A stretch of 64,000 nucleotides of DNA from Tribonema minus (Eukaryota; Sar; Xanthophyceae; Tribonematales; Tribonemataceae), in NCBI GenBank assembly GCA_017506865.1, contig JAFCMP010000512.1, positions 248,001-312,000 of the forward strand, written 5' to 3'. The notes beneath the pieces were generated by a model. That model searched no databases. It was not told the origin of the DNA and saw only the letters and a program-made list of their open reading frames with translations. The position numbers were made by a program, and so were the translations under genes. How positions within the stretch are numbered: position 1 is the first letter of the stretch; every line of letters starts with the position of its first letter. Of the stretch, positions 1-64,000 are shown piece after piece.

Positions 1-518
1 CTACTAGTTGCTGTAGTACACGCTTTACTAGCTAGACCACTGCAGCAGCATGGTCGTGGCAGGTGCGCAAGTACAGGAGGATCTTGCACAAAGCATTCTG
101 ATCACCTCGGCAAGTTTCAGGGTCGTTTTTTTGCGGATTTGAGCGGTTATAGCCGAGTGTACATACTAGTAGCCGGCGTCAGTTGACAAACAGCCAGTCA
201 TAACCCGGCGGTTGAGCAAAAATAAATAGATGTATAGAGGTACATGTTTTAAGCCACCAGTAGCCGACACTTTCACATGAGGGCAGCTTTCAACATATGA
301 GTGTTGCAAGAGGCCAAGGCAGAGCACGCAAACGAAAAGAAGAGCTCGCTCTCGAACAGTTTCAAAACCTCATGGTTTACAACTGCTGCTGTTGTGCCCG
401 CTGAATGCCGTTGTGCCAACCCCACTTGTGGCCAAACCGCTGTGTATATACCACCAGAAACCCAAGACTCTCGGAGCATGCCTGCATCAAGCGCAGACTG
501 CTGCTTTCGACCTCTCCG

Positions 519-666
519 CTGCTGTGAACACACCCAAACTCACAAAGCGCTGTGTGCAAGGGCCAATGCCCAAGCACCACTGCTGCTGCTGACTATCTGC
601 TGCTGCTGCTGCTGTGAGCACGCCAAAACTCACAAACCACTGCGCGCAAGCGCGAATGCGCAGTGC
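519..666. repeat. Imperfect tandem duplication rich in CTG/TGC
   Basis: Two neighbouring units, about 519-595 and 612-666, share the order CTGCTGTGA-CAC-CAAA-CTCACAAA-C-CTG-GCAAG-CAATGC and are separated by CTG runs. The long open frames here come from triplet repetition, and I do not regard them as a gene. Apart from this, 1-780 shows no supported gene. Confidence 0.5.
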
Positions 667-779
667 TGCTGCTGCCGTTGTAAACCACACAACTGTGAGC
701 TGTGTAGTGCTACTATCGTCTACTAGGCCAATGGATCTGAATGCCTGAGGGCTGGTCCATCTTGGGGTTCCACATCACC

Positions 780-1490
780 TTGTTCTTTGGGTCAGTGTAG
801 AGAGAGACCTTCCTCCTTGAAAACCATCAAAAATTGCACAAACGGCGCCAGCAGCAGCTCTCCATCCACCACATTGTACTTACTACCTCCCCTGCCCCTA
901 GCGCGGTGCAGCCGCACGCCGAGCGGCAGGTGGTGCAGCGCTGAGTGCACTGCCGCCTCCACCAGCTCCGCGTTCACCCTGTTGAAGCTCCAATACAGCG
1001 GCACCCACTTGACCATGCTCTTCGCCTGCTTGGTGGTGATATCCTTGCCGGACCCGGCGTGCACCAGCAGCTGTTCGTACTAGTACTACTAGTAGCTGCC
1101 ACGCCGGGTCATGGACCGGAACGGCTCCTTAAACTTCGAGTCGCTGAAGGTCTCGATGTCGGAGCCGTCGGAGCGGCTGATGCCGGCGTACGAGGAGGTG
1201 GTGCAGGCAAGGGCGGACATGATGAGGGGAAGCTGCTTGATCTGGTCGACGTGGGTCTGCACCTGGGAGGGTGTGAGATCGGGCTCTATGTCAAAGCCGG
1301 CAGCGCGGAGGTTGGTGTTTAGGTCCTTGCCGGCCTGGAGAGGGGTGTTGATGGGGTTTCACCTGGCGTTCAGCTTGGCGTTGTCTTCAAGTTGCTGGAG
1401 CTTCCCGCTGCCAGTGAGCTTGCGGGCCTCGTTGTGCTCCTGGTTCTTGGCATCCGCATAGGCTTTGCAAGGGTCGCACTTGCCTGGTTT
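780..1490 (-). pseudogene. Decayed coding remnant, product unrecognised
   Basis: Reverse-strand translation gives two protein-like blocks. One (about 1480-1100) contains KLTGSGKLQQLEDNAKLNAR and PSQVQTHVDQIKQLPLIMSA. The other (about 1075-792) contains GKDITTKQAKSMVKWVPLYW and ELVEAAVHSALHHLPLGV. The blocks lie in order on one strand but are interrupted, one interruption coinciding with a CTACTAGTAG palindrome at 1086-1095. I do not recognise the family. It could be a degraded host exon set or part of a mobile element; no start, splice sites or downstream signals were defined. Confidence 0.4.
1086..1095. repeat. CTACTAGTAG palindrome (one of six exact copies)
   Basis: An exact 10-bp palindrome. 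Other exact copies are at 1717-1726, 1747-1756, 4067-4076, 39037-39046 and 39189-39198. Chance expectation for a 10-mer in 64 kb is well under one. Five copies are intergenic; the one at 4067-4076 is in intron 1 of the AP2 gene. Confidence 0.7.
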
Positions 1491-2241
1491 AAATCAAAAT
1501 GGGCGAGTTTTTGCAGCAAAAGAAAAAGTTCTGAAAAAACATTACTTGCAATATATGTTTTATGGCCATATCTTGCAGTCCGTTGCTGACCGCTGGATTG
1601 CCTGCACCAGGAGCTGACGATTGCACATGTTTTCACAAATGTTGAGGCCTCGGGTCATAGTGCAGGGTTATCGCTGAGCACTACCACCTCACGTGGCAGC
1701 CTGGCTAGCCTTAACCCTACTAGTAGTTGCAACAGCAGTTGAGGTACTACTAGTAGGAATAGGGCTTGGAGTTAGGGTTAGCTTAGTAGGAATAGGGCAA
1801 GGTTTGCGTGAAGTATAGCTCGGACATCATGTGAGCATCAGTGCGACCCCCGGAGTACATGTCAGCATGTCTACGCGCCCTTGAGCTCCTCCTCGCTCAT
1901 GTGGTGCACTAAATCAGCTCCAAGGGGCGCAAATTTGATTAATCCATACATAAAATTGAAAACTCACATAAAAAAAAACCGACCTATCATAGGCAGCCGC
2001 TGAGCAGCACATTATGAAACCAACAGTGGCTAAAAAAATACATAATATTGCAGGCCCTATAGTGACCGCTCATTCCTGTTCACCTTGGCGCTGTAAACTA
2101 TGTACATTACTAAAGTAATGTGGTATGGTGTAAGAATTGCTTTGTCAGATGGCAAATTTACTCAAGCACTTTCATCGCGCTGGCTTAGAGTAGCTTTTTA
2201 GCTGCATGCTGATGCTGACCCTGGGTGGACGTATGGACTTG

Positions 2242-2250
2242 TATTTATAA
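2242..2250 (+). promoter_or_regulatory. Candidate TATA box of the AP2 gene
   Basis: The sequence TATTTATAA lies 358 bp upstream of the AP2 start codon at 2608, in a stretch that is otherwise not coding. Position and sequence suit a core promoter, but no transcript start is visible, so this is a suggestion only. Confidence 0.3.
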
Positions 2251-2351
2251 GGGCCCAAGGGAGGCCGGGTTGCCTATGCAATCGAAAAGCTGGGTGGACT
2301 ATGCACCAACTCCGCAGCAGATCAACAGCAAGAGCGAGCAAGGAAGAGGCA

Positions 2352-2375
2352 TTTTTTTTTAAATTTAAAAAAAAA
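2352..2375. promoter_or_regulatory. Perfect 24-bp A/T palindrome upstream of AP2 gene
   Basis: Nine T, three A, three T and nine A form a perfect inverted repeat, flanked on both sides by GGCATTTTTT-like sequence (about 2349 and 2389). It lies about 230 bp before the AP2 start codon. It may be a nucleosome-free promoter element or simply unstable A/T DNA. Confidence 0.45.
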
Positions 2376-2607
2376 GGTAAAAACCGGCATTTTTTCATTT
2401 TTCAAACGGCATACACACACCCAGTGGGATAAGCAGCAGGCAAGAGCGGTGGATACAACAAGCAGCGCGCAGCGGAAAGCTGCACCGTGACTGGCATCTG
2501 GGACCTCACAGTAGGTGTAAAGCTGGCATCTCTCTCGGCATCATCAGTTGCACCAAAGGCTTTTTGCTCCCTCCCCCGGATGGTATGCTGGCTGGCTGGT
2601 GCCTATA

Positions 2608-5600
2608 ATGGATCAGCTGCTCAAAGCAGTATCATTGCAACTACGGGCGTACGTCCCTGTGCCGAGAGACGATTGCCATGTTGAAGGCTCCGAGGTGAGA
2701 CCAGCGGATGACGCTTTTCGTCAACATCAACCCTGGCGAGAGACGCAGTGCCACGCAGCCCGTGGTGTTGCAAAGGAAGGTCCTCATTGCGCAGATGCCT
2801 TAACTGCCTTGGCGGCAGTGCAGCCAGATGATCGCTCGGCAAACTCGGTCGCGGACGATGCAAGCCGGTTAATGACTGCGGGGTTCAACAACTTTACGAC
2901 TTCATCAAATTCTGCTGCAGGGGCTAGTACTGCGTTGCAGACAGGTGTACCTAGTGCAAATGCCGCTGCTGCAGATGCTTCTGAAGCGGCAGCGGCGAAT
3001 TTCAGCAAGCTCGACAATACCTGGGTCGCTCTACACCGCGATGTGACCGGCGGACGGGCGAGGCTCAGCGCTGCGCATTCAACAAATTTCAGCAGCCTGA
3101 GGTCAGACAGCCCCAGGGAGCAGGTTACCGAAAGTCACGGCGGCCTGGTTTGCGCCACTGATCTCGATACAACAGGTGCGGTTCCTGGTCAGCACCACTT
3201 CAGAGTTGGCACAGTCATGCCGGCGAATGCACAGAACCTGATGGTCCGGGGCCGAACAGAGTCTCATGCCAGATCCACTACAGGAGCACACTGTCAGTCT
3301 GAGAGAGGCGCAACTCAGAAGTCAAGGAAAGCAAGGAATCGGATCGCCATGGACGCTGAGCGGACTGCAGCTTCCGAACCGCCAGCGTTACATTTGCCGG
3401 CGCAACCTGCAGCGACGACACGGCGTAATGCCATGAAATTCAATCATGATGATCAGCTCGGGTTTCAAATCGCGCCAGCTGCCGACAATCACACTGCGAC
3501 TACCGTAGCGACTATGGCAGCACCGAGTTCCCCTCGCTCAGGCTCGGTAACTGGTACAGCAAGCAGTCTGAGACCATTGGTCGTGAAAACTCGACCTCGT
3601 AGTGCTGCATGGAGCGATGATTGTGATAGCGGCACCACCCTGCCTCAGGCTGCGGCAGCCGCAGCCAAGCACACCCTGACTCAGAGCCTGAGGCCAGCGA
3701 ATGGTGGAGACACATATGGGAGAGGAGTCGCTGGATCGGACGCGTCCGGCTCACAATGCACATCTGCTGGCGGCAGGATCAGCTCACGCTTGAGCGAGCA
3801 GGCGGTGAGGGACAGGGCCAGTATGGGCGCCACAGGCAACTTGCAGCTGAGCTGGCCGCGACCGCGGGGCAGGCGCGGAAAATCCATCTATCGTGGTAAG
3901 CCGTTTGGGCCATTCCTTGGTGCACACATAATTCAATGAGGCTCAGCCCTGGGTCACTTTCCCCAACAGCTTACCCTAGCCAATTGATAATCGCCGATTC
4001 GTTGAGATTCTGAAGTAGTAGAAAAGTTGCAATGGTTGCTCATGACAGGCGCTCATCATACAAGAGCTACTAGTAGCCCAGCCCTGTGCGCAAATCTATT
4101 CTAGACTGCTGATCAGTATATGAAATCATGTCCAAAAGTATCTCAGGCCGATGACGACATGCCATGAATGATGATCATGCTGATAATGACGGTCATTGCC
4201 ATGATGCTGATGGCGTGGTGCACGGTGACCTCCTTTCATGTAGTAAACAGTTTTCGACAGAATTACCATGCGCCTTGATCCAGGAATGAACATATGCACA
4301 TTTCTCACTGAAATACCAAAGTGTAGCATTTGTAAATAATTGTTTTGAAAGTTGTCACCAACAACCTTTGATTTTATGCGCATATATGCAAGCGCTAGGT
4401 AGTACTACTGGTAAATGTGAGCATCAGCGACACGCTAATTCAGAAGTGATCTAGGCCCTATGAGTAGTGCCAACACTGTTTTCTACTTCCACGTGTTGAT
4501 GATTAGTCGGCCGCAGCCAGAGTAGTGCAGTGCCAAACGACAGTCATTGCAATATGATACTAAGCCGCTTCCAGTCTGAGAGTACCAAGTGCTGTGCAGC
4601 TTCAGCGAGTGAGTGTCGGCTTCATGCGAGCTGCTGCCGGCAAGCTGCCGGCAAGTATCCGATTTGATTCATGCAGACTGGAAGACTCAGTGACTTGTCA
4701 ACGAGGTATCCATTCACTTGACAATGTCGCCAACTCAGTGTCGTACAGGTACCGATACACGTGTATTGCTGTGTGCCGACAGCATCCCGACACTGAGAGG
4801 AAACGTCTTACCTTCAAGTGTTACTGGTCTTGTAATGTCATACGGTTGCTGCAACTTGACTGTTTGCATCCAAAGTATTATATCACATCATCGTAAACAT
4901 ATCAGTACATCTGGTATGCTAACATCAGCAAATGCCACTGTCTCAAGTGGTGGTTAGCTTGGACCTTGAAACTTCCAATTTATGAGGAACTGACACTCCT
5001 TAAAACTGCACTGGTGTGTCTACATCGACATTCCTGGGCCTGTTTATGGTCTGGTCTGGATGGTACGCATGTCATGCTGTCCTCCCTGCTTGGTTGTAGA
5101 TGCATCTTTTCTATATCACTGCCAGCTGGTCTTATCATGGCTCAAACTCCACGGCTAAACTCATGGTAGTACCTGGTCAAGTTCAGTAATAAGGTTATTG
5201 TAGCACGTGCAGTAATGGTTGCAGCCGCAAACGCTCGGACTGCGCTGCTTTACTAGCTGTGTAGTAACTGTGATTGAAGTTATCAATATCAACTGGCGAG
5301 TCCTCGCCTGCTCACCACTCAGCTCTCGATGTCTGATTGTCAATGGCTGGCTGAGCTTCTGCTACCAGGCTGAGAATGTATGATGTGATCTTGGTTGTTC
5401 TTTGTCGGACTTAATGTATCATGTAACCTGCACACTCAGCAGTTCATGTCATCAGGGCATAGTGACAGCTTTTTTTGCTAACGTCTGTGTCACTCAAAGC
5501 GAGGTATCAAATCAGCTGATGCGCTGCGGCTACATCGTCTTTGTTGACGTAGTGCCGCACACAGACAGATGCTTCATCAAATGTGCACAGGCATCCACAC

Positions 5601-8600
5601 AGATTTGGTCTCAAGCGCGTTTGATCATCACTCCGGCAGCTGCTTTCAGATGACTCTTCACTGATGCCCAATGAATATGCATGTTGCCACTGACTCCAGT
5701 ACAGATGATGTGTCCTGCTGGGGTCAACAGGTGTCTCGCACGCGCTTTTTGACACATCACACGGTGTACTGCTGTTGCAACAGGTGTCTCACACACACGA
5801 GAGGGCAAGTACCGGGCAGTGCTTTATGTGGACAGGCTCCAAGTCTATTTGGGCGTTTTCCAGGACGAGCTCTCAGCTGCTAAGGCACATGATAGGGGTG
5901 TCATTGCCTATGGACTAGGAGATGCCTTTCTCAATTTCAAGGTGAGTGTCACACGCAAATCTCCAGGTGTGGTATTTGCGATCCTCGCAGCGGTGTAAAG
6001 TACGCATATTGTGACTTGTAAGTGGCCTCTCGTTCCATGCCTTCGTGTTTGGTGTTGTACCTGTCAGTAGCATTCGCATCCACACCTTGAATGTTTTGTG
6101 CTGCTTGGTTGTAGTAACTTATGTGTGCACTTGTGCCCCTTAAGCTATTGCTCGCTACGGTGACACATGCCAGCATTGACTGAGGGTTTGCATCACAACA
6201 TCTCGTATCAGCCACCCTAGAGTGGTTTGTGCAGCATTGTAGCATCAGTTTTCCTGCACATGCTTCTTCCAAATGCCAAGATAGAAGTACGTGTTTCAAA
6301 GAGTTTGAAGCGAATCAAACAAGCAACAAATATTGACGATCTTTAGATTCGTTTCCATAAAATTTCAAGACTCTTTCGCAATGCGTTGTCATCTGCAATG
6401 CAGTGAGTGAAGTGAGCAAGTAGTCACCAAGCGGTCAATGCGAGTGGTATCTCCTTGTTTTTGAGCATCAAAAGAGGCAGCTTTAGGCTTGCCATGACAC
6501 AATGCTGCGCCAGCGACTGAGTATCTATGCATGCCTAGGGCATTAAGGGTGAGCTGCGCTCGTTCATTGTCATTGCATCGCTGTCGCAGGTCATCATTCA
6601 ATTGTGTGGCAGAATTGCACATGACCTTGATGTACCCAGCCTCTGATTCAACATTGTCAGCCGAGACTAATCATTGCAACTTTGAGCAATTTAAGCTACT
6701 TAAATCTACAATGCGAGTAGCACTTCACAAGCAGCAAAATTAGCACGCTGACTGTGATTGCTGCGTCAGGCAGCATCATACACTGTATTCAACATTGTCA
6801 AAATCCAGGTATTCATGCTCTGCACTGAACTTGCACTTTTGACTGCACGCCCACCGCTCAACGTTGTCTTATGTGCTTGTCGTGTGCATTCTCGTGCAGC
6901 CAAACGCCAATGCAGACGCGCCGCCCAAGGAGCAAATGCACCCGCCGCCATTGCTGGAACAGCCCATCGCAGGCGGCGCCACAAAAAGACGACGGTCCAA
7001 TGGTAGCAGCAGCGTTGACACTACTACAAGCACTGAGCGAGTCTTGCGCAGAAGCGTGCTGCCACCAGATGCCATAGAGCACAAGCACCTGGATGACGGC
7101 CATGGCACCTTTGTTGCTAGTGCGCACAGAAGTCTTGACTCCACCCAAGCACCAGCGAGCATCAAAGATAACTGCAGCAGTTGGGCAGACCAAGACCGCG
7201 TGCACCACAGCACAAGTCCACTTGGTGACAGTGGGTGCTGTGATGCGCACACGCACACCAAGAACAATGGCAGTCACGATGGCAGAGGTTCCAAACGCCG
7301 ATTGCTGCAGGACGAACCTCGCCAGATCACACGACGCAGCCGTGGACATGAACTTGGCGGTCAAAGCAGCAGCAGTGACTGCAGCTTATTATTGGGACGA
7401 GGTGGTCCATGGAGCGATGCCATTGCCATGGAAGATGCAGACACTACTGGGCTTGCAAGGTGAAACCCCACCAGTAGCATAGCCAGCAGCGAGGTTTTGT
7501 TGCTGTAGTAGTGGGCATGTCTTGAACCTTGGAGTGCCTTTTTCCTCAAGGTTTTGAGATCTTACATGCAGCATGATACGCAGCTCTGAAATTGTGGGTG
7601 CAGCACAGTTCAGTGCTTCAAAGCATCACAATGTACACATGCGAAGTTGAAAGAATTACATTTTGTGATGCTCAGGTACTTCAGATCATTACAAGTATTA
7701 CATGCAGGTGCTGGGCCCTGACCCTCGTCAAAAATGCCTGATCTTGCCGCCTGACAGTGTGCGCTCAGGTGTCGTCAATACAGCATTGTCATACAGGTGC
7801 CAAGATGCGTTGTATCGGCACCGCCTGAGTGCATAACAGCAGTCTCAGTATGCTCTCTTCGTCACCTCTGCTTCATTGTCTGCAGGAGACAGCATATGCA
7901 GCACATCGCTCCGGCACATCAACAATCTGATATTGAGCATTCACATCAACTGTCGGGCAATGGAACTTGGGGTCTACCTGTGCCCCAATTCGACTTGCAC
8001 CAGCACCACAGCTTGAGCGCACTCCTCAACAACTCTGTCAGCAATGGCAGCGGCATTGGCAGCACCATGACCAGCAGCAGCGACGGCATCACCGCAGGTC
8101 ATTCTGCTGGCCAACACCAGGCACTGTTGTGGTCGAGGAACGGTGGCAGCTCCATGCTCAAGCTTGATAGTGGCAGCTTGCTACACTCGGATCTCCACTG
8201 CCTCCTTCCGCAACGGCAACTTCTTGACCCGCAGCAGTTGCTTGGGCCACATTCACAGTTGCGGCTGAAGCTTGTGCCATCGCCCTCACTGGCATCAGAT
8301 ACGATGTGGGCGCAGCGACACCAGTGGCTACAGCACGGCAAGGAAGGCGTGTGTGACATGTCCAGGTCACCGCGGGGTGTACACTGTCAACTTCACTCAA
8401 CTCAACTGGCTGCACACCAGCAGCCGTTGCAGCTGCGCTTGCAGTTGCAGCCATCGCCGATGTGCCGGCAGCAGCAGAACATGGCAGCACCACCATGCCT
8501 CCCTCCACCGCTCACGTTCAGCATGCATCGGTTTCCCACTCTGGAGCCTGCATTGGCTGTTGCTCCGCGGTACTGCACAAGCAACTCGGGCAGGATGCCC

Positions 8601-8816
8601 CTAGACATGTTGTCACCGCAGCATGCGTCAACGCCACATTTCTCTGCGCTCCAGCAGCATGTACATGGGGCAGCCGTACCGGAATTGAGTGGGCTTTGGA
8701 AGGCAGCAGCACGCCCGGCAGTGACAAGTAGAGAAAGGGACCGTCTTGGCGAGCGCAATTCAGCTTTGGCTATTGCGCAGCAGGATGGCAGCAGCGGCGC
8801 ACATACTGCAGTGTGA
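2608..8816 (+). CDS. Single AP2-domain transcription factor (4 exons, about 978 aa)
   Basis: Exons 2608-3895, 5784-5941, 6900-7459 and 7886-8816; all introns are GT-AG and phases agree (1, 0, 2). The AP2 DNA-binding domain (about residues 427-481) is split by intron 1 inside the YRG element: exon 1 ends KSIYR plus one base, and exon 2 begins GVSHTREGKYRAVLYVD, followed by YLGVFQDELSAAKAHDRG and GDAFLNF, the usual YLG, AAKAHDRG (RAYD-like) and LNF landmarks. The long N-terminal part is Ala/Ser/Thr-rich. Exon 3 has a basic KRRR stretch that could be a nuclear signal, and exon 4 is Gln/His/Leu-rich. A nuclear DNA-binding regulator is inferred from the family; targets are unknown. Start is the first ATG of the open exon; an upstream exon cannot be excluded. 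Confidence 0.85.
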
Positions 8817-9668
8817 GCACGACAGAGTCAGATATAAATGTGCGTAGCGATGACTGCGTTGTTGGCGCTAGGCCATGACTGCCCCTTACAGCTGGTTGCG
8901 AGCTTCATGATGTTTCATTGAGGTACGATGTGCTTTGTGACTTGATGCAGTGCGATCACACCAAATGAAACTGGCCTTCGTGGATGCGGAGGCAGTGGCA
9001 GGAGATGTTTGCAACTTTGTGTGAATACCACTTCATGAGGTGGGCTCGCCCCATAAAAAGGGTACATGTTGTTTGTTCAAGCAAGCATGCGTGCAACCTG
9101 CCTGCACTCGTTCTGTTGCATTTGTTTTCAGGATATGCCACCTTGGACCATATGTAGGGGCACTGTTGCGTTTCGACCACGCTGTATGCACTGAGCAAGT
9201 GGAGGTACAAAATGGGCTGAAGGGCGGCCTGGGCGAGAACTGCTAAATGCTAAATCAGGACAGACAGACAAACAGACCATGATCGGTGCAAGGAGCAGAC
9301 ATCGGTGACAACAAATAATGATTGGGCAGATGCATTTGTTTGACGCACGATGTGTATGCAAATGGCAGCAAGATTGTCTACTGCTCTGGGCTGTGATTGT
9401 ACTGCAAGAACTACTGTAGACCATTTGTGGTGCATGTGCCCCAAGCAGTGTGGTCGGCCCATAGCGGGGATCTGCGCAGGAGCCAGCCATGTGCTGACAA
9501 AGACACCTACCCCAGTATGCACTGGGGCCTGTGCCGCATCAGCGCAGCAATCGGGCAGTCAACACAAACAGACAACTAGATGCAAAGCCTGCGCAGATTG
9601 CTGCCACAACTGCAGGAGGCACCTACGTGAGTGCCCCAAGAGCCTATTGCTCGTTTAAAATTGTCTGG
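8817..9668. other. Convergent intergenic region, no gene seen
   Basis: This 852-bp gap lies between the ends of the AP2 gene (forward) and the guanylate-kinase-like gene (reverse). It should contain both 3' UTRs. I see no conserved frame or repeat structure. Confidence 0.6.
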
Positions 9669-12600
9669 TCATCGAGCATAAGCTAGCGCCTTCTGCAGCT
9701 TGCCCAGGCTGGCCTCCTGATCTGTGTCAATGATGGTGAACTCGAAGATGTTGGAGGTGACTCCAAACTCAATGTCTTCAACGGCCTGCTTTGCACGGCC
9801 TGCCACTTCCTGGTCAAGGCGGGCTCTGTCCTCATCTGTGTCGGTGGCCCAGCCCTCTTGCTCAGTGAGTACAGCGCGAAGCCGTGCTTCAATGGCACCC
9901 AAAGAATCCAGGCTCACCCACACACCGATTATCACAATCCCCTCAAGCGTCACCAGTTGCTTGACAAGATCTGCAGCAGAACGCAGTCAGCGATGCCGTG
10001 GATCAGTCTACTGCCTGCATGGCACATCGTACAGCAAGCTTGAGCATTGAACGAAGGCGCCCAGAAAGAAAGAAAAACATATGCTGCTTTACGTTGTGAA
10101 CCATACCACATGTGTGCTTACGCATGTTCACAAGTGAAAGCCCAGAACCACGAGTTGTTTAACCCAGCATGAATGGGTTTCACATGAGCAAGCGGTCTCG
10201 CCTGACATCGTGCTCCACTGCAACGCCTTGTCGTTTGTCGACAGCGGCAACCAGTTGCGAAGGGAACAGGTATTGACAAACTGCAGAATGGAGGCAACCA
10301 GCACTCCTGGCTAGCTGCATGAAATGCCTGCATGGTAGGGCCTGGCACAAAACGTGCAGGACGCTTTCGAGGAAATAGGCGACTTTTTGATGGCAATCAG
10401 GATAAAAAGGATTTGCTCAGTACTCGCCGCAATCGACTTGGAAACCGTAATCAAGGTGTGCATGCACACTGGCTGGCCACTACGCCTTCATTTCTGTGCT
10501 TTTCATGGCCCTATACCCCAAGGGAGCGCCATAAATGAACTTTAACATAACAGCTTGAAGTAGGTTCTCGAGCAATCGGAGCGTCAGCGCGCACTGTCGG
10601 GCAGCAGCTGCAGCAGCAGCTACTGCTGCCGCACTTCTGCTGTGTATATGCATTTGTGTGCGGTTTTCATCGAAAAATGTGAAAGGAACTGTGGTCTCGC
10701 ACAGCTGTGAAATGTCCCGCACAATGCGATGTGCAGCAAATATGCTCAAAATGGCCATTTATCTGCGCTGAAGTCTTTGGGACGCCTACTGTGGCACTGG
10801 CTAACTGTGCTACGACGCCATTCATGGCCAGCAGCACCTCCTGAAGGGTGTTTTAGTGCCAAACAAAATCAGGATAAAGAGGATTAAAACCAGGAAATAG
10901 GCTGCTTTTGAGAGGAAATAGGCTGCTTTTGAGCAGGAGATGAATCAGGAAATGGGCACGGGAAAAAGACGTTTCGTGCCAGGCCCTACTGCATGGCAAC
11001 TTCTGCAACTTGTTTGACGACTACAGAATGAGACTGCTGTACAGCATGAACAGTGCGCAGTGTCGTAGAATGCCGTGAAGCGGCATGGCTGCAACAAGCA
11101 ATGCACAAGCGTATCTGGCAGTACCACTTGAGACAAACAGAAGAGCAGATGTGATTATCAGTTCATGCTCAGGTAATTGATTGGCTACATGGCCCAAAGT
11201 CACGCGAGCTTGCCCTTTGAACTGCTAATTCTGTTTGTCTATGTTTTAGATCACAAGGCACTCATGTTCGCAAAAGACTGCTTCCCCCTGACGAAATGCA
11301 CCACCGCAATGAGTGTGGTGAAACCAGCTATGTGTAAACCCTTTACGAGGTCGTGCTGGATGCATTTCAGACACTCACCGCAATCAGCGTTCAAAACGGT
11401 CACTGCACCATTGACGTCCTCTTTGACCACCTCTGATGCCCTCAAGCCATATGACTCCCCTGAATGCTGCCGCACCTGCAGGAACCCGCTGCGTTCTCCC
11501 ATACCTTTCACTTCCTCTTCAAACCTGCACACACATGCAAATGATGGATGATCAGCAAGACCGATACATTGCAGAACCAACCACGCCGTGTGCCACTTTG
11601 CCATCAACTGGCACAGCAACGTAGGCGCAACAAAAAGGACTAAAAGTGCAGGTAGCGCCATACATAAGCTCTGCACTGACATTTATTGATATTGAAGCAC
11701 TGAGCCGACGAGCACAATGTATCCAGGCCAGTTATAAGTAATGCATGGTAGTTGCCAGTTGCCAGTAAGAGAGCAAGCATTGTCCACATCCACATCATTC
11801 CTCGCTCGCTGCGAGCGCTGTGCAACACTTGTCTGTAGATCATCCGCAGGTTCAGCTGCCGAGCTAGCAGAAGCAAATGCCATCAGGCCAGCCATGATGC
11901 TCTCTCCCACTACAACACAACAATCATCAATTTGTTATGACTGGCATTATCCATGGTTTGACATGCACAATGCTGGCCATGTCAGCATGTCAACCTGACA
12001 GTGGCAGTAAACATAAATGCATAGACTCCCATTGCACTGCAATATGTGAGTTATGCTATGTTTTTGCAGTAGTTAAATATGTTGTGTGTACAAGGGCCCG
12101 GCCACTCTACTGCATTCAAATGGCATCATCTCCCTCAGCTGCAATAAGTTATGTTGAGGGGACAGATAGTACTGTACCCCACATACGTCCAGGTTGACCA
12201 GCATTTCGGCTGCGCTCCAACAGTGATTTGCTGCCCTGTTCAACTGTGTCATTCATGAATTTTGGACCGCCATGTGCTCTCACATTAGAGCTCACACGTA
12301 CAGTTGCGTGGTCAATGCACAGCTGTATGGTCTGTGCCTGTGCCATGTTTCCAGAAAGGACATAGATTACCATTAGCTGTCGAGCTTACCTGACTGGTGA
12401 GAGAAAGTAGTAGTCAACCCCTTCAACCTCTCCTTCCTTTTGCGGTCGTGTTGTACACCACACAGGCAGCCTGACACCCCCATTCGTTGCCAGCTTGTCC
12501 ACAAGGGCGTCACGCCCCAGTCCTCGTGGTCCTGATACTACCACCACAGGTACTCCGGCCGGGCCTGCAGTTACTGCCGCCATGGCCTCAGATTGCTGCT

Positions 12601-15354
12601 TGTCTCGTGCCTGGCGAAGGAGTCGTGAACCTGCAAGCGAGGCATCATGCACATGCATCAGATGATCACAGGCAGTAAATGCTCCTGTCAAAGCATGCAA
12701 AGTGGGTGATGTGACGCACATCATCATGATAAACGAGCTGGTGTGGTTGCTCATTGCACCTTCTACGGCGCATATATACAGCTGCAGTTGTATGCAAGCA
12801 AAGTTGTGATAGCTGCCAGCACAATCCGCCTGCAAACTTCGCTGGTGTATAAAGACATTCACAAACACGCATGCTCTACAGTATAGGCTACATTGTGTGG
12901 CACCAACAGTTATGGCACCATATGGCACTACAGGCCATTGCAGCATAGGGTCCATGCAAAACCATAATAAATGGGCAAGGAGGCCCTTGTTGCAGGCATA
13001 GTGGACATGTGTTTTGATGCTCAGGTGAGAGGGCATTTATGCAGAGCATTCATGTCTTGCATGTACCTGCTGCCAGTGAGCCAGGCATGGAACCAGTTAG
13101 TTCGTCCAGCTCCGCCGCACGTGACAGCTCACGGTAAAGCAGTGGAAGGCGGTAAGAGGTCAAGAAGCCAAGCATCGCAGCCGCAAACTGGTTGCGGGGC
13201 ACTGCGTTGAACAGTCGAACATCGCCAGGCGACTGAATATAGTGTATTGCTGCAAGCCCCACAACAAGCAGTACCTGCAGCAGTGCACACAAACAGCAGT
13301 TTGCACAACATGTAAGTTGTCAGCCATAAAGTGCATATATTGCAAACAGTCACCCTCAGACGTGAATAGAAACAGAAGGTGGCAGCACATTCTTAAGCAA
13401 GGTGCAATTGCAGTCATGACAGCAAGCATCAACATGGTCATGTAGTTGCACTCATTGGTGCATCAGTTTGAACGACAAGTAGTATGACTACATCAGTTTG
13501 AACGACAAGTAGCATGACTACATCCATGCACGCGCACCAGACTTGCAAGTTGCTAATCACGTACCGGCAGCGCCAGCCGCGTTGCGTCCAGCGCCTTGCT
13601 GCCACGAGACCGGCCTGCAGATAGCGTAGAATCTCCACCCGTGCCAATTTTGTCAGCGTTGCGCCCAAGCAGGGCGACATATGCTGCTGCTGTTGCCGCA
13701 CCAAGTGCAAAAACTGCGCCCTCCTCGATTCCCACTGCGAGAGCAGCCGCCACTGAGCCCGCCGCACCAAACAGCAGTGTGTCGCGCAAGAGACGAACTT
13801 TGAGCGCCTCGTACTCCGCTAGAGACATTTCAGCAGAAGCACTGTCTACAGGTGGTGGTGGCGGCAGCTCAAAGTCCTTGATGTTGTAGCAGGGGCCCGC
13901 ATAAACCAGGTCACCGGGGTCGTCGCTGTTTGTGCGCACCTGCCAGTTTCATTGACCACCGGAAAACGCGCATGCAGTCTTTGGTAAAGGAGCAACAGCC
14001 CACAGCAAAACAAGAACATGTTTGAAACCAAGTGCAGAAGCTAACCGCGGAATGTCTGGGCCACGCTTTGCCCAGCAACTGTAGCATGACGAGCCCACCA
14101 GAGTGAAGGATGGTCATTTCTGCACACCTCACATCAACATTGAGGTAATTGTATGCAAGTGCTGCAACCATCCAGCAATATTCGAGCATGTTTTCGGGCT
14201 GGACACTCTATCAAACTTTGGTCAAGAAGGGGGGCTCTTGATGCTACGCTGTATATGACACCAACTCCTCACTGTCCAGCGCGCACGGCGTCGTGGCCTT
14301 CGCCAGGAGGCCAATTTGTGCTCCTGCCTACATAAATCCAACGGTCACCATTCACCAGGCTCTACGAGATGCGCATTGCCTGATTGGTGCAATTAGTAAA
14401 TCAGTGCCCTACGTGCTGATCTGACAAGGAACCCAGTGCTATGCACAGCACATGTGTGTTGCGCTCACTTTCATTAGCTGGATGGTGTGATTGAGTAAGC
14501 TCGAAGAAGTGAATCAGAAAAGGCATGGCCCAAAACAGATCACTGCGCGCAAGGCAGTCAAGCCTGTCAACACGTCTGCCATATGTAAAGCGTGCGTTGG
14601 TGGTAAGATATGCACTTGCAGATCAGTTGAAACAAGTGCATGTGGGCTTTTCTAGACAGCCAGAACTAGCCTGAAAAGGTGGCAGAGGAAGCACTGCACG
14701 CAACTATGCAGGGTGCTGCCCACCCCCGTCCTCACCTGAAATGCATCCACACTCCTGACATAGAACGCCCTCACAGGTCTCAATTTCTCAACATCCTCCA
14801 CGTTGGTCCCCCATCCCCTCCTGCGGGCATATTGCCCATCTCCTATCTCCTTCAGGGGCAGCACATCCGCAATCCAGGTGTTCCTCGCTGCTATGTATTG
14901 CAGCCCCTTTATCTCGCCCAGCGACACGTCGTCCGCCCACTTGCCCGGATACCGCACAACATCCCCGATCTGTGGCTCCGGTTCGTTGTTGTCCGCAAGA
15001 GAGTCGATAGGTTCTGCAGCTGCTGTGGTCTCGGTGCTGCCGGGCTCCAGTGCTAGGAAATGTCTCGTACGACAGCCACAGGCGTGTGTCAAGCGGCTTG
15101 GTGCATTACGGGCTCCGAGACTATTCCTGATGAAACTCCTTGAAATCCGTGCAGTCTGCCCGTTGAGGGCGCTGCAAGAGAGAAATGCGCCGAACGATGG
15201 CAAGGCGTTGTCAGTCAACTTTGAATCATGATCAACTGCAACCTTGCCAGTGGCAGCAAACGCACCTGAAAGCGGTTACTGTTGACACCAGTAAGCTGAT
15301 ACACACCAAGGTGGCGGCGCATGGAGGGCGCCCACAGCCGCGTCTGGCAGGCAT
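9669..15354 (-). CDS. Plastid-type membrane protein fused to degenerate guanylate kinase (7 exons, about 598 aa)
   Basis: Reverse-strand exons 15354-15266, 15171-14736, 13939-13565, 13274-13067, 12630-12390, 11524-11379 and 9970-9669 keep one frame. The Arg/Ala/Ser-rich N terminus resembles a transit peptide. A soluble segment (GDVVRYPGKWADD) is followed by hydrophobic spans at about 229-248 and 250-266 and two more near 299-315 and 325-343, a layout reminiscent of AtpI/CGL160-like plastid proteins (tentative). Residues about 388-590 follow guanylate kinase: P-loop GPRGLGRDAL, CTTRPQKEGEVEGVDYYFLS, SGFLQVRQHSGESYG, then a C terminus ending FEFTIIDTDQEASLGKLQKA. The P-loop Lys is Arg, and the usual FxE(W) Glu is Gln, so GMP kinase activity is doubtful. 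The two domains could be separate genes if an intron model is wrong, but the phases fit throughout. The first exon is the least certain. Confidence 0.75.
10336..10988. mobile_element. Non-autonomous hAT-type MITE (653 bp)
   Basis: Terminal inverted repeats TAGGGCCTGGCAC(A/G)AAACGT (19 of 20 matching) bound a 653-bp segment flanked by a perfect 8-bp target duplication CTGCATGG (10328-10335 and 10989-10996). TAGGG-type ends and an 8-bp duplication are typical of hAT elements. Inside, a GGAAATAGGCTGCTTTTGAG unit is repeated near 10905-10935, and no transposase frame is seen. It lies in the last intron of the guanylate-kinase-like gene. Confidence 0.9.
13468..13531. repeat. Tandem 32-bp duplication in an intron
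   Basis: The block CATCAGTTTGAACGACAAGT followed by AGTATGACTA occurs twice in a row with one change, in intron 3 of the guanylate-kinase-like gene. Confidence 0.7.
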
Positions 15355-15518
15355 GCCTGCGGATGCGGGAATATAAAAAAAAACGTCAAATTGTCAATTG
15401 ATCAACTTGAGGCAAACATCAACATTGGAAGTGAAGTTAAAGTTGAAGTTGAAGTTAAACTTCCGCTGGGTCCAGCCACAGCTCCTTAGAAGTATTAGCG
15501 GTCGAGTGGGGGAGACGA
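15355..15518. promoter_or_regulatory. Candidate bidirectional promoter with AAGTTGAAG motifs
   Basis: Only 164 bp separate the proposed start codons of the reverse-strand guanylate-kinase-like gene and the forward WDR24 gene, so the two probably share a promoter. It holds a run of AAGTTGAAG-type units at 15428-15462, similar to the arrays inside repeats beyond 40 kb. No TATA box is obvious. Confidence 0.5.
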
Positions 15519-18500
15519 ATGGAAACCAGTGCAGGCGTAGTGGCAGAGCTGGACCTAGGGTGTCCTCTGACTAGTCTTTGCCTTTCCCCTAATCTTCAAT
15601 ACTGCGCAGTTGGCGCGAGGGATGTGGTCAAAGTGCTGGACCTCGGGCCGGAGGGGTTCGCTGAGGTCAAAACACTCAGTATTACGACTAAGGGCAGCAT
15701 AAAGTTCAGGTGAGGTAGAGGCACCTAATGGTGATCAGCAAGTGCGAGCGTCACGTTGTGTAATTTCTTTCTTTGCTTGAATCAATACATGTATTTTTTT
15801 AGACTGAATACTACAGCATTTTCAACAACGCTTTTGTGGCACACTTTTCAGCTTTGCATCACCACTTCCTGATAATACGGCTCCAGCGGACAGGCAATAT
15901 GTCCAACAGCGCTTGACACAAGATGTGTAGAGTGAATGAATTTGTCAAGTGCCAGTGCACTGCCAGGTTGTTTGATACATGACATGTATGTGTGCTGGAT
16001 AATGCCAACCATTGAATTGAAAAGCTGCAAAGCACGTTGCCAACAGTGCCTATTCATATGTGGCATGAACACTTCCAGGCTCGACAACGCTGGTGGCAGA
16101 AGAAAATAACTCACAAGATGTATTGAGACAGGTCATTTGTCAGGTGCCAGTGCACTGCCAGGTCGCTTGATACATGACATGCATGTGCTGATTTTATAAT
16201 TTAAACCATTGAATTGATAAAAGGCGCAAAGCACCCTGCCAACAGTGCCTATTTATATATGGCATCAACACTTCCAGGCTCGCCAAAAGCTGTCAGCAGA
16301 AGAAAACAACGAAGCGCATTCTGCAAGTGTCCTGCAAAGCTGCTGAAAGTCGCACACACTGGCCTGTGCGTGGTTAAGTGCTGAGCTCGCTGCCATCTAT
16401 CAGTGTCCTGATTCATTGCCATATAGCCTGACAAATGTTCAACCACCTTCCTCATTGATTGCCATATAGCCCGGCAAGTGTGCAACCACCAGCTGCGGAG
16501 AGCTGAACAGTTTGTTTGCTGCTGTAAACTCCGTCTGCATGCGTGCGCAGCATCACAGATGTGTCCTGGTCAGCGATGGATTCAGGCCTGGTGGCGGCCG
16601 CCATGAACAACGGTGGCATTGTGGTCTGGGATGTGGTGCAGAACCGTCGCCCAAGCTTCCACGCAGGCAGCGATGTGCTTGGCGGTATGCTCACAACACA
16701 GCTGCCCAGCCATCATAGCGAACGGGTGATGGTGGAACATCAACGCACTGTCAACCGTGTCGCGTGGCATCCCAGTGAGCCAGCACTGCTGTTGAGCTGT
16801 TCCATGGACAACTCCATAAAGCTGTGGGACAGACGAGGGCGCACACATCACTGTGCAGTTACATTCAGGCCGCGCAGTGAGGCGGTGCGGGATGTTCAGT
16901 TTTCGCCATTTCAACCACACCGCTTTGCCGCCGCTTTTGAGAATGGACAGCTACAGGTACGCGCATATGCGTGAGACAAAGCAGATGAGAAGCGGCAGAC
17001 ATATTCTGCAAGTTGCAGCTGTCCGCCTGCAAAGTGTTATGCGGTCTAGCACTGAACGTGGACTGCAGCATTGCGTCTCTTCCTGATATGCCCACATACC
17101 CTGATGTGTGCCACATTGATCTGCCATGTCGGATAATGACACACAGGTGTGGGACCGGCGCAAGGTATCACAGCCGCAGCTTAAGATCATGGCACACTCA
17201 CAGCCCATCATGGCGATTGACTGGCATCCCATGCGTGACTGGGTCATAGGTATGTGGAATGGTGCATGTCTGTGACTTGCATTGGCTTCCACAATGATTC
17301 AGCCATCATGGCACACTCGCAGCCTATCGTGGCAATAGACTGGCATCCCATGCGTGCTTGGTTTGTCTGAGACGCTGCATGTCTCTGAATTGCATAGACT
17401 AATCAATCAGATTGAGCTACAGTTCCGCTCTCATGTCAATGGAGAAATGATGAATGCGTTATGTGCTGCATGCAACATGCAGCATCAAATGACATCCAAT
17501 TGTGCAGTGGCATGCGCAGCAGCAGCGCTGTACTCATCCAACACATTTGCTTCAAAACAAGTGGCTGATCTGAAGTCGACGCATGTTGTTCCCTGTAGAC
17601 TCACTACATGTAGTGCAGCACTGAATGTTCATTGTTCTGTTGCTTTTGTGGCGTCCGTTTGCACTCTACTGCAGCCACGGGCAGTCGCGACAGGACGGTA
17701 AGATGATTTTCTGCGTGTGCGTTTGATGACCAGCTGATGCATGACACTTCATGACTTGTGCTGTGCCAGCACCAGTTTTATGCACCACCCGCAGTGTTTA
17801 TTTGGGATGTGGCAAAGTGCTGAGTGTTGCTCTGCGGTGACTACTTGAGACTGTTGCATTTGCCATAGCATCAGCAGAATGCGCACATGCCACAAATGCC
17901 AGTTTGGTGTTGTCAACAGCATCGTTGTGTTGTGCCCTGTGAGTGTTGTCCAGGTCTGTGCCTGGAGTCTGGCCACATGTACATGGGGTGATGGCCGGGC
18001 ACAGAGTGCCACACCTCTTGAGACTGTGCACTGCCCAGCACCAGTGGGAAGGGTCAAATGGCGCCCAGGCCACTTGCAACAAGTCGCGGTGGCAGGAGTG
18101 GCAGGGGATGCAGACGTTTGCATCTTTGATGTCACACAACCATATGTGCCAGTTGTGGTGAGTTGAAGACTGGGCAACCAGCCCGCACTAGCTGATGCCA
18201 AGAAAAGGCCACCAACATGCCTTAGTGCCCAATAATGTCAATGCATCCACTTGCTTTATCTTCCGTACATCATGGTGTATGACTGTGCTGCCATCACATG
18301 CACACATCACTGTGCAAATTTCACAACACTTCTTCAGATTTGGTTTGCGCTTCAACGTCATGTCGCCATCATCGCCCCTGCTGTGTACGCAGACTTGATG
18401 TTGGAGCTTTGTGCAATGGCAGCCGTGCTGTACCCTGCTGTTTATGTTCATGCGCCTCACTTCACGCACGTTTACATGTGATGCCGTGTCAGGTCTTGGA

Positions 18501-21500
18501 AGGCAAACGAGAGGCGTCTACGGGACTGAGTTGGTGTGACACACCGCTCCCACTGGAATTTGCTGGAGGAGCCATCCGCGAAGCGTCTGCTGCGCCCTTT
18601 GCGCCCCTCAGCCCCCACCTGCATCGACATTGGGAGGCAGAGAGCACTCGGCTCAATGAGGGTTCAGGCATGACAGGGGGGACCGCTGGTGCTGGTGGTT
18701 GGGGAGGGGGGTGGACATGGGGCGGGCCAGCTGCTGGGCAGAGTGGCTCCCCAGCAGCGCGCCATGTGTTTGCGGGGGTTTGGCAGCATGTGGTTGTGTG
18801 CAGCAAGGTGGGGATGAAGTGCACAACACTGAACATGTAACAAAGCAGAGAAGTTTGGCCTTGTTGTTTTGTTCATCTATGTCGCGTGTCGCCTGCAGCT
18901 GCTTGTATGCGACTTTCAGCAAGCATAATATCACTGAGTATGGCAAGCTGCTGTATCATCCACGCTGTTAGTGCCTCACATGAGCATGAGGACCCAGCAG
19001 CCTGCAATCAAGGCATATCTGCTGTGTGGTTTGTGACAGCAACCATAAGCCAACAGTTTGTAAAAAAGGCTTGTCGATATACTTTAATCTCTGATTGTGG
19101 CTCAAACGATCTTCTGCTGATGCGCATCAGCGCAAGTTGGTGCGTGTTAGTGCATGTTTGCATTTGATAAAGCCTATGACCGTGTATGTTCTGATCTGGT
19201 GAACCACAAACTTGCCTCTGCTTTCTGCCACGTGCGCTACTGACTGGCCATGTGCGCTACCCGCTGAGATTGCAGGATGGCAAGGTGCGGTTGCACTCGC
19301 TGCCACGCTCGCTCAGGCCTCGGGACTCCATCAGCCCATGCGCGTTCGGCTTGAGCCCTTGCGGAGGGCTGGCACAGATACACGACAGGGTGGATTGGGC
19401 ACCAAAAGAGCAGGGGTTCTACAGGTCTGTGATGCACCCCTTGTCATCCGCATGCTTAAAAGCATATTCCATCAGCTCGCCTTTGCATGCTCATAGTGTC
19501 CTACAGATCACAGCACTGCCATGTGGATGAACATTCCCCCCTGAGGCTTGTAAGGTGAATTGCAAATTACGCTCTTGCCATAGTCTACTCGCATCAGACA
19601 AATCATACGGCATGCGTAAGCATTGAGCATTTGGTGTCGTACTAAGTTAAGAGAGCTGCAGCACCGGCTAGTAATAACTGCATACTCGTGTGTCCCTACT
19701 GCTGGGAGAATCCAGCTACGACTGTTGTCACTCTCAACAGCATCGATGCACACCATCACTGCTAGCTGCTGAAGGCGGCTTCTCCCTGCCGATCGGTGTT
19801 ACAGTGCAATGATCCAATCTGCAAAGCACAGGAAATTGACAATATGCGATGTAGAGCACTCATTGCTGCATGCACCTTGCTGATCTGTGAATGCTCTGAA
19901 AAGCATGGTCACAGCGGCGGTCACTGCTCACTCATTTGTACGTCATGTTGTCAACATGTGTAAATGCTATCATCAATGATTCATCACACATGCCCATTCA
20001 TGATTGTGGTGTGTGCAGAGATGAAGTTACAGACCTTGGCCTCGGCATCTTCCGTGAACCGGGTAATGCCTCATGGGCTTCACCAGCGCAGCGTGGCAAG
20101 CATATGGATCGGTCGACCAAGCAGCGGAGACTGCAAGGCTCTGCCACACGTGGGCCCAGCACCAGCCCTGCAAAGCTTGGGTGAGTTTGATGATTCTCTC
20201 CACACACCTCGATGCAGCAGTCGCAGCAACTAAGGCAAGCTGGAGCTTGCTGTTGCAGATGTCGTGCCTGGCTCTTGCTCGTTCAATCATGCAAGAATGC
20301 CGTTTGCGACAAATGTCAGACGTCAATCAGGACACGCAGTTGCCTGACATACTCACATATCCACATGTTGTGGTGTCTTGATTTCTTGATTTCTTTCTCT
20401 TCAGCAAAAACAAAGACCGAGATGCACAACATGATACCAACGTCGGTGGTAGCAGCAGTGGGGGCGGCGATGCATCTTCCATCGCCACCTGGGCTGATGA
20501 TGTGCGTGCACGCATGCACAGTGGTGGGAGCCCACTGCTATCGGCCGCCCAGAGGCCATCAGATGCTGCCTCTGCTGGAGTTGAAACGCTGGACGGCGAT
20601 CATCCATCATATGCTGGTGCACACGCACGCCCCAGGGCCATCCTGACAGTATGGTCACCTGGAGCGGATGGGAGCGACAGCGCAGCGGCAGACGTTGGGG
20701 GCCTTGCACCAGCAGTAGTCCGCGTACTTGCAGATGGATATGTGATGCGAGGCGGCAGGGTACGGGATTTGTGCATGCACAATGCAGGTGTTGCTGTGGA
20801 GTGTGGGCTGCCGCAGCTGGCAAGTGCGTGGCGCATCGTACAGGTGGGACATTGTTGCAATGCAAGAGTTTTGGCCAATTTAGTTTCATGTTATGTTTGG
20901 TGGCATTCTCGCATGGTGTGCGGCCTACAAAGAGTGCGGTGCATGCTTGGCTAACACACACTGCACCTTGTGAACTGCAACGATGCCTTTTAGTTGCTGT
21001 TCAACGGCGACCAAGGTATGTGAGCGCCAAGCTTCTGCATTCAGGGTAACGTGATAAGAACACTCAGTCGCAGCGTCCTCAACAGCCTACGTCACTCTCG
21101 TGCGATAATCAAGTATCTGCTTACACCGACATTATTGCAAGATGACATGTCAATGCTGGCAACCTGCTTCGAAGTAGTTCATTGGCACATCTCATGCCTT
21201 GTTAAAGCGTGCGTTGGAAAGCGACCAAGCGTTCAAGCAGGAAGACCCAATTCAGTATGTGGGTCGTTGGCGGATTATGCTCCATGTTGCTCCCATGCAC
21301 GGCGCCTAGTGACCCTTGAGTCAAGCTCAGCAAATTTAGAGCTTAGAGGCGCTGGTGGATCACAATTATGCCAATTAAAATCAACTTGTGCACAACGATG
21401 TTCTTCATTCACTGGCCGACCTTACTGCGTGTGATGTTTACTGCACTTTACCCTGCTCAGATTCTGCTGGATGGCGCTTGCTTGGAGCCTCAACAAGATG

Positions 21501-24500
21501 ATGTCAACTACAAACAACATCATGCAGGTGGTACACAGGTGTGTGTCACACACTGAGTAGATGTGCAGGATCTGCTGTGATGAACCCCTTCACTTACATG
21601 TATTGGCATCGTCATCTGCCGTCACGGGTACAAGCCTGCCATTTCAAGTGCAGACAGCAGCTTTGAGCGTGATCATTACTTTATAAATGCAGACAGCAGC
21701 TTTGTGCGTGATCAATATTGTACACATGAGCTGGACTGTGATCCTTGATATTGCAGCAATATGTTTGAACAGCATTGTGATGGCATCCTACATGTACACT
21801 GAATGACATTCGGAACCGTAGCTTAGCTATGTGGGCTCCTGACATTCTTGTAGGTGCAAAATTCCAAGTAGTAGGCATCACAAAGAATTGTGGCAGCGAC
21901 AAAGGTTTTATGCATCCCTCCTATGCTGCTGATGCCTTTTTTGGCTAGTGAAAAGCAGTAGAAAAATGCTCTGAAAGTCACCATGTGTTTGCTTCGCTGC
22001 AGCACGTGAGAGTGCTGTCGTGAAAAACATGCGCCAAAGAGATCTTGTAGTTGTATGTGTATGCTGAGCATTTGAGCTACTGTACTGCAAGCATACCGCT
22101 TTTTTCTGCGTACGCTGCATTCAAAAGATGTGATTGAGATATCCTTTGAAGTACTTTGAAGTCCATTACTGTACCGTGACAGCAGTGCCCTCATGAATCA
22201 TGCACAGGACACACTGAGTGGTGGCAATGCTCTTGACCACATGAAGACGTCTTACCACAATGGGGAGGAAGGGGTAGAGGAGGACTTTGATTTCACCATG
22301 CCAGAGGCGCTAGCACTACTTGAAGACCAAGAGGGCGGCATTGCCATGTCTCCAGATGGAGAAGCCACACTGGTTCATCCTGGTCCTGACCAGGCCACAA
22401 AGGTCAGCATGCAGCATTGGCGTTCCCTTGCCTTGAGTGTGGCATGCTTGTGCTGCGGGGCACTAAATAAGTCAGCGACCAGGCATTCACCTGCGCACCC
22501 GGTTTGGCAGACACGTACCGTGCATCAAGCTGCTGCTTCAGGTGACAGAAGTGTTGTCACCTGTAAAACAATTTATACCGACCTATAACTAGTGCACATA
22601 CATGTACATGCTGCCATAAGCTGTTGTACATGCCAAATCATCAAAACATTGCAGATCCATCAAGTTTTGCTTCGTGCAGGTCAGCAACGCGGACTCAGAA
22701 TGTTCTTCGGAGTGGTATCAACAGTCCGGCACCTCCTTTGACTGAATGTTCTACGGCAGCTTCTTGTGGTCTAGGATCTGAGACTGCGTTTGCGGCTTAC
22801 ACATTTGCTTGCTGCAACGCAGTGTGTTCCATCCTCAGGCTGCTAAGGCTCACGCAGCTTGCTGCTGCGCTCGCGCGTACTCCGCTCAGCACGGTGCTCT
22901 CATCCTGCTGTGCATTTGTCGAGCTACTACTACTGCGTAACTACTATAGAAGTACCATGACTAGCAATACCAGTGTGGCAGTTACGAGTGGCAAAAAGCT
23001 GTATCTCAATGGGTCACCAACACCTGTGATAGATGCGTTGAGGCGACAGGAACGCTTAATGGGCCTTCCTTGTGCTGTCGTCTCTATAAACGGCTATAAT
23101 TCTGACCACTTGTGCAGCGATGATTCAACTCTGCATGATTTGACCTGCCAGCTGCAAGTTGAGTTTTGACTCTACACTGTAGCAATAGGTATACGGGCTG
23201 TTGTTACGGAAGTCTACATCAAGAGGCAGTTCCAGTCTCTCATCAAATTAGAGGGAGCTGACAGCCACATTTGCCATGTTCCCAGTTGCCGCATTGGCAG
23301 GATGAAGAAAGGAAAGGCAGGCATGACAGGCATGACTGATAATTGATTCGCAGTGCAGTAGGGCCACAAAGATGCCCACGGCACTGCCGCTGGCAGAGTG
23401 GACAACGGTTGCAGGCCCACAACCAGAAACATGCTACCAACAGTTACTGTAGGGGATGACGCAGCATCTAATGATCCCCCGGACGAGCCTCCATGCCATA
23501 CATTACAATCATCAAGATGCGTAATAACTTTCGATCTAACTCGGCTCATCCCAGTCGTACCACTGCCTTCAGAAATACAAGTAGCTCACCACGCCCTTGA
23601 GTTGTCACAGCCTCGATGAGTACATCAGGTGTAATAGCTGCGCTGGGGGGGGGGGGGGGGGGGTGAGCAGCGGATCATTGAAGAGGCTGGTTTCGCCCGC
23701 ATTATGCTCTCATCTACCTGAGTTGTGCTTGATCATGTGTTTATATTGTGCAGCTTTTAGGGGTTACCTGTTAGATGATGTGCTTGCACACAACTCTCAA
23801 ATCTTAAGAATGCCAAGCTGTAGCGTTGGTAGCTTTAGTGAGGCATTGCATCCGCAGAAAAGCTGTCCAGCGTACCGGGAAGGCCTCCGACCTTCATTGC
23901 CAGCACTAGAGGGCACCTAATGATCACCTGTGCCATGTACTCCATGCTGTTTGTGCATAAGACAGCACAAAAGTCTGCACGCCCTGTGCAGACTTTGGTG
24001 AAACCGCAATATGCTAAGTTGATGGTGCACCGGCTGCATGTGTTTTGTGCCTGCAACCGCAGGTCAGCAGCCCACATGGAACTGCAGAAGCTACATCGCG
24101 TGGGGCACCGGTGACCTGGCTCTGGCGGTCTGCCCTTGCTGATTTCCTGCAAGAGCGATCGGAGCAGGTAACGGCGCCGAGCAGGTCCTGGAGTTGTCTG
24201 CCGTTCCCACTGCAATGTTTGGTGCTATGTGTGCAAGAGCAAATCACAGTGTTTTCTATGCGGTTAGTGTTGAGGGGAACATATGTTTCTGATGACGTCA
24301 TGAACTTGTTCAGTCAAAGCTCAGGGGCTTGTGAGCAGCTCACGTGTGTACGTAGTGCAAGCAAAAGTCGCAGAGCAATCATGTGCTGCCACTCATTCCT
24401 GCAATATCTTAGTCTGGCTGACTCATGATTTCAAGCTGGCTGGTGGGGTTTTCGCTTAAAATTTGCAGTCATTGTGCTACTTGAAAGTATACGCAGCTTC

Positions 24501-27500
24501 AGTTACAATGTCTCGCAGACCACTGTGTGGATCTGGCGAGGTCAGTCTTATAATCGCAATGCTTTTTCAAATGGGGGCTTTGTGCCGCATGCCTTGTGTC
24601 AGCAGATCAATGACTGCAAAATCTTACATAGGGATCACACCATCCAGACTCTTTGGGGGTTCTCTGCATGCTGAGCTCAACAAGTAGCAACGCCAATGAG
24701 TGACAGAGCTGCAGAGCTTGTCTGCCAAGGGGCGTACAAGAGTGTGGGAGCCAACAACACTTTGCCGCTGAATACTTGGCTTCAGCTCCTGAACACCGTG
24801 CAGTCACCAGGCGGTCAGATTTAAATTGTTTGAACTTATCACAACGGCAAGCACGTTTTGGCTTGAAAGCAATTTTAAGCATGCGTCAGCTGATGTATGT
24901 GCTTTGAAATTGTCGATGAGGCGTGTTGGTATACCTGGCTCAAGCTGTTCACTGCACTGTGTGCCTCAGTTTGCTGCGCTGTGATTTTTGCCTGCTTCAT
25001 CAACAACGCACACATGTTTGAAGACATGTGCTGGCCAGGAAAGGCTGACCCGCTGGCATATGCTATATGCACTTGTCTCTTCAGCTTTCCGGGTGCCAGC
25101 ACCACTGGAGATTATTACTCTGCAGCACAGGAGAACATTGAGATTCATTCGCGCTTCGTTGTACAATTTTGCTGGCAATAATTGCGTCCATGATTCGCTG
25201 GTCTCACCCTGCATATGGTTATACCAAGTTGCAGGCGAATGTTGCAATCGCAGTCGACGTGGGACCACAAACTGTTGTGCATTTTCTCCATTTCACCTGC
25301 CCAGCTTGTTGAGAACCAATGCCACACACATATTATGAGTGAATTGGGTCGCCTCCCACGGATCAAGAGCACGAAGTACGTTGCCAATTGCCCTGCGCAT
25401 ATGCTTGTCATAAACACCCATTCCATCACTGCATCAGTTCCTAATGTGTGTTGCAGACATACTTAGATCAGGTCACATGGTACTCAGAATATGTTTTCAT
25501 AGGATTCCACATTTCAATGGCGACACATGGCAGGCAGCTCCATTGCTACATGCACAGCCAGCCGCCTGTGCTATCCACTGCCTCCTACCGTTAGCCGCTG
25601 GTGCATCCTAATGTTCGTCTTTGCCCACATGATTCACTGCAGGGTGATGTGCTGCACTGCGTGGTGATCTGTGAGATTGTCCACGGGTGGTACACACAAC
25701 GGAGCCCTGCCTCTGGCTCACCAGGCAAAGAAGGCTCGTCCACACTCCCGCGTGAAAGTGTGCATGAAGCAACAACTGCGCCTGTCAGTGACAATGATGC
25801 ACTGGAGTGGTGCGAGCTCGAAGGTGTCACAATCGGCATGGTGCGCGAGTGGTATGCATCATACATTTTGGTGCTCCGACATCTGGGACTCGTGCTGGCA
25901 GCAACAGACCTCATACGGCATGCCGTGGATCCTTGGATCTGCGCTCAAACTATGCAGGGCACAGTTGTGCATGCAAGCTGTGCACGCTGCCGTGCGCCTT
26001 CAGGGCCGTCTGCAAGGTCAGTAACTGCAACCTTCTTTAGGCAGCACCACCTATTGGCAAGCAGCAGCAACACTTCCACCCTTTTACATGTGCAACCAAC
26101 AATCCGTCAATAGCTTTAGTAGGGAGTACAAGGTGCTATCAAGCACCATATATATATATATATATATATATATATGGGGTAGGCTGTTTTAAGCCCCAAC
26201 ACAGAGTGTGTGATGGCCAGACCAGTTGTAGGTCAGCCCACACTCAGCTGTAGGTGAAAAACAGCAGGCCACTTGTTGACTCCAGGTTGGCAAGGCAGGG
26301 CAGGGTTGCAAAGTCTGACACTGTCGTGTTGCAGGTTAAGAGTGATTGCATTGCAAGGGAGCAGAGGAGAGCTGCTGCCAACAGTTGGCAACTTAGAGAG
26401 CCAGTGTGGGCACATACAGGGCCAGAGTGGTGGGCCTGATTGGTAGACAACTAACCAATCATAGGTGGCAGTTACACCACACCAAGGGTGCCAAAGTAGT
26501 GGGCCTCGTGGTGGGCAACTGTACCAACGGTAGATGGCAGCTACGGAAGTTGAAAGATGAAGTTGTGGGGCGGATAAAGGGGCAGATTCCCACATACCCC
26601 CCTTGATGTACCTGTGATAACACCAGTGTGAACGTGGTGCATCACAAGAATATGCTCCCCCCTCCCTTATAGTTACTCAAACGGTGTCACAATAGCACCA
26701 CATTGCAAAGCGGCCAATAGGGCGGCGATGCTGCTGACACCTAACAGCAAAAGCTGCATGTACGCAAAGCGGCCAATAGGGCGGCGATGCTGCTAACATT
26801 GAACAGCCAAGCTGTATGAAACGCGCGCGCGCACGGCGCGCGACACACTACATTGCACATGGAGTGCAAAACAACAGACATGCGGCGGAGTGCGGCATGT
26901 ACTTAGCGCGTGCGCGGCGACGCCCCCCTCCAACGCCTCTTGAAGTTCTTGGCTCAGGCGCGGGTGTCGAGGTTGATGGGCTCGGGAAGCGCGAAACGCG
27001 TGTCGAACGCGGTGACCATGTCGTGAAGGCCACGGTCGATGAGGTGACGACGGCTGAGCCAGTCAGTGCCGCTGAGGTCGCCGAAGTAGCGGACTTGGTA
27101 GACTTGGTTGCCGTCGGCGGCACGTCCACGCCCAGGCTTGCGCGCCACGATGGCCTCGACGGCGACGGACGGGTCCAACGTACAGGCGACGTCGGCGTCG
27201 GCGCCGTCGGTGCGGCCAGGCGCGCGTGGCGCGTGAACCGTGAGTAGGGGGCGGCCCATGTAGACAAAGTCGCTCTCCGTGAGCGGCGATGGGCGCTCGC
27301 CGTCAGCGTAGCGGCGGACGTGCGCGATGTGGAAGCGCGTGCCGGTGGTAGCGTTGGCGGACATGCGTACTTCAACACATATGGGGTTGATGACGCGCAG
27401 CACCTCAAAAGGGCCTGCCCAGTCCGACTGAAGCTTGGGCGCGACGGCGATTTTGGGGTCCGGTACGGCGGCCACCCAGACGCGGTCGCCAACTGAGTAG

Positions 27501-30500
27501 GTAGGTATGTCGAGCGCGGCGGCGTCAGCGTCAAGGCGGCATTGTAGGGCCTCGCTGTTGCGGCGTAGCAGCTCGTATGCCTCCTGAAGTGTTGACTGAA
27601 GCTCGCGGTGGTAGTCGCTGGAAGTAGGCGGCGCGGGCTCGCCCAAGATGATGTCGATGGGAAGACGCGGGTGAAAGCCCATGTGGAGGAAGAATGGCGA
27701 CTCAAAGACCGAGCGGCGGTACGCGGTGTTGGCGGCGAGGGAGTGCGCGAACAGTAGCCGGTCCCAATGCTGAGGGTGACGCAGGGCGTGTACGCGCATC
27801 ATGTTGCCGAGTACGTCGTTGCCGCGCTCCACGATGGCGTTGGCCTGGGGGCGGTACGGCGTGGTGGTGGTCTGGTCGATGCCGAGCAGGTCGCAAAGCT
27901 CGCGAATGACGTCATTGACGAACTCCGTACCTTGGTCCGAGTGCAGGTACCGCGGCACGCCAAAGTAGGCCACCCAGTAGTCCACGATGCGCTGAGCGAC
28001 GTGGCGGGGCGCCTTGCCTGGTATGCCGGTGTTGACGCAAAAGCGCGTGCAGGGGTCCACCAGTGCGCACACGTATAGGCTGCCATCAGCGGACGGCTGA
28101 AAGGGGCCCATAAGGTCGATGTGGAGGCCTTGGCGCGGCTCCAGTGTAGTGTTGAGCGTGCCGGAGGGGAGTTGCGCCTTGCGGTGGGGGGTCTTGGTGC
28201 GCTGACACGTAATGCACGTGTCGCACCAGCGCAATACATCGGCGCGGTGCGTGGGCCAGTAGTACTTGGCGCGAACGCGGCGCAGCGTGACCTCCGCGCC
28301 CATGTGGCCGCCGGAGACGTGGTCGTCGTGGGTGGCGGTGAGCACTGTGGAGACCAAAACCTGAGGCACAAAGTGAGTAACGCGCTCCCTGTCGTTGCTG
28401 TACACTGGTGACTGCTCCATGTCCACGCGGAATAATACGCCATCGTCACTGAGACGGTAGTTGGCGAGTTCGGCGGCGGCAGAAGTGGGAGCGTCACCGG
28501 CGGCAGATGACTGAGCAGTAGAGTCGCCGGCGAGCTGTCGCAGTATGGGGCCGGCGGCGGCGTCAGCGGCTTGAAGTTCGCGAAGGCGCTCTAACGTAAG
28601 GCCAGGCAGGCTGGAGTAGCTTGCGGGCGCGCTGGAGTCGCCGTCGCCTTCCGCTGAGGCGGTGAAGTCCGCGTCGTTGATGATGAAGTCCGCGCCGCCA
28701 GCGTCTGCGACGCTAGAGGCGGCAGCGGACGGCATGGGCGCGCTGCTGCTGTCCGATGGGGCTGGCGAAGAGGCAGGGTCGGCGGCGGCAGCGGGCTCAG
28801 AAGCGCTGGCGGAGCGGCCGACGCCATCGGCGCCAGCGGTGCCAAGGATGGCCGGCTGCGTGCTAACTTCAACGTCGGGGCTGGCGCCGGCGGGCGAAGC
28901 GGCGGCGCTGACGGCTGCGTCGGTGGTGCTAAGGGCGGCTGACTGCACGCCAACTTCAACATCGGCGCTAGCGCCGGCGGAAGAAGTGGCGGCGCTGGCA
29001 GTTGCATCAGCCGCGGCGGAAGTGGTAGCGGTGGCAGCGGGCTTGGCGGCGCTGCGAAGAACCCTAGTGTTGGGAACCAGAGGGTTTGGAGCGATGACAA
29101 GCGCGGCGCTGTTGAGCGCTGCGCGGTCAAACTAAACAGCTCCTGACGCCATGTGGGCCTTGGCGCGAGTCGGCGCGCAGATGAGGCGGCCAGGAATGAT
29201 CGTGGAGACGGGCAGTAAGTCCAGCGCTCCTACCATGGCCAGGCAGCTAGAGAGGGTCTTCATGTGAATGGGCAGGATGGCGTTGGCGGCCAGGCGTCCC
29301 TCCAAAGCGCGGGGGAGGGGCAGTGGCGGCGAAATAGGCTTCATGCCCTGAATGCGCAGCATGTCGCTGAAGCTCAAAGTATGAGCCTCAGAAGGTGCGC
29401 AGGCATTGCCGGCGCGCGGCACGTAGTTGGCCGGCAGGCGCTGAGCGATGCGCGCTAGAAGAGTGGGCGCGGGCGCGTGAGCATCCAAGATGCAAGCGCC
29501 GGCGGGGTAGCGGGACATGTAGACGTAGGCGTCCGGCTGGCTGGGCAGGACGTCGTGGACGGTGAGGCGGCGCGGCTGCTGGTGGCAATCGCGAATGCAC
29601 TGGTCCAGTAGCATGAGGCGCGACCCAGAGCGCTCACTGCGTTGCAGTGACACAACGTAGACGCGGCGGCGTACAGTGGCGGCGCCAAGAGCCGCTGCGT
29701 CTAACGTGTATATGCCGATGTCGTAGCCGCCGCTGAGAAGCATGTCGCGGTACGCGCGGAAGGTGGCATTGCTGAGAAAAGGGGGCACGTTCTCCAAGAT
29801 GCCGAGCACGGGCCGGCACCGTAGCTGCAGGCGGCCGTAGTCGAGTGTGGAGATGGCGAGTGGTCCTTCGATGCGCGGGCCGGCGGCGGAGTAGGGCTGG
29901 CAGTTGCTGCCATGTACCAAGGCGTAGACAGAGCGTACGCGTAGGAAACGGTAAACCTCCTCCGAGGCAAGGTCGGCGCAGATGGTGGGCACCATGGGGA
30001 AGCGCTGCGAGTACACATCTAGTGTGCGTTGGTCGAGCTCCACGGCGATGATGGGGCGCATGTAGCCAGCGGCGCCCTCCGTGGCGCCGCCGATGCCACA
30101 GCCCAAGTCGGCAAAGGTGGCTGGCTGCATAACGCTGCGCGATGCGCCTGGCCGGCGCAGCGGCAGTTGAAGCGGTAAAGCGGCAGCGGGCACGTCGTAC
30201 AGCTCCTGTAGCTGATCCATGCCAATGATGCGGCTGAAACCGTCGGCAGGCTGATGCTCGCCCTTGAGGTAGCGCACGGTGTAGTCGTACTCTTCAAGCT
30301 GCAAGGCCCAGCGCGTGAGCACTGCGCTGCTGGCCATGTTGCGGTTGAGGAAGAGTAGAGGCTGGCAGTCAGTCCACACTGTGAACGACTCAGAGCGTAA
30401 GTAACCGCGGAAGAACTCCACGGCCTTGACGATGGCCATGAGCTCCTTGACGGTGGCGCCGTAGTTGGCCTCCGCGGGGAATAGCACCTTGCTGAAGAAA

Positions 30501-33500
30501 GAGATGACGCGCTCGTAGGGCTGTAGGGCGCCGGCGCCATCGGGACCAGCGTCTGCATCCGGCGGGCACTGTGTGAGCACTGCGCCTACGGCGTAGGCGG
30601 ATGCGTCGGTGTAGAGCTGGTATGCCATCTGAGGGTCAGCGTATGTGAGGACGGGCTCCGATAGCAGGGCGGCGCGCAGCTGAGCCATGCAACGGTCGTG
30701 GCGCTCACACCACTGGCGGAATGGATCAGGTCCCGCCGTCTTGCGTAAGAGGTGGTTGAGCGGTGCCACGAGCTCTCCGTGACGGGCAATGTGCTTGCTG
30801 TAGAACGCGACCATGCCGATGAAGCTGCGCAGCTCCTTGACGGTGCGCGGCGAGGGCACTGCAGAGATGATCTCCACATTGCGAGTGAGCGGCTTGACGC
30901 CTGAAGCAGAAACTTCAAACCCGACAAACTTGGTTGAAGTTGTACCAAAAGAGCACTTGCTCACCTTCCACACCAGGCCGTAGTAGCGGGTGCGGAGTAG
31001 GATGGCATAAATGAGTGCGCGGTACTGCTGGTAGTTGGCGGCGTGTGGGCTCATGTCGTCGACGTACTTGGTGGCGCCGGCGGGGCGCAGGTCGCCAAAG
31101 CACATGTCGGCGACGCGGTTGAAGGCGGTGGGAGCGACCTTGCTGCCAAAGCCGAGGCGTGTAGGCTGAATGATGCCAAGCTGCGGTATCTCCAGCGCGT
31201 ACAGGTGGCGGCACACGGGGTCGATGACCAAGTTGTTGAACGCCCCAAGCGCGTCCATGCTGCCAAAGATGCGGCTGCCGCGGAAGTCGCCCATGAGCTG
31301 CGGTATGTGGACAACGGGGCCGTGATCGTCGGCGGTGTCCTTGTTGATGCGGCGGTAGTCGCCGCAGATGCGCCACTTGCTGGTGTGCGGCTTGGGGGTG
31401 ACGAGGGGCTGGCTCAGCTGGTCAGTGCGCGCGCAGCGCTCGTGAAGGCCAGCTGCAAGCTGCTGCTCGCCCCAAGTGAGCAGTATGGCAAGGGCCACGG
31501 GGCTGAAGCGGCGTGTGGGTTCACGAAAGGGCTTGTAGGAAGCCTTCATGACCGGCCGGAAGTAGCCGAAGGAAGCAGAGACGTTGCCGACGTCCGTGTC
31601 TTCTTGTCCGAAGCAGTCCTCGAACTGTTGGAGCAGGGTGACGAAGTCTTGGCGCTGCTCCGCCGTGAATGGGCTGTCGGTTGGGATGAGCGACGCGAAG
31701 TCCACCGGCGGCTTGCCGGTCATGTCGCGAGGCTCAGCAGTGGGGCCAAATAGGCGCGACGGCTCCAGTGGATCTGCGAGCAGGGGATGTACTGGCAGAT
31801 CGGCGTCGCTGAGTAGGCTGGCCATGACGGGTGCGACGTCCTCGGTAGTGTCTGAGTCGTCGTCGTCAGGCGCGTCGGTGGCGGTGAGTTGGTCGCCGGT
31901 GACGCTGTTGGTCTCGTAGCTGTCGCTGCTGCTGCTGTTGGCGTGGGCGTCCGTAGTTGGTGAGCCGGGCGCCATCAGGAACATGCCGACGTAGTCGCCC
32001 ACGGGTGAGCCAAGAGGGCTGTACACCGGTGATATGGGGCTGTAGACTGGCGGCGGAAGTGGCAGCCCCCGTGCCGGGCCACTGCTGTGTTGCGATCGGC
32101 AAAGACAGCAATGGCGGCGCGCTGAACCTCCCGGTGCGCGCGTGGGTCGGAAGTAGGGGGCCCTCCGGCAGCGTCTGCGTCATGGTAGACGGGGCGTGTG
32201 GCAAGTTGTGCGGCCGCGTAAGCTGCGGAGGTACGCCGAACGTCGAGGTCTAGGCGAGGATCCAAGGGGTGGCCGTGGCGCTGGTTGAGCGCTGCTGCTC
32301 CATTGGCGGGCGGCGCTATGTCCATGGCGACGGGCTGATTGCGCCGGTTGAGCGCTGCTGCTCCATTGGCGGGCAGCGCCATGTCCATGGCGACGGGCTG
32401 ATAGCGCTGTGGTGGCGGCAGCGGCCCAATGCGCTCCAGTTGCCCGCGCGCTGGGTGCGGCGCGCGGTGGCCGCGCTGAGCGGCAGGCTGTGGAGGGGGC
32501 GAGCGGTGCTGCGGGGAGCGGCGCGCTGAGCTGCGGCGGTGGTCGTGCCGAAGAGCTCGCTGATCGCGGCTGCGCTCGTGAGTGCTGCGGGGACGGTTGT
32601 GCTGACGAACTGGCTGATCACGGCTGCGCTCGCGAGCGCTGCTGCGGCGAGGGCTGTCGTGAGCTGGGGCGATGTAGGCCTGGCGCGCGTAGTCGGGCGG
32701 CGGCGGTGAGCCGCGGCGCGGGTGGCGCGATGCCTCGGCGCGGGGTGTGCGCCCAGCCTGACCTTCGCGGCGCGGCGCGCGGCCCCTGGCAGAGTTCTGA
32801 ACTGCTTGAGCGTGGTGCGCGCTGCGGCGAGGTGGAGCGTCGCTGAAGTCCAGCATGTCGACGTCGTCGGCGCCGTGTTGAGCTGGGACTGCGAAGTAGC
32901 GCGGGCTGCCGGCGGCGGTCATGTTGGCGCTGGCCACAGGACGGTGGGAGTTGGCAGGGGTGTGCGACGGGCGCCCAAGCCGAGACGCGGGGAGAGGTAG
33001 GCCACCATAGTCCCCGGGCTCGTCGGCGCTGGCGTCGCGTAGTAGCTTGAAGGCTGCCACGAGGTGCCCCGGGGGCAGAGTGAAACGCTCACGCTGGCCA
33101 GAGAGTGCACGGAGTTGAAGTTGTACGTAGCCGGCTTCATCCATGTCGTGAGGCTCTTGCGCGTTGAGCAGCTGAAACCCTGTTGCCAGCGGCGAGACGT
33201 GGTGCTCGCCGCCCAAGCATGGGTGCTGCAGTAGCACGAGGACACGGTTGCGCTGGCGCGGGGGATCGTCGGCCCGCACGGTGACGTGGATGATGCCGCC
33301 GCGTAGAGAGCCCCGGCCAATCTTGACGGCGTGCATGAGTGTGAGCGCGCCTGTGCGGGCGACGTGAGGCTCCTCTGGCGTGTAAGAAGGGAGCACGGCG
33401 TCTGTGATGCCGCCAGAGCCGTGCCGAACTGCCGAGAAAGGCTGGTGGCCGCCGACGGCGTTGAGCTCAATGTCGAACGGGCGCCACTCCACGCGGCGCC

Positions 33501-35484
33501 TGTTGAGGTGTAGACTGCGGTTCTCGCCCACTCCGTAGATGCCAAACTCGCGTCGGGGGTCGTCGGGCGTGGCCAGTACGGGCCGTACGGTGTGCAAATA
33601 ACCCGTGTACGGGTTAATGCTCATGCGGTTGCGCACGAAGAAGGAGTTGCCCAGTACCAGCGCCGCGGGCAGGTCGTCGACCATGATGCAGTGTGTCAGG
33701 TAGCTGACCTGACGGAGTGGCTCTGCAGGCGCGTTGGCGGCGCGCGGCAGACCAGGATGAGCATCGCGCCCCTCGAAAGCGATGGGGAGCATCAAATGGC
33801 GACGGTTGTCCATGACGTCGCTGCCGGCGTGGAAGATGGGCATGTGCTGACGCGTGATGTCCTCTGGCATGAGGAACACGCGCGGACGATCGGCGACGGG
33901 GAGTAGGCTGAAGTAGCTCTCGGCCTCTCGCGTGCGGATGTACACGTTGCCGGCGCCGGTGTCGACGACGGCGGCTGAAAGGTCCAATGCGTCGGCTCCG
34001 CTGCCGATGCTGACCTTCACGGTGGCTAAAGTTGCTCCGGCGTCGTAGCCAAACATCTTGTACCAGTCGTCGGTACGCCAGTGAGACGGCATGCCGACGG
34101 GAATGACGCAAGGGTCCGTGAATGCTGTGGCGCGTAGGTATGCGGGGGCGCCCAGGTTGACAGAACCGTGATGAGCTGGCCGCGGGCGCTGCTGTGCTGC
34201 GCCAGGCGTGCCAGAGTTGTTGGGGCCGCGGCTAGGGAGCTGGCGGCGTGCGTCTTGGGGCCGTTCTCCGCTGCTGGGGTTGAGCGTGGGTGGACGCGGC
34301 GGCGGCGCCTGCTGGCGCTGCTGGCTGCGGTCTCGAGAAGGCGTGAGTGCGGAGGCGGCACCTGCAGGGGAAGCAAAACGCAGCGCAGAGTTGCCACCTT
34401 GGGGGGTGGGAGCACTCTGCGGACGGGAATTGTCGCCGTGACGGTTGCCGCGGTAGGGACGGCGCCCGCTGCCGTTGCGGTTGCCGTTGCCCTGGTTGTT
34501 GTTGCCGTAGTTGAGCGATGTGTCGTCATCAACGTAGTCGGCGGAGGGAGAGCTGTTGAAGGGAGATGGCGACCCATGCTGAGGTGGCATGAAGTTGGCG
34601 CTGCTGGCGCCGTTGGTCGCGGTGGACTTCTCTTTGTTGCGCAAAACGATGGTGCGTTCAATGCGCTGAAGAGACGCCACCATCTCCTCCTCGTTGAAGC
34701 GAGAATGCGTCTGCAGGCGCATCTGCTGGCGCAGTCCCGGAAGTAGGCCCCCCTCGAGGATGGTGAGGAACAGGCACTCCTGAAGCTCAGGTAGAGGGGC
34801 GGCGGAGGCGCCGCTGCTGCCGTCAACGGAGACGGCGCGAGTGCGGCGAACCTGGCCGTATAGGGTAGACAGTTGCTGAAGCGTGCGGCAGCCGCGTAGA
34901 ATGTAGGCCTTGCTGGTTTCCTTGGCCCCCTGCTTGAGGTCGACCACGGCGCGGCAGCTGTCCTCGAACGCTGCCGGGGGGGCGAAGTGCTCAAGGAGCA
35001 CCTGGGCGATGCCGGTGAAGGAAGTTGGCCAGGTGCCGGCCTGGCGGAGAGAGGTAGCAAGCGCATGTGCCTCGCCTCTCAAACCGAGGAAGGCATAGTG
35101 GCAGATGTCGTGGGGCGCGGTGACTTTCTGCGTCTCCATATAGGAGATGAAGCGCTCTACCCATTCCGTGACGTCTTGTTCCGTACGTACGCCTTGAAGT
35201 AGCTTGGCGCCATGGTAGTCGGGGAGGTTCTTGACGGCGTCTGGCTTGAGAGTCTTTTCTACTGCGCCACGACCTGTGAGGGGGATGCCGATGCTGCGCA
35301 ACGAGGCAAGCAGCTTGGCATGGTCACGGGCGGCGCGCTCCTCGGGGGTGCAATGGCGCCGCGGGCGCAGGTCGATGCCTGCGGCGGCGGCGGCGGCGGC
35401 GATTTCAACGGCGGTGGCGGCCGCGGTCGGGTCCAGTGTAGAGGGCGCGCCCGCGAAGGAGGGTGCGGCGTCTGCTGGAGGTCC

Positions 35485-35515
<31 letters not shown>

Positions 35516-38055
35516 ATGGCGGCGGCGGCGCGGCCGGAAGCTGCTGCGGCTGGCGGCGGCGCAGGCCAGGAAAAGGAGGAAGATTGGGCGGAAAGCCAGG
35601 GCCAAGGAGGCGTGGTGGCACCGCGCGGCGCGGCGACGGAGCGGCAGGCGGGCCTGACGTGTCTTCTTCGTCGCTGCTGCTGTCTTCGTTGTTGGGGTCG
35701 CGGTAGACGAGGGTTGGGTCGTCGAACGGGTTCAACGGGCCCCCGGCTGCAGCTGGAGCGGCCGCTCGAGACGCGGCGACTTCGGCAGGTGTAGCCCCAG
35801 CTCCACCTCCAAACATGCGTCCGAATGCATTAAACATGCTGCCAGGCTAGGTATCAGCAGACTAGGAAAGTGCTGCTGTGGCTGGTTGCGGACTGAATTG
35901 CTACTGCCACGCGAGGCAAAGTAGCTTTAGAGCTCTACTTGCTGAGAATGCAGCGCACTTAAGAATGCAGCCACAAGCAAGGAGTCAGCTTCAGGCTTAC
36001 GTTCCTGTTGCTGTAGATGATGTACTTTCTTCCCCCCCTTGATGATACCTAGGGATGGAAAGTAGTGCCGAGATGGGGAAGCCGTCGCTTCCGGGTTGCC
36101 GAAACTGGTTGATGCTGATGCTGTCCAGAAGGCTGTAGACTCGGTAGATGGCGAACGCGTTGAGGTCTTGCTCGCTTGGGAAGGTAGGAATGGACGAAGT
36201 TGCCAGAAGAATTGCTGCTGTGAGATGATGTCGGCCGACGTTCACAGTAGCTGCGCTTGTAGCTGGCGAGGGCGCGTTGCTGGTGAGTCGCTGCTGCTGT
36301 TGCTGCAGCGCCAGGTACCGCGCGCGAGGTCCGAAACCGGATGGACTCCTCCAGAATGTGGGGTAGGCTGTTTTAAGCCCCAAAACACAGAGTGTGTGAT
36401 GGCCAGACCAGTTGTAGGTCAGCCCACACTCAGCTGTAGGTGAAAAACAGCAGGCCACTTGTTGACTCCAGGTTGGCAAGGCAGGGCAGGGTTGCAAAGT
36501 CTGACACTTTCGTGGTGCAGGTTAAGAGTGATTGCATTGCAAGGGAGCAGAGGAGAGCTGCTGCCAACAGTTGGCAACTTAGAGAGCCAGTGTGGGCACA
36601 TACAGGGCCAGAGTGGTGGGCCTGATTGGTAGACAACTAACCAATCATAGGTGGCAGTTACACCACACCAAGGGTGCCAAAGTAGTGGGCCTCGTGGTGG
36701 GCAACTGTACCAACGGTAGATGGCAGTTACGGAAGTTGAAAGATGAAGTTGTGGGGCGGATAAAGGGGCAGATTCCCACATATATATATATATATATATC
36801 TGGGAGTCTTGAATGAGCCCCTGCCCCCCCTCTAGCATAAGATGCGGCGATTGTTTGCAGTGACGGGGCTATGACAGGGGGGGCAAAGCTGGCACACATG
36901 AAAGCGAGGCAAGGTGAATGGGCCTTGAACTGTTGCATAGGCACGGCTTGGGGAAATGAAGTTATCACAGCACATTTGCAACTCGCATTGCTTGAGCCAG
37001 CAAACAAAACCTTGGGACTGATTGTACAAAAATTCAGCCCCGGGCATCTGCTCGTGACGTGGAGCAAATTGTCGCTGCACCAATATTGTGGCATCGGCCG
37101 CTACTGCAGCAGCAGGTTTGGGGGGCTCGTACCCCTTTTGATGCGGACCAGTGTATTTGACGGACCAATTGCCGTCTTTCCCACGGCTAAACCATGGCGC
37201 GGCTGGAGCTCACCGATGTAGGCTTACCCTACACAAGCCGCAGGCCATTGCTGCATGCAGCCTGCAGTTGGGATAAACATAGCTCACAGCCTGCCAGCGC
37301 AGACCTCATGGGGAGCCTTGCAGGATTGACTGTTGCGATCTGTCACTCCTGGTGTAACTGGTGCAGCGGTACAAGGGCAATAGTATGTGGTTGAAGCCAG
37401 TGGTTCTGTAACAGTGTCGTACGCACAGTGTCGTACGCATGCACGAAAGCAGTAGTTTTGTTGGCACATCACTTGGTGATTTCCGATGCCGGTGTGTACA
37501 TCAGCAATGACTTTCTCACACCAGTACAGTCTTGAGAAGCACACATCTGGCTAGCACCACACTGCAGCGACGGAGTCACAACCCCCTATCTGGTTTCTGG
37601 CACATTGTTCACTCAAGTTTGCAATGACTCTGCTTTGCCATGACATGCTGATGCGTGCAAGTGGTTGCTGTTTGCTGCTGAAATACAAACGCTGCACTGA
37701 CTCAAGTTATGAGTCAACCGTCCCTAAAAACTACTTTGGTTCCAGGCATGATGCGTCCAATTGAATGCTTCCTGACTTATCTGGTTGATGCATCATATCT
37801 TGATGTACTTCACCAGCAGGTTCTGCATGTGTCTTGCTGTTTCCTGCAAATTGCAGGTGTGAGAAGTGTGCCCAAGCACTGAGCCGCTGTGCACTGTGCG
37901 AGCAGCCCGTGCGCAGTCTTTATGTTTGGTGCCCAGGCTGCGGTCACGGAGGCCATCTACATCACATGCATGAATGGTTCACACAGGCTTCGGCGTGCCC
38001 GACTGGATGCGGGCACCACTGCAACCTGAACCTTGTGCTATGCGAGGTGCCATGA
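15519..38055 (+). CDS. GATOR2 complex subunit WDR24 (SEA2 homologue), 14 exons, about 980 aa
   Basis: Exons: 15519-15709, 16551-16956, 17147-17249, 17675-17697, 17954-18157, 18493-18807, 19276-19424, 20019-20180, 20405-20843, 21461-21538, 22208-22402, 24063-24167, 25643-26016, 37857-38055; all GT-AG and in phase. N-terminal WD40 blades are clear (ITDVSWSAMDSGLVAAAMNNG, HQRTVNRVAWHP...IKLWDRR, SEAVRDVQFSPF, IMAIDWHP...ATGSRDRTV, VGRVKWRP). The middle has RVRDLCMHNAGVAVECG, matching the WDR24 LCxHNxxVAxxxG signature, then LADFLQERSEQGDV and the helical C-terminal region. It ends in a zinc-binding RING-like module (CARC, CEKC, CALC, CPGCGHGGH, CPTGCGHHC). In animals and yeast WDR24/Sea2 belongs to GATOR2/SEACAT, which signals amino acids to TORC1 at lysosome or vacuole. 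The 23-bp exon 4 and exons 8 and 10 are the least certain; more exons may hide in the introns. A TGTAA candidate poly(A) signal lies at 38162. The last intron (26017-37856) holds a retrotransposon. Confidence 0.9.
15938..16308. repeat. Diverged tandem duplication of about 180 bp in WDR24 intron 1
   Basis: Two units, about 15938-16113 and 16131-16308, share GTGCCAGTGCACTGCCAGGT, TTGATACATGACATG, ACCATTGAATTGA, CCAACAGTGCCTATT and AACACTTCCAGGCTCG in the same order. No coding content is apparent. Confidence 0.8.
17307..17396 (+). pseudogene. Decayed duplicate of WDR24 exon 3 and flank
   Basis: This stretch repeats the 3' part of exon 3 and its downstream intron (17181-17284), including ATCATGGCACACTC, ACTGGCATCCCATGCGTG and GCATGTCT. 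The splice donor GTATGT is not retained in the copy and a stop follows, so it reads as a dead exon duplicate rather than an alternative exon. Confidence 0.75.
21640..21715. repeat. Tandem duplication in a WDR24 intron
   Basis: The unit TGCAGACAGCAGCTTTG followed by GCGTGATCA occurs twice, about 36 bp apart, in the intron between exons 10 and 11. No gene signal is associated with it. Confidence 0.6.
23645..23663 (+). repeat. Poly-G tract of 19
   Basis: Nineteen consecutive G in the intron between WDR24 exons 11 and 12. Such a run can form a G-quadruplex and is hard to sequence, so its length is uncertain. Confidence 0.8.
26148..26174. repeat. (TA)n microsatellite, left flank of the LTR element
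   Basis: Alternating A/T directly abuts the left LTR. The same dinucleotide continues on the far side of the element at 36781-36799, so the element landed in a (TA)n tract and the target duplication, probably TATAT-like, cannot be delimited. Confidence 0.85.
26175..26594 (-). repeat. 3' LTR of the methyltransferase retrotransposon
   Basis: 420-bp direct repeat of 36359-36780 with TG...CA ends and a TGTGGG/CCCACA-type terminal inverted repeat. It contains two CCAAT-box-like ATTGGT/CCAAT sites (about 26440-26460). The outer edge meets (TA)n. Confidence 0.95.
26597..26604 (-). other. Polypurine tract
   Basis: In element orientation AAGGGGGG lies two bases before the 3' LTR start TGTGGG, the expected site for plus-strand priming. 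Confidence 0.6.
26704..26818. repeat. Tandem repeat in the element's 3' non-coding region
   Basis: A GCAAAGCGGCCAATAGGG unit continuing CGGCGATGCTGCT occurs twice, from about 26704 and 26764, between the integrase frame and the polypurine tract. The function is unknown. Confidence 0.7.
26954..28948 (-). CDS. Integrase frame of the retrotransposon (664 aa)
   Basis: This frame has an Ala/Ser/Pro-rich N-terminal linker (residues 1-160), then the zinc-binding HHCC module (H210, H215, C242, C245 or C248) in HMGAEVTLRRVRAKYYWPTH...CDTCITCQRTK. The catalytic core follows with D278 (HIDLMGPF), D338 (HSDQGTEF) and E374 (NAIVERGNDV). The last 65 residues (VEAIVARKPGRG...YQVRYFGDL..TDWLSRRHL) resemble a chromodomain, which in chromoviruses helps choose chromatin targets. 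Integrase inserts the cDNA copy into nuclear DNA. It lies directly downstream of the methyltransferase frame in element order. The core residues are present. Treated as part of a fossil element; no repair is inferred. Confidence 0.93.
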   Translation of the reverse strand: MQSAALSTTDAAVSAAASPAGASPDVEVSTQPAILGTAGADGVGRSASASEPAAAADPASSPAPSDSSSAPMPSAAASSVADAGGADFIINDADFTASAEGDGDSSAPASYSSLPGLTLERLRELQAADAAAGPILRQLAGDSTAQSSAAGDAPTSAAAELANYRLSDDGVLFRVDMEQSPVYSNDRERVTHFVPQVLVSTVLTATHDDHVSGGHMGAEVTLRRVRAKYYWPTHRADVLRWCDTCITCQRTKTPHRKAQLPSGTLNTTLEPRQGLHIDLMGPFQPSADGSLYVCALVDPCTRFCVNTGIPGKAPRHVAQRIVDYWVAYFGVPRYLHSDQGTEFVNDVIRELCDLLGIDQTTTTPYRPQANAIVERGNDVLGNMMRVHALRHPQHWDRLLFAHSLAANTAYRRSVFESPFFLHMGFHPRLPIDIILGEPAPPTSSDYHRELQSTLQEAYELLRRNSEALQCRLDADAAALDIPTYSVGDRVWVAAVPDPKIAVAPKLQSDWAGPFEVLRVINPICVEVRMSANATTGTRFHIAHVRRYADGERPSPLTESDFVYMGRPLLTVHAPRAPGRTDGADADVACTLDPSVAVEAIVARKPGRGRAADGNQVYQVRYFGDLSGTDWLSRRHLIDRGLHDMVTAFDTRFALPEPINLDTRA
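29132..32026 (-). CDS. Reverse transcriptase-RNase H-C5 cytosine methyltransferase frame (964 aa)
   Basis: An acidic N-terminal stretch precedes a Ty3/Gypsy reverse transcriptase (PLVTPKPHTSKWRICGDYRRIN, active-site YVDD at 321-324) and RNase H (LYTDASAYAVGAVLTQ, ATVKELMAIVKAVEF, WTDCQPL). From about residue 638 a C5-cytosine methyltransferase follows: motif I FADLGCGIGG (638-647), the acidic end of the next strand IAVELDQRTLDVY, motif IV GSNCQPYS with the catalytic Cys at 709 (NCQ in place of the usual PCQ), motif VI ENV (745-747), motif VIII TVRRRVYVV, and C-terminal RIQGMKP and AANAILP, corresponding to motifs IX-X. The target-recognition stretch is short. The domain would methylate cytosine in DNA using S-adenosylmethionine; substrate and activity are unknown. 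The frame overlaps the end of the gag frame by 52 bp. Confidence 0.93.
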   Translation of the reverse strand: MYSPLGSPVGDYVGMFLMAPGSPTTDAHANSSSSDSYETNSVTGDQLTATDAPDDDDSDTTEDVAPVMASLLSDADLPVHPLLADPLEPSRLFGPTAEPRDMTGKPPVDFASLIPTDSPFTAEQRQDFVTLLQQFEDCFGQEDTDVGNVSASFGYFRPVMKASYKPFREPTRRFSPVALAILLTWGEQQLAAGLHERCARTDQLSQPLVTPKPHTSKWRICGDYRRINKDTADDHGPVVHIPQLMGDFRGSRIFGSMDALGAFNNLVIDPVCRHLYALEIPQLGIIQPTRLGFGSKVAPTAFNRVADMCFGDLRPAGATKYVDDMSPHAANYQQYRALIYAILLRTRYYGLVWKVSKCSFGTTSTKFVGFEVSASGVKPLTRNVEIISAVPSPRTVKELRSFIGMVAFYSKHIARHGELVAPLNHLLRKTAGPDPFRQWCERHDRCMAQLRAALLSEPVLTYADPQMAYQLYTDASAYAVGAVLTQCPPDADAGPDGAGALQPYERVISFFSKVLFPAEANYGATVKELMAIVKAVEFFRGYLRSESFTVWTDCQPLLFLNRNMASSAVLTRWALQLEEYDYTVRYLKGEHQPADGFSRIIGMDQLQELYDVPAAALPLQLPLRRPGASRSVMQPATFADLGCGIGGATEGAAGYMRPIIAVELDQRTLDVYSQRFPMVPTICADLASEEVYRFLRVRSVYALVHGSNCQPYSAAGPRIEGPLAISTLDYGRLQLRCRPVLGILENVPPFLSNATFRAYRDMLLSGGYDIGIYTLDAAALGAATVRRRVYVVSLQRSERSGSRLMLLDQCIRDCHQQPRRLTVHDVLPSQPDAYVYMSRYPAGACILDAHAPAPTLLARIAQRLPANYVPRAGNACAPSEAHTLSFSDMLRIQGMKPISPPLPLPRALEGRLAANAILPIHMKTLSSCLAMVGALDLLPVSTIIPGRLICAPTRAKAHMASGAV
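31975..35301 (-). CDS. Gag-protease frame of the retrotransposon (1108 aa)
   Basis: The first 240 residues look like a Ty3/Gypsy Gag capsid region (VTEWVERFISYMETQKV...YAFLGLRGEA, helical, with conserved hydrophobics). An Asn/Gly/Arg-rich segment follows (GNNNQGNGNRNGSGRRPYRG), where other elements have a CCHC zinc knuckle; I see no CCHC. An aspartic protease motif VVDTGAGNVYIR (active Asp near 447) lies downstream, then a long Arg/Pro/Ser-rich tail. Gag would form the particle and the protease would mature the polyproteins. The frame ends overlapping the start of the reverse-transcriptase frame, an arrangement often used for recoding in this family. Confidence 0.88.
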   Translation of the reverse strand: MRSIGIPLTGRGAVEKTLKPDAVKNLPDYHGAKLLQGVRTEQDVTEWVERFISYMETQKVTAPHDICHYAFLGLRGEAHALATSLRQAGTWPTSFTGIAQVLLEHFAPPAAFEDSCRAVVDLKQGAKETSKAYILRGCRTLQQLSTLYGQVRRTRAVSVDGSSGASAAPLPELQECLFLTILEGGLLPGLRQQMRLQTHSRFNEEEMVASLQRIERTIVLRNKEKSTATNGASSANFMPPQHGSPSPFNSSPSADYVDDDTSLNYGNNNQGNGNRNGSGRRPYRGNRHGDNSRPQSAPTPQGGNSALRFASPAGAASALTPSRDRSQQRQQAPPPRPPTLNPSSGERPQDARRQLPSRGPNNSGTPGAAQQRPRPAHHGSVNLGAPAYLRATAFTDPCVIPVGMPSHWRTDDWYKMFGYDAGATLATVKVSIGSGADALDLSAAVVDTGAGNVYIRTREAESYFSLLPVADRPRVFLMPEDITRQHMPIFHAGSDVMDNRRHLMLPIAFEGRDAHPGLPRAANAPAEPLRQVSYLTHCIMVDDLPAALVLGNSFFVRNRMSINPYTGYLHTVRPVLATPDDPRREFGIYGVGENRSLHLNRRRVEWRPFDIELNAVGGHQPFSAVRHGSGGITDAVLPSYTPEEPHVARTGALTLMHAVKIGRGSLRGGIIHVTVRADDPPRQRNRVLVLLQHPCLGGEHHVSPLATGFQLLNAQEPHDMDEAGYVQLQLRALSGQRERFTLPPGHLVAAFKLLRDASADEPGDYGGLPLPASRLGRPSHTPANSHRPVASANMTAAGSPRYFAVPAQHGADDVDMLDFSDAPPRRSAHHAQAVQNSARGRAPRREGQAGRTPRAEASRHPRRGSPPPPDYARQAYIAPAHDSPRRSSARERSRDQPVRQHNRPRSTHERSRDQRALRHDHRRSSARRSPQHRSPPPQPAAQRGHRAPHPARGQLERIGPLPPPQRYQPVAMDMALPANGAAALNRRNQPVAMDIAPPANGAAALNQRHGHPLDPRLDLDVRRTSAAYAAAQLATRPVYHDADAAGGPPTSDPRAHREVQRAAIAVFADRNTAVARHGGCHFRRQSTAPYHRCTALLAHPWATTSACS
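35259..35837 (-). CDS. Proline-rich leader frame of the retrotransposon (192 aa)
   Basis: The frame begins MFNAFGRMFGGGAG, has an acidic NNEDSSSDEEDTS stretch and a run of prolines, and partly overlaps the start of the gag-protease frame. It may be the N-terminal part of Gag or a separate leader protein; the family has both layouts. The function is not known. Confidence 0.5.
36337..36353 (-). other. Candidate primer-binding site
   Basis: A few bases inside the 5' LTR, the element strand reads TGGAGGAGTCCATCCGG. It starts with the TGG complementary to a tRNA CCA end, at the spacing expected of a primer-binding site. The matching tRNA was not identified. Confidence 0.4.
36359..36780 (-). repeat. 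5' LTR of the methyltransferase retrotransposon
   Basis: 422-bp partner of 26175-26594, with TGTGGG...CCCCA ends in element orientation. It is almost identical to its partner. Its outer side meets (TA)n at 36781-36799. Confidence 0.95.
36781..36799. repeat. (TA)n microsatellite, right flank of the LTR element
   Basis: This is the continuation of the TA tract into which the element inserted. Beyond it, 36800-37856 is the remainder of the last WDR24 intron, with no gene seen. Confidence 0.85.
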
Positions 38056-38515
38056 GTGATACCAGCCAACACCGTTCCAGCTGCTGCTGTTCTCTAGCGT
38101 GTGTTGACAGCCGTCACTGGGTGGGCTGATGATGCATGCTTGCAGGAGGTCACGTATCAGCTGTAAGCGGCGCTGTCGCCAAGTGCGCCATGGCAAAAAC
38201 CACTGTTGGCCAGCAAAGTTCAATGTTGGTGCTCGGGATCTCCATCGGTCTGCACAACTCCATTAACTGCTGCTGGTGCTGCTGAATATACATACTGTTG
38301 CTGTTGTCAGCACTGTCGCACAAGTGGCCACACCAGAGTCCGCCGTGTCTATGACTCCATCATCACACCTTGATTAGATTGGCCGTCATGCTGCTCAACT
38401 CCGTCGCGACGGAACGTTGTACAACTTGTGCAAAAGTAATTGCAGATGCCATCATTAGCACCTCGGCTGCTGCGCAATACAAAACCATCACTAGGGGGAG
38501 CGAGAGACTGCCCGA

Positions 38516-39235
38516 TCACACACTCAAATTCGGTACTTCGGGGGAAGTAGTACTGAACGCAAACGATGCAGCAGCACGAATATTATGCGTGATAGGCATA
38601 GAGCTGCCACCCAGTCTTTGTGTGCTGGTGGGCGGCACACACACGGACGTGGCGGTGGCAGTCCATCGAGGCGTTCGTGAGGTGCAGATGGAGCCGGAAA
38701 TTGGACTGGACGTGAAATCGGTGTTTTGAAACATATGAGAAGGGGGGGCAGCAGCGACAGCGCCACCAGTGGAGATGCTGACTGTAAGCGGCTTCAATTC
38801 CCTTCCCACCCAAACCAGTGCAACGGCAATACATCTTTTCGAGAAGTATGTTTTATAAATCATACTTCTGAATAAACTTGTAATTATAATGAGTCTTGTG
38901 TGCCAATCTGCTGCCTTCCCCTTAGCGTAGTAAAAGGTGAACAGGCCTTGCGATGTGTACTTTTGCGAAGTGTCCAGGGGGAGGAAGCTGCACGTCATCA
39001 CTTCTACTGATACCGTCCAGCAAGTGTAGGCACGTACTACTAGTAGATGCAGCAGAGTACCAGGTGGTAGGCTAGCATAGAAACGTGTGCATATCCGCGC
39101 ATATTCGGTGCAATGCGGTACAACGCGGTGCCGGGCTGTGCCTGCACGTGGCTCAGAGACAGGAATACCTAGTTGAAGGCGGTGCTGGCTACTAGTAGTA
39201 GGCAGGGTCGGAATTGGAGTCGTTCCGGCCATCAC
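38516..39235 (-). CDS. Open frame of unknown function (239 aa), doubtful
   Basis: A 239-residue reverse frame downstream of WDR24. Its most protein-like part reads GLFTFYYAKGKAADWHTRLI and ALVWVGRELKPLTVSISTGG. I do not recognise it. A 119-residue forward frame overlaps it (38370-38729, containing SGEVVLNANDAAARILCVIG), and at most one of the two is likely to be real. No splice or start evidence decides between them. Confidence 0.25.
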   Translation of the reverse strand: MMAGTTPIPTLPTTSSQHRLQLGIPVSEPRAGTARHRVVPHCTEYARICTRFYASLPPGTLLHLLVVRAYTCWTVSVEVMTCSFLPLDTSQKYTSQGLFTFYYAKGKAADWHTRLIIITSLFRSMIYKTYFSKRCIAVALVWVGRELKPLTVSISTGGAVAAAPPSHMFQNTDFTSSPISGSICTSRTPRWTATATSVCVPPTSTQRLGGSSMPITHNIRAAASFAFSTTSPEVPNLSV

Positions 39236-39579
39236 TTTGCTCCTTGGAGGCGGCGGCGTCTACAGCAGCTCCGCGGGGCGGAGTCGTAAAGTCACAGCTC
39301 CGCAGAGCGGATTCAGAGTCTTGCAGATGTCGTGGAGTCGTGACATGAAGTATTTACAGTTGCTGCCGTATTCACGGAGTATAACGAATCACCCATCCGC
39401 CTAGTTGTGCTGCAAAGCTTGTGTTCGACAGTGGGGTCTTGTCCAGTGTACACCCATGTCTGTGTGCGAGTAGTCGGGTGTTTGAATCAGTCACTTACAT
39501 AGCGCGAACCCGATGATGGTGCCGACCGCCCTAGCACACCTGTCAAACAATTATTATAAAGCTTTGCCTTCTCCTGCTC

Positions 39580-39763
39580 TAGCGGCAGCTGCCCTTCGCA
39601 AAGACCTGCGCATCTCCAGACTTCCCTGTGCTTGGCTGCATCAAGAATGAAGGCACGAACACTATGTGTCCTACGAAGCTAGACACCATCAAGTATGCTG
39701 AGCAGAAGTACGCTCCTGGTCAAGGCAAGGGCAGCACTTGTCGGCGATGCTGATCGCCGGTAA
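39580..39763 (+). pseudogene. Coding-like fragment, unrecognised
   Basis: After a CTCTAG acceptor-like site, a forward frame reads RQLPFAKTCASPDFPVLGC, then NTMCPTKLDTIKYAEQKYAPG, then GSTCRRC and a stop. It looks like an isolated Cys-containing exon, but no partner exons are found, so it is probably a remnant. Confidence 0.3.
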
Positions 39764-40035
39764 GCGGAAGGCGTTGGGCAAACGCAAGGTGCATGCTGGC
39801 GTTCGGCAAGAACAGCAGCGTTGGAGGGCAAGCTAAAGATTGCATCAATGCCCTGCGATCAACAGATGAATCGCGTCTGGTGATATATATATATATCCAG
39901 GATGATCAAAGCCAAGACGGTGGCGCTCGTGCTTTGACGCTCGGCGTACCTCCATCGCCTGCTGACGTCGCTGCCTTGTGCCGCCACGCAAACACGGCCA
40001 ACAACAGGTACAATCATGCGCCGCAGTCGTTTTGT

Positions 40036-40108
40036 GGCCTGTACCCTGTCCACTGGCATGTGGCTCGCAACTATGTTACGAGCCGCACGCATTGAGGGGT
40101 ACATGCCA
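40036..40108 (+). repeat. Dispersed repeat with core GCTCGC-ACT-CGTTACGAGCCGCACGCATT (copy 1)
   Basis: A 65-75 bp block ending near GGGGTACATG. Further copies: 44396-44463, 46657-46727 and 46830-46890 (same strand), parts at 60050-60090 and 60800-60880, and an inverted partial copy at 60200-60235. Three copies lie immediately left of the TG...CA repeats. Confidence 0.75.
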
Positions 40109-40120
40109 CATATCACCAGA

Positions 40121-40450
40121 TGTGGCCTTGCGGCCACGGCGTGTCTACAAACTACGCAATCCCAGGGCGGGAGCCATATATACAATGACCAGATCCATGA
40201 GAGGTAAGCTTCCAGGTTGTTGAAGGTGTCTAGTGATTATTAGGAGTAGCAAGCAGCGCAGCATTGCTCAGCGCATGACCACGCATAACTCCAGCCCTTC
40301 ATGCGGAGCAACCCTCTACTTCGACTTTAAGTTGAATATCAACATCACCTTGAATTTAAAGCTGTAACTTCAACAAATGCATGCAGACTTCTGCGCTGCT
40401 CACCAACCACCGCACAAGTGCTGTGTACCTCTGCATGCACCGCTGCCACA
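40121..40450 (+). repeat. LTR-like repeat A (330 bp, TG...CA)
   Basis: Starts TGTGGCC and ends CTGCCACA, a 6-bp terminal inverted repeat. It contains AGCATTGCTCAGCGC and an array of TTGAA/TTCAA units. It is nearly identical to copy E at 57899-58228, and the similarity continues about 100 bp past the CA end. Confidence 0.75.
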
Positions 40451-40703
40451 GTTTGACCATCCACAAGATTACTTGCAAGCGCCAGAAGCTGCCTGTTGGC
40501 TGGGACTTGAGAGGCTTACTGCGTTGACCTTCGCGCATTCACAGCAAGCGAATACAGTATAGGTTTGAATTGCGAAAAACGGGACCTGTATTCAAATCGG
40601 GACCCACAGGGGTGAACTCTGCAAATGGACTTCTCTAGATTGTGATGACATGGGTGTAATAGTCACGCCTAGAAGTAAATGAATGGAACAAAGTTTTTTT
40701 TTG

Positions 40704-40945
40704 CGCTCTATAACATTTGACTGAATGGGCAACAAAGACATCGCGGTAAGGAGGCCAGCAGCCCTTTCACAGTGAGACTCTTTGCGTGAATGCTGCTGAC
40801 ACGAACAAACCGCCCCCTCGCCAGTCTTTGTACGCAATGCACGCCACCGCAACAACGGCCAACCACAAGTACTCAAAGCGAACTGTCGAGCGCGAAATCT
40901 TTAACATGGTGGACAAGCAGGGGGTGCCGTATGCCGACAGCAACA
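40704..40945 (+). repeat. Long-range duplicate of 58493-58735
   Basis: CTATAACATTTGACTGAATG continues through AACAAACCGCCCCCTCGCCAG to ATGGTGGACAAGCAGGGGG. The same block is near-identical at 58493-58735, apart from a short CCAGTCTTTGTACG tandem copy there. It has a short coding-like frame (TVEREIFNMVDKQGVPYAD) that I do not recognise. Confidence 0.75.
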
Positions 40946-41326
40946 TGATGGAATGAAGACTTTTTGCTCAGCCACGGAGCTTGCTGGATCGCTGTTATGA
41001 CTTCGCAGCACACTTAAGTATTCTTGAGCCCAAGGCCACAGTGTTAGTGCGCAAACTTTCTAGTGCGCAGATCTTTAGTCGTCTTGGAAAAAATGATCAT
41101 GGCGTGCACTGTAAGGCACGGCGGCAGCCCGGCGCCAAGTGCAGCGAGCACGTAGCGCGGGCGCGGGTTGCCGCCCTGCTAAGTGATTGGGCTTGCCGAT
41201 GTTTGCGGTGACACGTATGCGTACGTCAATCAGCGCTTGGTTTTAGTAACCGCTCCCGCTGTGAACACCCAGGAAGCTGCGATTCTATCCAAACGCTGGC
41301 TCTCCGGCGCGTGGGACGCAGCGGCT

Positions 41327-41406
41327 GCACAAGATGTGCTGACCGCGTGCAGCGTATTGGCGGTTGGCACAAGATGTGCCGACCGCGTACAGCGTATTGG
41401 CGTTTG
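41327..41406. repeat. Two 40-bp tandem units
   Basis: GCACAAGATGTG-TGACCGCG followed by T-CAGCGTATTGGCG-TTG occurs twice head to tail, with a few changes. Confidence 0.8.
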
Positions 41407-41929
41407 GCACGCATCATACTGCAGTCTCAAGCCTGCGGCCACGATTCGCGGCCTATAGAGAAGGCTCTCACTGTTTCCACTTTGCAGCGTAAACAGACTT
41501 GTGCGTGACGGCTTGAAGTGTGCGGCGGGAGGTTTGACCCGCTTGGCATGCTGACTTGCCAGAGCTTTGCTGCTGTTGAATGTATTTGGAGTGGTGGCAG
41601 CCCGGTAGGGGGTGATTTTACAGCCCTTCATCTACAATCAATTGACGTGTTGAGAGTTACGGCCCCAAGCATCAGTAGATAAAGTACTACGTTAGAAAGA
41701 CGAATAGACAAACGCCACACTACATATCAGAGCAGCACTTAAGCATGCGTATTATTTGTGTTGAGTTGTCAGCTATCGATCACCAAGTGATATTTGAATG
41801 ATCTAGAGTAGATTTACCTATCTGTAAATGCCATGCCAGGAACTGTCCCTGACTGAGTAGAAACGTGAAACAAGTCTAGAAAACATTACACCTGAAGTAG
41901 CTGAAACAACATACAGTGGCACTACATTC

Positions 41930-44300
41930 ACCATGGCGAGACGTAGCTGTCACATTGTCTGCGCCTGTGTGGTTTGCAGCCAAAGGTGGTCTGACAACAG
42001 CTGCTGCTGAAAACCTGCTCTGCGTGCAAGGAGCCAGGTTTAGGCTTCCTTGTGGATGTGTAGACACCTGCCAGTCGTGATTTGCTGAGCCGCATTGACG
42101 CGAGCACTAGCTGCACTGCAGCGATGAGGAGCAACCATTTCTCTCCTCGCAGATGTCACGATACTTACATTGTCGTGCCCCAGCACTACCGTGCCCCAGC
42201 CCCACAGCTTGCCGTGCTCACGCCTCCATTGCAGCTCAAAGTTGCTGGAGGTGGGTCCGACTGCACCACACACGGTGATTGTGCTGCTGCTGATGTTGTT
42301 TCGTGCTGAAGCAACCGCATCACTGCCACTGTTCGCCAGCAATGCCACGATTAGAGTTGAATACCTGACAACAGCTGCTGACAATCTACAACCGCGCAGC
42401 GCAGAACGCTCGTTGTTGTTGACAACCGCCGCCGTAGCAAGATGCCGCATGCGCACTGCCACAGCAGCAGACTTTAGCCGAATGCATAATTTCGCCAAGC
42501 GTTGGCGCAAGGAATCAGCATCCTGCTTGAGTCGTGTGCGATCTTCTTGCGCAAAGATCTTTATTTGCAGGCCGCTTGACTGATGACACCTGCGTAAACA
42601 TTTGAGCCTGTTAAAGCACGCGCTGTAACTCAGTCAGTCGCCATGTCGCGCCCACCTCCAGTTGCAGCATGCTGAACCCCAGCATCTTCAATGTTGATGT
42701 GGCATGTGAGGTTGAAAATGCAGCTGCTCAGTGCCGTAGACGCAACATCGATCGTTTATGCTTTTGAGCATTCCAGGGCCATCCTCCTCTAAGGCTTGCT
42801 GCTACCGAACGCCGTTGTGTCAGCTTGCAATGCTGTCTGCAGCCAGTCGGCATTGACACCATATCGCGAGCTGTTGATCTGTTGGCACCGGAAAACTCCC
42901 GCGCTGGCTACCAAGGCAGCGTAAGTTTCTTCACTACAGACTGAGTGCTGCAGACACTGACGTAGAGCGTTGGCGCTTTACCATGATTGCTGCCTTTGAG
43001 CTACGCGACACACCGTTTATGCCCCAGTAAACGCCCCCCCCCCTTGTACAGCCCCCCCCCCCCCCTCGTAAACGCCCAAGGGCGTGCTTGCCAGGGCAAG
43101 TGGGCAACAACGCCCACCCCCCCCTTGTAAACGCCCCCTAGTAACCATAATGGCTGAAGGCCCGCACGGGCCTCGAGAAACACCCGGAAAAACGTCGAAT
43201 TAAGCCGAACTTCGAGCCGAACTTGAACTCATTATCGTTCTTCTCAACTGCCGACGGATGGTCGCACAGGAAACAATGCTCGATTGACAGGAGCTGCCTT
43301 AGCTGCAGCAACTTCGTCAGCACCGCCATTGCCGTTCTGAGAGGTGTCCGCCATCGCTCCACAAATTTTGTGTGCCGCACCTTGTAAACGCCCCTCCGGG
43401 CCCTAGTAAACGCCCCCCCCCCCCCCTTGTAAACGCCCCCCCTGCTAGCTGGCAATTCAAAATGGAGCAGCTAAGCCCCCCCCCCCCTTGTACAGCCCCC
43501 CCCCCACCCCCCACCCCCTGTATACGCCCATGGGCGTGCTGTGCAAAGTCCCAGATCCGCACACCCGGGGGGGCGTTTACTGGGGCATGTACGGTAGTTG
43601 TGCTGACACGCATCACTGCTGCGTTGCACAACGCGCTGCACTGCTCAGCGTCAACACCACTGCCGAGAGTACTGCGGCATTGCCATGGCCGGTACCAGCT
43701 GAGACGCGTGGCGGTGCCTTGCTGTGATAAGCTGTCGCTGCTACTGCTGCTGTGGCTGCATGACGCGGTGCGCGTGCGCCAATCAGTGATACTCTTGTCG
43801 TTGTGCCGCGTCACCGTCACCCCATTGAGAGCATTATTGCTCACTGTGGGCTGCACAACGGCGGCCGAACTCCGATTCCGACGCCTAACCTTTTTCATCG
43901 CCGAGCTCAGCAGAGCCTCCACCGCCGTAAGCGGACTCAGGCGCGCAAGACATACAGGTACCGCAGGCAAGCTTGAGCGAGAAGCTACGCAGCGGCGGCG
44001 AAGGATCAGGTCAACCGAGTTACAGGAGCGACTGTGCCCATGGCCGCAGGTAGCAAGGTTTGACGACGTAGGGGAGCCTGCATGCTCCATTGCAATGATG
44101 GCCACTGGCAGGACCAGTCGGTGATGACTGCCATCATGATGTCAATCAGCCGCACGTATGTCCAGGTCACAGCCATCACGCGAGCCGAGCCCTGTCCGGC
44201 GAAACCGGGACGAACTGATTTCTGACGCCTAGACAATTTCACCTGTGCGCGACTGTTGTAAGTACAACTGCGCAGCAGACACCATCGCCAACTTGGCCAT
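41930..44300 (-). mobile_element. Diverged copy 1 of an unrecognised coding module
   Basis: It shares the order of many blocks with 53440-55990 on the same strand, for example GACGCGAGCAC-AGCTGCA, TCGCCAAGCGTT-GCGCAAGG, CCGCGCTGGCT-CCAAGGCAG and GACGTATGT-type segments. Its reverse-strand frames include a coiled-coil-like stretch (RTRLKQDADSLRQRLAKL) and a VTWTYVRLIDI motif. It is interrupted by the C-rich array at 43000-43580 and looks broken in several places. It could be an internal domain of the TG...CA element family; the family is unknown. Confidence 0.45.
43024..43580. repeat. GTAAACGCC / poly-C array
   Basis: At least seven GTAAACGCC (or GTATACGCC) units sit beside C runs of 7-15 (43024-43140 and 43383-43530), with one inverted GGGCGTTTAC at about 43571. 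The array interrupts the duplicated coding module. Confidence 0.7.
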
Positions 44301-44465
44301 CAAACCACCACTGCCATGAGGCCCACCTGCGGGAACAAGTGTGAAGACACGTCTTGCGGACAGTTGAAGCTTGCTAGGCGCCATGCGCAAACCCCTGTGG
44401 CCTGCACCCCGTCCATGTGGCTCGCTACTGCGTTACGTGCCGCACGCATTAAGGGGTACATGAGA

Positions 44466-45610
44466 TGTGGCCTAGCGGCCGTGATGTGTCTACAAACTAC
44501 GCATTTCCAGGGTGAGGGCCATATGTACTATGACTGGGCCAGATCCATGAGAGGTAAGCTTCCAGCTTGTTCAAGGTGTCCAGTGATTTTATTTTAAGAG
44601 GCCTGTGCCCTAATTACGGCGTTTCTCCCGACCAAACTGGGTCGCTTTGATTTCGGCGCTAACCCTAACCCTAGACATGTTGGTCTATGGCGCTGACGTG
44701 CGCTGTACTCCACAGCAGGAGGCAGCGAGACGTGTATCACCCGCCTTAGATACATGCGTGCTTGCCTACCGAGCGCTCCTCCCCAACGTGGGTGCTAGCG
44801 GCTAAGAAACCACTTTTCAGATTGAGACCTCTCGGGTTCGACAGCAGCGTTCATGCACACCACTCCTGCTAGAGGCGGTGCGCTGCGTTGCTACCGCTAT
44901 GGTGCCGACAAAATACATTAATGCTAGCTAATGCCTGGCCCTGCATCGCCGCTGTGCTGTGCCTTACAGCGCGCGCCATTATCATTTTTGCAACAAAACT
45001 ACAAAAGTTGCGCACGCTGGATTCCTATCAACTTCACTGCATCAGCACGGTTTGCGGCACGGATAGGCGCGTTGGATAGCCCGTAGTGCGTTCCATAAGA
45101 CTACGTATGGGTTCGGCCTGAAGCCATCGCCATCGTGGTGCTAGCTTAGGACGAACTGATTTTTGATTTCTGTTTTTGACCCGTTCGTGAGATGGCGAGC
45201 TCTTAAGCCCAAACGGATACGTAGCATTGTAGCCCTTGGTGCATACATGAGTTCTTGTTAAGCAACCTATAGCTAACTCATCAGCTGTGATGAGTTGATA
45301 CCTTTGGCGCAAATCAGTAGCATTTGGTTCAAGAGTGCGCGCGCGCGCTCGCGAAACCGGCAAATCAAACGCCGGATTTAGGGCACCGGCCTCTTAAGTT
45401 GCAAGCAGCGCAGCATTGCTCAGCGCATGACGCTAAGCCCCCTAGCCCTACATGCGAGCAACCCTACTTCAAATTCAGGTTGAACATCAACCTCAACTTG
45501 AAGTTGAACTTGCAACTTCAACAAATGCATGCAGAGTTGTGCGCTTCTCATCAACCGCTACACATGTGCTGCCGTGCCGCACTTGCACATCTGCATGCAC
45601 CGCTGCCACA
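44466..45610 (+). repeat. LTR-like repeat F, split by a nested transposon
   Basis: The left part (44466-44597) and right part (45398-45610) together match repeats A and B: TGTGGCC start, TCCAGTGATT, then GCAAGCAGCGCAGCATTGC and a GCTGCCACA end. They are separated by the TTAA-flanked element at 44598-45393. Confidence 0.75.
44598..45393. mobile_element. TTAA-target DNA transposon, non-autonomous (796 bp)
   Basis: Terminal inverted repeats GAGGCC(T/G)GTGCCCTAA (15 of 16 matching) with TTAA on both sides (44594-44597 and 45394-45397). Removing it restores continuity of repeat F when compared with repeats A and B. TTAA duplication with GAGG-type ends fits Kolobok better than piggyBac, whose ends usually begin CCY. 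No transposase frame was found. The interior includes a short AACCCTAACCCTA stretch. Confidence 0.85.
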
Positions 45611-46912
45611 TACCCCCCCCTGCATGGTGCTCTCTGCATCCATGCACACAACCGGCAGCGCGGTAATTGGCTCCTATCCTTTTTCTTGTGCATGCCTGTG
45701 CAGAAAAACTGCATGAATATGTGTGAAAAACGCTCTGTGGCTCGTTGGCATCCATCACTGCGCGAGAGCAGGCACCACATGCAGCAGCAATCGTGCAAGG
45801 CCGCACACACACAGAACTACGCTAAGGCTAGTCACAGACTGCCCAGTGACGGCAAAACATACCCCCCCCCCCATCGCTGAGCGGTGCAAGAACTATCGCG
45901 CTGCGCGTCTCCTCCTCTTGAGGCCACACCTAATGCTGCTATCATCCGCTTGCTCGGCCTGAAGTGTATACTCTGAAGTACCCTTGCCGCATACAATACG
46001 AAACCGCTCGCGGCATAATGTGCATAGGCAAGTCAAATGACCAGCTCGAGGGTGACCAGAGAAGGCAAATTGCCAGCAGTGTTACAGCATCAGATGGGCC
46101 CAGCTCTCTAGCTCTAGCACCTCAACGCGCTGGAAGGTCGGCATGAGGCCGCCACTATGGCTACATATACGACTTGGAACTCCGCCATTACACACTTGGT
46201 ATTGACTGAACCCGGGGCCCTTAACTCTTTAATCGCCAGAGCTCCTCCGCGCACGCCCCTGCGCCGCCTGTAGCTGCTACTAGCTAACCCGAACACGCCC
46301 TTCCGCCGCAGTGGAAGCAGCACACCTCTCCAGCCCCTGAGCACTGTCGCCGTGCTCCCGCGCTGAGCAGGTCCTGTTCTGCTGCGTGGCAACCTCAAGC
46401 GCCCCGCCGTGTTGTGCACTGTTCCTGATGCACCTCCACCGTCTGCCATGACCGCCTGAGCGCGTGGATCACCAACAGCGCAGCGCCTAAGCCTGCACAT
46501 ACCGCTGCCGCATGTCCACCGCGCCATGGTCACAATCTGTCCCTAGAGTTGCAACGCTCGCATATGCCTGCTCGCCGCTGACCTCCCCCCCCCATGTACG
46601 GGCCTGGCCGTACATGCACACAACCAGCGCACTAAAAGGGTGGGTGAGCGGGACTTGTGGCCTGCACCCCGTCCATGTGGCTCGCTACTGCGTTACGAGC
46701 CGCACGCATTAAGGGGTACATGCCACATACCCCCCCAGGATCCAGACATTGAATGCTGCCAACATGTATCCCCCCCTGTCGAAACACGGGGCAGAGTGCT
46801 GTTGGGGCCTGGACGGACATACCTAACTGTGGCCTGCACCCCGTCCATGTGGCTCGCTACTGCGTTACGAGCCGCACGCATTAAGGGGTACTATTCCACT
46901 TCCATCACCAGA

Positions 46913-47244
46913 TGTGGCCTAGCGGCCTTGATGTGTCTACAAACTACGCATTTCCAAGGCGAGGGCCATATGTACAATGACCAGATCCATAAGAGGTGAG
47001 CTTCCAGCTTGTTTCAAGGTGTCCAGTGATTTCTATTAGCAGTTGCAAGCAGCGCAACATTCCTCAGCGCATGACGCTAACCCTAAACCAACATGCGGAG
47101 CAAACCTACTCCAACTTCAAGTTGAACATCAACCTCAACTTGAATTTGAACTTACAACTTCAACAACTGCATGCAGAGTTGTGCGTCTCATCAACGCTGC
47201 ACATGTGCTGTCGCACTTGCACCTCTGCATGCACCGCTGCCACA
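46913..47244 (+). repeat. LTR-like repeat B (332 bp, TG...CA)
   Basis: TGTGGCC start, CTGCCACA end, same internal order as repeat A (AGCATT-CTCAGCGCATGAC, TTCAA array, ATGCATGCAG-like block). It is preceded by the CGTTACGAGCCGC dispersed repeat. Confidence 0.75.
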
Positions 47245-47386
47245 TAACATCCTGTCGCTGCCATGCTGCTCCGCTGTGGCCAAGCTGGTCCCCCACCCCA
47301 GCTCTAAAACTTTGAACGTCCACGGAGGCTTTGGGAGGCACCGCCGTCTGTGCTCATGTAGCTGCGCCAGCACGACAACATCCAGG

Positions 47387-47691
47387 TGTGGCCTTGGGCC
47401 CAAGAAGTGTGCTGTCAAGTCATGACAGCGATCCAAGCAAGCTCCGTGGCTGAACAAGAAGAAGTCTTCATTCCATGATTTGGGTGTTCACTGATTATTA
47501 ACCAGATAGACATGCATGCAGCATTGCTCAGCGCGGCCCGCTGAGCATCCACTCCAGACCAGTCTCAACCTCAACTGGGAGTGTGTTGAACATTGCACAA
47601 CCTCAACTTTAACACTTGTCAAACTTCAACTTCACCTGTTGCCGCAGTGCTCAACATGCATTTTTGCACACTTCAGCCTACCGCTGCCACA
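47387..47691 (+). repeat. LTR-like repeat C (305 bp), pairs with D
   Basis: About 98% identical by eye to repeat D at 52524-52829. CAGG precedes its TG end, and CAGG follows the CA end of D, as a 4-bp target duplication would. C and D may therefore be the two LTRs of one 5.4-kb element. Confidence 0.75.
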
Positions 47692-50600
47692 TACCCCCCC
47701 TGCATGGTGCTCTCTGCATCCATGCACACCTGCAGCGGTACAAGCAATACGCATGTGCTGTGCCATCACTGGATGTCCTCACATCACGTGCCAACAATCT
47801 GTTACACCTAGTATCTTGCTGCGAAACAGAAGCAGAAAACGCATACAGCACAATGGCCGGTGCCAACGCACTGCGCTCGCGCAAACGCACAAACAACACT
47901 CCACCCCCCATGTCCTAGGCTGATGTGGCAGCCCAGTTATATAGTCCGTCGCGCCACGCTAAGGGTCGCGACCAACCTCTTGGTACCCCAAAACCCGGCC
48001 TCGTTCCAGGCGCTGAATAGTCAGCGGCCAGAACTCTCGGGCGTTAGCTGCGTGATGACGACCTCCTCCTGCACTCGGCTACGTGGAATGGGTGTGTGGC
48101 CAGACATTGCTAAGCTACAACATGTGCCCCCTTGCACATTTGAAAACCCGCTTGAGGCCCAAAGCAACTACGGGTAAGCAGTCAGAGAATCTACGGCACT
48201 CCGTATCGTGTAACGACAACTTCGTCCGCCAGACGCCGTGCCGCCTGCACGAAAGTGAGCCCTGACATCCGATTGCTCCCACCACTGAGCCAGATAGCCG
48301 GTGAAAACAACAGTGTACACATATGCTCCTGCTACCCGCGAATACAGTTGAAAACGGCTGAACAATATCTACCCCCCCCCATAACAGAGACGGGCTTCTC
48401 GTTTCCTCCCCGCCGAGACCACGCTCCGGCATGTTGCCTTGCTGCCATAGCTTGCACGCAGGCATGCGACACCGTATCTCAAGTGTCATCCCTCGCTCTA
48501 GCGTCAAGCAACCTTGCCGGGCTTGCGGTCAAAACAATAACAATTGCAAGTCAGCGGGACATTGTCCCGCTCCTGCAAGTGTCTGAGGCACAACCACCCC
48601 TCGACACCTCGGGCTGTCCTCCTCCGGCACCGCCTTCTCTCCTTGCCGCCTGTCGGCGGTACTGTGCTCCGCTATCCCGTATGACCGTCTGGTCAGCACA
48701 TGATAGCCACGAAATTTGGCCGCATGCACGTCCCTGACCTGCATTGTGAGGGCGGCAGTATCTTGCCGCCCTTCAGGTGTGCTACCATCGCCCCCAGCAG
48801 CAGGTCTGCTTGCTGAGCCACTAGTGTAGCGTCAGCTGAGAGCAACTCCCTCCTCGGGCACTCCGCCAAGTCCTGCCTGCTCAGGCTGCACGCTGCCCCG
48901 CTGCAGTGTGAGCAACCCACCAAGTCCGCAGTGAGCCGCCACCTGCGCACGTGAGCCCGATTGCTGGACACCCCAACCTCCTCACTGGCGACTGTCGCCT
49001 GAGCTCTAGCCCTCGATGCGTACACCTGTGTGCGCATCATTGCTCTCCGTGGCACTGCTTGTACTCTGCTACTGCCGCCGACTTCCCCGTCACGTTAGGC
49101 TCCTTGTCCTCGAAGCCACGCGCCACCATATCGCCATGTGTCTTCTGCCGCATAACTGCGGTGTGCGCCATCGGCCGTACATCTTTCCCCCCGCCGCGTG
49201 ACACAACCACATTGTGCGTCCTGACCTCGTCGCCACGCAGCACAGCACAGCTGTATCCCTCGCCTCCGCTGTTGCATATTGCGACGCAGCTGCCAACAGT
49301 GGGCGCCTCACCCTCGCCGCTTGCATGCCCCGTATATCTGTCGTTGTTGCGTGCGGCTTCCTCTCTGGGGTCAATGCTGCGTGTCGTCATTGCTGTACGC
49401 CCTGCTATCGGACTATGCTGCGCAGGCACTAGTGCTGTGCATCGCGTGGAAGCTGTGATTTTAGCTCTTGCAGTGCCTTGCTGTACGAGCACCATTGCCT
49501 TGCGTCGCACGGCCTCCGCCAACCGACATGCGCCAGCTGTAGTCATTACTGCAACGAGCTGAACTGCCTCCATGTTGCACTCAACTGCCGAAGGGCTCCC
49601 AGCGATTGAGCGTTGCCCGTTGCTGGTGCTGATGGACACTGCTGTGCCACTTTCGCCGCTGTACACAAGTCCAGGAGAAGCCGTGGCAATCACCAGGCTG
49701 CTGACCGCCGTGATAGATCATGGCCGTTGGGCGCTGCCGTCAAGGGTGCTAAGACGCCACAGCTGCTTCCAACCTCTCCAAACGATGCAGAGCCTTCACT
49801 GCTGTGGCATGATGCAACTCCTGTCCCTATGTTGCTGCTGCTGAGCAACGTGACAGGTGTGCACTCCGTGCAGCGTTGAACTGTCTCAGAGGCAATAAGG
49901 GCAGCTGCACCTCGCCATTGAGTCCTGCATCTCTCGAGAGACTGTCGCTGATGCGCGTTGCAGGCGGTTTCGAAGAGACACCCATGGCAGGGACTGTTGC
50001 ATATAACTTGCTACAGATCCCTGGGTCGAACGGCACAGAGGCGTCATCAATGCCATTAGCGGGCACAAGAGCGGCCTCCTCTGTTCTGGACCCTGCAACC
50101 ATGTGCGTTGGTGTTGGTGAGCCTGCCCATCGCACTTTAGGGCACAGTGCCTGACGAAAACAAATGCCGCCCGTCAGAACAGAGCACTGCTGCGGCTGTG
50201 GTGCTGCGAGGAGGAGCTGCCGCTGATGCTTGTGCTTCGCTGGTGATACACGCTGGACCGGTGCTGACCGCAGCTGCTCCATTGCGGACGCTTGCTGTTG
50301 ATGCGGCAGTGCTGGGCGTTGCTGTTGCAGAGCCTTGTGTGCCTGATGCGGCAGTAATTTGCCAGTCCGCAGACCGAGTTGTGCTGTCTGGCTGATGTCG
50401 AGGGCCGCCCTTACGGTACCACCACTGTCTGAAACACATGCCGTCGTATTACCACCAGAATGACCAGCTGCCACCAACCGTTGTTGCTGGCGCAGCAAGT
50501 GGCCAACTGTTGCTGTAGTAGAGGACCACCTCACCAACCTGAGGCGCCCATGGACTGACCTCGCCAGTTGTCCACACCTCCTTCCAATCCGCCGCCTCGA

Positions 50601-52523
50601 AGTCCTTGTTGGGACGGACCTCACCATCCGGTCCTGCGCCGCCGCCACAGACCAGCGTGACTCGACCGGAGTCAGGTTGAACCCCAGCCACTGGTGGCAC
50701 CGTCCACACAACCCGCTCGTAGGCCGTGCATAGGACCTCATCATCGTCGGTGAAGGACGCGCAGCAGTCTTACTTGTCTCGGGGCTCCCACGTTGACACC
50801 ATACAAACGCTGGTGACCGAGGCCGGCGGCACCAACCGATAATTCGGCACGTCAGTTCGGTGCGGATGCTCCGAGACGAACGAACCATACACCTGATTGA
50901 AGTCCCTGAGCTCCCTCGCAAGAGCGTCAGGCTGGTGTGCTGCTGCTGTGGCTGCCGTCCAGCGTGGTTGCTCACGTGCACCTGACCCATCCAGCTCGAC
51001 TGCACCGCGCGTAGAACTGAGGCACGGCAAAGCAGCTTCGACGGCATCTGTACGTGATGTTGTCATCGGTGGCCTCAACTTTTTCGACACGTTACTGAGC
51101 ATGCCGAAGTTCCACCATGACTGTACATCATCTTCCCTCGGTCTCACCGAAGCTGGCATGTCATGCGCTCTCAACATCGTTGCCGAATGAGCTCACCATG
51201 ATTGTCTCGATCATCCGATGATCACTGAGCTCAATAGACAAGCGTCAAGCAAGCTGATACGCCGTTGCCGAGCCAGTTTGTATGCCAAGTTTCTGCACCA
51301 GACGTCTACAGCACCCCCCCCCCCCCCAGCGCCGTAGGCGGTGCAGAGCTGCAGTACGTGTGACTACTATGCCAGTGACACCAATGAGCACGCGCAATGT
51401 AGCCCACCCGACGGCGTTGTGCCCGAGGCAGCAGCGTGTGGCAGCGCTGCCTCGCAAGAAAAAGTGGCTGTAGAAAATCGATTCCGCACGCCACGAAGTC
51501 CACCAGGCCGTAGGACACCGTGCTCCGAAGTAGGCAATATCGCAATGCTGTTGAACTAGCAGTTTGCCAGAGCACGCAACCGTGCGTACAACCGTGCGAC
51601 CTCGGCAAACACCCAGAATACGCCTCGAAAGCTAGCAATGAAGCAAAAACTGCAACATGAGGCCACAGAAGTACGCTGCGATCGTGCGAGCAGGCCAGCT
51701 ACGACAATCGAGAAGCAGGCTAGATGACGTACCGATGTACTGCGCCGCTGCCTCAACGCCACGCCAGCGCTGCTCGCACTTGCTCCTCAGCGCCAACCAA
51801 TTATCCCGTCCTCCTGTTTTTCCACCAACCGCCAGCCCCACTGCTCACCCAAGCGCCAAAGCCGCCCAGATGACCCGAAAGGCTCCCACCAGCTCCAAAG
51901 CACCGCACGCCAATCCCCCAGTCCTGTGCGTCACACACCGCCCTGCAAAACTATGCGCGTTCGACGTGTAAGTACCGGAAGTTACCTTAGTGTGCGAGCG
52001 AAATGGCGACGTAGGCGTGATACGAGCCCACGAATGCCTGTAGATGAAGGTTGCCACGCTAATCCTTCAAATCCTGTGCGTCCGCCACACTCCGCCCTGC
52101 AAAACTCTGTGCGTTCGATGTGTAACTGTCCACCGGAAAAGTTGAACTGCGTGGCGATGCGTAGGCCTGCGGCGAAGCCCACGGATGCCTGTAGAAAGTT
52201 TGCCGTTGCCCAATGAACCAAACTACCACGTAGGCTGTCAGCAGCCCTTAAACTGGCGGTCTGGCGGGCTGGGGTCCTCCCCAGTACCGTCCGGCTGACA
52301 ATACGATCGCAAACACTTCAAAATGAAGTGCGTGCGCCACAAAGCCGACCTCGGTGCGCCAAGGCTGACAGGAAGAAGGTCCGAACGGTCCTGGATGCCG
52401 TTCTGTCCCTGCCACTTGTGAAGTCCGGGCCCCTGTCAGCAGGGAACACCCGAGGAACCTTTGTCTGCGGGCGGGGCGTGCCCCAGGACGTAGCGTCCAG
52501 ATCCGCAAACTCCGGTCACCAAA
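47692..52523. other. Segment between LTR-like repeats C and D, no recognised genes
   Basis: Several reverse-strand frames are open here (49037-49693, 49827-51047, 50770-51177), rich in Ser/Ala/Arg, with only short protein-like parts (see 50770-51177). No reverse transcriptase, integrase or protease motif was found, so if this is an LTR-bounded element it would be a non-autonomous one. A C-run lies at about 51308. Confidence 0.4.
50770..51177 (-). CDS. Open frame of unknown function (135 aa)
   Basis: A reverse frame beginning MLRAHDMPASVRPREDDVQS and ending ELRDFNQVYGSFVSEHPHRT, DVPNYRLVPPASVTSV, STWEPRDK. Its composition is less repetitive than its surroundings. A further reverse frame follows at 50709-50449 (DWKEVWTTGEVSPW, QVGEVVLYYSNSW). 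Both may belong to an element-encoded protein. I cannot assign a family. Confidence 0.3.
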   Translation of the reverse strand: MLRAHDMPASVRPREDDVQSWWNFGMLSNVSKKLRPPMTTSRTDAVEAALPCLSSTRGAVELDGSGAREQPRWTAATAAAHQPDALARELRDFNQVYGSFVSEHPHRTDVPNYRLVPPASVTSVCMVSTWEPRDK

Positions 52524-52829
52524 TGTGGCCTTGGGCCCAAGAAGTGTGCTGTCAAGTCATGACAGCGATCCAAGCAAGCTCCGTGGCTGAACAAGAAGAA
52601 GTCTTCATTCCATGATTTTGGGTGTTCAGTGATTATTAACCAGATAGACATGCATGCAGCATTGCTCAGCGCGGCCCGTTGAGCATCCACTCCAGACCAG
52701 TCTCAACCTCAACTGGGAGTGTGTTGAACATTGCACAACCTCAACTTCAACGCTTGTCAAACTTCAACTTCACCTGTTGCCGCAGTGCTCAACATGCATT
52801 TTTGCACACTTCAGCCTACCGCTGCCACA
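52524..52829 (+). repeat. LTR-like repeat D (306 bp), pairs with C
   Basis: TGTGGCC start, CTGCCACA end. The preceding CCGGTCACCAAA resembles the bases before repeat E (CCGGTCACCAGA), suggesting that D and E occupy the same end of their elements. Confidence 0.75.
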
Positions 52830-53058
52830 CAGGGGCTGCAAGGTGTAGTGCCATTGTCGCAGCACACCGCACTGTAGGCACCGTCTGCCCTCGGCAGCGT
52901 CTTGGCATGGCTGATGTTGAAGAGCGCCGTCGTGCCAGCTGCCAGCGCCATGCTGCTGTTCTCTGCAGAACGCAAAGTTGCGGTGTCTCCCGTGCTGCTG
53001 AGCGTTGTGGCATGTGTACCCCTGCTCCGCCTGGCACCAGATGTCACGGCGGAAGCGT

Positions 53059-54036
53059 TCACCATTGCTGTGCCTCCGGAATCGCGGCGTACAGCAGAGC
53101 AGGCCTGCTCGACTTGCGGCTCTGCGCCGTCCAGTTTACAGAGGCATCGCTGGTGTTGCGGAGCCCAGCCACGCCTCCATCATCGCGTGCTGATCTGCCC
53201 ATAACGGGATGCTCGCATTCGCTGGTGTTGCGTTGCCTGCCAAGCGCCGCTGCCGCTTGTGCCAATGCAGCACTCAAGGGCGCACTGCGTTGTGCAAGCG
53301 TGGCACTGACAACTCCATGCTTCGGCTGAGACCGAGCCACCCGCTGAGTCGTCCGCACGGCCCTTGGTTGTGACTGAGGCTGCCTTATTGCTGTGCCATG
53401 TGAGGTGTCACGGCGTGCCGTGCCTGTCGCGTTGTCTGCAGCCATGGCGCCTGTGTGCTTTGCTGTCAAAGGTGGTGCGACAGCTACAGGAAGCATGTCA
53501 TCTGCATGCAAGGAGCCAGCAGTAGCCGCGGGTGTCCTCGAGGACACCTGCTTAGCCACCGTTTGCTGAGACATGTCGACGCGAGCACCAGCTGCAGTGC
53601 GGCAATGAGGAGCAGCCACGTTTCTCCACGCAGATATCGCGACACTTGATTTGACCGCCGCCTTGCCTCCAGTGCAGCTTCCGCGCATGTCATGGCCGCT
53701 GTCCCCGATAGCCGTGCGCGCACCTGTGCTGCAGTGCTCAGAGTTGATGGCGCTAGATTTGGCTCCACCACACACTGTGCTGTTGCTGCCATTGCTGCCG
53801 CATGCTGGTGCCGTCACGCCACTGCACCCGTCCGCGAGCGCAATGTCGAGCGAAGTCACTGTTGACGGTGAATCTGCGGCACCTGCCAGCAGCTGCTGAC
53901 AAAGCTCCACAATCGCTTGAAGCGCAGCGCGGAAGGCTGTTGACTGCTGCCCACTGCAGCAGGATGCCGCATGCGCATCTGCGGGAACAGCGGACTCCTT
54001 CACCCGGCTCTCCAATCTCGCCAAGCGTTCGCGCAA
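53059..54036 (-). CDS. Open frame of unknown function (325 aa) in module copy 2
   Basis: A Ser/Ala/Thr-rich reverse frame starting MRERLARLESRVKE, which has heptad-like spacing and corresponds to a coiled-coil-like stretch in copy 1 (about 42500). No domain is recognised. It lies between LTR-like repeats D and E and is probably element-encoded. Confidence 0.35.
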   Translation of the reverse strand: MRERLARLESRVKESAVPADAHAASCCSGQQSTAFRAALQAIVELCQQLLAGAADSPSTVTSLDIALADGCSGVTAPACGSNGSNSTVCGGAKSSAINSEHCSTGARTAIGDSGHDMRGSCTGGKAAVKSSVAISAWRNVAAPHCRTAAGARVDMSQQTVAKQVSSRTPAATAGSLHADDMLPVAVAPPLTAKHTGAMAADNATGTARRDTSHGTAIRQPQSQPRAVRTTQRVARSQPKHGVVSATLAQRSAPLSAALAQAAAALGRQRNTSECEHPVMGRSARDDGGVAGLRNTSDASVNWTAQSRKSSRPALLYAAIPEAQQW

Positions 54037-55990
54037 GGCAGCAGCATTCTGTTAAAAGTTGTGCAACCTGCTTGCGCAAAGCACGCTCCTCCTTGCTGGC
54101 CGTATGATTTCTGGCGCCTGCTGAACTCATTGAGCCAGCTGTGGCACGTAGACGCGCACCAGCATGACGGTGTGTGTTGTCACTACCGCGACGCTTCCTG
54201 GGAGTCTGCGCCGCTGAAGACTGTTCTCGAGACGCTATTGCTGTTGACGCCGCCTGTATAGGTGAAGAATTGCGTCTCAGCTGGGGATGCAGCTTCCAGC
54301 AGCGGGCCACCAAATGTACGCTGCCTGCTAGGGTGTCTAGCACCACTGCTGCGAGCAGAGGGCGTCTTTGAAGGTCGTGGAGGCGCACCAGCTACCGATG
54401 GCTCCGTTGCAGCGGTGAGTGCGATGCCAGAGTCGTGGTCGCCAGTTGCCATGTCGTGGCCACTTCCAGCTGCAGCCTGCTGCGTCCCAGCATCACCATT
54501 GTTGCTGATGCATGTGGGGTTGACCATGCTCAGTGCCGTAGGCGCAGCATCGGTTTCGCTACTGCTGTTGAGCACTGCAGGGCGGTCCTCTTCATCTGGT
54601 CTGCTGCTGTCGGTATCCGACGCCGTTGTTTCGACTGGCCTCGCTGTATCGATGCTGACCCCAGCAGAACTGCCACCGACCATTACAATCGACACTAGGT
54701 CGTGTCACAGTGCCTGCGCCACTGTCGCCTGCTGGATTTGAGAGCACAGAGCAAATGTCCGCGCTGGCTGCCAAGGCAGCACAAATATTCTCACGGAAGA
54801 CCAAGTGCGGCACGCCGGCTGCAGGCATTACGTCCGACTCGCAGGGCACTAGTGCGAGGCCAACGTCGCTGCCTTCCAAGCTGCGCGGCCCAAATGTGCT
54901 GCCATCATTGCTGAGCGCCGGTGCTTCGCAGCTGTTGTTGCACGATGTGCTGCACTGCTCAGCGACGCTATCACCGCCGTTGAGCACCGTTGGATCGCCA
55001 ACACCAGTGCCAGCTGACTCGTGCCGCACGCAGTTGAGCACCGCTGGATCGCGATCGCCAGTGCCAGCTGACTCATGCCGCACGCAGGCGCTGCAATCGC
55101 TGCTGAGCACTGCTGCTTCGCAGATGTTGTTGCACGATGCGCTGCACTGCTCAGCAACGACAAGACCGCCGTTGAGCACAGTTGAATCGCCATCGCCAGT
55201 GCCAGTGCCAGCTGAGTCGTGCGGCACAAAGGCGCTGCCATCGCCGCTGAGCCGTGTCGTGCTGTGGCAGCTGCTGCTGCTGGGGCTGCATGATGCGGTG
55301 CGCGGATCTGTGGAGACACTTGTGCCGTCGAATGCTGTCAAGACCCCCTTTCTGCTTTGCGCTCCCGCGTGCGTCACCGCGCTAGAAGTAGAGCTGTCCG
55401 TGACCGTTGTGACACGAACACCATGTCGGCTGAACGGTAATCCCGCCACAAGAGTGGTTCCATCGCCGCACAGGTCTGCAGAGCCCCCGTCGCCGCAGGC
55501 GAGCTTTGACGCGTTCGACGAACGCTTACTAAAGGCAAGCTTGGAGGAGCAGCTACGCAGTGGTCGCACAGCCTGCGGGTACGAGTGCATGCTGTCATCT
55601 TTGCAGATGTACACGAGCGGCTGTGCCCATGATCGCTGGTCGCGAGGGTTGATGGCGTAGGCGGGCCTGCTTGTCTCCATTGGTGGCAGGGAGCAGTAGG
55701 TGGTGACCGCCATGTCGATCAGACGCACGTGTGTCCACTTCACTGACACCACGTAAGACGAGGGCTCCGTTGAAGATGGGGCGAACCTGAACTCTGAAGG
55801 CACCTGTGCGCGACTCTGGTAAGTGCAGCTGCGCATCACACCACGTTGCCAACATGGCCACTACGGCCATTATTGGGCCACCGCCATCAGGCCCATTGGC
55901 GGGAACAAGCGCAATGACACGGGTCCTTGCAGGCAGTCGAAGCGGTGCTAAACGCCACGCACTCACCCCATACTCACTACCATGGCCATT
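53440..55990 (-). mobile_element. Diverged copy 2 of an unrecognised coding module
   Basis: Partner of 41930-44300 in the same orientation, about 11.5 kb away and without the GTAAACGCC array. Frames at 53059-54036, 54183-54695, 54592-55839 and 55595-56122 keep longer open stretches than copy 1. Recognisable shared pieces are the coiled-coil-like stretch and VKWTHVRLIDM. It is likely broken in a few places. Polar, low-complexity composition prevents family assignment. Confidence 0.45.
54592..55839 (-). CDS. Open frame of unknown function (415 aa) in module copy 2
   Basis: The N-terminal part is protein-like (VPSEFRFAPSSTEPSSYVVS, VKWTHVRLIDMAVTTYC, RPAYAINPRDQRSWAQPLVY). The middle is a Ser/Cys/Gly-rich region with internal repeats of RHESAGTG-type units (about 55010-55210 in DNA). 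I recognise no family. Part of the frame, near VKWTHVRLID, is conserved in copy 1, which supports a formerly coding sequence. Confidence 0.4.
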   Translation of the reverse strand: MMRSCTYQSRAQVPSEFRFAPSSTEPSSYVVSVKWTHVRLIDMAVTTYCSLPPMETSRPAYAINPRDQRSWAQPLVYICKDDSMHSYPQAVRPLRSCSSKLAFSKRSSNASKLACGDGGSADLCGDGTTLVAGLPFSRHGVRVTTVTDSSTSSAVTHAGAQSRKGVLTAFDGTSVSTDPRTASCSPSSSSCHSTTRLSGDGSAFVPHDSAGTGTGDGDSTVLNGGLVVAEQCSASCNNICEAAVLSSDCSACVRHESAGTGDRDPAVLNCVRHESAGTGVGDPTVLNGGDSVAEQCSTSCNNSCEAPALSNDGSTFGPRSLEGSDVGLALVPCESDVMPAAGVPHLVFRENICAALAASADICSVLSNPAGDSGAGTVTRPSVDCNGRWQFCWGQHRYSEASRNNGVGYRQQQTR

Positions 55991-56122
55991 GTGACCGAGA
56001 GGATTCCATACAGACACGTGGTCGTCGGCGTGCAGAAGCGGTTGAGACGCCGACTCGCCGTAGTCAATGACTTGTACAATGCGCGGCGTCGGTTTCCCGC
56101 CGTCAGAGCTGCGCGAGCACAT
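55595..56122 (-). CDS. Open frame of unknown function (175 aa) in module copy 2
   Basis: Reads GGKPTPRIVQVIDYGESASQ, LLHADDHVSVWNPLGH, RTRVIALVPANGPDGGGP, MAVVAMLATWCDAQLHLPES. An EEAALVPANG-type piece also occurs on the reverse strand near 50070, so the segment between repeats C and D may carry a relative. Function unknown. Confidence 0.35.
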   Translation of the reverse strand: MCSRSSDGGKPTPRIVQVIDYGESASQPLLHADDHVSVWNPLGHNGHGSEYGVSAWRLAPLRLPARTRVIALVPANGPDGGGPIMAVVAMLATWCDAQLHLPESRTGAFRVQVRPIFNGALVLRGVSEVDTRASDRHGGHHLLLPATNGDKQARLRHQPSRPAIMGTAARVHLQR

Positions 56123-56252
56123 GAGCGTGAGCTCGCCAAGCTGTGGGGAGAATGGTGCAAGGAGCCCCTGACGAAAGTCACCGCAACAGCCTCCAGCTGT
56201 TGGTCTGGCCGTAGGCGTCCCTGGGCAGTACTGCCACCACCCCGCGTCTATG

Positions 56253-56498
56253 TTATTCGCCCATCGTCATGACAGTCGCGAGCTGTCCATACGACAAGTT
56301 CAAGGCCGTTATATTATAATCTTCGATCACTGTGCTTTCCGCGACGCCCAGCTCAAGAACATCGCCGGACGCCTCGTTGCGTGGTTCTAACGTCGCCACC
56401 ATGGTGCCACCCACCAAGCAGCCAGTGCCGTATGCACGTAAGTCTGGCAAGTCAGTAGGGAACCCGCCGGGCCGCATGAATGGTGTGCCAGCACGCAT
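56253..56498 (-). CDS. Open frame of unknown function (81 aa)
   Basis: A compact, protein-like reverse frame (GTPFMRPGGFPTDLPDLRAY, GGTMVATLEPRNEASGDVLE, NLSYGQLATVMTMGE). It is upstream, in reverse orientation, of the 55595-56122 frame and may belong to the same element. Not recognised. Confidence 0.3.
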   Translation of the reverse strand: MRAGTPFMRPGGFPTDLPDLRAYGTGCLVGGTMVATLEPRNEASGDVLELGVAESTVIEDYNITALNLSYGQLATVMTMGE

Positions 56499-56873
56499 GT
56501 CTGCTAGCTGCTGACGAACTGCAGGATGCTGGCCAGCCAGTGCCGCGCCTCGCGACCACGGCTGTAGAACAAGACGACGAGACAGGCTGATCGTGTGCGA
56601 GCAATCCCATATCAGCCGTTACGGCTAAGTTTGTTGTGCCCGATGGCACCCTTGACGCACCTCTCGCCGATACACCAGACTGCTGCGGCAGCGACGTACC
56701 CGCTGCCTCCAGGCCTGATGAAAAGTTCCAAAGATTTGAGGCCGCCTCCCGAAGACTGCGCAGAGTGTGTTTTGCCCCAAGCTGACGCGTATCCATGCCG
56801 TCAGCTGCCAGGAAAATTCCTGATTAATATCACACCCTATCTGTGCTGCACGAAACTGAGAGCTGTGCGGCCA

Positions 56874-56897
56874 CCCCCCCCCCCCCCCCCCCCCCCC
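56874..56897 (+). repeat. Poly-C tract of 24
   Basis: Twenty-four consecutive C. The length may be unreliable in any assembly. A similar run lies near 51308 at the corresponding place in the previous repeat-bounded segment. Confidence 0.8.
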
Positions 56898-57077
56898 TCC
56901 AGCGCCAAGCAGGCGATGAAGGGTTGCACAGCGAGCCAAGAGGATGTCAATCAATTGTCAATCACCAGCACCCACCCAAAACAGGACAGTGCAGGAGATG
57001 CAGCCCGACCCCCTCCGAGAAAACGCGTATGCAGCAAACCCCGAGGACAACGCCCGGACTTCTTCAAAACATTACCC

Positions 57078-57311
57078 TCATGTGGATGTAGCGTGCCAGT
57101 AAATTGTTGATAGCGTCACTGACACCGCATACACCGCCAGACTGCCGCCAAGCCGCACGTTCCGCGTTGAACGACGCAATACGCGAGCCTCATAAAGCAC
57201 GGCAGTAGTGATCGCGAGAGGGCAATGAATGGACAGCCTGCGAGCAAGCCCCAGCGTGCCAAAACGACTACTGGGCAGCAGCGCAAGCCACTCCCCCAAT
57301 TTCAGCCGCAA
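57078..57311 (-). CDS. Small hydrophobic open frame (77 aa), unrecognised
   Basis: Reads LRLKLGEWLALLPSSRF, LARRLSIHCPLAITTAVLYE, GGSLAVYAVSVTLSTIYW, with two possible membrane segments. A polar forward frame overlaps its 5' part (57229-57612). Neither is supported beyond composition. Confidence 0.25.
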   Translation of the reverse strand: MRLKLGEWLALLPSSRFGTLGLARRLSIHCPLAITTAVLYEARVLRRSTRNVRLGGSLAVYAVSVTLSTIYWHATST

Positions 57312-57898
57312 ATACTCCCGCCAATCGCCAGAGGGCGCGCCACCCCACGCTCAGGAAAAATTCAATCCGAAAACGCCGGGCTCAGCGCACGCCACGCCAA
57401 GCAAATTCCGAGCTGCCAATCGCTCCAGCTACTCCTCCAGCAGCAAAACCCCCCTGATAATCCCAAGATGTTCACTGCAGGCCCGCGCGGTGGTAGACAC
57501 TCACGCCCCTGCACTGATGGACTTCACGCGCAAGTTGAAGTCGCCTTCTTCCGCACGCAGAGCCCGCCGGACCGTGGTAAACACTAATCGAGCACTGGTC
57601 TCGCAACCGTGACGCGACAACTGGTGGCCAGATGACGTCGTTGCACTCCGATATGCCAAAAAAGTCCTGGTGAAAAAGTCTCTATCAGTTGCTGCACTAT
57701 TTCCTGGACCGACAGATCAGCTGCGAGCACACGTATGCGCCAACTAAGAGACGGAGAAAGGGCTGGCGCTGAAGGCAGCTCGCGCTAAGTTAACAGGGAG
57801 ATGGTCCGCTCGAGGCACTGCCGGTACAGCAGTCCATAGCTCACCGTTTGCTATCTCGAAAAGGCCAAGGTGTCGGCTCGAGCACTCCGGTCACCAGA

Positions 57899-58228
57899 TG
57901 TGGCCTTGCGGCCACGGTGTGTCTACAAACTACGCAATTCCAGGGCGGGAGCCATATATACAATGACCAGATTCATGAGAGGTAAGCTTCCAGGTTGTTG
58001 AAGGTGTTTAGTGATTATTAGGAGTAGCAAGCAGCGCAGCATTGCTCAGCGCATGACCACGCATAACTCCAGCCCTTCATGCGGAGCAACCCTCTACTTC
58101 GACTTTAAGTTGAATATCAACATCACCTTGAATTTAAAGCTGTAACTTTAACAAATGCATGCAGACTTTTGCGCTTCTCACCAACCACCGCACAAGTGCT
58201 GTGTACCTCTGCATGCACCGCTGCCACA
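57899..58228 (+). repeat. LTR-like repeat E (330 bp, TG...CA)
   Basis: Nearly identical to repeat A, including about 100 bp after the CA end (GTTTGACCATCCACAAG through CAGCAAGCGAATAC). No matching short target duplication flanks it alone. Confidence 0.75.
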
Positions 58229-58492
58229 GTTTGACCATCCACAAGATTACTTGCAAGCGCCAGAAGCTGCCTGTTGGCTGGGACTTGAGAGGCTTACTGC
58301 GTTGACCTTCGCGCATTCACAGCAAGCGAATACTATTGTAGTCATGCTGACGGCTCGGAGTGCAAGGTGGCCCCGGAGGTGGCTGCAGCAACCTAACCCC
58401 AACACTAACCATGACCCTCAGCACCCAACATGTTTTCAGGTTCACGCAGCATCAGATCTGAACCTGAACCAGACGCCTCTAGCGGCGACCAC

Positions 58493-58735
58493 ACTATAAC
58501 ATTTGACTGAATGGGCAACAAAGACATCGCGGTCAGTAGGCCAGCAGCCCTTTCACAAGTGAGACTCTTTGCGTGCATGCTGCTGGCATGAACAAACCGC
58601 CCCCTCGCCAGTCTTTGTACGCCAGTCTTTGTACGCAATGCACGCCACCGCAACAACGGCCAATCACATATACCCAAAGCCAACTGTCGAGCGTGAAAAT
58701 CTTCAACATGGTGGACAAGCAGGGGGGTGCCGTAT
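58493..58735 (+). repeat. Long-range duplicate of 40704-40945
   Basis: Same block order as 40704-40945, with an extra tandem copy of CCAGTCTTTGTACG at about 58608-58635. The 160 bp between repeat E and this block differ completely from the corresponding 150 bp after repeat A. Confidence 0.75.
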
Positions 58736-59319
58736 GCCTTGCACAGTTACTCTTTGCGGCACGCTGCAACTGTACACCGTGTCGGTTGCCCCGACTATGT
58801 CACCAACAGTTTCGTGCCGTATACGACCTACCGGTGGTGCGCTGCATAGCTACCGCTACCAAGCAGCCGTGCTCGCAACCTTTCCGCATCGCCGTGCTCC
58901 ATGATGAGTGAAAGAAAGTGTTCGGCACACAGAATTGCATCGATTTCAGTGCACCAGCACGTTTTTTTATCGCGGCACTGAATGGTGTGCTGAACAACCG
59001 TGCTGGTCAGGTAAGACTATGTGTGGATTTGGTGACCTGCAGCCATTGTCAAGCATCGGCTGCATTAAGAAGAACAGATTCTTGATTTAACATAAATAAT
59101 AAATCACTAAGGCAGCTCCAGTATGGCTTTAGGCCAAACCCGTACGTACTCTTATGGAAGCAAGCATGGTCTGTCCACCGCACCAGCAGCCCGCAAATGG
59201 TGATGGTACAGGAGAGCTGATGCACATTCCGTGCATTGTCTTGAAATGAGACTCTTGCGCTCGCCATGAAGCATGTCGGCAGTTCAGGGCCAGAAAGTAG
59301 CAAACATGCTTGTATCTTT

Positions 59320-59600
59320 CTGTTCCGTAGCATTAGCAACGCAGCGCACCGCCTCTGGCAGGAGTGGCGTGCAACAACATGCGTGCTTGCTAGTAGTCAC
59401 AACCCGATCATTGGTTCTTAGTCGCTAGCAATCACGTTGGGGCTAAGCGCTCGGTAGGCAGGCACAACAGCAAAATTTCAAGATTACCGGGACGCGCCAT
59501 AAAGTACGACGTCAGTGCCATAGACCACTTGCACGCGCTGGCCTAGGGCTAGGGTTAACGCCGAGACGCCGCTGATCGGGAGAAACACCCCCGGAGTTTT
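59320..59600 (-). repeat. Inverted, diverged copy of 44620-44890
   Basis: Reverse-complement similarity to the interior of the TTAA-flanked element: GGGAGAAAC, CTAGGGTTA, GAGCGCT-type, CAACGTGGG-type and GCAACGCAGCGCACCGCCTC blocks occur in mirrored order. The ends of the element are not recognised here. Confidence 0.55.
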
Positions 59601-60124
59601 GAATCGGCCTATTTACACACAATCCACTTTCTTCACCTCAAACAAATTACTGAACTTCAACTTCTTCGGTACTTGCAATTACAGCCAAGCAAAAGCAAAT
59701 AGTTGGCTCGCAACATGATTGCAGAGGTGAACGGGTTGCGCTGCGACGAACCGCCGCTGCAGCCAGCAGCCAGAGAATCTTTGCGGGCAAAATATCACTG
59801 TGGCTTCCGTTCGGTGCTTGATCATGTAAATTTCGAAGCCAGCAAAGTCACACGCTCAAATGTGTCGTCTGCTTCAGAGTGCTGATTAGCTTCTGCGAGA
59901 CGCAAATAGCTCGCTTCGGTGATGTGCGTACGGTTATTAGTATGTTCGTTGCTTGCACGTCGCTGCTTTGACAGCGGCAGCAGTTCTACGCACGTCAGCA
60001 GCATGGCACCTGAACCTTCGGCGGCGTGCCGACATCTTTTTTCATACTGTGGCTTGCATCCCGTGAATGTGCTCGCTACTGCGTTACGACGGGGTGCAGG
60101 ACTACGGCCTGCTCCTTAGGGCTC

Positions 60125-60199
60125 CACATCTACGTGGCATGCTGCTGCAAGCCTCATATTCAATGCATTGCAATGAAAGGGACATGCCACGTAGATGTG
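60125..60199. repeat. Perfect 17-bp inverted repeat (hairpin)
   Basis: CACATCTACGTGGCATG at 60125-60141 and its exact reverse complement at 60183-60199 are separated by 41 bp. They lie between a forward and an inverted piece of the CGTTACGAGCCGC dispersed repeat, so the hairpin probably arose from two opposed repeat copies. Confidence 0.85.
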
Positions 60200-61129
60200 T
60201 AACTCGATGCGTGCGGCTCGCAATGCAGTACCACGGCACAAGTTCACTTCTGAATGTATGGGGCAAGCAAAAGCAGTAGCCAACCACATGGATGCAGGCC
60301 ACACATTTTCGGCAGATGCTTTCCCAGCTACTCGCCAGCGTCTCACAAGCCTCGCGCATGGGCGCTGTTGATGCAAGTGGAAAAGAGGGCACATGGCGCA
60401 CCAACGGTCAGTTAAATGCACCATCACTATCAGTTGCTACGTGCTATAGTGAGCAGGCATTGTGCCTCCAGGTGAGAAACTCGAACTGCCTTCTGTGAAA
60501 CTGTCCATGCGCTTTAAACTGGCAGCAAGGCACGGCTGCGTTCAGAAAATTCCCCCCAGTCGCGGTCAACCACAGCAAATCTAGTCGTGTACCATGGCCC
60601 GCACCCGGCATCACTGCTATCCACGCAAATGAAAAAAAAGTGTTTGCGCTCAAAGCAGATTGGTGCTGGTAGCTGCAGAGCACGGCAACAACGGTGGTGC
60701 CAACGACAGAGTTGTCGATAGAATGAAACGATATGACGGCGAATAGGATTGCTTGGCGATCAGCGGCGAGGGCGGCGGCAATGGGAGGAGCCGCACCGTG
60801 TGGCCTTTACCCCGTACATGTGAACCGCTACTGCATTGCGAGCCGCGCAGTCTACGTTCAAAGTTATTGAGGGCATGTTATTACTAGCCGCGCATTCGAC
60901 CTGTAGTTGTTGGAGCATGTAGGGTAAACATTCTTGTTGTAGAATACCACCCGATTTCGGATCACTTCGTTTGACCGAGGACTGCGCGAGCGCGGGAAAC
61001 TTGCTGAGCAGCTGATGACACATTAAACGAGCATAACGTGGAGACCGTAGGAGGCCATCACACACTGTGGCCGCCATCACCAGATAGCAACAGTAGTAAG
61101 GTCGGCACGGGGGTTTCAACCTCAACTTG

Positions 61130-61520
61130 CGTCGATGCTACAAGCCTATGCGCAAGACACCTATGCGCAAGCCACATCACGGCACAAGGCTGCTATCAGC
61201 TGTCAGCACAGCAACTATGATGCCCAGTGTCGCCTTAAGGGCGAGGTGTCAGTCGAAACCAGTGATGACGATGCAAGAGGAGCGCTGGTAGACAACCTCA
61301 TCACCTTGCTAGCCATGCACGGCTTTGGCCTCCTTAAGCCGATCTGAAGATGATGGTGCCGAAAATTACGGCTGTGCCTTGGGGAGAGGAGGAGTCTGGA
61401 CCGAAATGGGTGCAGAGTTCTTTAAAACGGTGGCGGCATGTATCATCGCTATGCGCAAGATCCGCATCTACGATGTCAACAGGCGTGCTGCTGACAACGA
61501 GGAGCAGCAGGGAGGACTTT
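61130..61520 (+). pseudogene. Coding-like stretch, unrecognised and interrupted
   Basis: Forward frames in succession read AISCQHSNYDAQCRLKGEVS, VETSDDDARGALVDNLITLL, then in another frame GGVWTEMGAEFFKTVAACII, AMRKIRIYDVNRRAADNEEQ. They look like pieces of one former protein. No family is recognised. Confidence 0.3.
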
Positions 61521-63296
61521 GTTCAAGGCAGCCATCGACAACACTCTCGCTGTCTGTCACTGTATTCAGGCTTTGTTTCACGGCAATCGAGCAAGCGAGC
61601 GCATGGCGCAGCCCCAGAGGGGGAGAGAGAGAGAGTGAAGTACAGGAGCATCGCGTGGAGCGGACAATTTCGTAGCATACGGAGCAGCCGTTGTCGCGGT
61701 GCACACATGCGCGCAGCAGGCAGCGTTCCATGCTGGCCGGCACCATGTGCTGCCACGTCGCGTGCGGTCACGGAGTCACGGCTGATGCTCAGCCAATCAC
61801 ATTCTCATTTTTTGATTTTCTGCACACGTCAAACCCACGTTTCCTGTTCTGTCCTCTGCAACTAATATTTAATACTATTGTCAGCACACGAGAAAGACAT
61901 TACTGTCATCGATGCTGCACACTTCTAGAACTGCGACGAGTCAGGTACGAGTCACTGTGAACGTGCACTGTGATGCATGTTCTCTCTGAGACAGGCAAGA
62001 AACTCACTACATGACTAGTTCTGTTGCAGGATTCATGATCCAGGGAATCACTTCTTTTGCAGTGTTGCTGCAGAGGGATGAAATACAGTCAGCAGTGTAC
62101 GCTCAGCAACCGAGAGGACCTCATGGTGCTCACTGTAAACAATGCTGGCACTACGGGACCAGGCAGCCGCCGCTGTGACAATTGGTAGCTCATAGCCCAC
62201 CCGCCGCTGTGACATTTTGGAGGATCAACGCCCATTCTGCTCGGAATCAGCGGCTGTAGCCTGTTGAAGTGCACTTGATGCTGCCACCCAGGCAGCATGT
62301 AGGAAGTGGCAGTAATACTGGATTAATAAGCTAAGCGCAATCGGCCAGCAATGACAAGTGCGGGGGGCGTAGCATAGACATCTAAGTTCTATGCTTTTAT
62401 GTTTGATAGGACGTAGGGCAAGCATTGTAGGCATATCTAATTTGGCCGTGCTCCTTCATGAAAGTGCTTTTGGATACTGTACTGCAGTGCGTATTTGCCG
62501 AATGCATCAAAGCTTACGCTAATGGCAGCGGGCAGTTGCGGAAGCTTGTATGGCGATCAATCAGCAATCGCTGCAGAACACGGCGTGTGCGTAACGGAGC
62601 CACAAAGTCAAATATACGTCGGCATCGGAGTGGAATTGCCATTGGCTTGCATTAGGTGTGGTCATGCGCCGAGCACTGCTCGCGGCTGCCAATGCAAACA
62701 CTGGAACTAGCCCTAATCTTGTCGCACCTTGAATAATCAAGCCGGAGGCTTCAAGTCAGTATATCGGTCATGAACAATTGGTTTTGGTCACCAAATATTT
62801 GTTTATCAACATGTACATTCAAGTACTTGAGGAACGCGCAAAGGTTAGACAAGGCTCAAGGCCGCACTGCGTTGCAGTATGGGCAACACGAGTTGATGCG
62901 TACTTGATGTATGCCACAAGATATGTGACATGTACCTCTCAATCATGCCACTGCAACAGCGAGACACAAGCATGAGATGCAGACCACAAGCTGCTGCATT
63001 GATGATTGCTCCAAACAGTGTGTCTGCAGTCAACTTTGCCAATGTGCAGTGCGTGTTTCACATGGTTATCAGCACTTTGCATTCTCTGCTCGTCTCTGAC
63101 ATACCTCTAGTGACCTGTGCGTCATTGTGACGTGAGAGCATTGGTCCAGCAGACCAATTATCCCAAACTAGGGGGGCACACATGATTACTTTGCTTGGTT
63201 CCTAACGTCACGTAACGCGTTACGTAACTCTTGGGGAAATGTATTGCAGCCCCTCACAAGAAAACAACCACACACACACCACACAATGGGGCTGCA

Positions 63297-63500
63297 TCAA
63301 CGTCGCTGGCAGAAACCGTGAGGCCCACACCTGGTAAGTGATTGCTGGCGGCTTGCACCCACGTTGGTGTGATGCACTTGGTGTGCAAGTGCAATCGCAC
63401 AGAGGTCAATGGCTTCTCCTGTCTCTAGCTCATAGACTACGCATGTACTTGCGCTCGTCCCTGTGTGATGGCCAGTCCTTGTCGTCAGTCTGAAAAGCAC
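63297..63500 (-). pseudogene. Possible transposase fragment
   Basis: The reverse frame contains GHHTGTSASTCVVYELETGE and AIDLCAIALAHQVHHTNVG. The pattern of G-H-S/T...VV-x-ETGE-x-LD resembles the first catalytic block of some DDE transposases found in animals and algae. Too short to assign. The rest of 61960-64000 shows nothing supported. Confidence 0.2.
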
Positions 63501-64000
63501 ATCAAAGCAATCTCCTGACGAACTGTGAAAGTTATCAGCGGCGTTCCGGTTTGTGATTCTTCTTGACAGTTCAAGCTCGGTTCACCTTTTCTAAACATTG
63601 TCGCTTATGTGGTTTTGATGGTGTGCTGTGTGCTGTGTAAAGCCAACCCACTTACTTACGAAACTTCTTTGGATCAGGCGCCGTGCGCATGATTCCGTTA
63701 AAATGCTATATGCGTGACACAAACGCACAGGCTGCCATGCAAGCGGGGGGCAATTGTGGTGCCAGAAGGGCTACACGTCTTTGCACACAGTACTTGGCAA
63801 GATCCATCATCGCCGCCTTCGAATCCCCCCCCCTAAATCTGTTTTTTGGTTTCTGCAATGCTATTGATATTATGTACAGGGGCGGTCAGCCCTTGCTGGT
63901 CGCCTGCACTCTTGATGGAGCCAGCCGATGCCGCTGGTCAATGCAGGCATAATGCGCTTCCATGCGTGTGTGGCAGCGGTGCATGCAGGGGTGCAAGTGC

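What the first reader, a model, noticed from the sequence alone, without database searches (positions are those of the whole stretch)
29132..30120. A DNA cytosine methyltransferase carried inside a Ty3/Gypsy retrotransposon
The same open frame that encodes reverse transcriptase and RNase H continues into a C5-cytosine methyltransferase with motifs I, IV, VI, VIII and IX-X in order, placed before integrase. Methyltransferase-bearing LTR retrotransposons have been reported from a charophyte alga and from dinoflagellates; one in what looks like a chlorophyte host would be a further, perhaps independent, capture. An element that methylates DNA could mark its own copies or evade or exploit host silencing.
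Basis: partly seen in the sequence, partly recalled or inferred. Interest (0 to 1): 0.93.

Follow-up and report, generated by a model that had tools for sequence, protein, structure and literature searches.

The report
DNA methyltransferase inside algal jumping genes
A copy-and-paste mobile element in an alga carries, in the same protein as its copying enzymes, a domain that looks like an enzyme for adding methyl marks to cytosine, and the same genome holds other, distantly related elements with such a domain, so this looks like an old association and not a one-off oddity.

Summary
Confirmed. Window 26175-36780 (- strand) is a 10.6-kb Ty3/Gypsy-type LTR element. Its pol frame runs RT - RNase H - C5 methyltransferase (PF00145, E 4e-15); integrase follows in phase after one stop private to this copy (8 of 8 other copies in which the site was found have a sense codon). 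Ten copies carry the domain, 7 of 10 without a frame break in it; dN/dS is 0.33 (bootstrap 0.16-0.81). A database protein (P0006) also joins RNase H to this MTase, so it is no misjoin. Beyond the finding: the same 158-Mb genome lists 156 MTase rows; 97 have an RT row within 5 kb on the same strand, in eight families linked to RT, most with the MTase upstream of RT instead. By profile these MTases are nearest to DNMT2 and bacterial enzymes, with no DNMT3 hit, unlike the published KnitGypsy-Dnmt3. The host is phototrophic; a chlorophyte identity was not confirmed. Activity, substrate and effect on silencing are untested; methylation of the element's own cDNA before integration is my best guess. 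New variant of a known kind.

The parts
36357..36780 (-). 5' LTR (TG...CA, 424 bp)
   Evidence: 98.8% identical to the 3' LTR; same ends in other copies
26175..26594 (-). 3' LTR (its last bases are altered at an (AT)n flank)
26595..26604 (-). G-rich purine run just inside the 3' LTR, likely polypurine tract
   Evidence: sequence; by eye
31975..35829 (-). gag-like open frame (no Pfam match; called gag by position and by 25-31% identity with the sister element's upstream frame)
29132..32179 (-). pol open frame: RT - RNase H - MTase (1015 codons)
30911..31396 (-). reverse transcriptase, PF00078 match (residues 262-423)
30287..30712 (-). RNase H, PF17917/PF17919 matches (residues 490-631)
29135..30145 (-). 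C5-cytosine methyltransferase domain (PF00145 match 29630-30118; catalytic Cys codon 29900-29902)
29132..29134 (-). stop codon between MTase and integrase, private to this copy
   Evidence: 8 of 8 other copies in which the site was found have a sense codon; not found in C8
26954..29131 (-). integrase frame, in phase with pol (H2C2 28190-28369, rve 27848-28141)

Best explanation
The window holds a young Ty3/Gypsy-type LTR retrotransposon whose pol polyprotein has a C5-MTase as a standing module between RNase H and integrase. Shown: architecture, several copies, purifying selection, a sister family with the same order, and related MTases in other Gypsy families of the same genome. Inferred: the MTase is packaged with RT and integrase in the virus-like particle and methylates the element's own cDNA (or DNA at the integration site) before or during integration, so that the new copy enters the genome already looking like methylated, native DNA. 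The preferred site is probably CG, but this is indirect.
For: Domain and order. LTRs and 4-bp target duplications at other copies. All nine family-A places with a long RT match (97-100% identity; C96 in two rows) also have the MTase. Motifs I, IV, VI, VIII, IX, X are kept in the ten copies but for one Gly to Ser in motif I of C168 and a deletion over motif VIII in C57. dN/dS 0.33, near RNase H 0.41, integrase 0.40, gag 0.37. Sister family C112: RT 55, RNase H 60, MTase 45, integrase 46% identity, so the MTase diverged with the element. In the gag-MTase-PR families MTase and protease identities are 62/63, 46/41, 48/41, 46/26 and 71/70% in five pairs: about the pace of the protease or slower. 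Singleton C-to-T changes are commoner at CG (98/2033) than at CH (73/3750), p 3e-9, as expected if these copies are CG-methylated by someone.
Against: No activity, expression or methylome data. Motif IV has Asn for the nearly invariant Pro; the family B domain also lacks it, and family C has PCV. An RT fragment at C135 (85-86% identity, two rows) has no MTase row. RT dN/dS is 0.89 on very few changes. The CG excess may come from host methylation, and the element is not CpG-depleted (observed/expected 1.12 v 0.75 for the rest of the window). The nearest solved enzyme is DNMT2, named a tRNA methyltransferase in some of its PDB entries. In published yeast tests the SymbioLINE and KnitGypsy enzymes showed no activity, which the authors call inconclusive (PMC5890265, passage).
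Confidence: 0.5

Rival explanations
1. The domain methylates RNA (element RNA or the tRNA primer), as its nearest solved relative DNMT2 does, and helps packaging, priming or escape from RNA-level defence.
For: Profile A1 ranks DNMT2 chains first in the PDB (E 4e-16 and 2e-15); published suggestion that LINE DNMTs may act on RNA (PMC5890265, passage).
Against: In trees the retroelement MTases do not join the DNMT2 clade; bacterial DNA enzymes follow closely in the same ranking (3g7u E 3e-13, HhaI E 1e-11); the CG excess of C-to-T changes speaks for DNA methylation of the copies, though not by whom.
Confidence: 0.2
2. The domain is no longer a good catalyst; it binds DNA or SAM and serves as a targeting or structural part of the polyprotein.
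For: Motif IV is altered in several families (NCQ, SCV, PCV, PCT) and the region between motifs VIII and IX looks short (by eye).
Against: Catalytic Cys, ENV and one motif VIII Arg are invariant in the 12 domains; the 12 domains scanned all exceed the PF00145 cut-off.
Confidence: 0.15
3. The MTase acts on foreign DNA or host loci and protects the host cell or competes with other elements (antiviral or rival-silencing role), as speculated in PMC6338049.
For: Such roles are argued for accessory methylases in that paper (passages); many other Gypsy families live in this genome.
Against: Nothing here tests it; co-divergence with each element fits a function in the element's own cycle at least as well.
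Confidence: 0.1
4. Assembly artefact: RNase H and MTase are falsely joined.
For: None found.
Against: MTase at ten places of this family, with an RT-RNase H match directly before it in nine, the sister family and database protein P0006.
Confidence: 0.01

Closest known systems
KnitGypsy-Dnmt3 of Klebsormidium nitens (de Mendoza et al. 2018, PMC5890265; part 1 of 7 of the text, section 9 and passages seen)
   Same: C5 MTase inside the Pol polyprotein of LTR Gypsy elements, several copies, purifying selection on the MTase (published Ka/Ks < 0.2; here 0.33).
   Different: There the MTase is DNMT3 and the repeats are described as DIRS-like in structure; here the domain is not DNMT3-like by profile, the element has ordinary LTRs, and eight families in one genome carry an RT-linked MTase at two places of the polyprotein.
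SymbioLINE-Dnmt and SymbioDIRS-Dnmt3 of Symbiodinium (same paper)
   Same: Hundreds of retroelement MTases in one genome; SymbioLINE enzymes are an orphan lineage.
   Different: LINE and DIRS elements, not Gypsy with an rve integrase. No Symbiodinium sequence could be put on my trees.
Orphan eukaryotic DNMTs and ChloroDNMTs (PMC12344493, passages seen)
   Same: Eukaryotic C5 MTases outside DNMT1/2/3/5.
   Different: The main text does not contain the word Gypsy; I could not place the domain against ChloroDNMTs.
Unnamed ENA/JGI polyproteins P0050, P0051, P0052 (MTase upstream of RT), P0057 (PR-MTase-RT) and P0116 (RT-RH-MTase-IN-PHD)
   Same: MTase within Gypsy-type polyproteins; P0116 has the same order as the window.
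   Different: P0116 and P0057 MTases fall in another clade, so order and MTase lineage vary independently.

Membership tests
Ty3/Gypsy LTR retrotransposon | direct LTRs with TG...CA ends and short target duplications | tested here: met
   LTR pair 98.8% identical; 4-bp duplications read by eye at C96, C35, C224 (C257 3 of 4 bases); the window copy sits in (AT)n, so its own duplication cannot be judged
Ty3/Gypsy LTR retrotransposon | RT - RNase H - integrase order | tested here: met
   RVT_1, RT_RNaseH, then H2C2 and rve, with the MTase before integrase
Ty3/Gypsy LTR retrotransposon | RT grouping with known Gypsy RTs | tested here: inconclusive
   window and C112 RTs lie on a long branch (2.07) apart from 90 other Gypsy-like RTs; about 30% identical to family B RT
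chromovirus | chromodomain at the integrase C-terminus | tested here: inconclusive
   no PF00385 match, only a weak SH3_Tf2-1 match (21.9 bits, cut-off 30); a diverged chromodomain could be missed
C5-cytosine methyltransferase (PF00145) | profile score over cut-off and catalytic motifs in order | tested here: met
   the match covers profile positions 2-166 of 324; motif IV Pro is Asn
C5-cytosine methyltransferase (PF00145) | methyl transfer to cytosine | not testable with these tools
   needs an assay
DNMT3 / KnitGypsy-Dnmt3 | sequence kinship with DNMT3 | tested here: not met
   profile of 12 domains hits 52 PDB sequences up to E 1; names include DNMT2, HhaI, HaeIII and DNMT1 but no DNMT3. 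No DNMT3 sequence was on the trees
DNMT2 | membership of the DNMT2 clade | tested here: not met
   window domain outside the clade that holds human DNMT2 and the host's DNMT2-like exon L074
DNMT1 / CMT / DNMT5 / ChloroDNMT | clade membership | not tested
   no such reference sequences were put on the trees

The most novel reading that the evidence does not exclude
One orphan C5-MTase lineage has spread among deeply separate Ty3/Gypsy lineages, settling at different places of the polyprotein, until retroelements and not host genes carry most C5 MTases of the genome (156 rows listed, only four of which look like host genes; host genes split by introns may have been missed). The host methylome may then be written largely by its parasites, and element MTases may differ in target sites.
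Probability: 0.4. Interest if true: 0.8.

Novelty: new variant of a known kind. Interest (0 to 1): 0.62.

Why it matters
Cytosine methylation is usually a weapon against transposons. A genome in which several distant Gypsy families each keep a methyltransferase domain makes a sharp question testable: do elements methylate their own DNA to their benefit, and what share of a host methylome do they write? It also extends the published cases that I saw (DNMT3 in a charophyte Gypsy; LINE and DIRS in dinoflagellates) by MTases that are not DNMT3-like and by unnamed database elements.

Tried and rejected
Misassembly: rejected (ten copies, sister family, P0006). DNMT3 membership: rejected by profile. 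A domain swap or unusually fast evolution of the MTase: suggested by B v C (RT-RNase H 91.1% identical, MTase 62.5%), dropped when the protease of the same elements proved equally diverged (63%). An MTase-free family with 60% RT identity (3129-aa frames): one member, C352, was tested and carries an MTase. The stop between MTase and integrase as a programmed readthrough site: rejected, private to the window copy. Host identity: LHC matches only; SBP, Dof, DUF3707 no match with silent controls; a text search for '554 contigs' listed one paper, on a sea slug. Host maintenance methylation: SRA no match, control silent; four BAH matches, unassigned; no conclusion. Viral contigs: no relative confirmed. 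The first protein search with the window's MTase region found none at E <= 0.001 among 8000 candidates, perhaps because only proteins of 0.55-1.75 times the query's length are candidates; the profile search found 46. Two of four close database relatives do not pass PF00145 (P0005 no match, P0007 20.6 bits); both look frame-broken. Ten other window frames: one guanylate kinase match (E 4e-8); no Rfam or tRNA match in the window. An AP2-like reading at 5828-5941 was by eye and not confirmed. The trees hold only references found with these queries; DNMT1, DNMT3, DNMT5 and Symbiodinium enzymes are missing. Eight database rows were dropped from the second MTase tree. The RT tree was sampled with family B's RT, so its MTase-free rows are not a fair sample; its bootstrap had not settled.

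Full report
WHAT IS THERE. The minus-strand frame 32179-29132 is open for 1015 codons and matches, in order, RVT_1, RT_RNaseH and DNA_methylase PF00145 (E 4.1e-15); the next frame in phase, 29131-26954, matches Integrase_H2C2 and rve. Two LTRs, 36357-36780 and 26175-26594, are 98.8% identical, so the insertion is young. A gag-like frame 35829-31975 has no Pfam match. The order is LTR - gag-like - RT - RNase H - MTase - integrase - LTR.

IT IS REAL. A search of the own genome (158.2 Mb, 554 contigs, unnamed) with the MTase gives 119 rows at E <= 0.001, 119 scored of 395 first-look candidates; the rows at 91-100% identity are the window and nine further places of this family, two of them (C257, C57) split into two rows. 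All nine further places show matching element DNA in the fetched stretches; C8 matches only from the MTase to the 3' LTR, C401 and C168 lack part of the 3' region, and C257, C96, C168 and C57 lack inner stretches. Four-base target duplications can be read at C96, C35 and C224. In C401 and C224 RT, MTase and integrase motifs lie in one open frame (2085 and 2585 aa); in C334 gag, RT and MTase motifs share a frame of 2303 aa. The stop between MTase and integrase was seen in the window alone: 8 of 8 other copies in which the site was found have a sense codon; it was not found in C8. The MTase is free of frame breaks in 7 of 10 copies (breaks in C35, C257 and C57). Whether gag and pol are normally one frame is unresolved: the copies differ. 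An RT fragment at C135 (85-86% identity) has no MTase row.

SELECTION. Mean pairwise dN/dS: MTase 0.33 (45 pairs), linker 0.28, gag 0.37, RNase H 0.41, integrase 0.40, the low-complexity gag-protease part 0.68, and RT 0.89, the last on very few changes (dN 0.007, dS 0.008). Codon bootstrap for the MTase 0.16-0.81; 1% of 2000 resamples reach 1; 16 codons vary non-synonymously and 12 synonymously. So the MTase is kept about as well as RNase H and integrase, but the sample is small.

KIN ELSEWHERE. A profile of 12 MTases from this genome (A1) finds 46 database proteins at E <= 1e-5 among 8000 candidates. P0006, a JGI protein, has RNase H and MTase in one protein and is 85% identical to the window over the 32% of the MTase query that BLAST aligned; P0004 (ENA) is 48% identical over 76% and has PCQPFS; P0005 and P0007 look like frame-broken relatives. 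In the PDB the profile ranks DNMT2 first, then bacterial enzymes such as 3g7u and HhaI, then chains named DNMT1, and no DNMT3 among 52 sequences up to E 1 (names as listed).

OTHER FAMILIES IN THE SAME GENOME. PF00145 alone gives 123 scored rows out of 378 first-look candidates, all over the cut-off; three (C223 twice, C181) and a DNMT2-like exon (C523) look like host genes. Fetched domains fall into groups that I call A (window), A' (C112, 45%), B, C, D, E, F, I, K, and G, H, J. RT searches place an RT near many: of 156 MTase rows (119 plus 37 further rows, host-like ones included) 97 have an RT row on the same strand within 5 kb, 58 of these in an open frame of exactly the same length. The RT lists were capped at 99 and 90 rows, so the 59 rows without a neighbour are not evidence of absence. 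Groups with such a link are A, A', B, C, D, E, G and K (C352); F, H, I and J had none, so for them the retroelement setting is not shown. In the 12 rows of A and A' the MTase follows RT; in the other 85 linked rows it precedes RT. Family B shows the full set in one frame of at least 2553 aa: MTase - RT - RNase H - integrase. Database polyproteins repeat this: P0050, P0051, P0052 and P0125 have the MTase upstream of RT; P0057 between protease and RT; P0116 between RNase H and integrase, as in the window. In all, 6 of 88 hits carry PF00145. The MTase of P0125 is nearly identical to family C of this genome, so P0125 may come from the same or a very near species.

EVOLUTION. In a tree of 67 rows the 18 MTases of these groups lie, with P0004 among them, on one side of a branch (93/93), against 45 other database and reference rows and three host rows; A, A' and P0004 are a clade (100/99), B, C, D, E, F, I and K another (98/98), G and H a third (100/99). 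With six database element rows added and eight other rows dropped, the same branch has only 92/43, and P0057/P0116 stand apart. So one origin for this genome's set is possible but weakly supported, and G, H and J are near background identity with A (19-22%). The RT tree needs four changes of the MTase label: A with A'; B, C, P0050-P0052 and P0125; P0057; P0116. A and B RTs are 30% identical while B and D are 60%, yet A-B and B-D MTases are 29% and 31%. This hints that MTases moved between Gypsy lineages, but identities this low are near saturation. Within lineages the MTase diverges like the protease or integrase: a stable inherited module.

METHYLATION SIGNS. Singleton C-to-T changes among ten copies: CG 98 of 2033, CHG 31 of 1336, CHH 42 of 2414; CG v CH odds ratio 2.55, p 3e-9; CHG v CHH p 0.22. 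Copies are therefore probably CG-methylated. Against self-methylation as the cause: no MTase-free control family was at hand, the rest of the window is CpG-poor (0.75), and the element itself is not (1.12).

HOST. Ninety-two PF00504 matches point to a phototrophic eukaryote. I could not name it or show that it is green.

LITERATURE. Searches (open-licence PMC only). The nearest report is PMC5890265 (part 1 of 7, section 9 and passages). PMC12344493, PMC12477816, PMC6338049 and PMC6317226 were seen as passages. None of what I saw describes a C5 MTase other than DNMT3 in Gypsy elements; that is not proof that none is in print.

Noticed in passing
L017, L019-L030 (family B MTase loci): These copies lie within about 10 kb of a contig end or in contigs of 12.7-16.2 kb, and 12 RT copies match family B's RT at full score: recent spread near chromosome ends, or contigs breaking in repeats. 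L018 is internal.
   Followed up: no
G000:C311:6661-7950: RT match in an open frame of 6208 aa, about twice the 3129 aa of its siblings; perhaps two elements in phase.
   Followed up: no
P0057 and P0116: Unnamed ENA Gypsy-type polyproteins with C5 MTases of another clade (42% identical to each other, 13-20% to the element MTases of this genome), P0116 with a PHD finger: a further capture in unknown hosts.
   Followed up: partly
L071 (C223:937800), L072 (C223:702700), L073 (C181:39900): Host-like MTases with GFPCVGLS in frames of 367-390 aa; L071 and L072 sit among database rows of unknown origin in the tree.
   Followed up: partly
window 32278-32403: 63-bp tandem duplication (94%) at the gag-pol boundary.
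   Followed up: no
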